64,000 nucleotides of DNA from Candidatus Planktophila limnetica (GTDB lineage: Bacteria > Actinomycetota > Actinomycetes > Nanopelagicales > Nanopelagicaceae). Under the pieces are notes generated by a model that did no database searches, was not told the origin of the DNA, and saw nothing but the letters and a program-made list of their open reading frames with translations. The translations under genes and the position numbers were made by a program. Of the stretch, positions 1-64,000 are shown in pieces (within the stretch, counting starts at the first letter, position 1; each line of letters opens with the position of its first letter). The DNA is taken from assembly GCF_002288365.1 (NCBI RefSeq), contig NZ_CP016782.1, forward strand, positions 868,001 to 932,000, given 5' to 3'.

Positions 1-644
1 AAGATTGTTACGACTACTTCATCAAAACTTAAGGCAAATGCAAGTAGTGCACCTGCCACAAATGCAGTTCTAAATTGAGGGAAAGTAACTAACCTAAATG
101 TTTGCCACAGGCCTGCGCCTAGATCTGCTGAGGCTTCTTGCAGTGATGGATTCATGCGCTTGAGGCGTGCAAATACGTTGTTAAAGACCATGACGATGCA
201 AAATGTGGCGTGGGCGACGATCATGCCGAAGTAGCCAATATTAAAACCTGCTGGAGATAAGAAAGAGTTGTAGGTATTGCTAAAGGCAACGCCTGTGACA
301 ACGCCAGGTAAGGCGATGGGAAGAACAACTAAGAGATTAACTGTGCCCTTACCAAAGAAGTCATAGCCTTTAAGGGCAAAGGCAACCAGGGTGCCCAAGA
401 TGGCTGCGATGATGGTCGAGCCTGTTGCAACGATAATTGAGTTAAGAAGTGCGGTGCGAATTGGTTGATAGGTGGCGGCAAATTCCCACCATTTAAATGA
501 GAAGGTTGCAATGGGCCAACTAGAGATATTTGACTGATTAAATGAGTTTAAAATCAGTACCAGTAGTGGCACATACATAAAGATAAGAACGAATGTGACA
601 AGGGCAATCAGGATTATTCTGCTCGTTCTAGAAAGTCTTAACAT
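1..644 (-). CDS. potC: Polyamine-type ABC transporter permease (PotC-like), 3' end outside window
   Basis: The reading frame runs off the left edge, so the C-terminus is missing. The visible ~214 residues begin MLRLSRTSRIILIALVTFV and contain several hydrophobic helices and the EAA-type cytoplasmic loop (EASADLGAGLWQTFRLVTFP) that contacts the ATPase in binding-protein-dependent permeases. It is the last gene of a minus-strand potA-potD-potB-potC unit; its ATG lies 2 bases after the preceding permease stop, so the two are almost certainly co-translated. Family knowledge places it as one of two inner-membrane subunits of a spermidine/putrescine-type importer. The true substrate cannot be read from sequence; other small cationic compounds are possible. 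Confidence 0.88.
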   Translation of the reverse strand, partial: MLRLSRTSRIILIALVTFVLIFMYVPLLVLILNSFNQSNISSWPIATFSFKWWEFAATYQPIRTALLNSIIVATGSTIIAAILGTLVAFALKGYDFFGKGTVNLLVVLPIALPGVVTGVAFSNTYNSFLSPAGFNIGYFGMIVAHATFCIVMVFNNVFARLKRMNPSLQEASADLGAGLWQTFRLVTFPQFRTAFVAGALLAFALSFDEVVVTI

Positions 645-646
645 CG

Positions 647-1528
647 CTACATCCGCTCCAGCGAACCTGTGCGACGAGCGACCATGAGATAGATAACGAC
701 AAATGCGATGGGCACCATTGAAAATGCTGCTGCAACTGGTGGATTGAGATTGATGTTGGAGGCAATGATCGAGCCAATCATCTGTGTGGAGCCACCGGTG
801 AATTTAGCTACGAGGTAATCTCCCAGGCTTAAAGAAAATGTAAAGACTGAGCCTGCAATTATTGCAGGCACAATGAGTGGCAAAACGATGCGATAGATAG
901 TGCTCATTCCCTTAGCGCCCATATCACTTGAGGCATCAAAGAGATTAGGCGGGATTTGGCGGATCGCTGTGAAGACAGGAAGAGCCATATAAGGAAACCA
1001 AAGATAGGTAAGCGTTAAAATAACAATGGGAATAGAAAATGTGGGACCTGATATTCCAATGGGAGCAAGTGCCCAGTTAAAAAAACCTTCTTCGGTGAAG
1101 ACCAAGCGCATTGCAATGATCTTGACTAAATAGCCTGCCCAGAGCGGCAATGTAATTGCAACAGCCAGTGCATTACGCACCCACGGACGAGCAATCTTTG
1201 CCATGTAGATACCCAGTGGAACAGCGAACACAACTGATACGCCGGTGACAGCCAGTGCGATTAATAGAGTTCTAATCGAGGTTGAGATGTATGCCGGGAC
1301 TGTGACAATTGATATGAAGTTCTCCAGCGTAAAGCCAGGAATCACCTTTGAGGTAAAGGGATCAACAAACCAAAAAGCAGTTATTAATAATAGAAATAGC
1401 GAGAAGATATAGACGCCCACGATCCACACCATTGGCAGGGCGATCAGGCCGGTCAGTCTTAACTTGGCGCGCTTATAAAAATACGCAGAGACCGGCCTAG
1501 TGCCGCCCTTTGTTGTAATTGCGCTCAT
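647..1528 (-). CDS. potB: Polyamine-type ABC transporter permease (PotB-like)
   Basis: 293 residues with about six hydrophobic segments and an EAA-type loop near residue 200 (DASSDMGAKGMSTIYRIVLP). Length and layout fit the PotB/PotH family of membrane subunits that pair with PotC. The ATG at 1528 has a purine-rich AGGTAGAG just upstream. It is separated from the upstream binding-protein gene by 116 bases that hold a perfect 18-bp hairpin, so permease mRNA is probably less abundant than binding-protein mRNA. It partners with the PotC-like subunit beginning 2 bases downstream. Confidence 0.9.
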   Translation of the reverse strand: MSAITTKGGTRPVSAYFYKRAKLRLTGLIALPMVWIVGVYIFSLFLLLITAFWFVDPFTSKVIPGFTLENFISIVTVPAYISTSIRTLLIALAVTGVSVVFAVPLGIYMAKIARPWVRNALAVAITLPLWAGYLVKIIAMRLVFTEEGFFNWALAPIGISGPTFSIPIVILTLTYLWFPYMALPVFTAIRQIPPNLFDASSDMGAKGMSTIYRIVLPLIVPAIIAGSVFTFSLSLGDYLVAKFTGGSTQMIGSIIASNINLNPPVAAAFSMVPIAFVVIYLMVARRTGSLERM

Positions 1529-1580
1529 CTCTACCTAACTTTTTTTGATGCTTGATGTGTACTAATTGGTGAGTATTGGA

Positions 1581-1623
1581 TAAAGAGTGAGGGGATTTAT
1601 TTTAAAAATCCCCTCACTCTTTA
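1581..1623 (-). terminator. Intercistronic 18-bp hairpin between potD and potB
   Basis: Perfect inverted repeat: arm 1581-1598 and arm 1606-1623 pair over 18 bp around a 7-nt AT loop. It lies after the potD stop and before the potB start on the minus strand. There is no clean T-run on the minus side, so it may be a partial terminator or an mRNA-stabilising 3' structure rather than a full stop. Confidence 0.75.
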
Positions 1624-1644
1624 TCTACCTCTTTTGCCTAGTGA

Positions 1645-2811
1645 CTAACCTTTTATGGTTGCCCAGGCATTAGTCCATTCCTGGAAGCTGGTGCACTTAA
1701 CGTCCTTGCGACCATCAACACAGGTTTCAATTGGAGTTGTCCAAGGCGAGATCTTCGTCCAGAACGCTTCGTCTTCAGCAGCAAACTCATCGCAGTGAGC
1801 TTGTGTTTCAGCACTTGTTGCACAGAATGCAGTATTTGCTGGTGCCATACCGAAGTTCATAGCAATTGCGCCATTAACTGATGCTGTGCTTGTGTAATCC
1901 ATCCAAGCGTATGCACAGTTAACGTTCTTTGTCTTTGAGCTAACCAACCATGAGTCATACCAACCAGTTGAACCTTCAATTGGAAGTGTGGTCTTTAGGT
2001 TTGGCTTTGCCGCAAACTTGCGAAGGATTTCCCATGATGTGCCGACAACTGTGTTGCCGCCAGCGAAGGAAGTAATCTGCGCTACTGCATCTGACCAGTA
2101 CTCGCCGATAATTGTGTTCTGTTGCTTGAGCAATGCAATTGCTGCATCAAGTTGTGCTTGATCTAGAGCATATGGATTCTGAATTCCTAGCTCTGGCTTG
2201 TGATACTTCAAGTACACAGCAGCATCTGCGATGTAGATAGGAGCGTCATAGGCTGTGATCTTGCCCTTGTATGGGCTATTTGTCTCCCAGACAACATCCC
2301 AGCTAGCAGGTGCTCCCTTTGTTACATCATCGTTGTACTGAAGCAGGTTTGCACCGCGACCGATTGGGACACCGTATGGCTTGCCATTTACTGTGTCATA
2401 GATGTTATTGCGCATACCTGCTGCAATTTCATCGCTGAAATTTGGAATTAATTCAACATTAAGTGGCTGAACATCTCCGCCTACGATCAAACGTAGCGCA
2501 GCGTCACCGGATGCTGACACGATGTCATATTGACCTGTGCGCATCAAAGTAACCATTTCATCACTTGTTCCAGCTGTACGTGACTTAACAATGCAACCGG
2601 TATCTGCTTCGAACTTATCGGTCCACTTAGGATCGACAAATCCTGCCCAGTTAACAATGTTTACTTCACCTTCAAATTCACCCATTGATTCGTGCATTGG
2701 GATATCTGGTACTTCAATCTTCACGCCGGCTGAATCACTTGATGAGCAACCAGAAAGAAGAAGAACCGATACTGCCAGCAGGCTAAATGCCGAGAGCTTC
2801 TTACCTTTCAT
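1645..2811 (-). CDS. potD: Polyamine-type ABC transporter substrate-binding lipoprotein (PotD-like)
   Basis: 388 residues. An N-terminal signal with the lipobox LLSGC places the lipidated cysteine at residue 22, so the mature protein is anchored outside the membrane. The body has the NWAGFVDPKWTDKFEADTGC pattern near the N-terminus that is typical of PotD/PotF binding proteins. A good ribosome site (AAAGGAC) precedes the ATG at 2811. It lies between the ATPase gene and the permeases and is followed by a strong hairpin. At 388 aa it is longer than typical PotD (~350); several cysteines lie in the C-terminal 80 residues. Substrate is inferred from family and operon only. Confidence 0.88.
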   Translation of the reverse strand: MKGKKLSAFSLLAVSVLLLSGCSSSDSAGVKIEVPDIPMHESMGEFEGEVNIVNWAGFVDPKWTDKFEADTGCIVKSRTAGTSDEMVTLMRTGQYDIVSASGDAALRLIVGGDVQPLNVELIPNFSDEIAAGMRNNIYDTVNGKPYGVPIGRGANLLQYNDDVTKGAPASWDVVWETNSPYKGKITAYDAPIYIADAAVYLKYHKPELGIQNPYALDQAQLDAAIALLKQQNTIIGEYWSDAVAQITSFAGGNTVVGTSWEILRKFAAKPNLKTTLPIEGSTGWYDSWLVSSKTKNVNCAYAWMDYTSTASVNGAIAMNFGMAPANTAFCATSAETQAHCDEFAAEDEAFWTKISPWTTPIETCVDGRKDVKCTSFQEWTNAWATIKG

Positions 2812-2852
2812 TTAACGTCCTTTCGCATGACTATTTTTAGTCATTTTAGGTA

Positions 2853-3881
2853 TTAGGTGGGTATGACTGCCGAGTGGTCGCTTTTCCAAACGGCACCGAC
2901 CCGATCGCCAGTAACAAATCGGTTGATTTGATCTGGCAATTCTTCATTTAATCTGGTGGCAATTACTCTCTGCCCAGATTGTGTTTGGATTAAATAGATT
3001 GTGGTTGCCCCGATATATGAGGCCTCAATAATTGTTCCGACTACGCCGCGCTCATTAGCCTGTGGCTTGGTATCTGGGGGTACTAATTTAATTCGCTCAG
3101 GCCTGATATTTACCATCACCTGGCTACCAAAAATCTCCTGCGCATCCTGACCTGAAAAAATATTTGAAACTCCTAAGAAGCTAGCAACAAATTTGGTCTG
3201 TGGTCTCTCATAGACCTCTTGTGGAGTGCCGATCTGCTCGATTGAGCCTGCGTTAAAGACTGCAATGCGATCACTCATGCGCATTGCTTCTTCTTGATCG
3301 TGAGTCACAAAGATAAAAGTAATTCCGGCTTCGCGTTGGATGCGCTTTAACTCAACCTGCATCTCTTCGCGCAACTGCTTATCTAGTGCGCCAAGTGGTT
3401 CATCTAGAAGCAATACCTTTGGTCTAAGAACGAGCGCTCTTGCCAGAGCAATTCTTTGGCGCTGACCACCTGATAGTTGGTGTGGCAAACGCTTTGAAAG
3501 GTGAGAGAGCTTTACTGAATCAATTGCTTCAAGTGCTTGCTTTGCGCGTTCTGCCTTTGGCACTTTTCTTGTGCGAAGTCCGTACTCCACATTTTCTTGA
3601 ATGCTCATGTGTGGAAAAAGAGCGTAATCTTGGAAAACTGTATTTACTGGGCGATCAAATGGCGCCAGCGCTGTCACATCTTGAGACTCAATTGAAATTG
3701 CACCTGAGCTCGCACTTTCAAAACCTGCAATTAATCTGAGAACAGTTGTCTTACCTGAACCAGAAGGACCAAGCATTGAGAAGAATTCACCGGCGTGAAC
3801 ATCTAAATCTAAATTAGCAACTGCGTGAACATCATCAAAGAACTTATTGACGCCACGAAGTGAGACAAAGCCTGCGCTCAA
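2853..3881 (-). CDS. potA: Polyamine-type ABC transporter ATPase (PotA-like)
   Basis: 342 residues. Walker A GPSGSGKTT at about residues 38-46, the LSGGQRQR signature near residue 136, Walker B LLLDEPLGALD after it, and a C-terminal TOBE-type region (MVNIRPERIKLV). This is the standard arrangement of the PotA/CysA/MalK class that energises import at the inner membrane face. The frame opens with TTG at 3881; no in-frame ATG lies nearby and the N-terminus aligns with family members from there. Just upstream is a 7-bp leader hairpin (3894-3921). First gene of the four-gene transporter unit. Confidence 0.92.
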   Translation of the reverse strand: MSAGFVSLRGVNKFFDDVHAVANLDLDVHAGEFFSMLGPSGSGKTTVLRLIAGFESASSGAISIESQDVTALAPFDRPVNTVFQDYALFPHMSIQENVEYGLRTRKVPKAERAKQALEAIDSVKLSHLSKRLPHQLSGGQRQRIALARALVLRPKVLLLDEPLGALDKQLREEMQVELKRIQREAGITFIFVTHDQEEAMRMSDRIAVFNAGSIEQIGTPQEVYERPQTKFVASFLGVSNIFSGQDAQEIFGSQVMVNIRPERIKLVPPDTKPQANERGVVGTIIEASYIGATTIYLIQTQSGQRVIATRLNEELPDQINRFVTGDRVGAVWKSDHSAVIPT

Positions 3882-3893
3882 GACCTAAATCCC

Positions 3894-3921
3894 CTCACCC
3901 GTCAAAAACATTTTGGGTGAG
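3894..3921 (-). promoter_or_regulatory. Leader hairpin upstream of potA
   Basis: CTCACCC (3894-3900) pairs with GGGTGAG (3915-3921) around a 14-nt loop, 12 bases before the TTG start of potA in the transcript. The bases next to it carry GTGAGGGGATTT (3887-3898, minus strand), identical to the left arm of the hairpin at 1581-1623. A leader function is inferred. Confidence 0.4.
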
Positions 3922-3960
3922 CATATGGCACCGCTGCGCCGTTTTCTAGAAAAAGGGCCC

Positions 3961-4083
3961 TTAGGCCTCGAAGTCGCCGCCGCGTCCTGTGATCTTTTTC
4001 TTGCTCCTTGCTGGTCGCTCGTAGGCGATCAGCAAGGCAACAAGAATGGCGGCAAAGGCACCAAAGGCTATGAACTTTTCCAT
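3961..4083 (-). CDS. 40-aa single-helix membrane protein, unknown function
   Basis: A small frame beginning MEKFIAFGAFAAILVALL. Residues 3-20 form one hydrophobic helix, followed by a basic stretch (ERPARSKKKITGRGGDFEA) predicted cytoplasmic by the positive-inside rule. It begins 8 bases after the stop of the upstream 123-aa membrane protein, so they are probably co-transcribed; there is no strong ribosome site, consistent with coupling. I do not recognise a family. The support is the clean membrane-protein composition, the tight spacing and the lack of any other gene in this gap. Confidence 0.6.
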   Translation of the reverse strand: MEKFIAFGAFAAILVALLIAYERPARSKKKITGRGGDFEA

Positions 4084-4091
4084 CTAATTAC

Positions 4092-4463
4092 TTAGAGAAC
4101 TGCCCAGACAACGAGTGCGAAGATTGCAAGGCCCAGGCCAACGATTGCAATGGCAGTAAGGGATAGAAGTTCACGTGATCCTGAGATTGTCTTAGCAAGC
4201 TTGGATGACTTATCAATTTTCTTAAGGTCAACAATTAAGGACTCTGCTTCGCGGATTGCTGCGTATTGAGAAATAATTGCAAGAATTCCTGTGGCTGCTG
4301 CAACACCAATTGTTAAGTACTTGGTGGCATCTGTTGCCATTTCAAACTTGCCGTATGCGGCTAATACAAAAACAGCGATGAGCATAAGAGTTGGTGCGAT
4401 TTGAGCATGAATAATCTGTGAACGCTTTGTGTTCCAGAGTTCTAATAGGTCCTTCTCGTTCAT
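4092..4463 (-). CDS. Small membrane protein, unknown function
   Basis: 123 residues with three hydrophobic segments (about residues 22-40, 48-68 and 100-122) and a charged stretch between the second and third. A strong ribosome site (GGGGAGAG) precedes the ATG at 4463. Directly upstream is a perfect 13-bp tandem duplication (4475-4500). No family recognised. It precedes the 40-aa one-helix protein by 8 bases, so the two could act together at the membrane. Confidence 0.75.
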   Translation of the reverse strand: MNEKDLLELWNTKRSQIIHAQIAPTLMLIAVFVLAAYGKFEMATDATKYLTIGVAAATGILAIISQYAAIREAESLIVDLKKIDKSSKLAKTISGSRELLSLTAIAIVGLGLAIFALVVWAVL

Positions 4464-4474
4464 CTTCTCTCCCC

Positions 4475-4500
4475 TTGATATATGGACTTGATATATGGAC
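4475..4500 (-). repeat. 13-bp perfect tandem repeat upstream of the 123-aa membrane protein gene
   Basis: ttgatatatggac occurs twice head to tail (4475-4487, 4488-4500), immediately upstream of the Shine-Dalgarno sequence of the gene that starts at 4463. On the transcribed strand each unit contains CATATATC, which is -10-like. It may be a duplicated promoter element or a regulator site. Confidence 0.6.
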
Positions 4501-4574
4501 TTCTTGTAGTCCTTGGGGCAATTTTATGGGCGAACGCTGAACATTGCATGTCCAAAGGTGAAATGTCTGGCCAA

Positions 4575-4712
4575 CTACTTACCCGCTTTGCACTTTTCCG
4601 AGCAATACTTCACGTTTTCCCAGTCGCGAGCCCACTTCTTGCGCCATTCAAAGGCCAAGTTGCAACGCTGGCAGATCTTGGGGGCAAACCCGTTTTTAGT
4701 TTTAGCAATCAT
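4575..4712 (-). CDS. DUF2256 family small zinc-ribbon-like protein
   Basis: 45 residues starting [18 protein letters not shown]. The pattern K-I-C-x-x-C (Cys14, Cys17), then F-x-W-R-K-K-W (21-27), W-E-N-V-K-Y-C-S-x-x-C (Cys37, Cys41) is the hallmark of the DUF2256 family, tiny four-cysteine proteins presumed to bind zinc. They are often encoded next to iron-sulfur photolyase-like proteins; one such gene lies 2.6 kb away at 7339. The frame is complete from ATG to TAG. The biochemical role of the family is unknown to me; a link to flavin/photolyase function is inference. Confidence 0.85.
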
Positions 4713-4773
4713 GAGTTAAAGGGTAATGCAGTTCTCGCAAAGTTACTCTGTGTAATTTATTTCTGTGTTGCAA

Positions 4774-4812
4774 TAAAAAAGTAGCCCTGCGCGACGAACT
4801 GCAGGGCTACTT
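4774..4812 (-). terminator. Rho-independent terminator after the tRNA
   Basis: A 12-bp perfect stem (4779-4790 with 4801-4812, arm aagtagccctgc) with a 10-nt loop, followed on the minus strand by a run of six T. It lies 8 bases after the end of the tRNA at 4821. Confidence 0.9.
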
Positions 4813-4820
4813 CATGTGCG

Positions 4821-4894
4821 CACCGCTGGTAGGATTCGAACCTACGACCAGCCACTTAGTCAAAATGGTGCTCTATCCGCTGAGCTACAGCGGT
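4821..4894 (-). tRNA. tRNA; anticodon reads GAC (Val) but with atypical features
   Basis: On the minus strand: 7-bp acceptor ACCGCTG/CAGCGGT, D arm GCTC/GAGC with GG in the loop, T arm GTAGG/CCTAC with TTCGAAT. The best 5-bp anticodon stem is CCATT/AGTGG, giving loop TTGACTA and anticodon GAC. Oddities: A1-U72 pair, discriminator G rather than the A usual for valine tRNA, U at position 37 where a purine is expected, a 6-nt variable loop, and acceptor pairing that extends 4 bp further outward (GCGT with GCGC). No CCA is encoded. The tRNA fold is certain; the amino-acid identity is not. It is followed by a strong terminator. Confidence 0.85.
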
Positions 4895-4928
4895 ACGCAA
4901 TTTGGAATCTAGATTGATTGCGTACCGC
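4890..4928 (-). repeat. 11-bp inverted repeat joining the tRNA leader to its 5' acceptor strand
   Basis: GCGGTACGCAA (4890-4900) and TTGCGTACCGC (4918-4928) are perfect inverted copies separated by 17 bases that contain the palindrome AATCTAGATT (4906-4915). In the tRNA transcript the leader copy can pair with the first acceptor bases, imitating the 3' acceptor strand. Confidence 0.8.
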
Positions 4929-4959
4929 GAAAATAAATAAGTTGCTTATCTGTGTATAA

Positions 4960-5367
4960 CTAATTGCCTTTGCTGGCGCGATAACTCTTCCACGCACCTG
5001 TGCTCCATAGCGCCCATATAACTAGTAAAGGTTGAAAGAGTAAGCGGGTGGCGCGTGCTTGATCGGTGTCTAGTCCAAATGCATCTGTGCCATTGAGGTA
5101 TTGAGAGATATTGCCAGGAAAGATTGCTATAAAAAATAGTGCAACTATCCAGCCGATGCGGGTGCGGTATTTAAACAAAAAGATGAGTGAGAGTCCAAGA
5201 ACAATTTCAACTACCCCGGATGCGATAACAACAAAGTCTGCTTGGCTGGCCAAGATGGTGGGTACTTGTGCTTGAAACTCTGTGCGACTAGTTGTTAAGT
5301 GAGTAATGCCTGCATAGGTAAGGGCTGCGCCTAAGAGAAGTTGTGCACTTCTTTGAAGCAGTTGCAT
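4960..5367 (-). CDS. DoxX-like integral membrane protein
   Basis: 135 residues from the ATG at 5367 (a TTG one codon upstream is also possible). Four hydrophobic segments with the LLGAALTYAGITHLTTSRTEF opening and a conserved FPGNISQYLNG stretch resemble the DoxX/DoxD-like four-helix family, whose members are linked loosely to thiol or quinone redox chemistry. A second, unrelated-looking DoxX-type gene lies at 6856 and a thiol-disulfide DCC protein at 6407, which gives a weak redox theme. Function is not established. Confidence 0.7.
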   Translation of the reverse strand: MQLLQRSAQLLLGAALTYAGITHLTTSRTEFQAQVPTILASQADFVVIASGVVEIVLGLSLIFLFKYRTRIGWIVALFFIAIFPGNISQYLNGTDAFGLDTDQARATRLLFQPLLVIWALWSTGAWKSYRASKGN

Positions 5368-5391
5368 CAAGACAAGTGAAGGTAGGAAAGG

Positions 5392-5541
5392 TTAGTTATT
5401 TTTTAGAAAGTCAGCAGCAGGTTCAAAGCCATTGGCTTCAAGCTTGGCAGCGATATCTGCCTTAACTGCGGCAACAACTTTGTGCGTGCCATTGCAATTC
5501 TTCTCAGGATCTGTTGAGTATCCGCAACCGCAAGCGCCCAT
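5392..5541 (-). CDS. 49-aa CDGSH-like cysteine-rich protein
   Basis: Start chosen at the ATG at 5541 because AAGGAG lies 7 bases upstream. The N-terminus MGACGCGYSTDPEKNCNGTH carries C4-x-C6-x2-S9-x2-P12-x3-C16-N-G-T-H20. This closely resembles the CDGSH iron-sulfur motif (C-x-C-x2-S/T-x3-P-x-C-D-G-S/T-H) but has Asn for Asp and one extra residue before the third cysteine. The rest (VVAAVKADIAAKLEANGFEPAADFLKNN) is predicted helical. A 6-bp hairpin (GAGCCA/TGGCTC, 5574-5593) lies in the leader. Metal binding is very likely; whether it is 2Fe-2S or zinc is open. Confidence 0.75.
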   Translation of the reverse strand: MGACGCGYSTDPEKNCNGTHKVVAAVKADIAAKLEANGFEPAADFLKNN

Positions 5542-5644
5542 GGTATTTCTCCTTCGTGTTGTAGTTTCCTCTAGAGCCAAATCTTATTGGCTCATTGCAA
5601 TTCTGGCTTTCTGACATCGCCTCAAGTGCGAAATTTGTCGTTTT

Positions 5645-5986
5645 TTACTTCTTTGTCTGGCGCCAATGAAATATATACATCGGCGTTGCAACAGCAATAG
5701 TTATAAATGAGGTGAAAATACTCTTAATGGCTCGTATCTGATTATTTCTCTCTTGCTGCTCCAATAAGGCAGGCGATGGCGAATTCTCAGGGGTTGCATA
5801 CGCATCTATAAACGCTGGATCAGGAAAGACTGTATTCATAATTGCATTAATGAGAGAGACAGTTGAAAAGAGAACCACAAGCAAGGTGATCAGGCATACC
5901 GCATAGAGATAGAGCGAACGCCAATCAATTCGATCATTGCGTGATTGCACCGCAGGGGCTTTAGCAGATTTCTTAGCAACGGCCAT
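5645..5986 (-). CDS. Two-helix membrane protein, unknown function
   Basis: 113 residues. A basic N-terminus (AKKSAKAP) is followed by a helix (about residues 27-50), an external loop rich in Pro/Ser/Glu, and a second helix near residues 90-106 ending HWRQTKK. GGGAG is well placed before the ATG at 5986. The pattern DWRSLYLYAVCLITLLVVLFS recalls small actinobacterial DUF-type membrane proteins, but I cannot name one with confidence. Confidence 0.7.
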   Translation of the reverse strand: MAVAKKSAKAPAVQSRNDRIDWRSLYLYAVCLITLLVVLFSTVSLINAIMNTVFPDPAFIDAYATPENSPSPALLEQQERNNQIRAIKSIFTSFITIAVATPMYIFHWRQTKK

Positions 5987-6097
5987 CGTTATCTCCCTAT
6001 GTTTTCGATACTCAGATAGTAACTTGCCGGCAGGTTATCCACCATCGTTTGGGTGAGGTTGCGCTATCCGATGAGCTAATTAAAGTTAGGCTTGGGC

Positions 6098-6433
6098 ATG
6101 AGCTTTTTTCGATATAACGATCCGTTGCAGCAATTTCTTGGCGCAATAATTGCGGCTCTGATTTTCCTTGCAATTCTTAAATGGGCGTTTTCCTCTAATC
6201 AAAAGATGATTGTGTTGCCTGTAAGTGCTGGTAAAAAGGATCAATATGGGTTGTTGATTCCTATTGAATCAGCCGAGGTTAAGTTAGATATCGCTTCTGC
6301 TCAAAAACTATTGGCAGATTCTAAGATCAAAGCCACGGTGACAGATACTTATGATGGCGAGCAATTAATGGTCTTTGAAAAAGATTATCAAAAGGCTATG
6401 CGCGTATTAGGAGTTAATCCGGATCAAGTGTGA
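6098..6433 (+). CDS. Membrane-anchored small protein, unknown function
   Basis: 111 residues from the ATG at 6098; a TTG at 6092 is in frame but the spacing of the weak AGG favours the ATG. One hydrophobic helix (about residues 14-30) is followed by a soluble domain with a duplicated alternation of strands and helices (VLPVSAGKKDQYGLLIPIESAEVKLDIASAQKLLADSKIKATVTDTYDGEQLMVFEKDYQKAMRVLG reads as a beta-alpha-beta ferredoxin-like fold). No family recognised. Its 3' end overlaps the convergent DCC gene by 27 bases. Confidence 0.72.
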   Translation: MSFFRYNDPLQQFLGAIIAALIFLAILKWAFSSNQKMIVLPVSAGKKDQYGLLIPIESAEVKLDIASAQKLLADSKIKATVTDTYDGEQLMVFEKDYQKAMRVLGVNPDQV

Positions 6434-6760
6434 GAGCAGTTTTACCGGCCAGGTATTTCTGTGACTAGCAATCCATTTGTAACCAAAATGGGATAGTGGA
6501 CCAAGACCAGAGATTGTGGCTGCCAAAAATTTGTTTCCCCGTGCTTTAAGTAGAAACGCAACTGCTTGTGCTCCGCTTAGGCGAAGTTGCTCATGGAGTG
6601 CAAATACTTCTTTAGAGCACTGCTCTTTACTCAGATTCAAGCGTGCTAAATCTGTAGTGTGAAAATCAAGGGCAGTTATTGCTAGTTTTTTACTTACCCA
6701 ATTAATTGAGTTTTTACATAACTCGCATTGCCCATCATAAACAACAATTATCTCGCTCAT
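6407..6760 (-). CDS. DCC-family (DUF393) thiol-disulfide protein
   Basis: 117 residues from the ATG at 6760 (another in-frame ATG six codons upstream is possible). YDGQCELC at residues 8-15 is the DxxC-type DCC motif that gives the family its name; YDG-x-C-x-x-C is a thioredoxin-like redox pair. The remainder (LDFHTTDLARLN, LRLSGAQAVAFLLK, SHLIRINS) fits the family's usual ~120 residues. Predicted cytoplasmic disulfide oxidoreductase with unknown partner. Convergent overlap of 27 bases with the gene ending at 6433. Confidence 0.88.
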   Translation of the reverse strand: MSEIIVVYDGQCELCKNSINWVSKKLAITALDFHTTDLARLNLSKEQCSKEVFALHEQLRLSGAQAVAFLLKARGNKFLAATISGLGPLSHFGYKWIASHRNTWPVKLLSHLIRINS

Positions 6761-6823
6761 GTGTGAGCCGCTGCACATCTTTTCACTCTAAAAGTTTAAC
6801 TCACATATTCACAGAAAGTTGTT

Positions 6824-6829
6824 TATACT
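6824..6829 (+). promoter_or_regulatory. Candidate -10 element for the DoxX-type gene at 6856
   Basis: TATACT lies 27 bases before the GTG start, at a suitable distance for a short leader containing GGAG. No convincing -35 is seen. Confidence 0.35.
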
Positions 6830-6855
6830 TAAGAAGTCAGAATGGAGATAAATCA

Positions 6856-7320
6856 GTGCAACCAAATAAGTTAAGTGCGCTTAAGGAATTTGATGTAAAA
6901 CTCATTGGATTCTTGAATCGCGTCAGCCTGCCTGCACTTCAAATCTCACTTGGAATCATTTTTATTTGGTACGGAGCGCTTAAGATTTTCGGTGATAGCC
7001 CGGCAAATGATCTGATTACAAAGACTATTTATTGGTTTGATCCGGCCATATTTATCCCAGTCTTAGGTGTGTGGGAGATGGCAATTGGGTTGTGTCTGCT
7101 TGTTCCATCTTTTTTTCGAGTCGGACTCTTTCTGTTGGCACTGCAAATGCCAGGAACTTTCTTGCCTTTAATTTTACTTCCTGAAGTTTGTTTTCAATCT
7201 GTTCCATTTAACTTAACTCTTGAAGGCCAATACATCGTTAAAAACCTAGTTCTAATCGGTGCAGCAATAGTCGTTGGTGGCAGGCTCACTCCATTAGCCA
7301 ATAAGAAGTTAACTCCTTAA
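6856..7320 (+). CDS. DoxX/DUF417-type integral membrane protein
   Basis: 154 residues from the GTG at 6856, chosen because GGAG lies 8 bases upstream; the longer upstream open frame lacks a ribosome site and overlaps the DCC gene. Four hydrophobic segments with SLGIIFIWYGALKIFGDSPA and PVLGVWEMAIGLCLLVP resemble the DoxX-related YkgB/DUF417 family. It ends 18 bases before the photolyase-like gene, so both may be co-transcribed. Function unknown. Confidence 0.72.
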   Translation: MQPNKLSALKEFDVKLIGFLNRVSLPALQISLGIIFIWYGALKIFGDSPANDLITKTIYWFDPAIFIPVLGVWEMAIGLCLLVPSFFRVGLFLLALQMPGTFLPLILLPEVCFQSVPFNLTLEGQYIVKNLVLIGAAIVVGGRLTPLANKKLTP

Positions 7321-7338
7321 GCAGAGATTTAAAGTTAT

Positions 7339-8826
7339 ATGGCGAATAAAGAGTTGAAACGAATTATCTATATCCCCTTTGATCATCTGCATCGTAACTT
7401 TGGAGCACTAAAAGAGGCCGACCCAGCACATGATGTGATTGCCTTCGTTGAAAGTGCTCGTATGACAAGCGGGCGCAAGTGGCACACAGAACGACTCTTC
7501 TTTCTTATCTCTAGTGCCAGACACTTCGCCCGATCTCTAGAAGAAGAGGGCTTTAGGGTTGACTACATTAAGGCGCCAACAACAATTGATGGACTAAAAG
7601 TTATTTCTGACAAACACAAAGGCCTTCCGATCCTCTGCGCAGAACCGAGTTCATTTAGGCAATATGAGGCGCTTAAGAAGTACAAAGTCTCATTTGTTGA
7701 TAATGATTTCTTTCTGACTCCCCGTCCGCTCTTTAAAGAGTGGGCTGATGGTCAAAAGAATTATCTGATGGAAAATTTCTATAGAAAACAACGTGTTCGT
7801 CTCAACGTATTGATGCAGGGTAATGAGCCCGCAGGTGGCTCATGGAATTTTGATAAAGAGAACCGTCTGCCACCACCTAAAAAATATGAAGGCCCCGCAT
7901 ATCTAGAGCATGTGCGAGATGAGATTGATCAACAAGTGGCAAAAGAAATTGGGCACACCCCCACAACAACCTGGGCAACAACTCGTAAAGGTGCGCTCAA
8001 GCAATTAGCAAATTTTATTGATAACCACTTTGGCGAATTTGGTCCACTAGAAGATGCGATGACAACAGATAACTGGGCCCTTCATCACTCGCTGCTTTCT
8101 CCTTATCTCAACAATGGCCTGCTGCACGCCAGTGAAGTAATTGAGGCAGCAGTTGCTGCCTTTAATTCTGGTCGTATTCCTATTGAATCTGCTGAAGGAT
8201 TTATTCGACAAATCATTGGCTGGCGCGAATACGTCAACGGAATGTATTGGTATCTAGGCCCTGATTACAGAAACAACAATGAGTTTCACGCTAACCGCAC
8301 ACTCTTGCCACTATTTTCTGATCCTAATAAAACCCAGATGAATTGCATAAAGCAAACGGTGACTGACATTAATGAGCGCGCGTGGGTGCACCACATCCCG
8401 CGCCTAATGCTTTTGTCTAATCTTGCATTAGTCACCGGCACTAATCCGCAAGAATTTCTTGATTGGATGCGCGAAGTTTTTATTGATGCCTCCGATTGGG
8501 TAATGGTTCCAAATGTTATTGGTATGGGACTACATGCAGATGGCGGAGCGATGATGACAAAGCCATATGCAGCAGGGGGTGCATATATTTCTAGAATGTC
8601 TAACTATTGCAAGGGATGTGTCTATAACCCCAAGCTGCGAGTTGGAGATGATGCATGTCCATTTACGACGCTCTATTGGGATTTTCTAGATCGTTACAAA
8701 GAAGAGTTTGCCAAAAACCATCGCATGAGCCAACAAGTATTTGGACTTAAGCGTCTAAGTGATCTGCCTGAATTAAAGGTGCGTGCGCAGCAAGTGCTTA
8801 CGGGGCTGGAGCAAGGAAAGATTTAA
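7339..8826 (+). CDS. Iron-sulfur cryptochrome/photolyase-related protein (PhrB/FeS-BCP type)
   Basis: 495 residues, the usual size of the prokaryotic 6-4 photolyase/cryptochrome group. The N-terminal Rossmann-like antenna domain starts KRIIYIPFDHLHRNFGALKEADP. The C-terminal FAD domain carries RQIIGWREYVNGMYWY, NERAWVHHIPRLMLLSNLAL and VMVPNVIGMGLHADGG. Four cysteines (MNC, YCKGC and DDACPF) match the four ligands of the 4Fe-4S cluster that defines this group. Expected role: light-driven repair of UV lesions, or blue-light sensing. The DUF2256 gene at 4575 belongs to the same recurrent genomic neighbourhood. Ribosome site weak. Confidence 0.92.
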   Translation: MANKELKRIIYIPFDHLHRNFGALKEADPAHDVIAFVESARMTSGRKWHTERLFFLISSARHFARSLEEEGFRVDYIKAPTTIDGLKVISDKHKGLPILCAEPSSFRQYEALKKYKVSFVDNDFFLTPRPLFKEWADGQKNYLMENFYRKQRVRLNVLMQGNEPAGGSWNFDKENRLPPPKKYEGPAYLEHVRDEIDQQVAKEIGHTPTTTWATTRKGALKQLANFIDNHFGEFGPLEDAMTTDNWALHHSLLSPYLNNGLLHASEVIEAAVAAFNSGRIPIESAEGFIRQIIGWREYVNGMYWYLGPDYRNNNEFHANRTLLPLFSDPNKTQMNCIKQTVTDINERAWVHHIPRLMLLSNLALVTGTNPQEFLDWMREVFIDASDWVMVPNVIGMGLHADGGAMMTKPYAAGGAYISRMSNYCKGCVYNPKLRVGDDACPFTTLYWDFLDRYKEEFAKNHRMSQQVFGLKRLSDLPELKVRAQQVLTGLEQGKI

Positions 8827-8872
8827 CAGCGCTTTAACTCTGCATTAACGCTTGGATACAGGAGTTTTGTAA

Positions 8873-8894
8873 CCTGTGAATACCCTGTGAATAC
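8873..8894 (+). repeat. 11-bp perfect tandem repeat upstream of the fasciclin gene
   Basis: cctgtgaatac occurs twice in immediate succession (8873-8883, 8884-8894), about 107 bases before the start codon at 9001. The spacing of one helical turn suits a paired regulator or duplicated sigma-factor element. The rest of 8827-9000 shows nothing else clear. Confidence 0.55.
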
Positions 8895-9000
8895 TTTGAT
8901 TCCCGCATATTTCAAGGGTGTGTGCAGTGATTTCAAGTTGCCCGTCATTCTGGCCCCACTTAATCTTCCATGGAAGAAAACCCAAACAAAGGAGATAGGT

Positions 9001-9552
9001 ATGAAGCTTGTGCGCCCTGATGCATTTGCTGCAATTGCCGTCGCATTGGCGTTGACACTGTCAGCATGCGGAAGCGATTCAGAAGAGTCAATGGAAACAG
9101 CGACAGAAGAAACAAGTGTTGGAACAATCGTTGATGTAGCAATTGGAGCAGGAAACTTCGGAACTCTCGTGGCCGCAGTAACAGCTGCAGATTTGGTTGA
9201 AACACTCAGCGGAGCAGGACCATTTACAGTCTTCGCACCAACAGATGAAGCATTTGCGGCGCTGCCTGCAGGTGTTCTAGATGCACTTTTATTGCCAGAG
9301 AACAAAGCAACTCTTGCAAAGATTCTTACCTACCACGTTGTTTCTGGACAGGTAATGGCCGCTGATGTAACAGATGGTGATGTTGCAACAGTAGAAGGAC
9401 AAACAATCAAGCTATCAACAATGGATGGCGTCAGCGTTAATGGTGCCAAAGTTGTTGCAGCAGATGTTGCAGCTTCAAATGGTGTAATTCACGCTATCGA
9501 TGCAGTAATTCTTCCACCTGATGTCGATGTAGCAAAGTTACTTAAGAAGTAA
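9001..9552 (+). CDS. Fasciclin (FAS1) domain lipoprotein
   Basis: 183 residues from the ATG at 9001, preceded by a strong AAAGGAG. Signal peptide with lipobox LSAC puts the lipidated cysteine at residue 23; a Ser/Glu/Thr linker follows; then one FAS1 domain: [53 protein letters not shown] and [13 protein letters not shown] are the classic H1/YH/H2 segments. Such proteins act in extracellular adhesion (compare the MPT83/MPT70 type of actinobacteria). Monocistronic, with its own terminator. Confidence 0.93.
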
Positions 9553-9574
9553 TATTTAAGTAATTACGCAAGTA

Positions 9575-9611
9575 AAGGCCACCTCAAATCTTGGGGTGGC
9601 CTTCACTTTTT
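9575..9611 (+). terminator. Terminator after the fasciclin gene
   Basis: 11-bp stem (9575-9585 with 9593-9603, arm aaggccacctc, one G-T pair), 7-nt loop, then a T-run at 9607-9611. Confidence 0.9.
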
Positions 9612-9646
9612 CAACAGCTTTGTAGCAAAAATGAAATTGAGAAGAG

Positions 9647-10555
9647 TTAATCAAGTGCTGCTAACCTTTTTTCTAACTCTGCATAGGCGCTAAGAAATTC
9701 AGGGCTAGCAATCTCAGATTTCCAGCGTCCACTCGTTGCAGCCTGTGGAGTGAGCTCTGTTTCAAAGAAAGCGCGCATGGCCGGATCATCTTGTAGGCCA
9801 AGAAATGTAAGTAGTGCTTGATAGCTCTGCTCTCGATTGTTGATGGCTAGATCTTCTAACGCAATCGTGATCTGTTGCTTGGCTGGGATTGTGCGCAGTG
9901 CGTGGTGTGCATCGATTAGACGCTTTTGAATCCACTCAATTCCTTCTAGCGGCGTAGTTGGTCCCCAATTTTTTGTCAGTAGCGACGCAATCACATCTCG
10001 TGGATCTCGAACCATGTTGATGAAAAGCGCGTTAGGAAAGATTTTAAGGATTCGCTCTGCTTGGGCAATATTTAAAGGTGTGGTTTCCACCCAATACTTT
10101 TGGCCACGATGTGCCGCTTGGGATGAAATAAAGTTGCGCATGAACCTGCGCGCAGCCCACACTCGATTAATTCGAAGCTCAAAGATCAAAGTGGCAAGAA
10201 GTTTTTCTAATTGCTTCTTGGTAATTCCTGACTGTAATCCGCGTCCATGTGGCGGCGGGGCGTCTATATCCCACCAGGTATTCCAGATGCGATCTAAGAA
10301 CTCAACTTGAATCTTCTTAAACTTCTCGCGTTTTCTCTTGTATCTGCGAAGCCGAGAACGAAGGTCTAGGAGAGCAATTTTCTTTTCAATATCAGGTGTG
10401 TCTCGTCCAAAAACTAATTGCAGCAAGCCAGATTTATTAGCCAGAAATTTAATCTCAATCGGAACACTCGTTCTGATGTCTTGATGAAGACCCAACAGAT
10501 CGCCCACAACAGTTGTGCCGCTGCGCCCCGTACCCCCCACAAAAACAGGCTTCAT
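9647..10555 (-). CDS. Sulfotransferase family protein
   Basis: 302 residues. The 5'-phosphosulfate loop FVGGTGRSGTTVVGDLLG is at residues 4-21 and the 3'-phosphate-binding segment MVRDPRDVIASLL in the middle (near residue 180), the two PAPS-contacting motifs of the Sulfotransfer_3 type. It transfers sulfate from PAPS to an unknown acceptor, possibly a carbohydrate or lipid. The central basic region (RSRLRRYKRKREKFKK) is notable. Divergent from a second sulfotransferase with only 51 bases between them. The enzymes making PAPS are encoded 2 kb away. Confidence 0.9.
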   Translation of the reverse strand: MKPVFVGGTGRSGTTVVGDLLGLHQDIRTSVPIEIKFLANKSGLLQLVFGRDTPDIEKKIALLDLRSRLRRYKRKREKFKKIQVEFLDRIWNTWWDIDAPPPHGRGLQSGITKKQLEKLLATLIFELRINRVWAARRFMRNFISSQAAHRGQKYWVETTPLNIAQAERILKIFPNALFINMVRDPRDVIASLLTKNWGPTTPLEGIEWIQKRLIDAHHALRTIPAKQQITIALEDLAINNREQSYQALLTFLGLQDDPAMRAFFETELTPQAATSGRWKSEIASPEFLSAYAELEKRLAALD

Positions 10556-10606
10556 TACATAAGAGTAAACCGATGAATATCATCTGTGAAACTCTAGAAT
10601 GCACGT

Positions 10607-11539
10607 GTGAGCCATAATTTTTCACCAGTCTTTATTGGCGGCTCTGGACGCAGTGGCACGACCGTTACATTAAATATGTTGCAGCGACATCCACAATTTC
10701 ATGCCAGCCTGCCCCGAGAAATCAAGTTTCTTACCAGTCGACACGGATTGCTCAATCTCATCTATCAACGCCCACTCTCATTGGAAGAAGATCTCCATGG
10801 TCTTCGAAACAATCTAGTCACCAGAGTGATGCCGCTACTTGGTAGAAATCAACTGCATTATTTCAGCCAAAAGCTAGATGGACCGTGGTGGAGCGAGGAT
10901 GGCAAGTCAGGCAATCCGCGCGGTTTGATTCAATCTCTCTCCAAAGACATTGTTGAACAAGCACATCAAAGATTTATGCAATCAGTTAAATCCGACCCGG
11001 CCGGTGCTTCACGAGAGTTCTTTTATACGCTTGCCCAGGCCCAGATCAAAAAACCAGAAACTAAATACTTTGGCGATTCAACGCCTGTAAACATGATGCA
11101 CGCTTATCACATCAAAGAGTTACTTCCGGATGCACGCTTTATCAACGTTATTCGAGATGGTCGAGATGTTGCGCTTTCCATTTCCAAAGAGCATTGGGGG
11201 CCAAATGATCCACACGCAGGTCTGTCGTGGTGGGCCAATCGTGTTTTAAAATCTGCCCAAGCGTTGGCAAAGATAGATAGCACTTTTGTGCATGAATTGA
11301 GAATTGAAGATCTAGTTGTGCGCAATAGAGATAAGTCCTATGAAAATATCCTGAACTTTTTGCAATTAGAGGATGCTCCTAAATTGCGTCAATACTTTCA
11401 AGAGCAGATGAGCACGGAACGACTACACATTGGTCGCTGGCGCAGTGAAGTAAAAGAGCCTGAGCGCTTTGATGCTACATACAGATCTTTGTGCGAAAAG
11501 CTTAAGAGCAAAGGTGTTGAAATAAAGGATTTAACTTAG
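10607..11539 (+). CDS. Sulfotransferase family protein
   Basis: 310 residues from a GTG at 10607 (the nearest ATG upstream is out of frame). The PAPS loop is FIGGSGRSGTTVTLNML at about residues 9-25 and the 3'-phosphate segment is VIRDGRDVALSISKEHWGPNDP. The shared architecture of REIKFL, GLLNLIY and WGP segments shows this and the divergent sulfotransferase at 9647 are paralogs. It ends with a 4-base stop overlap (TTAG) against the TSUP exporter gene. Acceptor unknown. Confidence 0.9.
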   Translation: MSHNFSPVFIGGSGRSGTTVTLNMLQRHPQFHASLPREIKFLTSRHGLLNLIYQRPLSLEEDLHGLRNNLVTRVMPLLGRNQLHYFSQKLDGPWWSEDGKSGNPRGLIQSLSKDIVEQAHQRFMQSVKSDPAGASREFFYTLAQAQIKKPETKYFGDSTPVNMMHAYHIKELLPDARFINVIRDGRDVALSISKEHWGPNDPHAGLSWWANRVLKSAQALAKIDSTFVHELRIEDLVVRNRDKSYENILNFLQLEDAPKLRQYFQEQMSTERLHIGRWRSEVKEPERFDATYRSLCEKLKSKGVEIKDLT

Positions 11540-12291
11540 TTTGTAATAATCCTAAATCCATTAATAACAATTACAGCTATTCCCACAAGAATTCCGATCT
11601 GCTTTCGTGGCAACTTAACAACGATACGCGCAGCAATGGGCGCCATGATGGAACCACCTAGTGCCAGGCCGCCCACTGCTGCCCAATTAATATCTAGTCG
11701 GTTGATATTGATTAGAAATCCAACACTTGCAGCGACGGCAACTATAAATTCGGCTGCGCTGACTGTTCCGATGATCTTTCGTGGCTCTATTGCCGTTGTT
11801 GTCATCATCGTTGGCGTAACAATTGGTCCCCATCCCCCGCCACCTGATGCATCGACAAAGCCGCCGGTGAAACCTAGGTATGTGAAATAACGCGGGTTTG
11901 TAATTTGTAGCGTTGTTGGTTGCTGAGAAAAGTTGAAAATATTGCGATAGAGCAGCAGAAAGCCTAAGAGCAATAAGAGCGTGGAGATAAATACCTTTGC
12001 ACTGGATAGATCAATAGATGATAGAAATGTTGCACCCAAGATGGCACCTATTCCACCTGGAATTGCTAGTTGCTTCAGGATTTTCATATCCACATTATTT
12101 TCACGCCAGTGAGAAAATCCTGAGACTAACGTTGTTCCTATTTCTGCTGCATGAACGGCCGCAGATGCAACGGCTGCAGATGCACCAAGAGTTAAGAGCA
12201 GTGTGGAACTTGTTAATCCAAATCCCATTCCGAGTGTGCCATCAATGAGTTGTGCGATGGAGCCTGCGATTGCAAAGAAGATCCAATTCAT
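11536..12291 (-). CDS. TSUP (TauE/SafE) family permease
   Basis: 251 residues with about eight hydrophobic segments and the TSUP motifs GFVDASGGGGWGPIVTPTMM and GTVSAAEFIVA. TauE/SafE proteins move sulfite, sulfonates or related anions across the membrane. It overlaps cysNC by 4 bases (ATGA) as the last gene of cysD-cysNC-TSUP, so it probably handles a sulfur oxyanion: sulfate import for assimilation, or export of sulfite. Direction cannot be told from sequence. Confidence 0.87.
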   Translation of the reverse strand: MNWIFFAIAGSIAQLIDGTLGMGFGLTSSTLLLTLGASAAVASAAVHAAEIGTTLVSGFSHWRENNVDMKILKQLAIPGGIGAILGATFLSSIDLSSAKVFISTLLLLLGFLLLYRNIFNFSQQPTTLQITNPRYFTYLGFTGGFVDASGGGGWGPIVTPTMMTTTAIEPRKIIGTVSAAEFIVAVAASVGFLININRLDINWAAVGGLALGGSIMAPIAARIVVKLPRKQIGILVGIAVIVINGFRIITN

Positions 12292-14111
12292 AGAATGAAC
12301 TTTAGTATCTGCTCCGTACTTATCTGTGTATCAACTTCGCCATTTATAGTGATTTCAGGATTTGTTGGTTTTTCATAATCTTGTCCAACACCTGTGAAAT
12401 TGGGAATCTTTCCTTCGGAAGCTTTTTTATAGAGTCCCTTGGGATCTCGAGAAATGCAGACATCCACAGGTGTATCAACAAATACTTCGATGAAGTCGCC
12501 TTCGTTAAATACAGAACGTGCTCTTTGGCGATCAACTTCAAAGGGACTAACGAGTGCGGTGATGACAATGAGACCAGCATCTAACATGAGTTTGCCTACT
12601 TCAGAGGTTCTGCGAACATTTTCTGCCCGATCTTCTGCTGTGAAACCTAAGTCCACATTGAGACCCATACGTAAGTTATCGCCATCTAATACATAGGAGT
12701 GCATGCCAAGTGCGTGCAATCTTTTCTCTAGAGCATTTGCGATTGTAGATTTTCCAGAACCAGATAAACCTGTCAACCAAATGATTTTGGCTCTTTGATT
12801 CTTTGCACTTTCGCGAGCTGACTTATCTACTTCATATGCTTGATATGTAATGTTTTCACCGCGGCGAAGAGCGTGGCGAATCATTCCGGCGCCCACACTT
12901 TCAGAAGTAACACGATCAACTAAAATAAAGTTTCCAAATTCTCGCGACTCTTTATAGGGCAGTAGAGCAAGAGGCGCGTTAGTTGCAATTTCAACAACAC
13001 CGATTTCATTCATGACCAATGTGTTGGCAGGTTTTTCTTCTCCTGTGTTTACATCAATGCTGTGTCGGATTTTTGTCACGATCACTGGAATTTGAGTGGG
13101 ACCTGAGATCAATAAATATGAGCGGCTATGAATCAGTGCTTCTTCGTTAAGCCAGACAAGGTGTGCGCTAAAGCGGTCACTGCCTGAAATCTCTTCATTT
13201 ACCGATGCAATTAAATCTCCGCGAGTGATATCTACTTCTGGTTGGAAAACAAGAGTGACGGCGTCGCCCTCATCAGCCTTTTCCACCTTTTTCATATCAG
13301 CAACAATGGTTGCAATAGTGGCAACCTGATTACTTGGATGAATGCGAACTTGGTCTCCGACACTCACTTTTCCGCGATGAATCGTGGTGCTGACACCGCG
13401 GAAATCTTCTGCTCGAACAATTGATTGCACGCGTGCACGCATTGTGACTTCTTCAGATTTTTTAGGTTGCCACGATTGAATAGATTCAAGCAGGCTCGAT
13501 CCCGCATACCAAGGCATATTGGTGCTGTGGGCAACAACGTTATCGCCAACAAGTGCGCTCATTGGTATGAAGTCAATGTCAGGTAGATCAAATCGCGACA
13601 TATGAGAGAGCAGGTCATCTTTAATCGCACTAAACACTTCGTGGCTGTAATTAACTGCATCTAGTTTGTTGATGGCAACTATTACTCGAGATACACCCAT
13701 CACATTACAGATCATTAGATGGCGAAGAGTTTGGGTGCGAACTCCTTTTGTGGCATCGATGAGCACGATTGCAATATCTGCTCTAGAGGCTGCAACTGCC
13801 ATGTTTCTGGTGTATTGCTCATGTCCTGGAGCATCAGAAATGATTAACCGTCTGCCATCTAGTAATGACATGGAACGATAAGCAACATCGATTGTGATTC
13901 CTTGTTCGCGCTCTGCTTCAAGACCGTCAGTGAGCAAGCTGAAATCAATATCTCCAGCAGCAATTGTTGAACCAGCTCTGCGCACATGTCGCGCCGCACC
14001 CACTGTGTCATGAGGAACGCTATCTGTTTCAACTAATAATCTGCCGATCAGTGTGCTCTTTCCATCATCGACACTTCCGCAGGTTAGTAAGCGAAGAACT
14101 GAGGTCTGCAT
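12288..14111 (-). CDS. cysNC: Bifunctional sulfate adenylyltransferase large subunit / APS kinase
   Basis: 607 residues. N-terminal GTPase part: GSVDDGKSTLIGRLL (about 12-26), the switch DAPGHEQYTRNM, and NKLD. A domain II/III beta-barrel region follows, then from about residue 440 an APS kinase with [14 protein letters not shown] and the DGDNLRMGLNVDLGF segment. Together with CysD it converts sulfate to APS and then PAPS. The CysN-CysC fusion is common in actinobacteria. Its start shares one base with the cysD stop (TAATG) and its end overlaps the TSUP gene by 4. Confidence 0.96.
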   Translation of the reverse strand: MQTSVLRLLTCGSVDDGKSTLIGRLLVETDSVPHDTVGAARHVRRAGSTIAAGDIDFSLLTDGLEAEREQGITIDVAYRSMSLLDGRRLIISDAPGHEQYTRNMAVAASRADIAIVLIDATKGVRTQTLRHLMICNVMGVSRVIVAINKLDAVNYSHEVFSAIKDDLLSHMSRFDLPDIDFIPMSALVGDNVVAHSTNMPWYAGSSLLESIQSWQPKKSEEVTMRARVQSIVRAEDFRGVSTTIHRGKVSVGDQVRIHPSNQVATIATIVADMKKVEKADEGDAVTLVFQPEVDITRGDLIASVNEEISGSDRFSAHLVWLNEEALIHSRSYLLISGPTQIPVIVTKIRHSIDVNTGEEKPANTLVMNEIGVVEIATNAPLALLPYKESREFGNFILVDRVTSESVGAGMIRHALRRGENITYQAYEVDKSARESAKNQRAKIIWLTGLSGSGKSTIANALEKRLHALGMHSYVLDGDNLRMGLNVDLGFTAEDRAENVRRTSEVGKLMLDAGLIVITALVSPFEVDRQRARSVFNEGDFIEVFVDTPVDVCISRDPKGLYKKASEGKIPNFTGVGQDYEKPTNPEITINGEVDTQISTEQILKFIL

Positions 14112-15016
14112 TAGAAATACCCCTCGCTCTTCTTTTTCTCCATGGAATCTTCATGTGCGCCATCGATGAGCCGAGTTGCACGCTCACTGAGTTTTACAGC
14201 AAAAACTTCTTCTACTACTTCTTCAATCGTCTTCGCCTTCGATTGCACTGCAGCGGTTAATGGATAACAACCCAGAGTTCTAAAACGAACTTCGAGCATC
14301 TCAGGTTTTTCGCCAACACCTAGTGGATAGCGATCATCATCGACCATGATGAGTTGGTCTCCACGTGTAACAACTGGGCGCTCTTTGGCAAAGTAGAGAG
14401 GGTTAACTTCGATTTTTTCCTGCGCGATATAGCGCCAGACATCTAATTCAGTCCAATCAGAGATTGGAAATACGCGCATGCTCTGCCCCGGTGCTAACCG
14501 AGTGTTATATGTGCGCCACATTTCTGGGCGTTGATTACGTGGATTCCAGCGGTGTCCTTCATCTCGCAGACTAAAGACTCTCTCTTTCGCCCGAGATTTT
14601 TCTTCATCGCGTCTTGATCCACCAATAGCAGCATCTATTTGGTGATCATCTAGTGCTTGTCGAAGCGCAACAGTTTTCATAATTCTGGTGTATTCAGAAA
14701 TACCTGTTGTAAATGGATTTACACCTGAATCAACGCCTTCTTTATTTGTATTAACAATCAGAGATAGGTTGTTATCGGCAACGACTTTGTCTCTAAAAGT
14801 AATCATTTCTTTAAACTTCCACGTTGTGTCTATGTGGAGTAATTGGAAAGGAATGGGGGCGGGATAAAAGGCTTTCTTGGCAAGATGTAAGAGCACCGAT
14901 GAGTCTTTACCAATTGAATACATCAAGACTGGTTTGCGAAATGAAGCGGCTGTCTCGCGCAGAATCTCTATGGATTCATTTTCAAGTGCCTTGAGTATCT
15001 CCGTATTTACGCGCAC
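14111..15016 (-). CDS. cysD: Sulfate adenylyltransferase small subunit
   Basis: 301 residues. [19 protein letters not shown] carries the PP-loop-type ATP site; [18 protein letters not shown] and [10 protein letters not shown] are CysD signatures. The N-terminus aligns with family members from the GTG at 15016. TAATAT lies only 6 bases before this GTG, at the distance expected for a leaderless mRNA (inferred). First gene of cysD-cysNC-TSUP. No PAPS reductase or sulfite reductase is present here, so in this neighbourhood the obvious PAPS consumers are the two sulfotransferases. Confidence 0.95.
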
Positions 15017-15031
15017 CTTGGCATATTACTA

Positions 15032-15826
15032 CTACTTATTTAGAGGACCGAGTAAATATCCTGCCAAACGGCTGGCTGGTTGCCCTGATCCTCCATGCTG
15101 ACCTTTAAATGCTGCAGTGCCATCTGTTCCACACAAAGAAGTAATTGCTCCTGCCCCACCAGGATGTGAAGAGATCCAATTTGTTAGGTCATACACCTTT
15201 GAATCAATAGCACTCCAACATTTTTGTGCGCTGTTATTAGCTTTGACTTGTTCCATGGTGTATCCAGCAATGGTGGGAGTTGGTGTTGCAGATACAACTG
15301 GTGTGGGCGTTACTTGCCCGCGCAATACATCGCCTTGCACTCCTTCTCTATCGCCTACTCCAATTGTCACAGCAGCTTTAGTCCGTGATGTGATCACAAA
15401 ACTATATGTGCCCTCTTTCGCAGTAGATGTGTATCTAGCAAGATAGAGATAATTTGTTGAGCTATATGGTTCAAAGAACTTTGTACGCTCGCTAATTTTT
15501 AGTGATGTGCTTGCACCCAGAGGGTCAGTAATTACTACAGTCGGTAGCTGTGAACTCTTTAATTTGTTTTCAGGCTTTTTATCAATGATGAGTAATTGAA
15601 CAGAGAGTTGATCCCCTGCTTTAAATCCGGCACGAAAAGCTTTTTTCTCACCTGGTTTAGTAAATGAAGCACGCACCGCAAAAGAAACTGTGCCATCTAC
15701 TAATAGTGGTCCCTTAGCCGCACTGGTATCTGAGTTAAGCAACACAACTGGTTGGTGCGCATTGGCAGGATACGAGGGCAAAACAAATGCCCCCAGGAGT
15801 GCGATGGCGATGGCCGTGCGTTTCAT
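15032..15826 (-). CDS. Secreted protein with C-terminal cytochrome b5-like heme domain
   Basis: 264 residues from the ATG at 15826; a TTG five codons upstream is in frame but unlikely. The signal peptide ends around SYPANA-HQP. The middle ~130 residues form a beta-rich module (LVDGTVSFAVRASF, VVITDPLGAS, TYSFVITSRTKAAVTIGVGDREG) followed by a Thr/Pro linker (TPTPVVSATPTPTIAGYT). The C-terminal ~70 residues hold a small cyt-b5 domain: WSAIDSKVYDLTNWISSHPGG and FKGQHGG supply the two histidine heme ligands. Two cysteines (CW and SLCG) could form a disulfide. No ribosome site is visible. Probably an exported electron carrier or heme-binding protein. Confidence 0.82.
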   Translation of the reverse strand: MKRTAIAIALLGAFVLPSYPANAHQPVVLLNSDTSAAKGPLLVDGTVSFAVRASFTKPGEKKAFRAGFKAGDQLSVQLLIIDKKPENKLKSSQLPTVVITDPLGASTSLKISERTKFFEPYSSTNYLYLARYTSTAKEGTYSFVITSRTKAAVTIGVGDREGVQGDVLRGQVTPTPVVSATPTPTIAGYTMEQVKANNSAQKCWSAIDSKVYDLTNWISSHPGGAGAITSLCGTDGTAAFKGQHGGSGQPASRLAGYLLGPLNK

Positions 15827-15897
15827 AGAAGAAAAATACAAGGAGGTTGAAGTTGGCGCACTACGAATATTCTGAGAATTGGATGTGAAATATGGGC

Positions 15898-17451
15898 TTA
15901 GAGCTTTTCCACCTTGATGACATCGCCAAAGGTGCCTGATTCAACCACGCTGATCTTGTATCCATTATTAATAGTGCTCTCACCCAGCTTTAGGGGCGCC
16001 GATGCCATGAATAATTCATTTCTTTCAATGGGCCTACCTATCGGAAGAGATAACTTCATTCCCAAGCCATGGCCTTCTAGAGTTACATCAATTTCATAGG
16101 CGATAACACCTTGAGATTCCAGTGGATGTTTATAGAACAAGCCCCCTGGACGCAAGGATTCAATGACAACTATTTTTGTTGAAGAGATAGGGATAACTAC
16201 GGCCTTGCTCTCCTGTGTCTGCACAGTAGATGGCGCTATCCAATGTGTGGAAGTTGCACTCTCAGTTTTGCATTGAATTTGTGATTCACGCATGAAACTA
16301 AGGCGCACTTTCTCCCACGTTGTCAGATCGCCACCCCAGGGAGTCATCAAAGTCAGATGACCCATTCCGTATTCGGTAGTCAGATCTTTTTTAGTATCGC
16401 CGTAGTGATCATCAAATCCAATTCCTGCGTGCATTATTTCGTGAACCCACCAGAAGGGATGTCCCAGTAATGAATACCTATTCAACGATGGACTCTTTCC
16501 AAATGCAGGAAACTCTGTCATCACATTTGTGACTCGACCTTCCTTGGTTTCTAGCGCACCGATTGCTGCTTGAGAGAAGACATATGACTCGGTGCCAGGT
16601 GGTGGAACAATTATTGCCAGATTGGCGCCTGTGAAATCAATAAGAGGATCAACTGCTGCGACTAAATCCTTATTAAATTTCACATGCGATGGTGTATTCC
16701 AATTGTTGTGATGCACAAGTTGATAACTGCCTATGGTGGTATCTAGTTTCATGTATGAATTAGGAATGCGAAGGGTGACATTGGATCCGAAGTCACTGGA
16801 GTATTCAATCCAGTTGCGGAAGAAATCTAGAAATATTTTGTAGTCTGCTGCCGGTGTGCCAGTTGGCTTTGCGCTATCACTTGAATAAATAGGAATGAAT
16901 TGAATGACGGTATTAGGTGATGGATGCTTTATTTTCGCGTTGTATTCATTTCGACCAGGTTCAGCGGTTGTATATCCCAAGTTGGTTCTCAGGTTACTTG
17001 GCGTGGTTAATTTGCAGGGTTCGAAGTTGCTAAATTTAGAAGCAGAATCAAAGGGCTTTGTGGGACGTTTGCTACCAAGTGAGTACTTGCCGAGCTGAAG
17101 CTGGCCTGCGCAACGGGTGAAGTCGTAGAAATAAGTTTGCAGTTCGGCTAATTCGGAAGGAATATTTCGGTCCATGTCACATGGTCCAAAGAAGAGAGTC
17201 TTATACCCATCATCTGTTGAGTAAGTCTTAGAAAAATCAACACGTTGAGTACTTGGTTTTTGTGCAACAACTCCGAGTTTTTTCCACACAAGCTTCTTGC
17301 CAGATTTAAGGCATGTGAATTTATAGCCGTTGACATTCTGTGTTTGATTTATTTTGCTACATACTGCGCCGGCTTTAGGAGCGGCGGCGTTGACGGGAAT
17401 TGGCAAAAGCAAGAATGAGAGCGCCGTGAATACAGCAATGATTTTGCGCAT
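15898..17451 (-). CDS. Secreted HEXXH-motif metallopeptidase-like protein
   Basis: 517 residues from the ATG at 17451, which begins the signal peptide MRKIIAVFTALSFLLLP; a longer frame to 17514 would run into the divergent kinase promoter. After the signal comes a short cysteine-paired module (GAVCSKINQTQNVNGYKFTC, then KSGKKLVWKK). The catalytic candidate is HEIMHAGIGFDDH near residue 340, a zincin HEXXH with a further histidine five residues on. The remaining half is beta-rich. Substrate unknown. I cannot assign a MEROPS family. Confidence 0.72.
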   Translation of the reverse strand: MRKIIAVFTALSFLLLPIPVNAAAPKAGAVCSKINQTQNVNGYKFTCLKSGKKLVWKKLGVVAQKPSTQRVDFSKTYSTDDGYKTLFFGPCDMDRNIPSELAELQTYFYDFTRCAGQLQLGKYSLGSKRPTKPFDSASKFSNFEPCKLTTPSNLRTNLGYTTAEPGRNEYNAKIKHPSPNTVIQFIPIYSSDSAKPTGTPAADYKIFLDFFRNWIEYSSDFGSNVTLRIPNSYMKLDTTIGSYQLVHHNNWNTPSHVKFNKDLVAAVDPLIDFTGANLAIIVPPPGTESYVFSQAAIGALETKEGRVTNVMTEFPAFGKSPSLNRYSLLGHPFWWVHEIMHAGIGFDDHYGDTKKDLTTEYGMGHLTLMTPWGGDLTTWEKVRLSFMRESQIQCKTESATSTHWIAPSTVQTQESKAVVIPISSTKIVVIESLRPGGLFYKHPLESQGVIAYEIDVTLEGHGLGMKLSLPIGRPIERNELFMASAPLKLGESTINNGYKISVVESGTFGDVIKVEKL

Positions 17452-17506
17452 GGGCTTAGTTTTTACCTTATGCCTGCTTATTACAAGGGTGAGGTTAGAG
17501 TTAGCC

Positions 17507-18934
17507 ATGGCCATTGTTGCAATTGATCAAGGCACTTCAGGCACCAAGGCCCTTGTTATTGGTGATTCTGGTGAAGTACTCAGCCGTGGTTATGCACCCC
17601 TTGAATTACAACACGGAGCACCTGGTGTCAGTGAGTGCACGGCAGATAATTTGTGGCAATCAATAGTTATTGCGATAAAGCAAGCACTCGCAGGCAGCAC
17701 AGAAAAAATCACTGCAGTGGGTTTAGCTAATCAAGGTGAATCAATCTTGGCTTGGGATAAGAGCAATGGTGATGCGCTTTCACAAGTCATTATTTGGCAA
17801 GATTCACGGTCGGCATCTTTATGTGATGAGCGAAGCGCTCACTCTGCATTTGTTTTATCTAGAAGTGGATTAACAATTGATCCCTACTTTGTTGCGCCCA
17901 AGATGGTGTGGCTACGAGAGCGTGTGAAAACAGGAGTTATTACAACAACTGATACGTGGATTATTGCTAAGTTAACTGGCAAGTTTGTAACAGATGTTTC
18001 AACCGCTTCTCGCACACTGCTCTTTGATTTACACACGCGCTCCTGGAGTACTGAGTTGGCAGATATCTGGGGTTTAGATGTGGGCGACTTTCCAGAATTA
18101 ATCAATAACGATGCTGTGATCGGCGAAATCTGTCATCCAGATCTAGAACAGCTGCGCGGTGTTGTCTTAGCGGGTGCGATGGTGGATCAACCCGCTGCGT
18201 TGTTGGCTGAGAATTGTTTTAACGTGGGGCAAGCCAAGTGCACATACGGCACCGGTGCATTTTTGCTTACCAATATTGGCGCTGTGCCAAAGATTTCCAA
18301 GCACGGGCTTGCAACATCTCTTGCGTGGAACATTCGCGGGCAATCCGCCTATTACTTAGATGGCCAGGTTTTTACGGCAGCAACTGCTGTGCAGTGGTTA
18401 ATTGATAATGAATTATTGGATTCAGCCGAAGCAATTGATTCATTGCCAGATGCGGGTGGCGTGATGGCAGCTCCTGGATTTGCAGGCTATGGCGCACCGC
18501 TGTGGAAACCACGTGCAACTGCGAGCATTGCAGGATTAACACTGAGCCATGGCAAAGGTGAAATAGCGCGCGCAATGGTCGATGGAATTGCTGCCCAAGT
18601 CGCAGATTTATTAGGAGCAATTGCCGCAGATGGCGTGAGCGTCACGCACCTGCGTGTAGATGGCGGATTAACGCAATCACACACATTGATGCAGATGCAG
18701 GCAGATCTTGCGCAAGTAGAAATCGAGGTCTATCCGCATCCAGATGCAACTTCCATTGGAGTTGGTAATCTTGCGACAATGGCCACACAAAGCGCACTGA
18801 ACCTAGGAGATTTCGCATCTTCCTGGAAACCAGCCCATACATATTCACCTGCGTGGAGTACCGATCGCGCGCAGAGTTATCTTTCCAAGTGGCGCACACT
18901 TCCTGCAACTGCACTGGAATCCGCGCATGAGTAA
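17507..18934 (+). CDS. glpK: FGGY-family carbohydrate kinase, glycerol kinase-like
   Basis: 475 residues from the ATG at 17507, where the family N-terminus begins (AIVAIDQGTSGTKALVIGDSG, the first phosphate loop). Further motifs: IIWQDSRSA, GTGAFLLTNIG and LRVDGGLTQSHTLMQMQADL (the C-terminal FGGY signature). Slightly shorter than classical GlpK (~500). It overlaps the next gene (GlpA-like) by 8 bases. The operon context makes glycerol the most likely substrate, but other polyols are possible. Confidence 0.87.
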   Translation: MAIVAIDQGTSGTKALVIGDSGEVLSRGYAPLELQHGAPGVSECTADNLWQSIVIAIKQALAGSTEKITAVGLANQGESILAWDKSNGDALSQVIIWQDSRSASLCDERSAHSAFVLSRSGLTIDPYFVAPKMVWLRERVKTGVITTTDTWIIAKLTGKFVTDVSTASRTLLFDLHTRSWSTELADIWGLDVGDFPELINNDAVIGEICHPDLEQLRGVVLAGAMVDQPAALLAENCFNVGQAKCTYGTGAFLLTNIGAVPKISKHGLATSLAWNIRGQSAYYLDGQVFTAATAVQWLIDNELLDSAEAIDSLPDAGGVMAAPGFAGYGAPLWKPRATASIAGLTLSHGKGEIARAMVDGIAAQVADLLGAIAADGVSVTHLRVDGGLTQSHTLMQMQADLAQVEIEVYPHPDATSIGVGNLATMATQSALNLGDFASSWKPAHTYSPAWSTDRAQSYLSKWRTLPATALESAHE

Positions 18935-20291
18935 TAAAACTTATGACGTTGCAATCATCGGCGCCGGAGTTGTTGGCGCAGCAATTGCTCGCGAATTATC
19001 CAAACACGATCTCTCCATTGCATTAATCGATGCCGCATCTGATGTTGGAGATGGCACATCAAAGGCGAACACTGCAATTTTGCACACTGGCTTTGACATG
19101 GTTCCGGGTTCACTTGAATCCAGGCTCGTGGCACGTGGTTATCACTTGCTGCGTGATTATGCCCGCGAAGTCGGAATCGCAGTGGAAGAACTTGGGGCAT
19201 TACTGGTTGCATGGAGTGAAGAAGAGCTAGCTAACTTGCCAAAGCTACAAGCAAAGGCTGTTGAAAATGGTTATAAAGATTCAGTAATCATCAGCGCTGC
19301 CGATGTTTACGCACGCGAAGCGCACCTAGGTAAAGGCGCACTCGGTGCGCTCTTTGTGCCAGGTGAATGGATTATCGATCCGTGGACACCGATTGTTGCC
19401 TTTGCAACGCAAGCAAAACTCTCTGGTGCGCAGATACGCCTTAACACAAAGGTCACAGGCGTCAGCGTTGGCGACACACATACCTTGCATACAAGCGATG
19501 GTGATATCACGGCGCGATATGTGATTAACGCTGCTGGTTTATTTAGCGATGAGATAGATGGTGTATTTGGAATTAAAGACTTCACAGTTGTTGCTCGCCG
19601 CGGAGAATTAATGGTCTTTGATAAGTTATCTCGCACGCTTATCTCTCACATTATTTTGCCTGTGCCATCTTCTATGGGCAAAGGTGTGCTGGTTTCCCCC
19701 ACAGTCTTTGGAAACATCATGCTTGGGCCAACTGCGCAGAATTTAGATGATAAGAGCGCATCTGGTTCAAGTGAAGATGGTCTGAAATTCTTGCGCGAAA
19801 AGGGCAGCAAAATTGCTCCAGAGTTATTAGATGAAGAGATCACCGCAATTTACGCCGGCCTTCGCGCCTCAACTGAACACTCAGACTTTCAAATACGCGC
19901 CCATGAAAATCGTTACATCACAGTCGGTGGCATTAGATCAACTGGTTTAACTGCGTCTATGGCTATTGCAGAACACGTCAAAGAGTTATTAGTTGCTGGC
20001 GGTTTATCACTGGGGGCAACAAAGGCACTGCCACATGTGTCTATGCCTAATTTAGGTGAAGCATTTACTCGTCCATATCAAGATGAGAAAGCAATTGCGG
20101 GTAACAACCAATACGGCGAAATCATCTGCCACTGCGAACGTGCCACACGTGGTGAAGTAATCGACGCTCTTGATTCAACCATTCCACCAACAAATCTGGG
20201 TGGTCTAGGCCGTCGCACACGCGCAGGACTTGGACGTTGCCAAGGTTTTTATTGCCACAGCGAATTGCGAAAGTTGTTAGAAAAGAAATGA
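18927..20291 (+). CDS. glpA: FAD-dependent glycerol-3-phosphate dehydrogenase-like oxidoreductase with 2Fe-2S-binding tail
   Basis: 454 residues. GXGXXG FAD fold at the N-terminus (DVAIIGAGVVGAAIARELSKHDL), then KANTAILHTGFD, typical of the GlpD/GlpA DAO family. The C-terminal ~60 residues hold ICHCERATRGEV and LGRCQGFYC, the four cysteines of a BFD-like [2Fe-2S] domain, as in the GlpA subunit and related anaerobic-type enzymes. Overlaps glpK by 8 bases and is followed by a GlpB-like protein with an ATGA overlap. Confidence 0.87.
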   Translation: MSNKTYDVAIIGAGVVGAAIARELSKHDLSIALIDAASDVGDGTSKANTAILHTGFDMVPGSLESRLVARGYHLLRDYAREVGIAVEELGALLVAWSEEELANLPKLQAKAVENGYKDSVIISAADVYAREAHLGKGALGALFVPGEWIIDPWTPIVAFATQAKLSGAQIRLNTKVTGVSVGDTHTLHTSDGDITARYVINAAGLFSDEIDGVFGIKDFTVVARRGELMVFDKLSRTLISHIILPVPSSMGKGVLVSPTVFGNIMLGPTAQNLDDKSASGSSEDGLKFLREKGSKIAPELLDEEITAIYAGLRASTEHSDFQIRAHENRYITVGGIRSTGLTASMAIAEHVKELLVAGGLSLGATKALPHVSMPNLGEAFTRPYQDEKAIAGNNQYGEIICHCERATRGEVIDALDSTIPPTNLGGLGRRTRAGLGRCQGFYCHSELRKLLEKK

Positions 20292-21235
20292 AAACTTCAC
20301 AGGTAGATGTGCTCATCATTGGTGCGGGTCCCGCTGGACTGGCTGCTGCAATTGAATTGAAAAAATCTGGCGTGAAAAGTGTGCGAGTAATAGAGCGTGA
20401 AAGAGTTGCTGGCGGAGTTCCGCGTCACTCATTTCATCCAGGCTATGGCCTGCGCGATTTCAAACGATTCTTATCTGGACCGCGGTATGCGCAGAAATAT
20501 GTTGATGCAGCCGTGGAGGCCGGTGTGCAGATATCAACATTGAGCACTGCAACAGAGTGGGTTAATGATTCACAAGTACGGGTTACATCCCCCGCCGGAA
20601 TAGAAACAATTACTGCGCGATCAATTATTTTGGCAACAGGTGCTCGAGAACGAGCACGAGCCGCACGCGCTGTACCGGGTAAACGTCCTGCAGGTATCTA
20701 CACAACAGGATCACTGCAACAGAGCACATACCTTGAAGATTTAGAGATCGGAACCCGCGCAGTTGTAGTTGGCGCAGAACACGTTTCATTCTCTGCTGTG
20801 ATGACTCTTAAGCATGCTGGAGTGAAAACAGTTGCGATGCTGACGGATAAGAACAAGCACGAAAGCATTGGTCTTGTCCGCGTGGCACTGGGAATTTGGT
20901 ATCGCTTTAAGTTGATCACAAAGACCGAAATCGTTGAAGTACTGGGAGACAAAAGAGTCACTGGCGTGCGCATCCGCCGCGCGGGAGTTGAAAGTGTTAT
21001 TGCCTGTGACACCATTGTCTTTACAGGCAATTGGATTCCAGATAACGAACTAGTACGCCGCGGTGGTTTTGCCATTGATTCGATCTATAAATCCCCTGTT
21101 GTAAATGCCACAGCCCAGATAAGTGGTACTTCTATTTATGCCATTGGCAACTTAGTACTGCCTATAAAGGCCGCCGATCAATGCGCGGTAGATGCAAAGA
21201 CAGTGGCTAAGAAAGTTGCAGCAAGCCTGCGTTAA
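20288..21235 (+). CDS. glpB: FAD/NAD-type oxidoreductase (GlpB-like partner)
   Basis: 315 residues from the ATG at 20288 (ATGA overlap with the upstream stop). FAD loop VLIIGAGPAGLAAAIELKKSG, a central ILATGARERAR, and the NAD-type loop AVVVGAEHVSFSAVMTL, where the usual second GxG is replaced. The C-terminus IYAIGNLVLPIKAADQCAVDA resembles the Asp-binding FAD segment. Third gene of the kinase-dehydrogenase-oxidoreductase operon; likely passes electrons from the GlpA-like subunit. Ends with a 4-base convergent stop overlap (TTAA). Confidence 0.82.
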   Translation: MKTSQVDVLIIGAGPAGLAAAIELKKSGVKSVRVIERERVAGGVPRHSFHPGYGLRDFKRFLSGPRYAQKYVDAAVEAGVQISTLSTATEWVNDSQVRVTSPAGIETITARSIILATGARERARAARAVPGKRPAGIYTTGSLQQSTYLEDLEIGTRAVVVGAEHVSFSAVMTLKHAGVKTVAMLTDKNKHESIGLVRVALGIWYRFKLITKTEIVEVLGDKRVTGVRIRRAGVESVIACDTIVFTGNWIPDNELVRRGGFAIDSIYKSPVVNATAQISGTSIYAIGNLVLPIKAADQCAVDAKTVAKKVAASLR

Positions 21236-21627
21236 GGCTGAACCACAATTCGCACGACATCTTCAGGCGTTGCACTGCCCTTGAGCTCTGCATCCACATT
21301 CGTTGTGATTCCGTTTATTTGCGCTGCTGCCAAAAATGTTAATTGCGATGCAATCTCGACCATCCAGTAAAACGCCGCCGGTCCTGCGCGATCCAGGATT
21401 CGCTGGGCCGTTGCAATCTGGGCATCGCTAAATTTCTCGCGATCATTTTTATCATCATCGATGACAGAGAGTAAGAAACGTTTAATATCTAGTCCAATGC
21501 CTGTGGGGTCAGTTGAGTTTTCGACGAGCTCTTTGAGTTCGGCGTCTAGGCCGCGCGGTTTCTTCTTACGCTTTTTACGGTTGAGAAATAGAAAGATGAT
21601 CAGGGCTATGGCTATGAATTCGAACAT
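21232..21627 (-). CDS. Membrane-anchored soluble protein, unknown function
   Basis: 131 residues. One N-terminal helix (residues 2-15), a strongly basic stop-transfer patch (NRKKRKKKPRG) and a soluble helical domain of ~95 residues (DAELKELVENSTDPTGIGLDIKRFLLSVIDDDKNDREKFSDAQIATAQRIL). A GAGG lies just before the ATG. No family recognised. Not obviously related to the neighbouring glycerol or HAAT operons. Confidence 0.72.
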   Translation of the reverse strand: MFEFIAIALIIFLFLNRKKRKKKPRGLDAELKELVENSTDPTGIGLDIKRFLLSVIDDDKNDREKFSDAQIATAQRILDRAGPAAFYWMVEIASQLTFLAAAQINGITTNVDAELKGSATPEDVVRIVVQP

Positions 21628-21663
21628 GCCTCAAAGTTACAGGCCGTGACTGACAAAACTAGC

Positions 21664-22368
21664 CTAGACAGTTAGGCGCTTACGCAGTTCCTCTAGTTCA
21701 CCCTTGCTTGCAGAAGAGACGCGCTGTGAAATAACACCGCGCTCGAGTAAGAGAATTTGCGATGCCATGGCAATTGTAAAGTCTAAATTTTGTTCAACTA
21801 TCAAGATGGCATTGTTCTTGCCGTAGGTAATGAGTCGATCTTGGATTTCATCGACCACACCGTGCCACACACCCTCTGTTGGTTCATCCATCACAAGCAG
21901 AGTTGGTTGTCCGATTAATGCACGGGCAATGCCAACCATCTTGCGCTCTCCACCACTCATAGTTCCGGCCTTTTGATCGAGGCGGTCTGCAAGTTTTGGA
22001 AATATGTCCAAGACTGGCTCTAGGTCTGTTCGTTGTTTTTTAGGCAGGCGGGATGCTCCGATTAACAAATTTTCACGTACAGATAGATCAGAAAATACTG
22101 GGCGATCTTGTGGCACATATCCAATTCCAAGTCGAGTTCGCGCATAGGTTGAATTGTTTGTAATTTCTTTACCCTCAAAAGAAATCACTCCTGCACTTGG
22201 TTTAATAAATCCCATAATTGTCTGAAGCAGAGTGGATTTTCCAGCACCGTTTCGCCCAACTATTGCTGTGACTCCAGTTTTTGGAATCGCAAAAGATAGA
22301 TCAAAGAGGACTTGGCTAGCCTCGTAACCACCACTTAAATTATTGATTTCTAAGTAATTATCAGACAC
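21664..22368 (-). CDS. HAAT-type ABC transporter ATPase (LivF/UrtE-like)
   Basis: 234 residues from a GTG at 22368, overlapping the LivG-like gene by 8 bases. Walker A GRNGAGKSTLLQ, LIG-type Q-loop GIGYVPQDRPVFSDLSVRENL, signature MSGGERKMVGIARAL, Walker B LLVMDEPTEGVWH. The order and the YVPQ-(x)-FSDLSV segment match the second ATPase of branched-chain amino acid/urea/amide transporters. Last gene of its operon. Confidence 0.9.
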   Translation of the reverse strand: MSDNYLEINNLSGGYEASQVLFDLSFAIPKTGVTAIVGRNGAGKSTLLQTIMGFIKPSAGVISFEGKEITNNSTYARTRLGIGYVPQDRPVFSDLSVRENLLIGASRLPKKQRTDLEPVLDIFPKLADRLDQKAGTMSGGERKMVGIARALIGQPTLLVMDEPTEGVWHGVVDEIQDRLITYGKNNAILIVEQNLDFTIAMASQILLLERGVISQRVSSASKGELEELRKRLTV

Positions 22369-23095
22369 GGGTGAGGTAAACCTCCTTCACCCTTGGATCA
22401 TTTTCAATTTCCTGTGGAGTTCCGGTGGCAACGATGTTTCCATGGTGTAACACAGAGATGCGATTACACAGCTCCTTAATGAAATCTAAATCATGCTCAA
22501 CTATTAAGACTCCACATTTTTTGGAGGCTTTCTTAATGAGTACAGCAGTGTCAGCACGTTCTTTTGGACTCATGCCCGCAGTTGGTTCATCGAGAAGTAA
22601 AAGGATTGGATCAACTGCCATAGCCATAGCGATTTCAAGCCATTGTTGTTGGCCATGTGAAAGTGATTTGGCTGGCTCATTTAAATACTCTTCGAGTTGA
22701 AACTCTTTTGCTAACTCAAGAATCTTCACTTCAAAAGCCTTTAAGGATGCGCTTCGAAGTTGCCTCCAGATGGATTCCTTGGCTTGCAGTGAAATCAAGA
22801 GATTTTCGCGAACTGTTTTCTCAAGATAGATACGTGCTAATTGAAATTTAATCGCCATTCCAGCTTTGGCTCTATTTTGTGGAGTTTTATTCGTGATGTC
22901 GCTTCCTTCAAGCAATATTGAGCCCTCGGTTGCGATTGTGCGACCACAAATTGTGTGAAGCAGAGTTGATTTACCTGAACCATTAGGACCAATTAATCCT
23001 ACGATTTCATTTTGATTGATAAACATGGATGCGTTATCCACGGCTATAAGTGAGCCGAATTTTTTAGTAACTGAAGTGATCTCTAGAAGCTTCAT
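22361..23095 (-). CDS. HAAT-type ABC transporter ATPase (LivG/UrtD-like)
   Basis: 244 residues. Walker A GPNGSGKSTLLHT, signature LSHGQQQWLEIAMAMA (the UrtD-like SHGxxQWLEI form rather than LSYGxQR), Walker B LLLLDEPTAGMSP, and the C-terminal DPRVKEVYL typical of LivG/UrtD. The SHGQQQWLEI form favours the urea/amide branch over classical branched-chain amino acids. ATGA overlap with the permease gene upstream. Confidence 0.9.
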   Translation of the reverse strand: MKLLEITSVTKKFGSLIAVDNASMFINQNEIVGLIGPNGSGKSTLLHTICGRTIATEGSILLEGSDITNKTPQNRAKAGMAIKFQLARIYLEKTVRENLLISLQAKESIWRQLRSASLKAFEVKILELAKEFQLEEYLNEPAKSLSHGQQQWLEIAMAMAVDPILLLLDEPTAGMSPKERADTAVLIKKASKKCGVLIVEHDLDFIKELCNRISVLHHGNIVATGTPQEIENDPRVKEVYLTRV

Positions 23096-23991
23096 GCGTG
23101 CGACTTCTTTCGGCGAGATTCACGAATTTTGGCTGGAAGTGATGTAAGTCCTTTAGGCAAGAAAATCATTGTGAGCAACAACATGAAGCCAACCAATATT
23201 GGCCACAAACTTGGTAGAGCATTTTGCATTTGGATATTAACTACTTGAAGAACGGTTAAGGCAATCAGTGGTCCATAAAATGTGCCTCGGCCACCTAAAA
23301 CTACCCATAGAACTGTGGTTGTAGAAAGAGCGAGTCCGCTCATTGAAGGCGATACGAATCCTTCAGAAACTGCAAAGAGTGCGCCTCCTGATGCAGCAAG
23401 GGCTGCAGAAAATACAAAGACAGCGATTTGAACAACTGAGCGCTTGTATCCAAAAAACTCAGCGCGCTCTTCATCATCGCGCACCGCATTCATTGTTAGA
23501 CCAAATTGAGAGTTAACAACAATTATGCAAAGAATCAAAGCAACTGCGAAGACTGCGAAGGCAAGAAAGAAGAGTCCCATCGCTGAGCCGATTTCTTTGC
23601 CAAAGATTGTTGGATATGGAATTCCCGGTATTCCATTTCCTGATCCTAATAAGGTCCAGCTATTTGCAAGTCGCTCACAAATATATGAAATTGCAAGAGT
23701 GACAAGTGCGACATATAGCTCGCCGACTCGTTTACCAGAGAATAAGAAAATGCCCAGTACCAAGCCAACTAAAGCGCCTGCAATTATTGCGACAAGAAGT
23801 AGCTTTCCGATGTCGGTATTTGTTGACTTAGTCGTGACAAGGCCGACGACGTAACCACCAATGCCGAAAAGGGCTGCTTGGCCGAATGTGAAGATACCTG
23901 TTTGTCCCCAACACATTTCAACACTGAGAACAAGTATTCCGTAAATGAGTATTCGAGTAACGATTTGAGTTAAGTAATCGTTACCTGCCAC
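23092..23991 (-). CDS. HAAT-type ABC transporter permease (LivM/UrtC-like)
   Basis: 299 residues starting at a GTG at 23991; hydrophobic throughout with about 8-9 helices and FTFGQAALFGIGGYVVGL plus NAVRDDEERAEFFGYKR, the cytoplasmic loop typical of LivM/UrtC. The start codon lies only 7 bases after a long hairpin (23998-24054) and has no ribosome site, so initiation should be weak compared with the upstream binding protein. Overlaps the LivG-like gene by 4 bases. Confidence 0.9.
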   Translation of the reverse strand: MAGNDYLTQIVTRILIYGILVLSVEMCWGQTGIFTFGQAALFGIGGYVVGLVTTKSTNTDIGKLLLVAIIAGALVGLVLGIFLFSGKRVGELYVALVTLAISYICERLANSWTLLGSGNGIPGIPYPTIFGKEIGSAMGLFFLAFAVFAVALILCIIVVNSQFGLTMNAVRDDEERAEFFGYKRSVVQIAVFVFSAALAASGGALFAVSEGFVSPSMSGLALSTTTVLWVVLGGRGTFYGPLIALTVLQVVNIQMQNALPSLWPILVGFMLLLTMIFLPKGLTSLPAKIRESRRKKSHA

Positions 23992-23997
23992 AAAAAG

Positions 23998-24054
23998 AAC
24001 AGGACTAAGAATCGGTATCGCAAGAAGTACTGCAATACCGATTCTTAGCCTGTT
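23998..24054 (-). terminator. Intercistronic hairpin between the HAAT binding protein and LivM-like gene
   Basis: A 14-bp perfect stem (24005-24018 with 24035-24048), one bulged base, then 6 more base pairs (23998-24003 with 24049-24054), around a 16-nt loop. TTCTTTTT follows on the minus strand and runs into the GTG of the next gene, so it resembles a leaky terminator. Confidence 0.8.
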
Positions 24055-24075
24055 TTTTATTATTTTGGTTTTACC

Positions 24076-25275
24076 TTACTGCTTCTTTGCGCATTCGTAA
24101 GGAGCGATAGTTCCTAGCTTCTTTACGATGGTATTTGAACCGTCGGCATTTGACTTACCGAGGTACATAGGCAAATTAAGGTGCTTTGTGCCTGGTGCAA
24201 AGGAAACAGGTCCACCGATTGATTGCTTCAGTGAAATTGAATCCATTGCCTTATTTACCTTTGCAGTATCGAAGGACCCTGCCTTTTCAACTGCTGCTTT
24301 CCATAGGTAAATACTGCGATACCAAGCAGGTGCGTTAAATGTTGCAGAGAACAAACCTGCAGCTTCTGGATGTTGCTTGTTGAACTTAGCAACAGTTGCC
24401 TTTGTGAATGGATCTGTAACAGGAAGATAGAAATCCTGTACACCGATCAAACCTTCGGCTTGCTTTCCAATGATTGGGTTAATGCCCTCATCAAAGAGTG
24501 TTCCAGCAATTGTTCCCTTATATCCGCCATCAACAACACCCTTAATAAATGGTCCTGTTCCTGGAAGAACGACAACTTCAAAGAGAGCATCAGCCTTTGA
24601 AGCAAGAACCTTGCTCACTAGGTTTGATGCATCTGTCATATCAAGTGGAACATATTCTTCGCCAACGATTGAACCGCCACCGGCAAGAACTACCTGACGA
24701 ACACGAGCAAGAATGTTACGTGGGTACAGATAATCACTTCCTGCTAAGAAGAAGGTCTTCTTTCCAAGTGAAAGAAGGTGCTTAACAGTTGGGTCTACCT
24801 GTTGGTTTGGTGCAGAACCTGTGTTCCAGACGTTATTGCTGCACTCGTTGCCTTCATATGATGCTGGCCAGATGTATAGAGTCTTGCCGCGCTTTGCAAT
24901 CACGTCGCGAATTGCAACGCGTGTAAAGCTAGCAACGCCACCGACAACAACAGCAACCTTGTCTTGGTTGACTAGCTTGCTTGCAACCTGAGTTGCAACT
25001 GCTGGATCTGTAGCACTATCTGCCAAAACCATTTCAAGTTTGCGGCCAAGAACGCCACCACTTTTATTGATTTCATTGATTGTGAACTGAGCAACAGCCT
25101 TGTTGGATTTTCCAACAATTCCGAATGCACCAGTCATATCTGTAAGCACACCAATTTTCACTGTCTGTGCTGCTTGCGCAGGAGCAAACGTCAAAGCGCC
25201 GAGCATTGCAACAGCAGATGCCAGGATCGCAGTGTTGCGACGAGTACTTCCCTTCTTGAATATGTTCTTATTCAT
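24076..25275 (-). CDS. HAAT-type substrate-binding protein (urea/short-chain amide family)
   Basis: 399 residues from the ATG at 25275, which has GGGAGAG upstream and begins the signal peptide MNKNIFKKGSTRRNTAILAS...; the cleavage site is near PAQAA-QTV and there is no lipobox. KIGVLTDMTGAFGIVGKSN, GGVLGRKLEMVLADSATDP and SYEGNECSNNVWNTGSAPNQQ place it in the periplasmic-binding family 6 with UrtA/AmiC/FmdD-like members; the YEG...TGSAPNQQ segment is typical of the urea/amide subgroup. A strong hairpin follows the gene. Confidence 0.85.
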   Translation of the reverse strand: MNKNIFKKGSTRRNTAILASAVAMLGALTFAPAQAAQTVKIGVLTDMTGAFGIVGKSNKAVAQFTINEINKSGGVLGRKLEMVLADSATDPAVATQVASKLVNQDKVAVVVGGVASFTRVAIRDVIAKRGKTLYIWPASYEGNECSNNVWNTGSAPNQQVDPTVKHLLSLGKKTFFLAGSDYLYPRNILARVRQVVLAGGGSIVGEEYVPLDMTDASNLVSKVLASKADALFEVVVLPGTGPFIKGVVDGGYKGTIAGTLFDEGINPIIGKQAEGLIGVQDFYLPVTDPFTKATVAKFNKQHPEAAGLFSATFNAPAWYRSIYLWKAAVEKAGSFDTAKVNKAMDSISLKQSIGGPVSFAPGTKHLNLPMYLGKSNADGSNTIVKKLGTIAPYECAKKQ

Positions 25276-25348
25276 TTCTCTCCCTATTACTATTTCGTTT
25301 GTTTTGAACAGGACTTGCTTGATTACATGAATTAAATTCACTGTGAAC

Positions 25349-26206
25349 TTATCGCCCCCTCTGGAAAATACCGACTGGGCGAAAGCGCATGAAGATGATT
25401 GCCAAAAGGACAACCAAAATTTGTCCAGTTACTGGACTAATAAATTGACCAAGGACCGCACCTGGCACGGCAATTAACGCAGCACCTGCAAGTGGCCCAC
25501 CAAATTGACCAAGCCCGCCGATCATCACCGCGATAAACATCAGGATCAAGTTGTCGTATCCTAAATTTGGATAAAGCGTTTGCAGGGGCACAATCATTGC
25601 GCCTGCAAAACCAGAGAGCGCAGAACCAACGGCATATGTTCCGGCATACATCCACTTAGTAGAAATACCTGAAACAGATACTAACTCTGGGTTATCAAGA
25701 GTGGCTCGAACTTTCATTCCAAGATTCGTTTTTAGCAATATCAAGCCGATAGCAATTGCAAGGAGCAATGTGACGACCATGATCACGATGCGCCAGACAG
25801 GAAGGCTTGCACCCCCGATATCTATTGAGGATTGAATCGGAGCATCAACAGGTGATGATTGTGTGGACATTCTTGTGCGAAGTGACTCGCGCATAATCAA
25901 ACCAATTGCGAATGTTGCAAGCAGGGCGCCCTGCGGGTTTACATAAAAACGATGAATGATTGTTCGCTCAAGGAGCAAGCCAAAGAGTCCCACAACTATT
26001 GGGGCAAGAATGATTCCAATCCACAAATTATCTAGGTACTTGCCACATAGAAAGGCTGTGACAGCGCCAAGTAAAACCAACTCGCCTTGGCACATGTTAA
26101 ATACCTTCATCATGCCCACGATAATTGCCATTCCAATTACCAAAAGAATCAAAACTGACGAAAGACTTAAAACGTCAAAGATTCCGCGGATAACTGTTGG
26201 GCTCAT
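25349..26206 (-). CDS. HAAT-type ABC transporter permease (LivH/UrtB-like)
   Basis: 285 residues, about eight hydrophobic helices. MKVFNMCQGELVLLGAVTAF is the LivH/UrtB N-terminal signature and VRATLDNPELVSVSGISTKWMYAGTYAVG the cytoplasmic loop. GAAGGGC precedes the ATG. It begins 5 bases after the HDAC-family hydrolase stop and comes before the binding protein, so transcription reads hydrolase, permease, binding protein, permease, two ATPases. Confidence 0.9.
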   Translation of the reverse strand: MSPTVIRGIFDVLSLSSVLILLVIGMAIIVGMMKVFNMCQGELVLLGAVTAFLCGKYLDNLWIGIILAPIVVGLFGLLLERTIIHRFYVNPQGALLATFAIGLIMRESLRTRMSTQSSPVDAPIQSSIDIGGASLPVWRIVIMVVTLLLAIAIGLILLKTNLGMKVRATLDNPELVSVSGISTKWMYAGTYAVGSALSGFAGAMIVPLQTLYPNLGYDNLILMFIAVMIGGLGQFGGPLAGAALIAVPGAVLGQFISPVTGQILVVLLAIIFMRFRPVGIFQRGR

Positions 26207-26211
26207 TTTTA

Positions 26212-27333
26212 TTAGCCCTTCGCCACTTCTGTTAAGAATTTGAGCTTGGATTTAATCCCTTGAATTCGCTCTTCCTGCCACTCGTGAAGTTTCTGATCGG
26301 GTAAAACATCCCAAAATTCTGCAAGTGCATCCTTCATCTCTGTTTCTACGCCAGCCAAAGTTTCGATGACAGCAAGCCCGCAAAAAGGAACATAGGTGGG
26401 TGAATATCCACCTTCGTGTGTCATAACGATTTTTCCACCACAAACTTTTTGCGCCACTTTCATAAGCGCTGCCGTCATCTCGCGATAACCAGTGGCTGTA
26501 ACAATCATGCGACCAAGTGGATCTGTCATTGCAGCATCAAATCCACAGCAGACGACGATTAACTCTGGCTTGAACTTTTCGATCGCAGGAAAGGCAATCT
26601 CTTCGAGTGCTCGCAAATATGCACCGTTTCCACTACCTGCAGGAAGTGGAACATTTATTGCGTAACCGCTTCCGGCACCTTCGCCTTGTTCGGTGACATG
26701 TCCGCTATCAGGTGGAAAGAGACCATCTTGATGCATTGAGATCGTTAGAACGTTTGGATCAGCATAAAAAATAGATTGTGTGCCGTTGCCGTGATGAACA
26801 TCCCAATCAAGCACAGCAACTCGCTTCACACCTAAGTGCTTCTGTGCATATCTAATTGCGATTGCGGCATTAGCGAAAATGCAAAAACCCATTCCTGTTT
26901 CTACGCGAGCATGATGCCCAGGTGGGCGAATCAATGCATATGCATTAGTGACCTCACCTGATACGACAGCTTTGGTGGCAGCAATTGCGCCACCTGCTGC
27001 CCACAATGCAATTTCATATGAACCTGTACCAAAGGGACTCAATCCATCACCGGCATCGCCGCCAACAGGAGTTGCACTGTCTCGTTTAATTCGATCTATA
27101 TATTCTTTTGGATGAACTAAGGAGATATCTTCAACCGTTGCCTGAATCGCAGGAATTCTCTTTAATTTCTTACTTAATCCAGATACTTCAATTGCACTTG
27201 CTAATCTAACTTTTGAATCAGCACTTTCAAAGTGCTCGTATGGTTGTGCATTTAATCCAGCAGGGGATGCTCCAGCGGCGTTGCCTGTGTTATGCCAACC
27301 GTAAATTTCTTCCCAAACGTAACCAGTAGGCAT
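26212..27333 (-). CDS. HDAC-family amidohydrolase (acetylpolyamine/acetoin-type)
   Basis: 373 residues, class II HDAC-like. Zinc and catalytic residues are visible: RPPGHHARVETGMGFC (two catalytic histidines), LDWDVHHGNGTQSIFY (zinc Asp and His), GFDAAMTDPLG (second zinc Asp) and the final GGYSP loop. Bacterial members deacetylate acetylpolyamines or other acyl-amides. Encoded 5 bases ahead of an amide/urea-type transporter, so the imported substrate is plausibly an N-acyl amine or amide that this enzyme cleaves. Several polyamine genes elsewhere in the window fit that reading. Confidence 0.88.
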   Translation of the reverse strand: MPTGYVWEEIYGWHNTGNAAGASPAGLNAQPYEHFESADSKVRLASAIEVSGLSKKLKRIPAIQATVEDISLVHPKEYIDRIKRDSATPVGGDAGDGLSPFGTGSYEIALWAAGGAIAATKAVVSGEVTNAYALIRPPGHHARVETGMGFCIFANAAIAIRYAQKHLGVKRVAVLDWDVHHGNGTQSIFYADPNVLTISMHQDGLFPPDSGHVTEQGEGAGSGYAINVPLPAGSGNGAYLRALEEIAFPAIEKFKPELIVVCCGFDAAMTDPLGRMIVTATGYREMTAALMKVAQKVCGGKIVMTHEGGYSPTYVPFCGLAVIETLAGVETEMKDALAEFWDVLPDQKLHEWQEERIQGIKSKLKFLTEVAKG

Positions 27334-27383
27334 TCTTTTGACGCAGACCCCCGGTTCTTAAGCTGGATGAGAAATGCTATTGC

Positions 27384-27403
27384 GTGAACACTATCTAGTT
27401 CAC
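27384..27403. promoter_or_regulatory. Candidate operator (inverted repeat) upstream of the HDAC-HAAT operon
   Basis: GTGAAC (27384-27389) and GTTCAC (27398-27403) form a 6+6 inverted repeat with an 8-base spacer, about 50 bases upstream of the ATG at 27333. Position and symmetry suit a dimeric repressor, or a weak hairpin; no regulator gene is adjacent. Confidence 0.35.
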
Positions 27404-27434
27404 TTGGCAATAACTAGGGGTTACTGACCAGTTT

Positions 27435-28103
27435 TCAAATAATTTGGGCCAAAATCACGCGTGCTTGGTCGCCAAAGTGTGGACTGCCTTTTTCATAGAC
27501 ATCGATTCGTAAAATCTCTGGTGCAGTAATTCTTTTAGCATCTGCCAATGAATCAAGTTCGCCTTGAAAATTTTTTCCTTCAAAGTGTTCGTTGTTCACA
27601 CCAATAACAATCCAACCTGCAGGACGTACAAGGGATAAAACATTCTTTAGCGCATCTGGTCCAAGGTGACCATGTGTAAATGTTCCAGAACAAATGAGTG
27701 CGTCATAGGATTCAAATGTGTTCACAACGCTTTGCGTCAGATCGCATTCGCTCAAGTTTGTATAGACCAGTGAATCATCTGTGCGCTGCTTACGACGTGC
27801 TTCAGCCAACATTTCTGGTGAGATATCTAAGCCATCAATAAAAAGGTGCGGACGCAAATGAGATAAGTACATTCCAGTTAATCCTGTGCCACAACCTATG
27901 TCTATTACTCTGGCTAATTCATCGGCATCAGTTGGCACATGTTCATTAAAGACTTCTGAGATCGCCTTGGGATATCGGTACTGTTTCGCATCGACAAAGG
28001 ATGATTCATATGTGGCGGCCCACTTGGCGTATAAACGACGATTATCTTCTGGAGTCTTTACTGAGTACGCCTCATCTAATCCGAGGGCCTTTTCATCTGA
28101 CAT
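27435..28103 (-). CDS. Class I SAM-dependent methyltransferase
   Basis: 222 residues. VIDIGCGTGLTGMYLSHL is motif I, FIDGLDISPEMLAEARRK motif II and YDALICSGTFTHGHLGPDAL motif IV, all in the methyltransferase_11/25 fold. Begins ~70 bases from the divergent gene at 28174. Substrate unknown; the closest look is to generic small-molecule methyltransferases. Not obviously part of the HAAT operon, from which it is separated by 101 bases. Confidence 0.85.
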   Translation of the reverse strand: MSDEKALGLDEAYSVKTPEDNRRLYAKWAATYESSFVDAKQYRYPKAISEVFNEHVPTDADELARVIDIGCGTGLTGMYLSHLRPHLFIDGLDISPEMLAEARRKQRTDDSLVYTNLSECDLTQSVVNTFESYDALICSGTFTHGHLGPDALKNVLSLVRPAGWIVIGVNNEHFEGKNFQGELDSLADAKRITAPEILRIDVYEKGSPHFGDQARVILAQII

Positions 28104-28173
28104 GAGCGAAAGTTTATGGATTTGGGATAAGGATTGCTAGTGCTCTGTCAGTTCCCTATGCCAAACTGCATCT

Positions 28174-28887
28174 ATGAGTTGGTGGACAGATTTCAAAGCA
28201 AAGAGAGCGCTCAAGAGAGCTCGCTCGCAATACCAGAGTGATTACTCGGATTGGCAGCGAGATGTTGAGATTTTTAAGAAGATTGAATCTGCTTTTGAAT
28301 TAGCAATTAAGGGTGAAGACTCTGTTCCAAATAACACTGTGCAGAAAAAAGGTGAAATCATTTTGTGGCAAGGCCAGGGCCAAATGCACGAAACAGGGCG
28401 AACACCAGGTCGCTACGTTGGTACTTCGCAAGGATTTAGCATTCCCCTTGTTGGTGGGATCCGCTATCGAGTAGGTGCACAGCGTGGAACATTTGTTGCA
28501 GGAGATGAAGTCCAGGCATACAAAGAAGTGGGACAGGTTTTACTCACCACTGAACGTGTTTTATTCAATGGCCAGATGAATACCAAAGAGTGGGCTTTTG
28601 CCAAATGGAATGGCGCGTCCACAACAGCAGATGAATCAGATTACATTTTCCACGTCAGTAACCGACAGAAAACTTCAGGAATTTTCTTTGGCGCTACCCA
28701 GGGCCGCGAATTCAATCGCTTCTTAGCCCAAGCCATTAATTGCGCAGAAGAAGGCGTTGATGTTGTTCTTAAAAGTGTTCGCAAGCAAATCAAAGAGTTG
28801 GCCGAAGATGAACCACAGGCGCCAACGCCAGCATCGATTGAATCTGCTCGTATTGCACAGTTAGCCATTGATGCGCCGAAGAATTAA
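28174..28887 (+). CDS. Conserved actinobacterial protein with PH-like domain, unknown function
   Basis: 237 residues. A charged helical N-terminus (KAKRALKRARSQYQSDYSDWQRDVEIFKKIE) is followed by a beta-rich section: KKGEIILWQGQGQMHETGRTPGRY, GGIRYRVGAQRGTFVAGDEVQAYKEVGQVLLTTERVLF and EWAFAKWNGAS, which read like a bacterial PH/short-C-terminal domain that senses or binds a small ligand. No transmembrane segment. The C-terminal tail is Pro/Glu-rich. Ends with a 4-base convergent stop overlap. Function not established. Confidence 0.75.
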   Translation: MSWWTDFKAKRALKRARSQYQSDYSDWQRDVEIFKKIESAFELAIKGEDSVPNNTVQKKGEIILWQGQGQMHETGRTPGRYVGTSQGFSIPLVGGIRYRVGAQRGTFVAGDEVQAYKEVGQVLLTTERVLFNGQMNTKEWAFAKWNGASTTADESDYIFHVSNRQKTSGIFFGATQGREFNRFLAQAINCAEEGVDVVLKSVRKQIKELAEDEPQAPTPASIESARIAQLAIDAPKN

Positions 28888-30344
28888 GCCGGGCGGAAAG
28901 AGTCTTTAGCTTCTGTCTGTGCGTGCTTGATCATGATGTGACGAGTAACAGAGTATTCAGCAACTGATTCTGCGCTCATATCTTTTCCAAAGCCACTGCC
29001 CTTTACTCCCCCATGCGGTGCTTCGGACGCAATTGGCAAGTGATCATTGATCCAGGTAACACCAACTTCTAATTGATGTGTCACACGCATTGCGCGTGCA
29101 ACATCGGTAGTCCAAACAGATGATGCCAAACCGTAAGCACAATCATTAGCAAGTGAAATTGCTTCATCCTCTGTGCTAAATGGTAGAACCACAACTACAG
29201 GTCCAAAGATCTCTTTTTGAACTGCTTCACTATTTTGCTTTGCATCAGTAATAAGTGTGGGAGGGTAATAAAAACCATCTATATCTGGGATGAATCCACC
29301 GGTGTGAATTGTGGCCCCGGCAGATTTAGCGTTTTCTACGAACGAGTGAACTCGTGTGCGATGTTCGGCGCTAATAAGCGGGCCAATATCACTTGAGGGA
29401 TCCTGTGGGTCTCCATATTTTATGGATGACATCACAGAAGTTAATTCCTTTACAGCAGCATCAAATTTGGATGTGTGAACATAAATACGTGTGGCTGCTG
29501 TGCAATCTTGTCCGGTGTTATATGTAGAACCCATCGCAAGTGCGTGCGCCATTGCTTTGATATCAGCATCTTCAAAGACAATTGCGGGTGCTTTGCCACC
29601 GAGTTCGAGGTGTAAACGCTTTGTGGTCTTTGATGCTTCAGCCATGATTGCTTGGCCCGTTGTGGTGGCACCTGTAACTGAAATCATCGCAATATCATTG
29701 TGAGCAACAAGTGCTTTACCGAGATCATCATCTCCTGATAAAACATTGAGCAATCCCTTTGGTAATCCTGATTGCACAGCAAGTTCTGCCATACGAAGTG
29801 CAGTACTTGGCGTTGATGGTGCTGGCTTCAAAATGACTGCGTTGCCTGCAGCTAGTGCTGGACCGAATTTCCAGATGGCCATAATTAATGGAAAGTTCCA
29901 GGGAGCAATTGAGCCAACAATTCCGATTGGGCGTTTGATTAACATCGATGTGTAACCCTCGGATAAAACTCCGGCGCCTGTGCCATCTAACGAACGTGCG
30001 GCTGCGGCAAAGTACTTCAAGTTATCTACAGCAAATGGCAATTCACCGTCGCGAAATACAGCAACAGGCTTTCCACTTTCGCGAACTTCTAGTTCAGTTA
30101 GCTTTGCCGAATCTACAGCAATTGCATCTGCGAATTTAAGTAGCGCAGCGCTTCTTACTGCAGGGGTTAATTGTGACCAATGTTTGTAAGCAGCTTTTGC
30201 ACCTGTGATCGCTGATTCTAAATCTGATGTGGTTGCTGCTGCGTATTGGAGAGTATCCGAAGGTTTTGCAGGATTAACCAGTGTGATTGGTGCACCTTTG
30301 CCGGTGACATATTCACCGTTGATGTATGCGCTATGAGTTGTCAT
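28884..30344 (-). CDS. Aldehyde dehydrogenase, gamma-aminobutyraldehyde type
   Basis: 486 residues. Family motifs: PWNFPLIMAIWKFGPALAAGN, LELGGKAPAIVFEDAD (catalytic Glu), NTGQDCTAATRIYVH (catalytic Cys), and EIFGPVVVVLPF. It starts 3 bases after the PotA-like ATPase gene as the last gene of a second Pot operon. The GQDCTAATR form and the polyamine-transport neighbours favour oxidation of 4-aminobutyraldehyde to GABA, the last step of putrescine breakdown. The amine oxidase or transaminase forming the aldehyde is not in this window. Confidence 0.87.
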   Translation of the reverse strand: MTTHSAYINGEYVTGKGAPITLVNPAKPSDTLQYAAATTSDLESAITGAKAAYKHWSQLTPAVRSAALLKFADAIAVDSAKLTELEVRESGKPVAVFRDGELPFAVDNLKYFAAAARSLDGTGAGVLSEGYTSMLIKRPIGIVGSIAPWNFPLIMAIWKFGPALAAGNAVILKPAPSTPSTALRMAELAVQSGLPKGLLNVLSGDDDLGKALVAHNDIAMISVTGATTTGQAIMAEASKTTKRLHLELGGKAPAIVFEDADIKAMAHALAMGSTYNTGQDCTAATRIYVHTSKFDAAVKELTSVMSSIKYGDPQDPSSDIGPLISAEHRTRVHSFVENAKSAGATIHTGGFIPDIDGFYYPPTLITDAKQNSEAVQKEIFGPVVVVLPFSTEDEAISLANDCAYGLASSVWTTDVARAMRVTHQLEVGVTWINDHLPIASEAPHGGVKGSGFGKDMSAESVAEYSVTRHIMIKHAQTEAKDSFRPA

Positions 30345-30347
30345 GGT

Positions 30348-31382
30348 TTAGGCATCTGCTAACAAAATTGAATCAGCAGAGTTCCAAGACAAATTACAGA
30401 CAGAGCCAACAGGTGGCACTTCATTAAGCGCGCAAGAAACCTTGATCAATTGATCGAATCCGCAATCAACAAATAGAAGGCTAGAGCCGCCATAGAAATT
30501 AGAGCTAACGAGCGTGCCCGAAATCGTGCCAGTTGAGCCCAATTCAATGTCTTCTGGTCTAACAACTAAAACTGCCTTCGCACCTGATGCTAATTGAGTT
30601 GCAGGAGTTGGCAATGTTTTGCCCTTTACAGTAATTGTTGCGGTACCGAGTGAGCCTGCAAACAAATTGCTGGTGCCAATAAAGTCAGCGACAAACTTTG
30701 TTTTTGGCGCGCTATACATCTCAACTGGAGTTGCAACCTGCACGACTTCGCCCTTATCCATCAGTGCAATGCGATCTGCAATTGACATCGCCTCTTCTTG
30801 ATCGTGAGTGACAATGATAAAAGTGATGCCTGCTTCGTGCTGTAAACGCTTGAGTTCGAGCTGCATCTCTGAGCGGACTTTTTTATCCAGTGCAGATAGA
30901 GGCTCATCCAGTAACAAAATCTTTGGTCGTTTAACAATTGCGCGTGCTAATGCCACTCGTTGCTTTTGTCCACCAGATAATTGAGATGGACGGCGATCCT
31001 TTTGATCGATTAATCCAACAGTTTTTAGGACGTCTTGAACTCGTTGATCAATTTCGCCCTTATCCAACTTCTCGCGGCGCAGACCATATGCAACGTTGTC
31101 ATAGACATTTAAGTGGGGAAAGAGTGCGTACGACTGAAACATCAAATTTACTGGGCGCTTATTGGCAGGCACAGATAACAAATCTTCATTAGCTAAAGTC
31201 ACAACACCTGAATCAAGGGATTCAAGGCCGGCAAGGGCGCGAAGCAGAGTTGTCTTACCGCAACCAGATGGGCCCAGAAGTGCGAAGAATTCGTTTTCGC
31301 GTATATCTATAGAAACGTTATTGAGCGCCTGAACATCACCGTATCGCTTTGAGACGCCTGCGATATTGAGAAATGAACTCAT
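30348..31382 (-). CDS. potA: Polyamine-type ABC transporter ATPase, second system
   Basis: 344 residues. Walker A GPSGCGKTTLL, signature LSGGQKQRVALARAIV, Walker B ILLLDEPLSALD, then a TOBE region (VLVVRPEDIELG). Overlaps the PotC-like gene by 4 bases (ATGA). Clearly a different paralog from the ATPase at 2853. Expected partner of the two permeases and the lipoprotein encoded upstream. Confidence 0.92.
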   Translation of the reverse strand: MSSFLNIAGVSKRYGDVQALNNVSIDIRENEFFALLGPSGCGKTTLLRALAGLESLDSGVVTLANEDLLSVPANKRPVNLMFQSYALFPHLNVYDNVAYGLRREKLDKGEIDQRVQDVLKTVGLIDQKDRRPSQLSGGQKQRVALARAIVKRPKILLLDEPLSALDKKVRSEMQLELKRLQHEAGITFIIVTHDQEEAMSIADRIALMDKGEVVQVATPVEMYSAPKTKFVADFIGTSNLFAGSLGTATITVKGKTLPTPATQLASGAKAVLVVRPEDIELGSTGTISGTLVSSNFYGGSSLLFVDCGFDQLIKVSCALNEVPPVGSVCNLSWNSADSILLADA

Positions 31383-32152
31383 ATTTGATCCCGCACCTTT
31401 ACGTTTCGTTGAGCGATTGTGACAATCAAAGCGCTAATAAGCAAAACAACGGTTGCAAGGGCATTAATTTCAGGTGAGACACCAAAGCGAACCATTGAAT
31501 AAATCACCATTGGCAAAGTTGGAGAGTTAGGTCCATTAGTGAAAAAAGCAATCACGAACTCATCGAGTGAGAGTGTGAAAGCGAGTAATCCTCCAGCAAT
31601 AAGTGCTGGCTTGATACTTGGCAGAGTAACTCTAAAAAATATTCCAACTTGTGTATCACCTAGATCTTGCGCGGCTTCCTCAAGGGATGAATCAATTTGA
31701 GCTAGGCGACCTCGAACTATTGCAGTAACAAAAGCCATACAAAAGAGTGCATGACTGATAATTACTGAATGTAATCCAAGGGTTAGATGCAAAGATGTGA
31801 AGAGAGCAAGTAATCCAATCGCTAGCGCTAAATCTGGAAAAATTGCTGGAGTCAGCGCAACTGCTTCCATCGCTGAAGATTTTTGATATCGGGCTAAACC
31901 AATGGCCAATAAGGTTCCAAGAACAAGTGAAATTATCGTTGTAATGATTGCGACAATTAAGGTGTTCTTAAAGCCCTCCATGATGTTTGGGCTGTTAACC
32001 AATACCGAATACCACTTTGTGCTAAACCCAGTCCACATAAATGGCGCATCTGATTTATTAAATGACATAAAGATCAGTACTGATATAGGCAGATATAAAA
32101 ATACAAGTACGCCATAAAGCGGAAGACGTAACCAGCCGAGTTTGTTATGCAC
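31379..32152 (-). CDS. potC: Polyamine-type ABC transporter permease (PotC-like), second system
   Basis: 257 residues, about six helices, EAA loop EEAAQDLGDTQVGIFFRVTLP. FSTKWYSVLVNSPNIMEGFKNTLIVA is typical of PotC/PotI N-terminal regions. Overlaps the PotB-like gene by 8 bases and the ATPase gene by 4, so expression is coupled throughout. Confidence 0.9.
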   Translation of the reverse strand: MHNKLGWLRLPLYGVLVFLYLPISVLIFMSFNKSDAPFMWTGFSTKWYSVLVNSPNIMEGFKNTLIVAIITTIISLVLGTLLAIGLARYQKSSAMEAVALTPAIFPDLALAIGLLALFTSLHLTLGLHSVIISHALFCMAFVTAIVRGRLAQIDSSLEEAAQDLGDTQVGIFFRVTLPSIKPALIAGGLLAFTLSLDEFVIAFFTNGPNSPTLPMVIYSMVRFGVSPEINALATVVLLISALIVTIAQRNVKVRDQI

Positions 32153-33038
32153 GGGTATCCCCCAGCACTCGGCGATTCACACGCGCCTGAATAAAGAAGA
32201 GTGCGCAGAGCATGACGACCATTGATAGTGCCATTACCGAACCAAATGGCCAATCGCGTGCTTTTAAGAATTGATCTCTGATTAAGTTACCGACCATAAT
32301 CGTTTTGCCGCCACCTAATAATTCAGGAACGATAAAGTTTCCAACACTTGGAACAAAGACGAAAATCGCACCGATTAATACACCTGGTAGCGCTAATGGA
32401 AGTGTTACTTGTCTAAATGCTTGGGCAGGAGTTGCACCGAGATTAATTGCTGCCTCTTTCATCGCAGGGTCAATGCGCACAAGGGATGAATAAATCGGCA
32501 AGATCATCAGTGGGATATATGCATAAAGCAAACCTAAAACAATTGCACTGGGCTTATATAAAAGCTCTAAAGGCTGGCTAATTACTCCCATATTGATTAG
32601 GCCCTTATTAAGAAAACCTTGGGTGTTAAGGAGAACGATCCATGCGTATGTGCGAATTAGAAAGTTTGTCCAAAATGGCAAAACAATGAGCACCAGCATG
32701 ATGTTCTGACGATTCGTTGGCAATTTAGTAATTGCGTATGCAACAGGAAAACCGATAAGAAAAGCCAGAAGTGTGGCTGCTCCTGCAATCAAAATTGATT
32801 TAACTAAAACACCGATATAGAGCGAATCAAGAGCACGGGTGTAATTTTCAAAGGTAAAGATGAATTCGACTCCGCCATAGGTGCCACGGGATAAGAATGT
32901 GTAGGCGATGATGAAACCAAGCGGGATTAACATAAACGCGGTGATGTATGTAAGGCCCGGGACTAAGAAGATGGCGCGCGAAAGAAGAGCGCGACGCTTG
33001 ATTGCGTCGCGCCCTTCTGACTTAACCGCTAGAGCCAT
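32145..33038 (-). CDS. potB: Polyamine-type ABC transporter permease (PotB-like), second system
   Basis: 297 residues, six helices, EAA loop KEAAINLGATPAQAFRQVTLP. The N-terminus (MALAVKSEGRDAIKRRALLSR) is encoded by a stretch that also forms a strong 15-bp hairpin at 32983-33018, within codons 7-19. The gene starts only 17 bases after the binding-protein stop, so this hairpin takes the position occupied in other operons by an intergenic one. Confidence 0.9.
   Translation of the reverse strand: MALAVKSEGRDAIKRRALLSRAIFLVPGLTYITAFMLIPLGFIIAYTFLSRGTYGGVEFIFTFENYTRALDSLYIGVLVKSILIAGAATLLAFLIGFPVAYAITKLPTNRQNIMLVLIVLPFWTNFLIRTYAWIVLLNTQGFLNKGLINMGVISQPLELLYKPSAIVLGLLYAYIPLMILPIYSSLVRIDPAMKEAAINLGATPAQAFRQVTLPLALPGVLIGAIFVFVPSVGNFIVPELLGGGKTIMVGNLIRDQFLKARDWPFGSVMALSMVVMLCALFFIQARVNRRVLGDTRA
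32983..33018 (-). promoter_or_regulatory. Coding-embedded 15-bp hairpin at the start of potB (second system)
   Basis: gcgcgacgc (32989-32997) pairs with gcgtcgcgc (33004-33012) over 9 bp with a 6-nt loop; after one mismatch, five more pairs follow (32983-32987 with 33014-33018). It covers codons 7-19 of potB, directly downstream of the potD stop. Confidence 0.65.
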
Positions 33039-33055
33039 TTAGTAATTTGTGCTTA

Positions 33056-34153
33056 TTACTTGGCCGTTACTTCAGTGGCAATGCGCGTATAAAGCGCAGA
33101 AGCCTTTCCGAGGTCAACAAGTGCTTCATTCTTTAGGAGCTCTGCTGGAGTAATACCCATATTTGGGAACCCTTCAACAAGTGCTGGCAAGGACTTTTCC
33201 ATAGCTGGAACGTTAGGAACCTTGTAAAGAATGTTGTCGACTACCCATGAGTGAACATCCTTATCAAGGATGTGGTTAAGGAATGCGTGTGCTGCTTCCT
33301 TATTCTTCGAAGTCTTCAGAATGACCATAACATCAGTAAATAGATCTGAGCCTTCTGTTGGAACAACGAACTTAATGTTCTTGTTCTCAGCAATTCCATA
33401 GTTACACCATCCATCCCAGGCTTCAACCATTACGGCTTCACCGGAAACCAGGCGTGTATAGAAAGTAGTGTCATCGTAGGCAAGAAGGTTTGACTTCGCT
33501 TTAACAAGAAGGTCCTTGACCTTGCCCATTTCAGCTTCGTCCTGAGTATTAGCAGAAAAACCAAGAGCCTTCTGTGCTGGAAGCATTAACCAACGCTCAG
33601 TAGCAAGCATTGTTACTTTGCCCTTGTACTGTGGCTTAGGCATCAACAAATCATTCCAACTTGTTGGCTCGTTGCCCTTCATTAAGTCTGCGCGATAGCA
33701 AATACCTGTTGTACCCCATGAGTAAGGCATTGAGTACTTGTTGCCTGGGTCAAAAGCGAGTTTTGCAGCTTCTGGATAGAGGTTTGCTTCATTAGGAATA
33801 AGTGACTTATCCAAAGTTTCGATCAAACCTTGCGCAGCGAGTGCTTGTGCAAATTGACCAGAAACGAATGCAATGTCAATTCCAGAATCTCCACCTGCTG
33901 TGAGCTTGGCCATGATTTCTTCATTGGTTGCGTGGTTAGTAATTGTTACCTTAGTTCCAAATTTTTCTTCAAACTTTGCAGGCAAATCATCTGGGTTGTA
34001 TGCAGCCCAGTTGCTGACAGTTAACGTTTGCAAGCTGAGATCTGCATTTGGATCAAGTGCAGTCTCACCTGAATCTGAACTGCTACAAGCAGATAGTGCT
34101 AGCACAAGGCCAGCGATAGCCGTTGTGGCTGCTGCTTTGCGTGAAATTCTCAT
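33056..34153 (-). CDS. potD: Polyamine-type substrate-binding lipoprotein (PotD-like), second system
   Basis: 365 residues. Signal with lipobox LSAC, lipidated Cys at residue 23. The body begins LQTLTVSNWAAYNPDDLPAKFEEKFGTKVTITNHATNEE, the PotD/PotF pattern; MPYSWGTTGICYRADLMKG and GEAVMVEAWDGWCNYG are also typical. GAGAGGAAC precedes the ATG, behind a 7-bp leader hairpin (34172-34190). First gene of potD-potB-potC-potA-aldehyde dehydrogenase. Substrate probably putrescine, judged by the aldehyde dehydrogenase at the end. Confidence 0.9.
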   Translation of the reverse strand: MRISRKAAATTAIAGLVLALSACSSSDSGETALDPNADLSLQTLTVSNWAAYNPDDLPAKFEEKFGTKVTITNHATNEEIMAKLTAGGDSGIDIAFVSGQFAQALAAQGLIETLDKSLIPNEANLYPEAAKLAFDPGNKYSMPYSWGTTGICYRADLMKGNEPTSWNDLLMPKPQYKGKVTMLATERWLMLPAQKALGFSANTQDEAEMGKVKDLLVKAKSNLLAYDDTTFYTRLVSGEAVMVEAWDGWCNYGIAENKNIKFVVPTEGSDLFTDVMVILKTSKNKEAAHAFLNHILDKDVHSWVVDNILYKVPNVPAMEKSLPALVEGFPNMGITPAELLKNEALVDLGKASALYTRIATEVTAK

Positions 34154-34171
34154 GAAGTTCCTCTCAAGAAA

Positions 34172-34190
34172 TGCGCCCGCACTGGGCGCA
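34172..34190 (-). promoter_or_regulatory. Leader hairpin of the second potD gene
   Basis: TGCGCCC (34172-34178) and GGGCGCA (34184-34190) form a perfect 7-bp stem with a 5-nt loop, about 20 bases upstream of the ATG and just before the ribosome site. It could stabilise the mRNA 5' end or be an operator. Confidence 0.4.
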
Positions 34191-34293
34191 AGAATTGCTC
34201 ATAACACTAGAGAAAAACCTGCCGATTTTCTAGAGCCGCAGCGAAAAATCCTGCGTGGTTTACAACTTCGGCGCTGTGTTGTTGGATTAGCCC

Positions 34294-35604
34294 ATGACTT
34301 CGCAAAAATTAACCATCCTTTTCATGCCTGAGTCCGCCTACGGCCCAACCAACCAATGCGTTGGTATCGGATACCGACTTCTCAAAGCTGGCCATCGTGT
34401 GGTCTTTGCAGCCGAAGCATCATGGGAAGGAAAGTTAAAAGCACTCGGCTTTGAAGAAGATTTAGTTAATTTAGCGCCACCTGCGCCTGCAGATTCTGAT
34501 GCAGATCCTGGACAGTTTTGGACAGATTACATTCGAGATACTTCCCCAGAATTTCGTAAGCCAACTATTGAGCAACTTGAAACATTTGTTAAACCAACGT
34601 GGCAGGCGCTCATCGATGGCGCCATGTATTGCGAACCACAATTGCGCGAGATCATTAAACGTGTAAATCCAGATGTCATTGTTGAAGATAACGTTGTTAC
34701 ATTTCCTGCACTTCTAACTGCAGGCAAACCATTTGTCCGAATCGTTTCTTGTAATCCACTTGAAGTAAAGGGAGCAAAGGTTGCTCCAACGTATTCAGGT
34801 TATGCCGCTAATGATTCAAGTAATTGGGATACATACCGCGCCGAATACAAGCGTACTCATCATGAAATGTGGTCAGCATTTAACACATGGGTGCAAGAAC
34901 AAGGCGCACCTGCTCTGCCAGAACTTGAATTCATCCACGAATCAAAAGATGCAAACATGTATGTATTTCCAGAAGTCGCCGATTACATCAAAGATCGTCC
35001 GCTTAACTCAACGTGGACTCGTATTGATTCAAGCGTTCGCGAAACAGATGGCAAATATGACATCCCTGCTGAAGTTGCAAATCGTCCAGCAGATTCAAAA
35101 CTGATCTACCTATCCCTTGGCTCATTAGGTTCTGCCGACGTCGGATTGATGAATCGATTAACTGAAGTCTTAGGAAAGACCAAGCACCGCTACATCGTGA
35201 GCATGGGCCCACAGCACGAACAGATTAAATTGGCTTCAAACATGGTCGGATCTCAATTCTTGCCACAGATCAACATCATTCCGCAGGTCGATTTGGTTAT
35301 TACTCACGGTGGAAACAACACGACCACTGAAGCAATGCATTACGGAAAGCCAATGATCTTGCTTCCGCTCTTCTGGGATCAATATGACAACGCCCAACGT
35401 ATGCACGAACTTGGTTTTGGCGTGCGCCTTGCTACCTATGCATTTACTGAAGCAGAGATGAATAGCGCTCTTGATTCCCTCCTAAGCGATGGCGCACTTG
35501 GTAAGAAGATGCGTGAAAATGCTGCGCAGATTCAAAGCCGCGATGGACTCGGTGTGGCATCTGCTCTCATTGAAAAAGTAGCACTCGCACACAAATCTAA
35601 ATAG
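34294..35604 (+). CDS. Family 1 (MGT/UGT-like) glycosyltransferase
   Basis: 436 residues, GT-B fold. N-terminal acceptor domain begins KLTILFMPESAYGPTNQCVGIGYRLLKAGHRVVF; the C-terminal donor domain carries the family signature DLVITHGGNNTTTEAMHYGK and then PMILLPLFWDQYDNAQR, which binds the nucleotide sugar. Such enzymes glycosylate small hydrophobic molecules or carotenoids. First gene of a three-gene unit with a kinase and an SIS isomerase that suggest an amino-sugar or unusual hexose. Acceptor unknown. No good ribosome site. Confidence 0.85.
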   Translation: MTSQKLTILFMPESAYGPTNQCVGIGYRLLKAGHRVVFAAEASWEGKLKALGFEEDLVNLAPPAPADSDADPGQFWTDYIRDTSPEFRKPTIEQLETFVKPTWQALIDGAMYCEPQLREIIKRVNPDVIVEDNVVTFPALLTAGKPFVRIVSCNPLEVKGAKVAPTYSGYAANDSSNWDTYRAEYKRTHHEMWSAFNTWVQEQGAPALPELEFIHESKDANMYVFPEVADYIKDRPLNSTWTRIDSSVRETDGKYDIPAEVANRPADSKLIYLSLGSLGSADVGLMNRLTEVLGKTKHRYIVSMGPQHEQIKLASNMVGSQFLPQINIIPQVDLVITHGGNNTTTEAMHYGKPMILLPLFWDQYDNAQRMHELGFGVRLATYAFTEAEMNSALDSLLSDGALGKKMRENAAQIQSRDGLGVASALIEKVALAHKSK

Positions 35605-35606
35605 AG

Positions 35607-36605
35607 ATGCATCTATCTAAGGCGCAGTGCCAGCAGCTGCTGCCACTATCGCGGGCTGACTTAATTAATGCGTGCTCAGATGTATCGGTTGATTTTCCAA
35701 TTTCTGATTCTGCAGGAATTCTTGTTTTCGAATCTGGAAATAAGAACTTTGTGGCCCCTTATGTAAAAAACAGAGAGATTCGACGCGCCCAATCAAAGGA
35801 TGCTGTAACAGCTCAATTATTGAGTAATCCACTGCCCGACGGATTGCGAACAACTATGCAGAGTGGTTCTTATTCACAGGAGCGATTTATCTCAGTAGAT
35901 CAGAGCAATGAGTCTGTAATTCTTGATGAATCAATCATTGTTAAGTGGCAACTCACTGCTCAGAAATCAATAGGTGCGCACAAAGAAGAGATACTCACCG
36001 AAAATGGATTCGCCCACTTGCCAGAGTTGCTAGGCAATATCTATTGGGATGAAAAATTGTTAGCCAGCGTAAATAAATACATTCCAGGAACAACTGATGG
36101 TTGGACTTGGTGTGTGGATAAAGCAAAAGCGAGCGACCTTGGTCCCTGGCTAGTCAACTTGGCACACTTAACTGCAGAGATGCATCGCTGCCTTGAAGGT
36201 TTGATTCATGGAGATTTTCATGTGGGTCAGATACTAAAAACGAGCCAGAGCGATCAACTCTGGGTAATTGACTTTGACGGTGACCCGCTTGCAACTGCTG
36301 AAGAAGCAATTGATCCACTTCGTGACGTGGCAAGTATGTGTGCATCTTTTTTCCACGTGGGAGCTGTCACAATCAAACACGGCGCAGATCCATCAGTAAT
36401 CAAAGAGTGGATAGTGCAAGCCGAATCAATCTATGCGGCAACGTATTTTGAAGGAAATGCATTTGACGTCAAGGCTCTGCGTGCTTTGATGCGCTCCCTT
36501 GAGAACCGAGAGTTAAAGTACGCAGATAAATTCTTACCTCAATGGCGCTATGCACCAGAGTTTGCAATCAGTTATATGGAAGAGTTGGGCTATGGATCCA
36601 ATTAA
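35607..36605 (+). CDS. Maltokinase-like sugar kinase (APH fold), possibly glucosamine kinase
   Basis: 332 residues. Protein-kinase-like/APH fold: catalytic LIHGDFHVGQILKTS and the metal-binding VIDFDGDPLA. The N-terminal ~95 residues form a cap-like region as in maltokinases. It follows the glycosyltransferase by 2 bases and overlaps the SIS gene by 14. A maltokinase-like group acting on glucosamine is known in actinobacteria, and pairing with an SIS protein would fit that; this is inference. Alternatives: maltose or another hexose. Confidence 0.78.
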   Translation: MHLSKAQCQQLLPLSRADLINACSDVSVDFPISDSAGILVFESGNKNFVAPYVKNREIRRAQSKDAVTAQLLSNPLPDGLRTTMQSGSYSQERFISVDQSNESVILDESIIVKWQLTAQKSIGAHKEEILTENGFAHLPELLGNIYWDEKLLASVNKYIPGTTDGWTWCVDKAKASDLGPWLVNLAHLTAEMHRCLEGLIHGDFHVGQILKTSQSDQLWVIDFDGDPLATAEEAIDPLRDVASMCASFFHVGAVTIKHGADPSVIKEWIVQAESIYAATYFEGNAFDVKALRALMRSLENRELKYADKFLPQWRYAPEFAISYMEELGYGSN

Positions 36606-37515
36606 ATTTGGCGAAGACTTGGCTCGCAAAGCAGACCTTGCGCACAAGCTATCAACGCAGAAGTTTCAGTGGCCAAATCTTTCGGGTCAATCACTTGTCT
36701 TTATGGGCATGGGTTCTTCTGCCTTTGCAGCGCAATCGATAGTCACACGATTACAAGCCTGCGGCAGTAATGCAACCTTTACTCTTTCAAGTAACCCAAC
36801 TCCCCCAAAAGCCAGTACGGCAAAAACTCTTATTGCAATATCTGCAACTGGAAATTCTGTAGAAACAAACGCTGCCTTTGACGCAGCATCTGGATACAAG
36901 GAAAAAATCTGGCTTACAAATGCAGCCCCTCGCGGTTCACAAACAGTTGCCATGAATGCTGGAGAAGAAACTGGTGGGGTTGCATCTCTTTCCTACTTTG
37001 CCACCCATGTTGCTTTATTGCGCTTACTTGAATCACTGGGTTGTATAACTGGATTGGAAAAATCAATTGATTTAGCAGCTGAAGCAATTGCAGATATTTA
37101 CTCTCGCAAAGATGCTTGGTTGCCTGAAATAATCAATCACATTAAATCTCCCGCTGGTTCGTACTACATCGCACCTGCTGATCGACTCTGTAGTGCACAA
37201 CAAAGTGCATTGATGATGCGCGAATCACCACGTTTGCCATCGGTTCCTTGTGAAACTGGCGACTGGAGCCATATTGATGTGTATCTGACTAAGACTCTTG
37301 ATTATCGGGCGATTTTATTTCCTGGTTCCATCTGGGAAGACCAATTGTTTAAGTGGATGCAGGAGCGTGGGTCGAAGGTACTTACCATCGGATTTGATCA
37401 TCCTCATGCAACATCATCGCTGAGATATAAAAACGATTCGGATCCGCTTGTGCGATTACTAGCTGAAACTACTTTTGCTGAAATTCTGGCCCAGCATCTG
37501 TGGGTTACAGCTTGA
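36592..37515 (+). CDS. SIS-domain phosphosugar isomerase/deaminase-like protein
   Basis: 307 residues from the ATG at 36592, inside the kinase 3' end. Two SIS-type halves: LVFMGMGSSAFAAQSIVTRL and LIAISATGNSVETNAAFDAA, then a second half with MMRESPRLPSVPCETGDWSH and FPGSIWEDQLFKWMQERGSKVLTIG. This is the GlmS-isomerase/FrlB architecture without the glutaminase domain. It probably interconverts or deaminates the phosphosugar made by the neighbouring kinase. Converges on the acetyltransferase gene with an 11-base overlap. Confidence 0.8.
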   Translation: MDPIKFGEDLARKADLAHKLSTQKFQWPNLSGQSLVFMGMGSSAFAAQSIVTRLQACGSNATFTLSSNPTPPKASTAKTLIAISATGNSVETNAAFDAASGYKEKIWLTNAAPRGSQTVAMNAGEETGGVASLSYFATHVALLRLLESLGCITGLEKSIDLAAEAIADIYSRKDAWLPEIINHIKSPAGSYYIAPADRLCSAQQSALMMRESPRLPSVPCETGDWSHIDVYLTKTLDYRAILFPGSIWEDQLFKWMQERGSKVLTIGFDHPHATSSLRYKNDSDPLVRLLAETTFAEILAQHLWVTA

Positions 37516-37942
37516 TCATGTATTGAACGTAATCATTATTTTTTGTAATTGAGTCATACAAATATCGCGCAGTTTCGTTTCCAGCCTTAGTCTGCCAATA
37601 CATACATCCAGCGCCCATAGCGATTGCTTCTTCTTTGACGTGATCAATTAGTGCTCGACCAACGCCTTTGCCCCGTGCTTCGGGAAGAGTGTATAAATCT
37701 TCAAGGTATAACTCACCCACTTCTTCCCACGTTGATTGACGCAACATTGCATGGGCAAAACCGAGAATCTTTCCATCTTCTTCTGCAACGAAACCAGTAA
37801 AGACATGACTAGAGTCAAAAAATCTATTCCACGTTAAATCAGTTGTCTGATCGGGAAGAGATGTTTCATAGAAAACTAAGTAAGCCTGCCACAGTGGATC
37901 CCACTGCTGTCGATCTAATTTTTCTATATTACGAATTTTCAC
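37505..37942 (-). CDS. GNAT-family N-acetyltransferase
   Basis: 145 residues from a GTG at 37942, where VKIRNIEKLDRQQWDPLWQAY begins the family's N-terminus; a longer frame is open but overlaps the PGPGW gene deeply. The acetyl-CoA loop is LYTLPEARGKGVGRALIDHV, followed by GAGCMYWQTKAGNETARYLYDSI. Substrate unknown. Overlaps the upstream PGPGW-family gene by 14 bases and the convergent SIS gene by 11. Confidence 0.83.
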   Translation of the reverse strand: MKIRNIEKLDRQQWDPLWQAYLVFYETSLPDQTTDLTWNRFFDSSHVFTGFVAEEDGKILGFAHAMLRQSTWEEVGELYLEDLYTLPEARGKGVGRALIDHVKEEAIAMGAGCMYWQTKAGNETARYLYDSITKNNDYVQYMIKL

Positions 37943-38195
37943 GTGGTGGCTTTTTCTTAAATAACTTTCGTGGATCTGCCTTTTTAGCTTCACTTCGTGC
38001 TCGATCAAGAAAACGCTGAGCCCAGACAAATTCACCAGCTAGAACGAGTAGACCTGCAAAAACAAAGGGCAAGGTGAAGGGTCCAGGAAGCACAACGAGT
38101 AATCCACCGATAACTAATAAGGTTCCGCCGACTACAAGAGTAATTACTTGGCGAACAGGCTTAGGCACGCCCTTCCAAGCCTTGCGGATTTCCAT
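37929..38195 (-). CDS. PGPGW-type small transmembrane protein
   Basis: 88 residues. Two hydrophobic helices (about 15-35 and 42-58) around VVLPGPFTLPFVFAGLLVLAGEFVWAQRFLD, the signature of the putative transmembrane PGPGW family, then a basic tail (KKADPRKLFKKKPPRENS). Function unknown. It is translationally coupled to the GNAT gene. Confidence 0.85.
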   Translation of the reverse strand: MEIRKAWKGVPKPVRQVITLVVGGTLLVIGGLLVVLPGPFTLPFVFAGLLVLAGEFVWAQRFLDRARSEAKKADPRKLFKKKPPRENS

Positions 38196-38243
38196 AGGCC
38201 CATTCTATTTGTAGAAAGTGATTCCTGCTAATAGTTTTGCCTT

Positions 38244-39068
38244 ATGACACGAGTGGCTGCTTGCCAGATCTCATTGAGTATTGAAAACCCTGCAGGCAAT
38301 ATTTCACATGCAAATCAAGGGATAGCCGAAGCAATTTCACATGGTGCCCAGATTATTGTCTTACCCGAATTAACAAACTCAGGATATGTATTTACTTCAG
38401 TATCAGAAGTTCAAGATCGAAGCACGACTTTAGATGGCGAAATAATCTCGCAGTGGAAAGAAATCGCTCACAAAAATGATGTTGTAATTGTCGCGGGCTT
38501 AGCTCTCTCCGTTGAATCACGCTTGTATAACGCATCTGTGATTATCGATAAGAGCGGATTACTTGGTTGGTATGCAAAAGCACATCTCTTCGGAGAAGAG
38601 CATCAATTCTTTAAATCTGGAGAAAAGCCACCGCTAGTTGTAAATACTGCACATGGTCGAATCGCAACAATGGTTTGCTATGACGTTGAATTTCCAGAGT
38701 GGGTCCGCCTTGCCATGCTCGATCGCGCAGCGCTTCTGGCAGTACCAACTAATTGGCCGAACTTAGGCCAGCTCATCCATGGAACACCAATGGAAGCAGT
38801 GCGCGTGCAGGCTGCAGCCTCCGTTAACAAAATGGTTGCAGTAGCAGCAGATCGATCTGGCCCTGAACGTGGTCACTCATGGATTTCATCATCAGTCATT
38901 ACAGATTTTGAAGGCAATATCAAAATAATTGCCAATCGCGAATCAGAAGATGATGTGCAGGTATTAGTTGCAGATGTTGAATTACCAACTGATACATCAA
39001 TTACGCCAAAAAACGATGTCCGCAAAGATCGCCAACCTGATTTATATAGCGGAATCCTGAAGTACTAA
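38244..39068 (+). CDS. Nitrilase-superfamily carbon-nitrogen hydrolase
   Basis: 274 residues. Glu-Lys-Cys triad visible: LPELTNSGYVF (Glu), WYAKAHLFGEEHQFF (Lys), and MVCYDVEFPEWVR (Cys). Cleaves a C-N amide or nitrile-like bond of a small substrate. First of three co-directional hydrolase genes (8 bases before the next). A general amidase/deaminated-glutathione-type assignment is possible; the substrate is open. Confidence 0.87.
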   Translation: MTRVAACQISLSIENPAGNISHANQGIAEAISHGAQIIVLPELTNSGYVFTSVSEVQDRSTTLDGEIISQWKEIAHKNDVVIVAGLALSVESRLYNASVIIDKSGLLGWYAKAHLFGEEHQFFKSGEKPPLVVNTAHGRIATMVCYDVEFPEWVRLAMLDRAALLAVPTNWPNLGQLIHGTPMEAVRVQAAASVNKMVAVAADRSGPERGHSWISSSVITDFEGNIKIIANRESEDDVQVLVADVELPTDTSITPKNDVRKDRQPDLYSGILKY

Positions 39069-39075
39069 GGAATTT

Positions 39076-39981
39076 ATGCGCGAAGTAATTACTCACATCA
39101 ACAAAGGTTCGGATTCTCCGGCTCGAGTATTACCCGCGGTGCGCACACCACTTCGAATCGCTCTCATCCAAGAGCCGTGGCATGGCAGCGTTGAAAAACA
39201 AAAAACTGAGATTACCGCTGCTGTGCAAGCGGCAAGTGAGTTTGCACCTGACTTAATAGTTCTGACCGAGCTCTCTTTGTATCCATATGCCTGCACTCGA
39301 CCAGATGCACAAGCAGATTTTGTTCCAGAAAAGCTAGATGGCATGAGCGTTTCATTCGCAGCCGAACTTGCCCGTTCATCTGGTGCACATGTTCTGATTT
39401 CACTCTATGAAGATGCTGGCGATAAGCAATTCAACTCTGCTGTCACGGTGGCTCCAGATGGCGGTATTGTCTTAAAGACTCGCAAAACTCATATTCCAGT
39501 CACTGCTGGATACTACGAAGATAAGTACTTCGCAGAAGGTGACTCAACTCCAGCAGTTGTGAAAATTAAGGATGCTTCCGTTGGAACACCAACCTGTTGG
39601 GATCAATGGTTTCCAGAACTTGCACGTGAATATGGATTAATCAATACAGATTTACTCTGTTACCCAACTGCAATTGGCTCAGAGCCTGATCATCCTGACT
39701 TTGATACCGAACCACTCTGGCGTCAGATGATGGTGGCCCACGCAATTGCTAATGGTCTATTTGTTGCAGCTGTTAATCGCACGGGCATAGAAGATGGAAT
39801 CACTTTCTACGGTTCATCTTTTATTAGCGATCCATACGGTCGCATCCTGGCCCGTGCAGGTGCGAGCGGTTCAGCAGTTCTTGTGGCCGACCTTGACCTT
39901 GACCAAAAACGTGACTGGCTTACACTTTTCCCATTCTTTAAAACACGACGTCCATCTGTATATAAGAACATCAACAAGTAA
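39076..39981 (+). CDS. Nitrilase-superfamily hydrolase, N-carbamoylputrescine amidase-like
   Basis: 301 residues. Triad: LTELSLYPYACTRP (Glu), KTHIPVTAGYYEDKYFAEGD (Lys) and PTCWDQWFPELARE (Cys). The KxHIP...GYYE..YF..GD and CWDQWFPE segments are those of N-carbamoylputrescine amidase (AguB), which makes putrescine. A weak AAGG precedes the ATG at 39076. With the agmatinase-family gene at 43178 and two Pot systems this suggests polyamine nitrogen use, but beta-ureidopropionase-like substrates remain possible. Confidence 0.83.
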   Translation: MREVITHINKGSDSPARVLPAVRTPLRIALIQEPWHGSVEKQKTEITAAVQAASEFAPDLIVLTELSLYPYACTRPDAQADFVPEKLDGMSVSFAAELARSSGAHVLISLYEDAGDKQFNSAVTVAPDGGIVLKTRKTHIPVTAGYYEDKYFAEGDSTPAVVKIKDASVGTPTCWDQWFPELAREYGLINTDLLCYPTAIGSEPDHPDFDTEPLWRQMMVAHAIANGLFVAAVNRTGIEDGITFYGSSFISDPYGRILARAGASGSAVLVADLDLDQKRDWLTLFPFFKTRRPSVYKNINK

Positions 39982-39990
39982 AGGAAAATC

Positions 39991-41601
39991 ATGACACGCA
40001 CACTCTTTACTAACGCAACCTTCTGGCCTGGTCAGGCAAAGGGGCAAACCTTTGGCGCGATGTTGGTAGATGGACAAAAAATTGTTGCAGTGGGCGATCA
40101 AGCGCAAAGCGCTGCACACGATAAGAAAGTGGACTTAGGTGGTGCTTTCGTTTCGCCATCATTTGGCGATGGTCACTGCCACCCAATCTTTGGTGGTCGC
40201 CAACACTTTGGACCACAGGTAACAGATATTGCAAGCGTCGATGAAATCCTTGCTGAAGTAAAACGATTTGCTGCAGCTAATCCAGATTTGCCGTGGATTA
40301 TTGGTGGCACATATGACCCAGCGCTATTGCCTAACGGAAACTTTGATGCAAAGTTATTAGATGGTGTCTGCGCTGATCGTCCTGTTGTATTAAACGCAAT
40401 TGATTACCACACCATCTGGGTAAACACCGCAGCCCTTAAAGCGGCAGGAGTCGATGCAAATACTCCTGATTTAGAAATCGGAACAATTGTTCGCCGCGAA
40501 GATGGTTCTCCAATGGGCACTATGCGCGAATGGGATGCGGTCAATTTAATTATGGATCACGCACCAAAGCCATCACTTGATCGAGAGATTGAAGCGATTA
40601 AATATTCATGTGCACGCTATGCAAAATCTGGAATCACTTGGTGGCAAGACGCGTGGATTGATCCAGGAATGGCAGAAGCGTATTTAGAGGCAGAAGAACG
40701 TGGCGTTCTCACACAAGGTGTTAATTTGGCATTTCGCGCAGACCCACGCACGTGGGAAAAAGATATGGCCTACATCCTGGAGATGCGCAAAAAGATTGAA
40801 TCATCTTCTAAGAATAAGAACCTCACTGCCGTAACAATTAAATATTTTGCAGATGGCGTTATTGAAGGTGGCACGGCTGCAATGCTCGAGCCATATTCAG
40901 ATGATCCGTGCAGCCACGGAATGCCTGTGTGGGCGTGGCCAGAACTCTTCCGCGCAGTTGCAGCCTTTGATAAAGCAGGTTTCCAAACACATATTCACGC
41001 AATTGGTGATGCTGGTATTCGCGCAGCACTAGATGCCATTGAAGGTGCGCAGAAAGCAAATCCTGCCTGGGATCGTCGTCCAACAATTGTGCACGTGCAG
41101 TTATTAGATCCCGCTGACTTTCATCGCTTCCGTGACTTAGGTGTCATTGCAAACTTTGGACCCTTGTGGTGTCGACAAGATCCAATGCAAGCAATTTCTT
41201 CTGCACCCCGTATCGGACCAGAGCGCACAGCGCGTCAATATCAATTGCGCTCTCTTATCGATGATGGTGTGCTCGTTGCATTTGGTAGTGACTGGCCTGT
41301 GACATCAGAAGTTGTCTTAGAAGGTTTGCCAGTTTCAGTTCACAGACAAACTCCGGATAAATCACCTGCTGGTGGTTGGATTCCAACTGAGAAAATCACA
41401 ATGCCAGAGGCCTTTACTGCCTATACAAGCGCTGTTGCCTATCAAGCATTTGGCGAAAAAACATGGGGCACGTTAGCTCCAGGATTTAATGCAGACTTCG
41501 TTGTTTTGCCAAAGAATCCATTTGAAATTGATCCACACGCTGTCAGCGATATGTCGGTATTACATACATATAGAAACGGAGAAGCCATTTACTCTGAGTG
41601 A
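39991..41601 (+). CDS. Amidohydrolase family protein (YtcJ/amidohydro_3 type)
   Basis: 536 residues. The metal-binding HxH-like PSFGDGHCHPIFGG near residue 60, HIHAIGDAGIRAALDAI in the middle, and VAFGSDWPVTSEV with the catalytic Asp. Ribosome site AAAGGAAA. Third in the two-amidase unit. YtcJ-type enzymes hydrolyse N-acyl or N-formyl compounds; the true substrate is unknown. The last codons form the left arm of the following terminator, whose loop carries the first bases of the stop codon. Confidence 0.87.
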   Translation: MTRTLFTNATFWPGQAKGQTFGAMLVDGQKIVAVGDQAQSAAHDKKVDLGGAFVSPSFGDGHCHPIFGGRQHFGPQVTDIASVDEILAEVKRFAAANPDLPWIIGGTYDPALLPNGNFDAKLLDGVCADRPVVLNAIDYHTIWVNTAALKAAGVDANTPDLEIGTIVRREDGSPMGTMREWDAVNLIMDHAPKPSLDREIEAIKYSCARYAKSGITWWQDAWIDPGMAEAYLEAEERGVLTQGVNLAFRADPRTWEKDMAYILEMRKKIESSSKNKNLTAVTIKYFADGVIEGGTAAMLEPYSDDPCSHGMPVWAWPELFRAVAAFDKAGFQTHIHAIGDAGIRAALDAIEGAQKANPAWDRRPTIVHVQLLDPADFHRFRDLGVIANFGPLWCRQDPMQAISSAPRIGPERTARQYQLRSLIDDGVLVAFGSDWPVTSEVVLEGLPVSVHRQTPDKSPAGGWIPTEKITMPEAFTAYTSAVAYQAFGEKTWGTLAPGFNADFVVLPKNPFEIDPHAVSDMSVLHTYRNGEAIYSE

Positions 41602-41623
41602 GTAAATGGCTTCTGCCGTTTTT
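41581..41623. terminator. Bidirectional terminator overlapping the amidohydrolase stop codon
   Basis: 14-bp perfect stem (gaagccatttactc, 41581-41594, with 41600-41613), 5-nt loop, T-run at 41619-41623. The left arm codes for the last residues of the amidohydrolase, and it also serves the converging NCS1 permease gene (stop at 41630). Confidence 0.85.
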
Positions 41624-41629
41624 AACTAC

Positions 41630-43060
41630 TTAGTGCTTTGTTAAGTTTCCTTCTGCTGCAGCCATTGCTGCTTCCTTCTTAAGGTCAAGACCTCGAGCAA
41701 GGATTAAGTAAACAATTGCACTTACTGGCAGACCAACGAAGAGTGAGTAATCCACACTTCCTAAGCTCTTAGCAATTGGTCCTGTATATGGTGTTGTAAC
41801 AAAGAATGGAATCATTGATGCAAAGCCAACGAGGTATGCAGTGTTACCGCGCCATCCCCAACGTCCGTAGATTCCGTCCTTCTTAAAGATTTCACCGATT
41901 ACATAAACGCCCTTGCGAACGAAGAAGTAATCCACCAAGTTAACCGCTGTCCATGGCGTGAAGAGGTATGCCAAGAAGACGAGTGCGTTTCCGTAGAAAC
42001 TATTAAAGCGATCTTCTCCAACGAATTGAGCGATGCCCCACACTGTTAGACCCATAATCAAGAGTGCGATTAATCGTGCCTTCTTTGTTGGATTCACTCT
42101 CTTGATTGAATCCGCCATTGAGATAAGTGTTAAAGACCCGCCGTATGCATTTACTGACATAACAACTAGAAGACCAGCAAGAAGAACAACGAGAAGTAAT
42201 GTTCCAAAGCCTGCAAAAATTGAATCTCCTACTGCTTTATATGCAGCCACTGGTGAGAGTTCTCCATCAGGACTTGATGCAAATGCACCAAGACCAAATA
42301 CCCAGATGCCAGAGAGTGCACTTGCAATATAAGTTGCCTTAAATGTTGAGCGAACACCTTCTGTTGCAGGCAAGTAGCGTGAGTAATCTGAAACATAAGG
42401 AGCCCAACCAAGTTGGAATCCCGCGACGATTACGAATGCTGTCATAAATGGTGCTAACTGGAAGTTGCCAAGATCAAAGGCACCTTCTGGAAATGAACCA
42501 CGAAGTACGACGCCAACAGTCATGACGCCCAGTGTGATAATTGATGGCCAGAAAAGAATTCTGTTAATGAAGTGAATCTGGCTATAACCATAGATTGCAA
42601 TAACAGTTGCAATGGCCGCAGCAATAAAGAATCCAACTTCTGAAGGAATCTTGAAGATTTCATTCATTGCAGCACCTGACAAGATTGCATCAGATGTGTT
42701 GTATGTAATGTAGTTAACGAGTGCGAAGATCCACACCGTCAGGGCTGCGCCGATATATCCAAACTGTGCGCGTGATTGCACCAGCTGTGGGAGTCCAAGT
42801 TGTGGTCCCTGCGCTGAGTGAAAAGCCATAAAAAATGTGCCAAAGAGTGATCCGAGCACAACTGCGATAACTGTCCAGATGAGGTTTCCACCTAGTGAGA
42901 GTGCAACAACACCTGTTGCCATAGCCACGAGGTTTACGTTTCCTACGAACCAAACATTTCCAAGGTCGCGGGATTTACCAAAGCGTTCTGAGTGGGGAAC
43001 GAAGTCAACGCTTCGTGTTTCTACTTGGGAAGGTGCCAATGTTTTATCTGACGAGCTCAT
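41630..43060 (-). CDS. NCS1-family permease (cytosine/purine/allantoin/hydantoin-like)
   Basis: 476 residues, about 12 hydrophobic helices. N-terminal SVDFVPHSERFGKSRDLGNVWFVGNVNLVAMATGVV and the substrate-lining GPQLGLPQLVQSRAQFGYIGA are NCS1 hallmarks; VLFLAYLFTPWTAVNLVDYFFVRKGVY lies near the end. Nucleobase, thiamine, allantoin and hydantoin carriers share this pattern, so the substrate is not fixed. AAGGAG precedes the ATG. A 14-base palindrome (43080-43093) lies 20 bases upstream. Probably supplies the adjacent amidohydrolases. Confidence 0.92.
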   Translation of the reverse strand: MSSSDKTLAPSQVETRSVDFVPHSERFGKSRDLGNVWFVGNVNLVAMATGVVALSLGGNLIWTVIAVVLGSLFGTFFMAFHSAQGPQLGLPQLVQSRAQFGYIGAALTVWIFALVNYITYNTSDAILSGAAMNEIFKIPSEVGFFIAAAIATVIAIYGYSQIHFINRILFWPSIITLGVMTVGVVLRGSFPEGAFDLGNFQLAPFMTAFVIVAGFQLGWAPYVSDYSRYLPATEGVRSTFKATYIASALSGIWVFGLGAFASSPDGELSPVAAYKAVGDSIFAGFGTLLLVVLLAGLLVVMSVNAYGGSLTLISMADSIKRVNPTKKARLIALLIMGLTVWGIAQFVGEDRFNSFYGNALVFLAYLFTPWTAVNLVDYFFVRKGVYVIGEIFKKDGIYGRWGWRGNTAYLVGFASMIPFFVTTPYTGPIAKSLGSVDYSLFVGLPVSAIVYLILARGLDLKKEAAMAAAEGNLTKH

Positions 43061-43079
43061 TGATTCTCCTTAAAGGTAC

Positions 43080-43093
43080 CCGGATGCATCCGG
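43080..43093. promoter_or_regulatory. Perfect 14-base palindrome upstream of the NCS1 permease
   Basis: CCGGATGCATCCGG is fully self-complementary and sits just before the ribosome site of the permease gene. Its place suits a repressor operator or a short leader hairpin; no regulator is encoded beside it. Confidence 0.45.
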
Positions 43094-43177
43094 ACATAAG
43101 GAAAATGGTAGAACTCAACAAGGGCAATGTCTTGAATACTGGTGAGTTTTTCTAATTAATTTGAGCGTGAATGCAGA

Positions 43178-44146
43178 TTATTTTGCTGCAAATGCACTGA
43201 TTAACTCATACATCACATGCGATGCTGCGATGCCCGTAATCTGGGCATGATCATATGCTGGAGCGACTTCAACGATGTCTGCGCCAATGACCTTCATGCC
43301 AGCTGTTGCGCGAAGTACAGATAATAATTCGCGACTTGTTAGTCCACCCGCCTCTGGTGTTCCAGTTCCAGGTGCATGTGCAGGATCTAATACATCAATA
43401 TCAATACTTATATATACAGGACGCTTTCCAACGCGAGCCTTCAACTTCTCTATTGCAGCGTTAACACCGAGATCTTGGAATTCAACGCTAGAAAAGATTT
43501 GAAAACCGAGTGCTTTGTCATCGGTGAGATCTTTAGCCGCATAGAGCGGGCCGCGGATACCAATGTGCATGCAGCCTTCTGGATCTAGTAAACCCTCTTC
43601 ACTTGCACGTCTAAATGTTGTGCCGTGTGTGTAATCGGCGCCAAAGTATGAATCCCATGTATCAAGGTGAGCATCGAAGTGCACAACGCTAATGGCACCG
43701 TGCTTAGCCTTAAGGGAGCGAAGAATTGGAAGAGTAATTGTGTGATCTCCCCCGATTGTCACAATCTTCTTTGCACGTTCTGATAATTGGTCATAGCTTT
43801 TATGAATACTAGAAATTGCTTCTTCAATATCAAATGGATTAGCTGCAATATCTCCAGCGTCTACAACTTGTTGTGTTGCAAATGGAGAAACATTTGCTGC
43901 TGGGTTGTATGGTCTAAGCAATCTAGAAGATTCACGGACGTGGTTTGGACCAAAGCGGGCGCCTGGGCGATATGAAACTCCAGTATCAAATGGAACGCCA
44001 ACAATTGCTACATCAACATCGCTTACTTCACTGAGCTGTGGCAAGTGAGCAAATGTGGCAATGCCGCCATAGCGTGGCATCTGCGTTGCGTCCACTTGGC
44101 CAACAATTTTGCCCGTATTAACGCGAGGAGTTTTGTTTTCGCTCAT
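43178..44146 (-). CDS. Agmatinase/ureohydrolase-family enzyme
   Basis: 322 residues. The metal-binding motifs are intact: [19 protein letters not shown] and [20 protein letters not shown]-terminal [19 protein letters not shown] is typical of agmatinase/guanidinobutyrase/guanidinopropionase members. It hydrolyses a guanidino compound to urea and an amine. Neighbouring NCS1 permease and amidases make agmatine or 4-guanidinobutyrate reasonable substrates; the exact one is not readable. No clear ribosome site. Confidence 0.88.
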
Positions 44147-44259
44147 TGTTTAAGAGTACTAGGTCAATTATGCGCAATTACATCTAGCGCTTATACCTAT
44201 TTACTGTAAGTATTTGCCTCCAAGCCCCACACACACACGGGGACCAACAAGGAGGATGA

Positions 44260-45987
44260 ATGAGACGCTCTAGAACGCTCGTATCTCTCATCGCCCTGAG
44301 CTTTGTTCTCAGTGCATGCGGTAGCTCGAGTTCTGACAGTGGTTCAGATTCAAATGCTCAAGGTCAAGAAGGTGTACTTGCACCTTATGACGCATCAAAA
44401 GCTGGTGGAACATTAACTCTCGTTGCAAAAGGTGCAGCTGGAACTCTTGATCCACACATTAACTACACACTTCAATTCTGGCAGCTATACCAGGCAACTT
44501 ACGATGGTCTACTTGCATTTAGAAAAGTAGATGGTCCTAAGTCATTTGAAACTGTTCCTGACTTAGCAGAAGCTCTACCAGAACTTAGTGATGGTGGAAA
44601 GACACTTACATTTACATTGCGTAAGGGAATTAAGTTCTCAGATGGTCGCGATGTAACAGTTAATGATGTTAAAGCATCATTTGAACGAATCTTCAAAGTT
44701 TCTTCACCAACAGCCGGTGGTTTCTATAACGGTATCGTGGGCGCAGATGCATGTTTGGCTAAGCCAGCAACTTGTAAACTCGATCAAGGTGTAGTCGTTG
44801 ATGAAGCAACAAATAAGATTGTGATTAATTTGACTGCACCAGATGCAACAATTAATTACAAGCTTTCGTTGCCACACGCAGTGATCCTTCCTGCTGATGC
44901 TCCATCAAAGGATGCGGGTACAACTCCAATTCCTACAACAGGTCCTTACATGTTTGCATCCTATGATCCAAACAAGGAACTTAAGATGGTCCGTAATCCA
45001 AACTTCACAGAGTGGAACCGCGAATCACAGCCAGCTGGTTATCCTGATGAAATCGTTTACCAATTCGGCCTAACAGCTGAAGCTCAGGTAAATGCGATCA
45101 AGAATGGCCAAGCTGACTGGATGCTCGATCCAATTCCTGCTGACCGTTTGTCTGAAATCGGTACAGAGCTTCCAAATCAAATCAATGTTCACACATTGAC
45201 AGCGATGTGGTACTTGCCAATGAATAACAACTTGGCACCATTTGATAACGTCAAAGCACGTCAGGCTGTTAACTACGCACTTGACCGCAATGCAATGGTA
45301 AAGATCTTCGGTGGAGAACAACTTGCATCCCCTGCATGTACATTCTTGCCACCTGGATTCCCAGGGCACAAGGACTTCTGCCAGTACACAGCAGGTGCTT
45401 CAGTTGAATCTCCAGCAGCAAGTTGGTCTGCGCCAGATCTTGAAAAGGCAAAGCAACTCGTTAAGGAGTCAGGCACAGCTGGCCAAAAGGTTGGCGTTGT
45501 TGTCTCTGATGATGAAGTGAATAAGCAGATGGGTGAGTACGTACAAAGCGTTCTTAACCAGATTGGTTACAAGGCAACCTTGAAGCCAATTTCAAGCAAC
45601 ATTCAATTCACATACATTCAGAACACAAAGAACAAGGTTCAAATCTCGGTATCCCAGTGGTATCAAGATTTCCCAGCAGCGATGGACTTCTCGTACATCT
45701 TGCTCGGTTGTGAATCATTTACACCTGGTTCAGATTCATCTATCAACATGGCTGGTTATTGCAACAAAGCACTTAACAAGCGCATGATCGATGCAATGGA
45801 TCTAGGCGTAACAGATCAAGCAGCTGCTGATAAAGAGTGGGGCGAAATTGATCAAGCGATCATGAATGAAGCTCCAGTTGCTGTGGCCTTTACTCCAAAG
45901 CAGATTGACTTCTTGTCTGCTCGTGTAAAGAACTACAACTTCTCTAAGCAGTTCTACATGTTGGTTAGCCAACTGCAGGTCAAGTAA
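44260..45987 (+). CDS. Peptide/oligopeptide-type ABC substrate-binding lipoprotein
   Basis: 575 residues. Signal with lipobox LSAC at Cys20, then a Ser/Asp-rich linker. The family-5 pattern is seen: GTLTLVAKGAAGTLDPHINYTLQFWQLYQATYDGLLAF and TLTFTLRKGIKFSDGRDVTVNDVKASFERI, ending VKNYNFSKQFYMLVSQLQVK. A very good GGAGGA precedes the ATG at 44260. First gene of an Opp/Dpp operon; the permease starts 4 bases after the stop. Substrate could be peptides, nickel or other small ligands. Confidence 0.92.
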   Translation: MRRSRTLVSLIALSFVLSACGSSSSDSGSDSNAQGQEGVLAPYDASKAGGTLTLVAKGAAGTLDPHINYTLQFWQLYQATYDGLLAFRKVDGPKSFETVPDLAEALPELSDGGKTLTFTLRKGIKFSDGRDVTVNDVKASFERIFKVSSPTAGGFYNGIVGADACLAKPATCKLDQGVVVDEATNKIVINLTAPDATINYKLSLPHAVILPADAPSKDAGTTPIPTTGPYMFASYDPNKELKMVRNPNFTEWNRESQPAGYPDEIVYQFGLTAEAQVNAIKNGQADWMLDPIPADRLSEIGTELPNQINVHTLTAMWYLPMNNNLAPFDNVKARQAVNYALDRNAMVKIFGGEQLASPACTFLPPGFPGHKDFCQYTAGASVESPAASWSAPDLEKAKQLVKESGTAGQKVGVVVSDDEVNKQMGEYVQSVLNQIGYKATLKPISSNIQFTYIQNTKNKVQISVSQWYQDFPAAMDFSYILLGCESFTPGSDSSINMAGYCNKALNKRMIDAMDLGVTDQAAADKEWGEIDQAIMNEAPVAVAFTPKQIDFLSARVKNYNFSKQFYMLVSQLQVK

Positions 45988-45991
45988 GTAG

Positions 45992-47008
45992 ATGACTACG
46001 CACGAACCAGCGTTCGATCTCTCTTCGGAGAGTCCGGGCAAAATTGCCCTCCGAACGCTGGTTCGTGATCGTAGATCATGGGTTGCGTCAACGATGTTGG
46101 TCATCGTTGTCGCACTTACCCTGGCTGCTCCGCTGTACGCCTCCCTCGTTTCAAAGACTGATCCATTTGTTTCAACCATTAACGGAACCGTTGTCTTAGA
46201 TGGTGTTGAAGTTCAGGTTTTACAACAATCAACTGAAGGACTCAGACTTGGTGTTAATCCGATTGGTCCTACATGGAAAATTGGTCCTTACTTTTTAGGC
46301 GCCGATAATCAAGGTCGCGACGTCGCAGCACGCTTGTTATATGGCGGCACAAATACTCTATTAATCGGATTTTCAGCCGCGGCTCTGACTTTGATTGTTG
46401 CAACAATCGTTGGTGTTATCGCTGGCTATTCAGGAAAAATTATTGACTCTGTTATCTCTCGAATTTTAGATGTGATTTGGGCATTTCCAGTTTATTTACT
46501 CTCAATTTCACTCTCAGTTGTGCTTCTTACAAGCGGATTTAAATGGGGCCCGCTTTCGCTAGAAGCAGGCTCACTCTATTTACCAATATTTATTATCGGT
46601 CTTGTCTATGTGCCATACGTAGCACGCCCAATTCGCGGGCAAGTATTAGCTCTACGTGAACGTGAGTTTGTAAAGGCTGCAATCGGTGGCGGTGCGAAGA
46701 ATTCAACAATTATCTTTCGTGAAATCTTGCCTAACGTAATTCCCAGCGTTTTAGTCTTTATCCCTTTGATGGTTTCTCTTGCCATGCTTACTGAATCAGC
46801 ACTCTCCTTCTTATCTATTGGTGTTCAGCCACCAGATGCTTCATGGGGCACGATTATTAAAGATGGTCTTGGACTTCTATACACGCGACCAATAGTTGCT
46901 CTGACTCCGGGTCTTTTCATCGTTATTACTGCTGTCTCACTTAACTTACTAGGTGACGCCGTACGCGATGCACTCGATCCAAAAGCTCGTCTGCGTGGTG
47001 CATTTTGA
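45992..47008 (+). CDS. Opp/Dpp-type ABC permease (DppC-like)
   Basis: 338 residues. N-terminal SPGKIALRTLVRDRRSW is the OppC_N motif, then six helices and the loop VKAAIGGGAKNSTIIFREILPN. The first 25 codons lie on an RNA structure (46001-46067) with a 16-bp outer stem. The order here is DppC-like before DppB-like, the reverse of many systems. Coupled by TTGA overlap to the next permease. Confidence 0.9.
   Translation: MTTHEPAFDLSSESPGKIALRTLVRDRRSWVASTMLVIVVALTLAAPLYASLVSKTDPFVSTINGTVVLDGVEVQVLQQSTEGLRLGVNPIGPTWKIGPYFLGADNQGRDVAARLLYGGTNTLLIGFSAAALTLIVATIVGVIAGYSGKIIDSVISRILDVIWAFPVYLLSISLSVVLLTSGFKWGPLSLEAGSLYLPIFIIGLVYVPYVARPIRGQVLALREREFVKAAIGGGAKNSTIIFREILPNVIPSVLVFIPLMVSLAMLTESALSFLSIGVQPPDASWGTIIKDGLGLLYTRPIVALTPGLFIVITAVSLNLLGDAVRDALDPKARLRGAF
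46001..46067 (+). promoter_or_regulatory. Coding-embedded three-way RNA junction at the start of the DppC-like gene
   Basis: Outer stem: 46001-46016 (cacgaaccagcgttcg) pairs perfectly with 46052-46067 over 16 bp. Inside it are two hairpins: CTCTC-TTCG-GAGAG (46019-46032), a C(UUCG)G tetraloop, and GGGCA-AAAT-TGCCC (46036-46049). The start codon lies 9 bases upstream. Likely controls or protects mRNA between binding protein and permease. Confidence 0.75.
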
Positions 47009-47973
47009 CGCGATTTATCATTAAGCGCCTTGCTGCTGCCGTATTCGTTCTGGTCTCCATCAGTATCTTGGTCTTTCTCATCTTCTTTGCAACTCCTGGT
47101 GTAGATCCAGCAGCCCGTATTGCAGGACGAAATGCTGATCAACTTACCTTGCAGCAAGTGCGCGCAACATTTGATTTAGATAAACCAATTCATATTCGTT
47201 ATGTGTCGATGATGAAGCACTTATTTATTGATCGCGACTTAACTTCCTATGTAAACCGCGGCGCAGAAGTGTTGCCACAACTTACTCAAGCGATTCCAGC
47301 GACTCTTTCACTTGTTTTTGGTGCAGCCATTATTTGGTTATTCCTCGGATTAGTACTTGGAATAACGGCCGCCGGAATGCGAAAATCTTGGGTCGATCCT
47401 GCCATTGGCATTATTGGAATCATTGGCGTTTCCCTGCCCGTTTATTGGCTCGGCGAGGTGGTCAACTTAATAACGCAAGGGCGTTTGCACGCCACTTTGT
47501 TTAGGTGGGTTCCACCACTTGGTTATGTTCCATTTACCGAAAGCCCCGGTGGTTGGTTCTTAGCGCTGCTCTTTCCTTGGCTGACGCTCTCACTTTTATA
47601 TGCTGGTATTTATATTCGTGTAATCCGCAGCGAAATTGTTGGATTGATGCAAGAAGATTACATAAAGACAGAGCGCGCTAAGGGCGCTGGTGAAAAACGT
47701 ATTTTGATTAAGCATGCAAGTCGCATGAGTCTTATTACTGTTGTTTCACTCTTCGGATTAGATTTTGGCGCCCTCGTTGGCGGATCAGCTCTTCTGACAG
47801 AAGTTGTCTTTGGTATTCAAGGCGTGGGTCGACTGACCTTTACAGCGCTACAAAACTTTGATCTACCTCTGATTATGGCCACAGTTATGTATGCAGCTTT
47901 CTTTATTGTTATCGCAAACGCCGTAGTTGACTTGGTTTACGCGTGGATAGATCCGCGGGTGCGTCGTGGCTGA
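47005..47973 (+). CDS. Opp/Dpp-type ABC permease (DppB-like)
   Basis: 322 residues from a TTG at 47005 that overlaps the preceding stop (TTGA). N-terminal ITRFIIKRLAAAVFVLVSISILVFLIFF-type opening (here TRFIIKRLAAAVFVLVSIS), about six helices and the loop IKTERAKGAGEKRILIKHASRMSLITVV. The pattern matches DppB/OppB. Overlaps the DppD-like gene by 8 bases. Confidence 0.9.
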   Translation: MTRFIIKRLAAAVFVLVSISILVFLIFFATPGVDPAARIAGRNADQLTLQQVRATFDLDKPIHIRYVSMMKHLFIDRDLTSYVNRGAEVLPQLTQAIPATLSLVFGAAIIWLFLGLVLGITAAGMRKSWVDPAIGIIGIIGVSLPVYWLGEVVNLITQGRLHATLFRWVPPLGYVPFTESPGGWFLALLFPWLTLSLLYAGIYIRVIRSEIVGLMQEDYIKTERAKGAGEKRILIKHASRMSLITVVSLFGLDFGALVGGSALLTEVVFGIQGVGRLTFTALQNFDLPLIMATVMYAAFFIVIANAVVDLVYAWIDPRVRRG

Positions 47974-48946
47974 GAAATTACTAGAAGTTAAAAACCTCTG
48001 CGTCTCCTTTAAGACTCGCAAAGGCACCGTTCGCGCTGTAAACAATCTTTCATTTTCGATCAACCATGGTGAGGTTCTAGGCATCGTGGGCGAATCAGGA
48101 TCGGGCAAGAGCGTTTCCATGAGCGCGGTCATGGGTTTAATCAAAGATGACAATGCAGAAATAACTGGTGAAGTTTTATTTAACGGAGAAGATTTACTCA
48201 AGAAAAGCGATGATGAATTACGCGCAATCCGAGGTAAAGATATTGCGATGGTTTTTCAAGACCCTATGACTGCGTTGACACCTGTCTACACAATCGGTTG
48301 GCATATTCGCGAACAACTTCAATTACACGGCAATATTTCAAACCAAGCAGCCAAACTACGCGCCATTGAATTATTAGAAGAAGTGGGGATTCCAGATCCT
48401 GCCAAGCGCGTGGATCAATATCCTCATGAATTCTCGGGCGGCATGAGACAGCGTGCAATTATTGCGATGGCACTATCGCTTAATCCAAAGCTGCTCATTG
48501 CAGATGAACCAACGACTGCGCTAGATGTAACAATCCAGGCGCAGATTTTGGATCTCTTGGAAAGATTACGTAAGACCCATAACTCATCCATCATCATCAT
48601 TACTCACGATATGGGAGTTGTATCCGAACTCTCCTCTGAAGTATTAGTCATGTATGCAGGCCGCATGGTTGAGCGATCAACTAAGAGTGCTCTCTTTGCT
48701 AACCCACAACACCCCTACACAAAGGGATTGATGAACTCTGTGCCACGCGTTGATCGTGCTCGCACATCACGACTTGAAACTATTTCGGGTCAGCCAGCAT
48801 CCCTTCTTAATCTGCCTAGTGGTTGTGCATTTAGAACGCGTTGTTCATCTGCCCATGCGGCTTGCACCGAGCAACCTGTCTTTACCGCCGATAGCAATGG
48901 ATATGGCGCAGCATGCTTTCTTCTCACAGAAGGAGCGCGCTCATGA
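47966..48946 (+). CDS. Opp/Dpp-type ABC ATPase (DppD-like)
   Basis: 326 residues from a GTG at 47966. Walker [14 protein letters not shown], signature [16 protein letters not shown], Walker [14 protein letters not shown], and the C-terminal oligopeptide motif with [14 protein letters not shown], a cluster of cysteines typical of this family. Pairs with the DppF-like ATPase that overlaps its stop by 3 bases. Confidence 0.92.
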
Positions 48947-49902
48947 GCAATGAAATTTTAAGTGTGAAGAACATCAGCAAGATTTATGAATCAAGTGGTG
49001 GCAGTTTTGGCCGCAAAAATAAGGTTTCAGCACTCGATGGCGTCTCATTTAATCTTGCGCAAGGTGAAACTCTTGGCATTGTTGGCGAATCCGGATGCGG
49101 TAAATCAACTCTTGGACGAATCATCTCTCGCCTGGACTCCCCTACGTCAGGTGAAATCATCTATAAAGGAAATGACATTGCAAAGAAATCACTGGCTGCA
49201 ATGCGTCCGCTACGTAAAGAGATTCAATTTATCTTCCAAGATCCTTATGCATCCCTTAATCCACGTCGCCAAATTGGTGCAATCATCGAAGAGCCAATGC
49301 GCATTCATGGGGTTAGCAAAGATGAGCGTCGTGCCCGCGCACATGAGCTACTTGAAAAAGTTGGTTTAGATAAGAATTCCTATGAAAAATACCCGCACGA
49401 ATTCTCTGGTGGGCAACGCCAACGCGTTGTGATTGCTCGCGCTTTAACACTCAAGCCAGAGTTGATCATTGCAGATGAGCCCGTCAGCGCACTCGATGTT
49501 TCTATTCAGGCACAGGTTCTTAACCTCTTTAAAGAGCTGCAAGATGAGATGAAGTTGACCTACGTCTTCGTAGCGCACGATCTCGGTGTCGTGCGACATA
49601 TCTCAGATCGCATTGCCGTTATGTATCTAGGAAAAATAGTTGAACTGGGCACTGTTGAAGAGATCTATAACAACCCGCAACATCCATATACGAAGGCTTT
49701 GTTATCGGCTAACCCACGCATTGATCAAAGCGCACAGAACACCCGCCAGATTCTGACCGGAGATATTCCATCACCACTTAATCGACCAAGTGGATGCTCA
49801 TTTCACACACGCTGTCCTATTGCGGTCGCAGAGTGCAGCACACGCGAACCAGAGCTACGCCGTATTGGCGCAGTCGATGTTGCTTGTAATTTAGTCGTGT
49901 GA
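48943..49902 (+). CDS. Opp/Dpp-type ABC ATPase (DppF-like)
   Basis: 319 residues from the ATG at 48943 (ATGA overlap with the DppD-like stop; AGGAG upstream). Walker A GESGCGKSTLGR, signature FSGGQRQRVVIARAL, Walker B LIIADEPVSALD, and the C-terminal GCSFHTRCPIAVAEC. Last gene of the five-gene operon. Convergent 12-base overlap with the hydrolase gene. Confidence 0.92.
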   Translation: MSNEILSVKNISKIYESSGGSFGRKNKVSALDGVSFNLAQGETLGIVGESGCGKSTLGRIISRLDSPTSGEIIYKGNDIAKKSLAAMRPLRKEIQFIFQDPYASLNPRRQIGAIIEEPMRIHGVSKDERRARAHELLEKVGLDKNSYEKYPHEFSGGQRQRVVIARALTLKPELIIADEPVSALDVSIQAQVLNLFKELQDEMKLTYVFVAHDLGVVRHISDRIAVMYLGKIVELGTVEEIYNNPQHPYTKALLSANPRIDQSAQNTRQILTGDIPSPLNRPSGCSFHTRCPIAVAECSTREPELRRIGAVDVACNLVV

Positions 49903-50769
49903 ATCTAAAAACTCAGATACAACTCTTTTAAATTTAGCTGGTTCTTCCACATGTGGCATGTGAGATGACTCAGCAAATAGTTCCCACTTAGATCCGGGAA
50001 TTAAGCCTTGAATCTCTTTAACCATTGCAGGAGTTGCTTCGTCATATTGGCCAGAAACCAAAAGAGTTGGCGTGCTTATCTCTTTTAGTTGTGGGCGAAT
50101 ATCCCAGTGCTTAAGTGATCCAATTACGTGGAACTCACTAGGTCCATTCATCGTGTGATACACAGTTGGGTCTGCGGCCAATTGCTCAAAGCTTGCAAGC
50201 ACATATGGTGGCTGCGGAATTCGGCACAGGTGGCGTGAATAAAAGACATCAACAGCTGCAACATATTCTGGGTCTTCGGTTGTCTCTGCAGCTTCGTGCT
50301 TAAGAAGAGTTGCTTCAACTTCAGGCGGTAACTCTTTGCGCAACTTGTTTGCTTCAGATACCCAGACTTCCATGCTCGCAGGTGAGTCTGCAATTACCAT
50401 CGCGTTTAATCCCTTTGGCTTTGTAATTGCAAATTGCATTCCAAGCATTCCGCCCCAGGATTGACCAACAATGTCGTACTTATTTGAAATACCTAAGTGC
50501 TCGGTCAAGAGCACGAGCTCTTCCATAAACAACTCTGGAGTCCAGAACTCTTTTGGCTTATCCGGTAAATGCGTTGAGTTACCGCAACCAATTTGGTCAT
50601 ACAAAACGCCTGCGCGCCCTGTTTGCGCTAGTACTTCAGCGATTGGTTCACAGTAGTTATGGCCCGCACCTGGTCCACCATGCAAAATCATGACAGGAGT
50701 CTTTGAACTCTTTAGATCGCCAACTACTCGATACCACGTGCTTCCATGCTGCCATTTCATTTCACTCAT
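49891..50769 (-). CDS. Alpha/beta hydrolase, proline iminopeptidase-like
   Basis: 292 residues. HGGPGAGHNY (oxyanion loop), GQSWGGMLGMQFA (nucleophile Ser, GxSxGG), then a cap region and QYDEATP and SHMPHVEEP with the acid and histidine. This is the S33 proline iminopeptidase pattern; related enzymes cleave small amides. Begins 3 bases after the formamidase stop, so both are cotranscribed. A peptide-related role would fit the adjacent Opp operon. Confidence 0.88.
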   Translation of the reverse strand: MSEMKWQHGSTWYRVVGDLKSSKTPVMILHGGPGAGHNYCEPIAEVLAQTGRAGVLYDQIGCGNSTHLPDKPKEFWTPELFMEELVLLTEHLGISNKYDIVGQSWGGMLGMQFAITKPKGLNAMVIADSPASMEVWVSEANKLRKELPPEVEATLLKHEAAETTEDPEYVAAVDVFYSRHLCRIPQPPYVLASFEQLAADPTVYHTMNGPSEFHVIGSLKHWDIRPQLKEISTPTLLVSGQYDEATPAMVKEIQGLIPGSKWELFAESSHMPHVEEPAKFKRVVSEFLDSHD

Positions 50770-50772
50770 AAT

Positions 50773-51699
50773 TTACATTCCCTTAAATGGTCGTGGACAT
50801 GCAGCGATCTTAGGAACGCGCATACGTGCAATTTTTGTACCTGGAGATGGATGACATGATTGTGCAATTCCGACATCGCCGGCTACAGATAAGAAGATGA
50901 ATGCATCTTCATAGGTAAATCCCCATTGTTCAACTAGTAATTGCGCTGCTTCTTCGCACGCTAATTTAATTGCTTCATTGAGATCGCTATCTGTTGTTCC
51001 GTGGGTGAACCAAGAGTCTGCTGTTTCAGTAACTGGCCAACGAGCAGCCTTGCCTTTTAGAACGTTAACTTCAATTAAAACATCTCCACCGATTTCAACA
51101 CCGGTTCCTGAAATTTCGCCATCTCCCATAGATGCGTGCATGTCACCAATTGCTAGTAGCGCACCTGATTGGAAAACAGGCATGTGCACAGTGGATCCAA
51201 CGCGATTGAAGTGATCATCCATGTTTCCGCCGTGGCGTCCTGCTGCAAATGTTGCAATTTCACCTTCGGCAGGTGCAACACCGATCACACCGAGCATTGG
51301 CACTGCAGGAAATGAAACGCGATCATTCATATGAACAGTTCCATCTTTTACTTTAAAGATTCGAGTCGCTGGTGCTTTAACTTTATGAATAAGTTGTCCC
51401 CACTCAGGGATAACCATTCCGGCGCCCTGTGCACCTGGATCAATGCGGTGAAGTGTTACTGAGAGAGAATCTCCTGGTTCGGCGCCTTCAACATAAATTG
51501 GACCTGTTGCGCTATTAACTCGTGCTAAATCTAATTTTTCTACGGTGTCAGCTTCGGATTGAACTTGGCCTGTAAAACAATCCCATGTTTCTAGGTGAAT
51601 TGTTGCGCCTGATTTAACACGCAATACAGGTTTCATATCCGTTGAATATGCCCAGACGTGTTGGTCTTTACCGATGTGATGATCTGCTTCGTATTTCAC
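50773..51699 (-). CDS. Acetamidase/formamidase family protein, copy 1
   Basis: 308 residues from a GTG at 51699, supported by GGAGGA 5 bases upstream. FmdA/AmdA-family motifs: LETWDCFTGQVQSEADTV, ATGPIYVEGAEPGDSL, GDMHASMGDGEISGTGVEIGGDVLI and ITHGT-like TWFTHGTTD. It hydrolyses formamide or acetamide to ammonia and the acid. Divergent from its paralog 88 bases away; upstream of the proline-iminopeptidase-like gene. Confidence 0.93.
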   Translation of the reverse strand: MKYEADHHIGKDQHVWAYSTDMKPVLRVKSGATIHLETWDCFTGQVQSEADTVEKLDLARVNSATGPIYVEGAEPGDSLSVTLHRIDPGAQGAGMVIPEWGQLIHKVKAPATRIFKVKDGTVHMNDRVSFPAVPMLGVIGVAPAEGEIATFAAGRHGGNMDDHFNRVGSTVHMPVFQSGALLAIGDMHASMGDGEISGTGVEIGGDVLIEVNVLKGKAARWPVTETADSWFTHGTTDSDLNEAIKLACEEAAQLLVEQWGFTYEDAFIFLSVAGDVGIAQSCHPSPGTKIARMRVPKIAACPRPFKGM

Positions 51700-51786
51700 G
51701 CATCCTCCAAAGAGTCCAATTAGTGTGCTCATTGTGCCCCAGTTGTATGTGGCGTGTGAAGTGAAATTGAAGATAGATTTACCGCC

Positions 51787-52719
51787 ATGACAACTATGTA
51801 TCCCACCGCAAAGCACTATCTAACTCGCGACCATCACACCCAGAGTTTTGGCAGCGAATTTAGCCCAGCACTTCGTGTGGCAGCCGGTGAGCAGATACAT
51901 GTACAAACCTGGGATTGCTATAAGGGACAAGTATTAGTCGATGCGGATTTAACAAAAGTAATCGATGATGCACAAGTCAATCCCGCAACTGGACCAATCT
52001 ATGTTGAAGGCGCCGAACCTGGCGACACGTTAGCTGTAACAATTATTGATATTAAAACCGAAGCACGGGGTGCGGCGCGATTTGCAGCCGGTGAAGGTCA
52101 ATTACATCAAAAGGCTAAGGGTCCTTATGGAACTTTCTTTGATGTTGCTAACGGCGTAATTAAGATGAATGAGAAAGTTTCATTTCCGATTAGTCCGATG
52201 CTTGGTGTCATCGGTGTTGCACCAGCATCTGGTTCGATTTTAACGATGCCTGCTGGCAAACATGGTGGCAACTTAGATAACAACATGAACAAAATTGGTT
52301 CCACTATTTATCTTCCCGTTAAGCACTCAGGTGCTCTACTTGGTATCGGAGATATGCACGCATCAATGGGCGATGGCGAAATCTGCGGTACAGGTGTTGA
52401 AATTGGTGGAGATGTATTAATTGAAGTAAACGTCATCAAATCCATAACTACTGACTTTCCTGTTACTGAAACAGCAGATTCATGGATCACTCACGGTGTG
52501 GCCGTAGATGATATTCAAGAAGCGATGACGCTTGCCTGCGAAGAGGCTGCTGGATTGCTGGTTAATCATTGGGGATTTACATATGAAGATGCATTTATCT
52601 TCTTATCTGTGGCGTGCGATCTTGGTATCGCACAAAACGTTCATCCTTGCGAAGGAACTGTTATTGCAAAGGTGCGCGTACCAAAGATCAGTGCGTGTCC
52701 TAAACCTTTTAAAATCTAA
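51787..52719 (+). CDS. Acetamidase/formamidase family protein, copy 2
   Basis: 310 residues. Same motifs as the divergent copy: QTWDCYKGQVLVDADLTK, ATGPIYVEGAEPGDTL, GDMHASMGDGEICGTGVEIGGDVLI and VTETADSWITHGVA. Despite the shared blocks, the central 40 residues (ARGAARFAAGEGQLHQKAKG versus the other copy) differ, so the substrates may differ. No clear ribosome site, so a leaderless start is possible. Convergent 4-base overlap (CTAA) with fdhD. Confidence 0.93.
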   Translation: MTTMYPTAKHYLTRDHHTQSFGSEFSPALRVAAGEQIHVQTWDCYKGQVLVDADLTKVIDDAQVNPATGPIYVEGAEPGDTLAVTIIDIKTEARGAARFAAGEGQLHQKAKGPYGTFFDVANGVIKMNEKVSFPISPMLGVIGVAPASGSILTMPAGKHGGNLDNNMNKIGSTIYLPVKHSGALLGIGDMHASMGDGEICGTGVEIGGDVLIEVNVIKSITTDFPVTETADSWITHGVAVDDIQEAMTLACEEAAGLLVNHWGFTYEDAFIFLSVACDLGIAQNVHPCEGTVIAKVRVPKISACPKPFKI

Positions 52720-53552
52720 CTAGGCAAGAACTGTTTAGCTTTGCCATCTCTGGCAAAGGCCATCAGCGTTAATCCAAATTCGTGGGCAAGATCTATTGCT
52801 AAAGAAGTTGGCGCACTCACACCAACGAGTGCTGAAACACCTGCGGCAACTGATTTTTGAATGATTTCATAACCAACGCGGCCTGAAACAACAACCGTCC
52901 AATTAGATAGCGGTAAATCCCCTGCCATCAGGGCTGCTCCAATGATTTTATCCACTGCATTATGGCGACCAACATCTTCTCGAACATAAACGGCCTTGCC
53001 TTCTGGATTCACAAGTGCTGCGGCGTGTAATCCACCTGTCTTCGAAAAGATTGCTTGGCGGCCATCTAAAAGCGCTGTCATGCCAGCTAATTCAGATAAT
53101 GAATGCTTTGTTGGCGCGACCTTTTTAATTCCACGAGCATGCAGGTCTGAAATATTTGTAGAGCCACAGACACCACACGCAGATGTCATAGTGAATCTGC
53201 GCTCTATAGAACGCGGAGGTTTTGGAGCATCTTGAGTGATTTCTGCGATAACAACATTGGCACGTTGTCGTGGTGTGAGGGATCGATCAGCGCACACCTT
53301 CACTTGTATTAGCTCACTTGGATTACTTAAAAATCCTTCACCCCATAGAAAACCTGCAGCAAGTTCGAGGTCAGCACCAGGTGTGCGCATTGTGATGCCG
53401 AGTTGTTCTTCGCTATCGCCTTGCTTTAAACGAATTTCAAGTGGTTCTTCGACTACGACAGAGTCGGAAGAGATGTCTTTCGAATCTGATTTTTGAACCT
53501 TTACTTTTGCAATCGATGAAGGAGGGCTATCTATCTCTTCATCTTTTGACAT
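52716..53552 (-). CDS. fdhD: FdhD, sulfurtransferase needed for formate dehydrogenase
   Basis: 278 residues from the ATG at 53552, which overlaps the choline dehydrogenase end by 14 bases. Family signatures: [13 protein letters not shown], the TSACGVCG cysteine loop (Cys pair that carries sulfur), [29 protein letters not shown] and [17 protein letters not shown]. FdhD transfers sulfur to the molybdenum/tungsten cofactor of formate dehydrogenase. Last gene of the choline-betaine operon. The dehydrogenase itself is not in this window. Confidence 0.94.
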
Positions 53553-55188
53553 GGCGGTAAAACTCAATATTTTCAGCTGGCAATGGAGTATTGCCAAGAA
53601 TTAAATCTGCAGCCTTTTCTGCAACCATCATCACGGGTGCGTAAATATTTCCGTTTGTGACATATGGGAAAACAGATGCATCAGCAATACGTAGACCATT
53701 TACTCCATGAACCTTCATAGTCTCTGGATCAACAACAGACATTTCATCCGTGCCCATCTTTGCTGTGCAGGATGGATGCAGAGCTGTTTCTGCGTCTTTG
53801 CGTACCCATTCCAGCACTTCTTCATCTGTTGAAACAGATGCACCAGGAGATGTTTCTCCTTCGTTGAAATCATCCATCGCAGGTTGAGTCAAGATATTGC
53901 GAGCAACGCGCACGGCTTCAACCCATTCGCGACGATCTTGATCTGTTGAAAGATAATTAAATTGAATTGCAGGCTTATCAAATGGATTGGTGCTCTTAAT
54001 CTTTAGCCATCCACGTGCATCTGAATACATTGGACCCACGTGTACTTGGTATCCGTGACCACTTGTTGGGCCGCTGCCGTCATAGCGAATTGCAAGAGGT
54101 AGGAAGTGAAACATCAAGTTTGGATAAGCAACATCTTCATTGCTTCGTGTAAAGCCACCTGCTTCAAATTGATTAGTAGCACCTGGGCCTTTTCTAAAAA
54201 ATAACCATGCTGCGCCAATAAATGGACGGCGCCACATTTGTGTGATGGGTTGTTGTGTTACAGGCTGCTTGCACTTGTACTGAACATACACCTCAAGGTG
54301 ATCTTGTAAATTAGCACCCACACCAGGCAAATGCTTAATAACTTTAATCCCAAGCTTTGAGAGATCTTCTTGGTTGCCGATACCCGATAATTGCAAAACT
54401 TGTGGGGTATTAATTGCTCCACCACATAAAATAACTTCCTTAGATGTAAAGGTGTGTTTCTTGCCCTTGATCATTACTTCAACACCAGTAGCAGTTGCGC
54501 CCTCAAATAAAACCTTAGTCACATGCGCTCTAGTTTTAAGCGTGAGGTTCTTGCGTTTAAGGACTGGATACAAATATGCACGAGCCGCGCTTAAACGACG
54601 ACCGCGATAGACATTGCGATCAAATGCTGCAAATCCCTCTTGGCGATATCCGTTGACATCATCTGTGCGTGGATATCCCGCCTGCTCTGTAGCCTTAAAG
54701 AAGGCAGCAAAGAGGGGACCTTTAACTGGTCCGCGTTCTAATTTAAGTGGGCCACTATCTCCACGAAATGGATTCTTTGGATCTGCTAAACAATTCTCTA
54801 ACTTTTTAAAATATGGCAAGCAGTGCGCGTAATCCCAATTGTGCATACCTTGATCTTTAGACCAGCGCTCGTAATCGAGCGCGTTTCCACGTTGCCAGAT
54901 CTGACCGTTAATAGAAGATGAACCACCTAAAACTTTTCCACGTGCGTGATAAATCTTGCGACCATTCATAAATGGTTCTGGCTCGGATTCATACATCCAG
55001 TCATAGAACTTGCTGCCAATGGGAAAGGCCAGCGCTGCCGGCATATGGATAAATACATCCCACTTGTAATCACGGCGCCCAGCTTCTAGAACTAAAACTT
55101 TATGTGCAGGATTTTCACTGAGGCGATTTGCCAGCGCACAACCTGCTGAACCACCACCAACGATGATGTAGTCATACTGCGCACTCAT
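53539..55188 (-). CDS. betA: GMC oxidoreductase, choline dehydrogenase-like
   Basis: 549 residues. FAD loop [22 protein letters not shown] signature [15 protein letters not shown], second signature [15 protein letters not shown], and the C-terminal HPSCTAKMG (catalytic His) ... ITNGN-like [11 protein letters not shown]. Typical BetA size. Oxidises choline to betaine aldehyde. Lies downstream of the betaine binding-protein gene and its terminator, so it may have its own promoter. The FdhD gene follows with a 14-base overlap. Confidence 0.9.
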
Positions 55189-55205
55189 GGCTAAAAGTCT
55201 ACTAA

Positions 55206-55251
55206 TAAAACAAGGCCCTTACCCAGTGAGTTCCACCGAGTAAGGGCCTTG
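55206..55251 (-). terminator. Terminator/hairpin after the glycine-betaine binding protein
   Basis: CAAGGCCCTTAC (55211-55222) and its complement (55240-55251) make a perfect 12-bp stem; inner bases continue it to 18 bp with two wobble pairs and a 5-nt loop. A T-rich tail (TTTTATT) follows on the minus strand. Confidence 0.85.
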
Positions 55252-55270
55252 CTTCTTAGGATGTTTTTAC

Positions 55271-56233
55271 TTACTTACCAAGCCATGAAGCAACAGTGTC
55301 AGGATTAGCAGCAATCCACTTCTTCGCTGCTTCTTCTGCTGTCATTCCGCCTTCAAGATCGGCTGCTACACCATTTTGATCAGCATTAGTCCACGAGAAG
55401 TTCTTTACAAGTGAAGTAAATGAATCATTAGCATCGTTGAGCTTCTTAGAGATCAACTTCTGAAGTGGTGTTGATGGGTAGTCAGTTAAACCACTTGCCG
55501 CTGCTGGATCGCTCCAGTCATTAGCAGGGAACTTAACGCGAGCTGCCTCAAGTGTTGGAAGCTTTGAGTGAAGTGTCCAAGGCTGCCATGCATAACCAAT
55601 AAATGGTGTCTTGTTAGCTTCAGCCTTAAGGAAACCGTCAACTAGAGCAGCTTCTGAACCAGAGAAGATAACTTTGAAGTTTAACTTGTTAGCAGAAACC
55701 ATCTTTTCACCGACGGTTGTGTAACCAGTTGGGCCTTCAAACCATGCACCCTTGCCACCTGAATCTGCAGTCTTAAACATGGCTGCATACTTGTTCAAGT
55801 TCTTTGAATCAGTGATGTCTGGATACTTTTCAACCATCCATGGAGCGACATACATACCGATAATTCCAATGTTTCCGTTTTCGCCAGCTTCAACTACAGC
55901 TCCGCGATCAGCCCACTCCTGCCAGCGTCCGCCGCCCCAATCTTCGATAAGGACATCGATAGTTCCGGCTTCCATTGCGTCATAAGTGACTGGACCTTCT
56001 TCTAGAGTTGTCTGAGTAATTGTGCAACCCAATTCTTGCTTTGCAACTTCTGCAAGAACCTGTGCTGAAGCTGTGTAACCGCCCCATGCGTGCATTGCGA
56101 TTGCGTAAGAACCGCATTCTCCTGATCCTTCGCTTGCAGAATCATTAACGCTGCTGCTACAACCTGAAAGGACTAGCGCTGTTGCAATTGCTGCGGTAGC
56201 AAGTGCCGAACGGCGACCGAGTAGTGATTTCAT
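55271..56233 (-). CDS. proX: Glycine betaine-type ABC substrate-binding lipoprotein
   Basis: 320 residues. Lipobox LSGC, lipidated Cys at residue 25. The OpuAC-type core: EDWGGGRWQEWADRGAVVEAGENGNIGIIGMYVAPWMVE and FIGYAWQPWTLHSKLP carry the tryptophans that cage quaternary amines. GGAGGG precedes the ATG at 56233. It is placed after the permease and before choline dehydrogenase, and is followed by a strong terminator. Confidence 0.9.
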   Translation of the reverse strand: MKSLLGRRSALATAAIATALVLSGCSSSVNDSASEGSGECGSYAIAMHAWGGYTASAQVLAEVAKQELGCTITQTTLEEGPVTYDAMEAGTIDVLIEDWGGGRWQEWADRGAVVEAGENGNIGIIGMYVAPWMVEKYPDITDSKNLNKYAAMFKTADSGGKGAWFEGPTGYTTVGEKMVSANKLNFKVIFSGSEAALVDGFLKAEANKTPFIGYAWQPWTLHSKLPTLEAARVKFPANDWSDPAAASGLTDYPSTPLQKLISKKLNDANDSFTSLVKNFSWTNADQNGVAADLEGGMTAEEAAKKWIAANPDTVASWLGK

Positions 56234-56322
56234 TAACCCTCCTAAAGAGTTTTATGTATTGCGTAAAGCCTAGGGCTGCGATGGTGCTAGCACTAGTACT
56301 TTTGGGGGCTATTTCGCAGATG

Positions 56323-58251
56323 TTATGAGGAGCGACGGGCGCCGGCTTGCATAATCCGGTCGAAAATAACGCCTAGAAGCAAGATGGCAACACCTGCAAT
56401 CAGGCCCTTGCCCTGAAGCTCTGGCTTGGAGTTACCAGCGATTACCAAGTAACCCAGACCACCCGCACCAACGAAGCCACCAATGACAACTACAGCCAAG
56501 ACATAGATCAGACCTTGATTGGTTGCAAGCAAAATAGTTTTCCTTGCAGCAGGCAATTGCACCTTGGTAATAATCTGGCGCGCTGTAGAGCCTGCAGCGG
56601 TTGCCGCTTCAATGAGTGCATGTGGAACTGCGCGGATACCTTCGCTCACAATCTTTACAACAACTGGAATGGAATAGACGATGCCAGTTGCAATGGCAGT
56701 AAAGCGAGTAGGACCAAATAAACCTAACATCGGCACTAAATACACAAATGCGGGAAGGGTTTGTCCGGCATCAAGGAATGGACGCAATACCTTCTCTGCT
56801 CGATCGCTGCGACCTGTCCAAATACCAAGTGCCAGACCGATAATCATTGTGAGCATGCACCCAACAATTGTCTGAGTAAGCGTCAACATTGCTTCATACC
56901 AAAGACCGGATACAACAATCGCCATTGCTAGAAAGAAAGCCAAGATTGCAGTTCTTGTTCCGCCAATAATGATGGCGAGTGCCACAATCATTCCCACTGT
57001 TACATACCAAGGGGATGCAGCAAGTTGTGTTTCTAATGGATTGAGAATGGAATAGGAGATTAAATCTTTAAAGCCAACGGTAAAGATTGTGAGGTTTTCT
57101 AAAATCCAAGCCGTTGCACTATTAGTAACCTTTGCCACTTGCGGTGCAATGGTGAATTCTTTTGGCCAAACCGCTGCCCACAACATTGTGCGAGACATAA
57201 AGACAGATACAACTGCAAGAATTGCCGCAACTATTAATGTGATGCGCTTTGTCTTAATCTGCTTTTCAGTCGCTGGAACAAATGAATCTTGGCGCTTAGC
57301 TGCAGCGCTAGTGCTGCGATCAAGCAAAATCGCTAAGAAAACTACGGCAAAGCCGGCCACAAAGCCCTGCCCAACGTTTCGGATAATCAAGGCCTCAATA
57401 ACTGGTTTACCAAGTCCAGGTGCACCAATGAGAGCGGCGATCACTACGAATGAAACCGCAGCCATCACTGTTTGATTAATACCAAGCACAATCATCTGCT
57501 TTGCCATGGGAACTTGAACTTTGGATAATTTCTGCATCTGCGTCGATCCCATTGACTCAGCAGCTTCAACGGGAGATTGGTTCAAATTTCTAATCGCATG
57601 GCTTGTAATACGAATTGCGATTGGAATGGAATAGATCATCGTTGCAATCGTTGCTGAAGCCGCACCAATCATAAAGACCAGTGCGATTGGTGCCATATAA
57701 ACTAGGGTCGGCAAAATCTGAGCTAAATCGAGAAAGGGCGTAAATATTTTTAAGACCCGATCTGATAAACCTGCCCAGATTCCAAGCGGGATTCCTATTG
57801 CTAATGAAAGAAGTACTGCAGCCAAAGTCATTGCAATGGAGTCCATAGTGAATTGCCACATTCCCAGTGCGCCGCAGGCAACTAGAAGTGAAACTGATAA
57901 GAGCGCGGTTCGCCATTGGCTCGTTGCATAAACTGCAAAGGCAACAATGGCAACTACACCTAACCAGCCAATGATTGGAATAACTGAGTTTGGTGCAGGA
58001 ACTGCAATGAGATTTCTGATCATCTGGACAAAGCCATCAATTGCCCCACGAATCGGATTGAAAAAATAAATGAAAGCAGGGCTCTCTGTTCTATTTCCCC
58101 GAAGATCCAAGGCTTTTTCGCCAACAAATTTGGTGAATGCAGTGTTCTCATAGGTGGCAATCTGCAATGTGTGTGTGCCATTGAGTAATCGGCCCAGCAA
58201 AATCCACACTGTTACTGAGGCAAGAAGTAGATAGGACTTACGAATCTTCAT
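56323..58251 (-). CDS. proW: Fused double-domain glycine betaine ABC permease
   Basis: 642 residues, about twice the usual ProW. Two homologous permease halves: the first (about 130-325) has LDSIAMTLAAVLLSLAIGIP and EAAESMGSTQMQKLSKVQVP; the second (about 455-640) has LTQTIVGCMLTMIIGLALGI and EAATAAGSTARQIITKVQLP, the two EAA loops. The protein probably forms the whole membrane channel alone. Its ATG shares one base with the ProV stop (TAATG). A 90-base gap precedes proX. Confidence 0.9.
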   Translation of the reverse strand: MKIRKSYLLLASVTVWILLGRLLNGTHTLQIATYENTAFTKFVGEKALDLRGNRTESPAFIYFFNPIRGAIDGFVQMIRNLIAVPAPNSVIPIIGWLGVVAIVAFAVYATSQWRTALLSVSLLVACGALGMWQFTMDSIAMTLAAVLLSLAIGIPLGIWAGLSDRVLKIFTPFLDLAQILPTLVYMAPIALVFMIGAASATIATMIYSIPIAIRITSHAIRNLNQSPVEAAESMGSTQMQKLSKVQVPMAKQMIVLGINQTVMAAVSFVVIAALIGAPGLGKPVIEALIIRNVGQGFVAGFAVVFLAILLDRSTSAAAKRQDSFVPATEKQIKTKRITLIVAAILAVVSVFMSRTMLWAAVWPKEFTIAPQVAKVTNSATAWILENLTIFTVGFKDLISYSILNPLETQLAASPWYVTVGMIVALAIIIGGTRTAILAFFLAMAIVVSGLWYEAMLTLTQTIVGCMLTMIIGLALGIWTGRSDRAEKVLRPFLDAGQTLPAFVYLVPMLGLFGPTRFTAIATGIVYSIPVVVKIVSEGIRAVPHALIEAATAAGSTARQIITKVQLPAARKTILLATNQGLIYVLAVVVIGGFVGAGGLGYLVIAGNSKPELQGKGLIAGVAILLLGVIFDRIMQAGARRSS

Positions 58252-59279
58252 TAAGCGCCACCAGAAATTAACCGCAATACATCCTCACTAGAGACAATCC
58301 CAAGGGCAGTGCCATTGTCATTGACCCGTACTGGTTTGTGGGATTGCAAAATTACTTGCGCGGCATCGCGAATGATCGTGTTGGCTGCAAGTTCAGGTCC
58401 ATCGGTTGCATCACCTGGCCCAGCTTTTCTAGCTAAGTGCTTCAAAGTCAGAACATGAGACTTAGCGATATCGCGCACGAAGTTAGCAACGTATTCATCG
58501 GCTGGGTTTGCGACTAGATCCTCTGGGGTTCCGATTTGAACGATTGCACCATCTCGCATGATTGCAATGCGATCTCCTACCTTTACAGCCTCAGATAAAT
58601 CGTGAGTAATAAAGACCATTGTTTTGCCGAGTTCGTGGTGCAATCGAATAATTTCTTGTTGCATATCACGACGAATAAGTGGATCTAGAGCGCTAAATGG
58701 TTCGTCCAAAAACAACACTTGTGGATCCACGGCAAGGGCGCGAGCTAAACCAACGCGCTGTTGCATACCGCCAGATAGCTGTTCTGGGTAAGCATTGGCA
58801 TAACCTTGCAAGCCAACTAGTTCAATTACTTCGTTCGCGCGCGCATGGCGTGCATCTTTTTTAGCACCATTGATTTCAAGTGAGTAAGCAATGTTGTCGA
58901 TGACTTTTCGATGTGGAAGCAAACCAAAATGCTGGAAAACCATGGAGAAACGAGTCTTACGTAATTCGCGAAGGCGCTTATCATCGACTTTTAAAATGTC
59001 TTCGCCTTCAAATTTCATTTGTCCCTGTGTTGGCTCGATCAGGCGTGTCATGCATCGAACAAGGGTTGACTTACCTGAACCTGAAAGGCCCATCACAACG
59101 AATACTTCGCCGGGTGCTACATCAAATGAAACATCGCGCACTGCAATTGTGTTGCCGGTTTTTGCACGCAAATCTGTGCGAGAGAGTGAGGCATCAGGTG
59201 AACCAATAACTTTTTCAGGATTATTTCCGAAAACTTTCCATACGTTTTGTACAGAAATCATTGGTGCTGCTGAGCTCAT
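58251..59279 (-). CDS. proV: Glycine betaine ABC transporter ATPase with C-terminal CBS-like domain
   Basis: 342 residues from the ATG at 59279, which has AGGAGAG 3 bases upstream; the frame is open further upstream but without a ribosome site. Walker [13 protein letters not shown], signature [16 protein letters not shown], Walker [14 protein letters not shown]. The last ~60 residues ([36 protein letters not shown]) resemble one CBS unit, an osmolarity sensor in OpuA-type systems, here single rather than paired. Confidence 0.9.
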
Positions 59280-59287
59280 GTACTCTC

Positions 59288-60769
59288 CTAAGAAGGATCG
59301 GCGAACCATCCAGAACGCGCAGGCTTATTGTTGGTCCAAATGTGTTTAATTTCAAGGTATTCATCCAAACCGGCCTCACCTAATTCGCGGCCGACGCCTG
59401 ATGCTTTAAATCCGCCCCACTCTGCCTGCGGACGATATGGGCCGAAATCATTGACCCAGATAGTTCCGTGACGAAGCGCTGCGGCCACACGATCAGCGAT
59501 TTTTTTATCATCACACCACAGTGCACCTGATAATCCATAAATTGTGTCATTGCCAAGTGCGATTGCTTCATCAACGCTTTCAAAAGTTTCAATTGTCATA
59601 ATCGGACCAAATGATTCATCCTGAACGCACTTCATCTTCGATAAGCAGTTATCAATTACTGTTGGTGGGAAATACCAGCCTTTATTGAGATCTTCACGAT
59701 CGATGCGAGAGCCACCGACCAAAATAGTTGCACCATCTTTTTCAGCATCGTGCATATATGCCTCAACTTTGCCCAGGTGCTCTTTGCTAATTAGTGGCCC
59801 AGTTTCTGTACGTGGATCTTCTGGTCCGCCAACATAAATAGCTTTTGCACGGCGCACGATTTCTGCAACAACTCTGTCATGAATAGATTTTTCAACCAGC
59901 ACGCGGGTACCGGCAGAACAGACCTGGCCTGAGTGCAAAAAGGCTCCTGTGACTGCATTATCAATTGCTGCATCAATATTGCTATTTTCAAAAATAATAT
60001 GTGGGTTCTTACCGCCAAGTTCGAGCGCAACTTTCTTAACTGTTTGCGCCGCAGTTGCCATGATGCGACGGCCTGTAACTAAGCCACCGGTGAATGAGAC
60101 AAGATCAACACGTGGATCTTCCGTCAGCGGTGCACCCGCTGTAGCGCCTGCTCCACAAATTAAGTTTGCAACACCTTGTGGTAATCCTGCTTCTTCTAAT
60201 AACTTCATTAAATGAATCGCAGTAGATGGTGATAACTCACTTGGTTTAACAATGAATGAGCATCCTGCAACAAGTGCGGGTGCGACTTTCCATGAAATTT
60301 GCAGTAGCGGATAGTTCCAAGGGCCAATCAGTGCGCATACTCCGACTGCTTCGTGGGTGATGACACTTGAGATGTTATCGGCGCCCACATCTACTTTGCG
60401 ATCTTTTAGCTTTAAACCAAGGGCAGCAAAGTGGCGAAATGTGGCTTCAATATCTGCCATGTCATAACGTGTTTCAACCATGCGCTTGCCTGTATCGCGT
60501 GTTTCAAGGGATGCAAGGATTTCTGCATCGCGCTTGATTAAGTCTGCAACTTTTTCAACGAGTGCACATCGATCTTTCATCGACCACGATGCATAGACGC
60601 CTGAATCAAAAGAATCGCGCGCAGCTTTGATTGCATCTCGTGTATCAGCCGCGGTTGCTTCTGAAACTGTGGCAACTACAGAGTTATCGTGCGGACTCCT
60701 GATCTCACGTACTGCTCCATCAGATGATGCAACCCATGCACCATTTATATAGAGCGTACTTTCAGGCAT
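59288..60769 (-). CDS. betB: Betaine aldehyde dehydrogenase
   Basis: 493 residues. Motifs: [38 protein letters not shown] (catalytic Glu), [16 protein letters not shown] (catalytic Cys) and [12 protein letters not shown]. Typical BetB-like layout. Second step of choline to glycine betaine. Starts 3 bases after the methyltransferase stop and ends 8 bases before the ProV gene, so it belongs to the same operon. Confidence 0.9.
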
Positions 60770-60772
60770 GTA

Positions 60773-62212
60773 CTAAGCGTCTAGTTCTGATTTGCGCTTT
60801 GCAACAAATTCAGTGAGTTCGGCTAGAACTTGAGCATCCATCTCTGGCTTTTCATACTCTTCTAGCTTCTTCTTCCAAATCTCTTCAGCGCGTGCGCGAG
60901 TATCTTTTGCACCAAGGCGCATCCAACGCTCGTAGTTATCGCTATTTGTTAAGAATGGACGATAGAAGCAATCGCGGAAGCGATCCATTGTGTGAGCCGC
61001 TCCTAGGAAGTGGCCGCCATGGCCAACTTCAACGTGAGCATCAAATGCAAGGGATGCCTCATTGAATTCAAGTGGAGTGAATTCAGCCATCAATGATTGC
61101 AAGATTTCGATATCAACTACGAACTTGTCGTATGAAGAAACTAATCCGCCTTCAAGCCATCCGGCTGTGTGCATTACCCAGTTAGTGCCAGATAAAAATG
61201 TTGGCATCATCGTCATCATTGTTTGATACGCAGATTGCGCGTCAACTGTTTGTGATGAGTTCAGGCCGCCACCGCCACGAAATGGCAGGTTAAGCGAACG
61301 TGCGATTTGGCCAGTGCAGAGAAGTCCGATTCCGGACTCTGGTGTTCCAAATTGTGGTGAACCAGATTGCATATCAATATTTGAAAGAAATGAACCAAAT
61401 ACAACAGGTGCACCTGGGCGAACAAGTTGAACCAAAGCAATAGCAACAAGTGCTTCTGCCATTTGCTGGGCAAGTGTTGCAGGAATTGTTACAGGGCTCA
61501 TTGCACCCATCAGTAAGAATGGTGTTGTTACAACAGGCTGACCGGCCAATGCGTATTCGCGCATTGAGTCCAACATACGATCATCCCAGCGAAGTGGAGA
61601 GTTGCAGTTAACCAATGAAATAAGCGCTGGAGTCTCCTCGATTGCTGCGCGACCACCATGAATAATTTCGGCCATACGAATAACATCTTTCGCATTTTCG
61701 TGAGTTACAACGTTACCCATAAAGAATTTGTCAGTAAGAGTTGCAGCTGCAAATGCCATATCTAAGTGGCGTGAATCAAGTGATAAATCATTTGGTTCTG
61801 TTACAACGCCGCCGACAGAATCAAGTGCGTCAAATGATTGTGACAATCGGCAGAAGTTTTCATAATCAGCAAAAGAACCATCACGGCGAACATCGCCTTC
61901 ACGCACAAATGGTGGGCCATAGACAGCACCGAAAACCATGGAGTCGCCACCAATATGAACATTGTTCTTTGGATTGCGAGCGCGCAGATCAAATTCGCGC
62001 GGAGCTTTTGCAACTTGCTTCATTACCCAATCAGGATCGAACTTAACGGTTTCACCAGAGACTTCTTGTCCAGCCTCGCGCAACATGTCCACTGCCCATG
62101 GCGATGCGAATTCAATGCCAATTTCAGAGACGATACGACGCCAACCTGCGTGCAGCGTTGCCATGGATTCTTGACTCAATATGTCATAACGCGGCATTTT
62201 GTTCTGGAACAC
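60773..62212 (-). CDS. MttB-family corrinoid methyltransferase (non-pyrrolysine, glycine betaine-type)
   Basis: 479 residues from a GTG at 62212 (the ATG at 62197 is also possible). It has the trimethylamine methyltransferase fold: LHAGWRRIVSEIGIEFASPWAVDML, GDSMVFGAVYGPPFVREGDVR, DSVGGVVTEPNDLSL, GSFLSNIDMQSGSPQFGTPE and AHTMDRFRDCFYRPFL. No in-frame TAG, so it is the pyrrolysine-lacking type, some of which demethylate glycine betaine rather than trimethylamine. First gene of the choline-betaine operon; the partner corrinoid protein is at 63150. Substrate glycine betaine is inferred from the neighbours. Confidence 0.88.
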   Translation of the reverse strand: MFQNKMPRYDILSQESMATLHAGWRRIVSEIGIEFASPWAVDMLREAGQEVSGETVKFDPDWVMKQVAKAPREFDLRARNPKNNVHIGGDSMVFGAVYGPPFVREGDVRRDGSFADYENFCRLSQSFDALDSVGGVVTEPNDLSLDSRHLDMAFAAATLTDKFFMGNVVTHENAKDVIRMAEIIHGGRAAIEETPALISLVNCNSPLRWDDRMLDSMREYALAGQPVVTTPFLLMGAMSPVTIPATLAQQMAEALVAIALVQLVRPGAPVVFGSFLSNIDMQSGSPQFGTPESGIGLLCTGQIARSLNLPFRGGGGLNSSQTVDAQSAYQTMMTMMPTFLSGTNWVMHTAGWLEGGLVSSYDKFVVDIEILQSLMAEFTPLEFNEASLAFDAHVEVGHGGHFLGAAHTMDRFRDCFYRPFLTNSDNYERWMRLGAKDTRARAEEIWKKKLEEYEKPEMDAQVLAELTEFVAKRKSELDA

Positions 62213-62274
62213 GGTGGTGACCTTTCAGATCAGTAAATCTTTCATGGGTAATTCAACTCTATTGTGCGTGGCTC

Positions 62275-62304
62275 TTGACCGAGTACACGCCACGAGAATA
62301 CGCT
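62275..62304 (+). promoter_or_regulatory. Candidate promoter of the IclR-corrinoid operon
   Basis: TTGACC (62275-62280) and TACGCT (62299-62304) with an 18-base spacer fit a sigma-70 promoter. Predicted initiation falls at about 62310, on the edge of the operator. Confidence 0.4.
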
Positions 62305-62310
62305 AGGAAC

Positions 62311-62328
62311 ATGGAACAAGGGTTCCAT
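62311..62328. promoter_or_regulatory. Candidate IclR-type operator
   Basis: ATGGAAC-AAGG-GTTCCAT is a perfect 7+7 inverted repeat with a 4-base spacer, in the style of IclR-family sites (TGGAA...TTCCA). It lies 27 bases upstream of the IclR start codon and 98 upstream of the divergent MttB start, suited to control both. Confidence 0.6.
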
Positions 62329-62355
62329 ATGGTGAAACAGTTTCGGGAGGGCGCA

Positions 62356-63153
62356 ATGGGCAAATCCGAATTAACAACTGGCACGCAAGCAATTGATCGC
62401 GCCACTGCGCTGCTCTCTGATGTCTTGCAATCACAGACTCCACCACTTCTTGGTTCACTTGCACGTGCACATGACATTCCTAAATCAACAACATCTCGCA
62501 TTCTTGGCGCCCTCGAACGCGCCGGACTTGTACAACGCGATCGAAACGGTGCTTTCTTAGCCGGACAAGTTCTTACATCTTTTGCACGCGAACAAAACCA
62601 AGATTCTGTTCTAGTCACTCGTATGCGCGCAGTTCTTGAATCACTCTCTGAACAAACTGGTGAGACAGCAAATTTGGCAGTTCCGGGTAATGGTTTCATT
62701 AATCTTCTTGACCAGGTTGATGGGCAATATCTATTAGGTGCCACGAACTGGATTGGCAAGCAAGTTCCTTATCACGCATCCGCACTCGGCAAAGTTTTGC
62801 TCGCTTACTCTGCCGTGACTATCTCTGCGGGTCGACTAGAGCGCCTAACAGATAAGACAATTACTTCTCGCACACGTTTGCTAGAAGAGTTAGAAGAAGT
62901 ACGTCGTCGTGGATTTGCAATTATTAGTGATGAATTAGAAGTTGGACTAGTTGCAGTTGCCGCCCCTATCCGCGAACAAGATGGTCGGGTTGTTGGAGCA
63001 ATATCTGTTTCAGGTCCATCTACTCGCCTGAACAATAAAGAACTTATTCGAATTGGAGATCTCATCGTCTCTGAAATCGATGCAGTACAAGCACGTAGTA
63101 AGAAAAAACCCCAGATGCCTAATCAAAAAATAGGAAAGGTCGGCGCAGCATGA
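62356..63153 (+). CDS. IclR-family transcriptional regulator
   Basis: 265 residues from the ATG at 62356, chosen for GGGAGG 6 bases upstream; in-frame ATGs at 62311 and 62329 overlap the operator and are less likely. N-terminal winged HTH (IDRATALLSDVLQSQTPPLLGSLARAHDIPKSTTSRILGALERAGLV), then the IclR effector domain (LGKVLLAYS, RGFAIISDELEVGLVAVAAPI). Divergent from the MttB operon and overlapping the corrinoid gene by 4 bases, so it probably controls both in response to betaine or a derivative. Confidence 0.9.
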   Translation: MGKSELTTGTQAIDRATALLSDVLQSQTPPLLGSLARAHDIPKSTTSRILGALERAGLVQRDRNGAFLAGQVLTSFAREQNQDSVLVTRMRAVLESLSEQTGETANLAVPGNGFINLLDQVDGQYLLGATNWIGKQVPYHASALGKVLLAYSAVTISAGRLERLTDKTITSRTRLLEELEEVRRRGFAIISDELEVGLVAVAAPIREQDGRVVGAISVSGPSTRLNNKELIRIGDLIVSEIDAVQARSKKKPQMPNQKIGKVGAA

Positions 63154-63815
63154 CACATGACGAGATCATCAAGGCTCTCTTTGATGAAACGATGATTGGC
63201 AATGCTCCAGCAGTACTCGAACTCACAAATAAGGCTCTTGCAGAAGGAATGGGACCAGACACCATTTTGTTCGAAGCTCTTATTCCATCTCTAGAAGAAG
63301 TTGGCGCACGCTTTGAGCGCGGCGATTACTTCGTTCCAGAAATGCTTATTGCAGGTAAAGCAATGTCAGGTGCATTAAATGTTTTGCGTCCTTTATTGGC
63401 AGAAACTGGCGCTGAAACAGTGGGCACATTCCTTATGGGAACAGTTAAAGGCGATGTTCACGATATCGGCAAGAACCTAGTAAATATCATGCTCGAAGGA
63501 GCCGGATTTAAGGTTATTGATATCGGCGTGCAGGTTGCTCCTGAGAAATTCATTGCAGCAATTAATGAGCACCAACCAGATATTTTGGGTATGTCAGCAT
63601 TTCTCACAACAACTATGCCTATGTTTAAAGTCAACATTCACGAGATTACCAAGGCCGGTCTACGCGACAAGGTAATCATCATGGTTGGTGGCGCACCTGT
63701 CACACAGGAATATGCCGATGCAGTTGGCGCTGATGGATTTGCATCCGATGCCTCAACAGCGGTTCGCGTTGCTAAGGATTTAATCCAGAAGAAGCGCGCA
63801 CTTGTAAATGCCTAA
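63150..63815 (+). CDS. Corrinoid (B12-binding) methyl-carrier protein, MttC/MtbC-like
   Basis: 221 residues. N-terminal helical cap domain (about 1-90), then the B12-binding fold with GDVHDIGKNLVN (DxHxxG; the His ligates cobalt), DILGMSAFLTTTM and GGAPVTQEYADAVGADGFASDAS. The length and motif match methylamine and betaine corrinoid proteins. It accepts a methyl group from the MttB-type enzyme at 60773 and passes it to tetrahydrofolate. Overlaps the IclR gene by 4 bases and the following gene by 8. Confidence 0.92.
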   Translation: MTHDEIIKALFDETMIGNAPAVLELTNKALAEGMGPDTILFEALIPSLEEVGARFERGDYFVPEMLIAGKAMSGALNVLRPLLAETGAETVGTFLMGTVKGDVHDIGKNLVNIMLEGAGFKVIDIGVQVAPEKFIAAINEHQPDILGMSAFLTTTMPMFKVNIHEITKAGLRDKVIIMVGGAPVTQEYADAVGADGFASDASTAVRVAKDLIQKKRALVNA

Positions 63816-64000
63816 ACTTTTAAACCTGTTGTTAACTGTTGAACACGGCATGAAAAAGCCCGTGTGGGATTGCACCATGTGCGGACAATGCGTTCTGCAC
63901 TCAACAGGTATGACGTGTCCTATGACATGTCCGAAAACGCTACGTAATGGTCCATGCGGTGGGGTCCGCGAAGATGGTCATTGCGAAGTTAAGCCAGAGA
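63808..64000 (+). CDS. Methylenetetrahydrofolate reductase C-terminal-domain protein (MetV-like), 5' part only
   Basis: The first ~64 residues are visible before the right edge. MPKLLNLLLTVEHGMKKPVWD is followed by many cysteines in CTMCGQCVLHSTGMTCPMTCPKTLRNGPCGG, the zinc/Fe-S-binding MTHFR_C (MetV-type) signature. In acetogens and methylotrophs MetV partners MetF in folate C1 reduction or oxidation. Whether it stands alone or is fused to a MetF domain cannot be seen. ATG at 63808 lies inside the corrinoid gene's end. Confidence 0.85.
   Translation, partial: MPKLLNLLLTVEHGMKKPVWDCTMCGQCVLHSTGMTCPMTCPKTLRNGPCGGVREDGHCEVKPE

Follow-up and report, generated by a model that had tools for sequence, protein, structure and literature searches.

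The oppA-oppC junction and its hairpin

The window, that is, the whole 64,000-nt stretch of DNA analysed in this work, belongs to a single-contig genome of 1.33 Mb, and its closest named relatives in sequence searches are Planktophila/acI actinobacteria. The acI actinobacteria (Nanopelagicales) are major freshwater bacteria, transporter-driven in their way of life and with very compact genomes. On the forward strand, the window contains a gene for an OppA-type solute-binding lipoprotein (SBP_bac_5; 44260-45987; Pfam PF00496, E 2.2e-74), followed by an OppC/DppC-type permease gene (BPD_transp_1; 45992-47008; Pfam PF00528, E 1.4e-26) whose best NCBIfam match is Opp4C, with a score under the cut-off of that model. 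The oppA stop codon ends at 45987 and oppC starts at 45992, leaving a gap of 4 nt, and the open frames downstream of oppC read as another permease and ATPases. The close proximity of the oppA end, on which the original prediction made no comment, is the key to the context of the structure described below. Genes were called mechanically as the longest open frames, and their start codons are accordingly uncertain. Of 82 orthologous loci, 79 have a solute-binding protein (SBP) gene at most 150 nt upstream of oppC, and a search of viral contigs for OppC relatives found none.

The first 30 codons of oppC harbor a strong hairpin, with a main stem of 16 perfect base pairs between 46001-46016 (codons 4-9) and 46052-46067 (codons 21-26), both arms being supported by fold and covariation. 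This stem encloses two predicted 5-bp hairpins, one at 46019-46032 with a UUCG loop and the other at 46036-46049, and in the fold it is prolonged by an outer helix in which 45992-46000, corresponding to codons 1-3, pairs with 46070-46079; the ATG is thus paired, and the helix contains a 1-nt bulge and a 2-nt interruption. The region 46001-46067 has a minimum free energy of -42.7 kcal/mol and a z value of -8.4, which is approximate given the few shuffles used, and none of the 200 shuffled sequences folded equally well. Therefore, the original prediction of a perfect 16-bp stem with two inner hairpins, unlikely to arise by chance, was borne out, with the correction that the structure spans codons 4-26 rather than 4-25. 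It lies within the lowest-energy 100-nt stretch of the 64 kb (-52.6, against a mean of -21.2 and a standard deviation of 5.3). The reverse strand folds well too at this site (-42.2), so the strand is not chosen by fold strength alone. The main stem is followed by AUCGUAGAUCAUGGG, which contains no U-tract; a terminator scan returned none at the 3' end of the stem and no T-run after 46067 or 46079, and a sequence scan found no promoter-like site at the hairpin.

Selection on the RNA and changes of register

When the first 35 codons of the window oppC were recoded synonymously according to the codon usage of the gene itself, none of 300 recodings was as stable as the natural sequence (z -6.9), and the fold is therefore explained neither by the amino-acid sequence nor by the base composition. 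The same test was extended to orthologs, collapsing identical loci from different collections, and z values ranged from -3.2 to -9.2 across the distinct Nanopelagicaceae orthologs tested. In these, only the first 105 nt carried the signal: their z values averaged -4.85, and 22 of 23 orthologs fell below -3 there, as opposed to 0 of 251 later windows. Streptomyces-type orthologs (60-66% identity) displayed a weaker, clear effect, with 15/37 first windows below -3 and 2/406 later ones. Among 26 orthologs with less than 60% identity, mostly from Mycobacterium (45-49%), the first window reached -3 in a single case, with a mean close to zero; the Mycobacterium-type orthologs have an SBP gene upstream, yet no hairpin in oppC.

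Synonymous changes were depleted in the stem. In the Planktophila trio, the synonymous difference rate was 0.056 in stem codons versus 0.44 elsewhere (p 4.7e-7), and in genera g4 and g8 it was 0.16 versus 0.59 (p 1.6e-8), p values that overstate the evidence since the ortholog sequences are related and not independent. Wobble positions overlapping the hairpin showed enhanced conservation, and the synonymous sites of the stem are frozen within clades while they change in a compensating manner between clades. The ortholog alignment that had been suggested as a check thus revealed both depletion and compensation, in agreement with the proposal that the same bases serve protein and RNA. The oppC hairpin is under selection as RNA.

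Pairing partners were further compared by register, defined as the sum i+j of the two offsets relative to the first base of the start codon. The register i+j=84 is shared by the window and its relatives, with longest unbroken runs of 10-21 bp; in this register both sides have changed in 12 of 23 pairs, and the covariation amounts to 0.307, compared with 0.177 after shuffling and no more than 0.106 when the structure was slid. Genera g4 and g8 use the register i+j=79, with an unbroken 18-bp stem formed by codons 7-21 that leaves the start codon outside; here all cells (100%) are paired in 10 species, two pairs are doubly changed and two G-U pairs are kept. A palindrome acting at the DNA level is disfavoured by these fixed G-U pairs, which fit RNA. 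The sequence and fold of oppC in the Streptomyces locus L071 show a 20-bp stem at about codons 16-34.

The inner architecture is also variable. Both inner hairpins of the window, and with them the three-way junction that the original prediction had put forward as the functional feature, are limited to the three closest genomes (L001, L025 and L028), the other clades having a plain long hairpin, and the junction was thus rejected as a unit. As pairs, register and inner architecture all vary, what is kept is the hairpin as such: the conserved feature is a strong hairpin at this site, which has been rebuilt through register changes.

Hairpins at the ends of SBP genes

Five SBP genes were recognised in the window, and each is followed by a prominent hairpin (5/5). 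Apart from oppA, they lie on the reverse strand. The hairpin after the PotD-like SBP gene (33056-34153) has a 15-bp stem at 32983-33018, embedded in the early codons of potB, and it is conserved in other genera (L220-L222), where the stem reaches roughly 17 bp or more and is longer in genus g4. The remaining hairpins predicted by folding are intergenic: a 20-bp hairpin at 1579-1625 after the YdcS-like SBP gene (1645-2811), another at 23992-24061 after the UrtA-like SBP gene (24076-25413), and one at 55208-55254 between the OpuAC-type choline SBP gene (55271-56233) and betA.

For every gene with a co-directional next gene, the RNA downstream of the stop codon was then folded. This covered the window and 11 stretches picked because they surround further permease genes of this genome, controls being taken from the same stretches; the generality of the result rests on this permease-centred sample and not on every gene. 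SBPs were assigned by Pfam, and hairpins were considered exceptional at z <= -4.5. Among the 124 co-directional junctions, 14 of 16 SBP junctions reached this cut-off, compared with 1 of 108 others (Fisher p 1.6e-15), with median z values of -7.3 (n=16) and -0.32 (n=108), respectively (Mann-Whitney p 3.7e-10). The association of hairpins with the ends of SBP genes is thus nearly constant in this sample, and it was likewise found in the sister genome G185, with 7/8 SBP junctions and 2/64 others at or below the cut-off.

The place of the hairpin follows the space available. With gaps of at least 80 nt the hairpin is intergenic, and with gaps of less than 30 nt it lies inside the next coding sequence, as in oppC, potB, the permease in L146, the potA-like gene in L140 and the livG-like gene in L143. 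For most of the other SBP genes sampled, the hairpin falls in the intergenic gap and does not reach the next start codon. The position tracks the end of the upstream SBP gene, at its stop codon; the tie to the start of the permease itself that the original prediction implied is not what these hairpins have in common. Hairpins embedded in coding sequences lack clear U-tracts. Some of the intergenic ones carry short U stretches (UrtA, OpuAC and PstS), and the PstS junction, which misses the z cut-off, has a hairpin with a clear U-tract that resembles an ordinary terminator.

The single non-SBP match (L137) was a gene for a secreted-looking protein with no Pfam match. At this locus (7012-9959, forward strand), an SBP gene runs at its 3' end 4 nt into this second gene; no hairpin occurs directly after the SBP gene and a strong one follows the second gene, which suggests that both are handled as a single unit. 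This SBP gene and that of PstS are the two that miss the cut-off. One of the two non-SBP matches in G185 (L214) is also secreted-looking, has no Pfam match and adjoins permease genes. An apparently non-SBP gene in G185 (L209, 293-1459, forward strand) has a strong hairpin past its stop codon (z -7.1) that the SBP rule does not explain.

In a Streptomyces genome, the SBP_bac_1 junctions showed a weak shift (median z -1.0 versus -0.1 and -0.25), a weakness that perhaps stems in part from mechanical ORF picking, which is unreliable in GC-rich DNA. A few of these junctions were very strong (L204, -9.4; L192, -6.0). Very strong SBP_bac_1 hairpins were observed at L204, L192, L191 and L206, and in three of these four the gap is below 10 nt, so that the hairpin falls in the next gene.

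Whether all this amounts to a general rule we consider an evenly balanced matter: the SBP-end hairpin may be near-obligatory in every SBP-led ABC operon of these streamlined freshwater actinobacteria, being rewritten into the next coding sequence when the gap is lost to genome compaction, where it would constrain N-terminal codons and residues and be rebuilt in new registers without loss, in the manner of a genome-wide stoichiometry code and not of scattered single cases. No description of such SBP-end hairpin use in Actinobacteria was found within the literature searched. If the rule is true, SBP-to-permease ratios would be predictable from sequence, and an excess of SBP transcripts in metatranscriptomes need not imply separate regulation. 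Furthermore, it would explain the oddly conserved N-terminal codons of permeases and ATPases, and would supply numerous independent examples in which coding sequence is overwritten by RNA structure, register switches included.

Proposed function of the oppC hairpin and comparison with known systems

The common denominator of these hairpins is the distance from the SBP stop codon and not from the permease start, which makes the SBP message the likely beneficiary. We therefore regard it as probable that the oppC hairpin is an mRNA-stabilising 3' hairpin of the upstream SBP cistron, raising the amount of SBP over that of the permease. Its place within the permease coding sequence would follow from the gap of only 4 nt between the genes, and the part it would protect is the 3' end of the mRNA of 44260-45987. 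In the proposed mechanism, oppA, oppC and the genes that follow would be transcribed as a single mRNA, which would undergo an endonucleolytic cut and then 3' to 5' decay of its permease part; a long GC-rich hairpin without a U-tract would halt the exonuclease, the oppA message would persist, and SBP would accumulate in excess over permease. Ribosomes translating oppC would have to unfold the hairpin. In acI bacteria, SBP transcripts have been reported at up to 411 times the median, a comparison made with the median and not with the permease (PMC5574706).

The oppC hairpin shares its features with the protective hairpins described within coding sequences of E. coli (Dar and Sorek 2018, PMC5927463): it is stable and located just 3' of an upstream cistron, that cistron encodes an SBP, the hairpin occupies the coding sequence that follows and has no U-tract, and the overlapping wobble positions are conserved. 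Of 26 protective hairpins in E. coli, 17 are situated inside the coding sequence of the downstream gene and lack U-tracts, and the ABC gene stabilised by differential decay is always that of the SBP (PMC5927463). The two cases differ in that the E. coli hairpins lie about 107 nt into the coding sequence whereas the one studied here begins in the first codons, and in that here the host is an actinobacterium, nearly every sampled SBP operon is involved and the register switches between genera; moreover, decay was measured in E. coli, while here it is proposed on the basis of sequence analysis. The malE-malF hairpin (Newbury et al. 1987, as summarised in PMC5927463) similarly stands between an SBP gene and the first permease gene; in that summary it is intergenic, whereas the oppC hairpin is inside the permease coding sequence. 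In operons subject to selective RNA processing and stabilisation (SRPS; PMC8219983, PMC4423207), a stem-loop on the 3' side of a cistron fixes the stoichiometry of the operon, as proposed here for a hairpin recognised by sequence analysis. The kind of element is thus already known, and its near-universal use and the register switching are new.

An internal partial terminator or attenuator after the SBP gene, at which some polymerases would stop and leave more SBP than permease transcript, is an unlikely alternative. It would share gene position and outcome with the ABC importers of cellulolytic Clostridia, where a stem-loop with a long GC-rich stem follows most SBP genes and, in R. cellulolyticum, U-poor hairpins with long stems act as internal terminators (PMC9045158); termination may also contribute at the intergenic hairpins with short U stretches described above. 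However, the oppC hairpin does not combine its GC-rich stem with a U-tract as intrinsic terminators do, the scan at its 3' end was negative, the other hairpins embedded in coding sequences have no clear U-tracts either, and at a gap of 4 nt ribosomes would be expected to trail the polymerase closely. The Clostridia hairpins work as terminators from an intergenic position and carry (weak) U-tracts, and a short-gap SBP gene there (a 24-bp example) showed no transcript drop (PMC9045158), whereas here short gaps shift the hairpin into the coding sequence. The lack of a U-tract thus favours stabilisation over termination.

Translational control of oppC, in which the start codon would be hidden and translation coupled to ribosomes finishing oppA, with less permease as a result, appears distinctly unlikely as the primary role. 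In the window and its closest relatives, the ATG does take part in the pairing at the foot of the stem, the gap is 4 nt, and many orthologs have GTG or TTG starts. Nevertheless, the g4/g8 stem leaves the start codon free and most SBP hairpins of the genome are intergenic, so start-codon pairing is not the conserved part, and sequestration of the start codon as the sole role was rejected as a common denominator. As a secondary effect it is probably real: since the hairpin covers the oppC start codon too, its pairing probably lowers oppC translation as well, and poor translation should add to the imbalance that mRNA protection would produce.

A ligand- or protein-binding regulatory RNA, of the riboswitch type and sensing peptide or nitrogen status through the three-way junction, is highly improbable; the window sequence does have a complex topology with a UUCG-capped arm, but the junction does not occur beyond the closest genomes, neither the register nor the loops are conserved, and an Rfam search of the window gave only one tRNA above threshold and nothing, riboswitch or leader, at the oppC hairpin. 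Inverted repeats can also originate as coincidences, mobile palindromes or assembly artefacts, an origin with practically no remaining likelihood here, as it is refuted by the recoding test, the confinement to the first window, the covariation with compensating changes and the frozen synonymous sites, together with the occurrence in independent assemblies and many species and the gap-free alignment of the encoded residues to orthologs.

Some further hairpins were observed during the analysis. In L143, at about 4000-4120 on the reverse strand, the early codons of the livG-like ATPase gene, which follows an SBP gene after a gap of 6 nt, form a stem of 15 bp (CCGTGGCTGACATCA/TGATGTCAGCCACGG) capped by a 4-nt loop. 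In L146, at about 6330-6400 on the reverse strand, a hairpin (TTGGCGACCATGACAGAG...CTCTGCGTGGTCGCCAAG) extends over the likely start codon of the permease gene linked to an SBP_bac_3 gene. Finally, positions 3961-4060 of the window fold strongly (-45.4 kcal/mol), with a 13-bp stem (CCTTGCTGGTCGC/GCGATCAGCAAGG).
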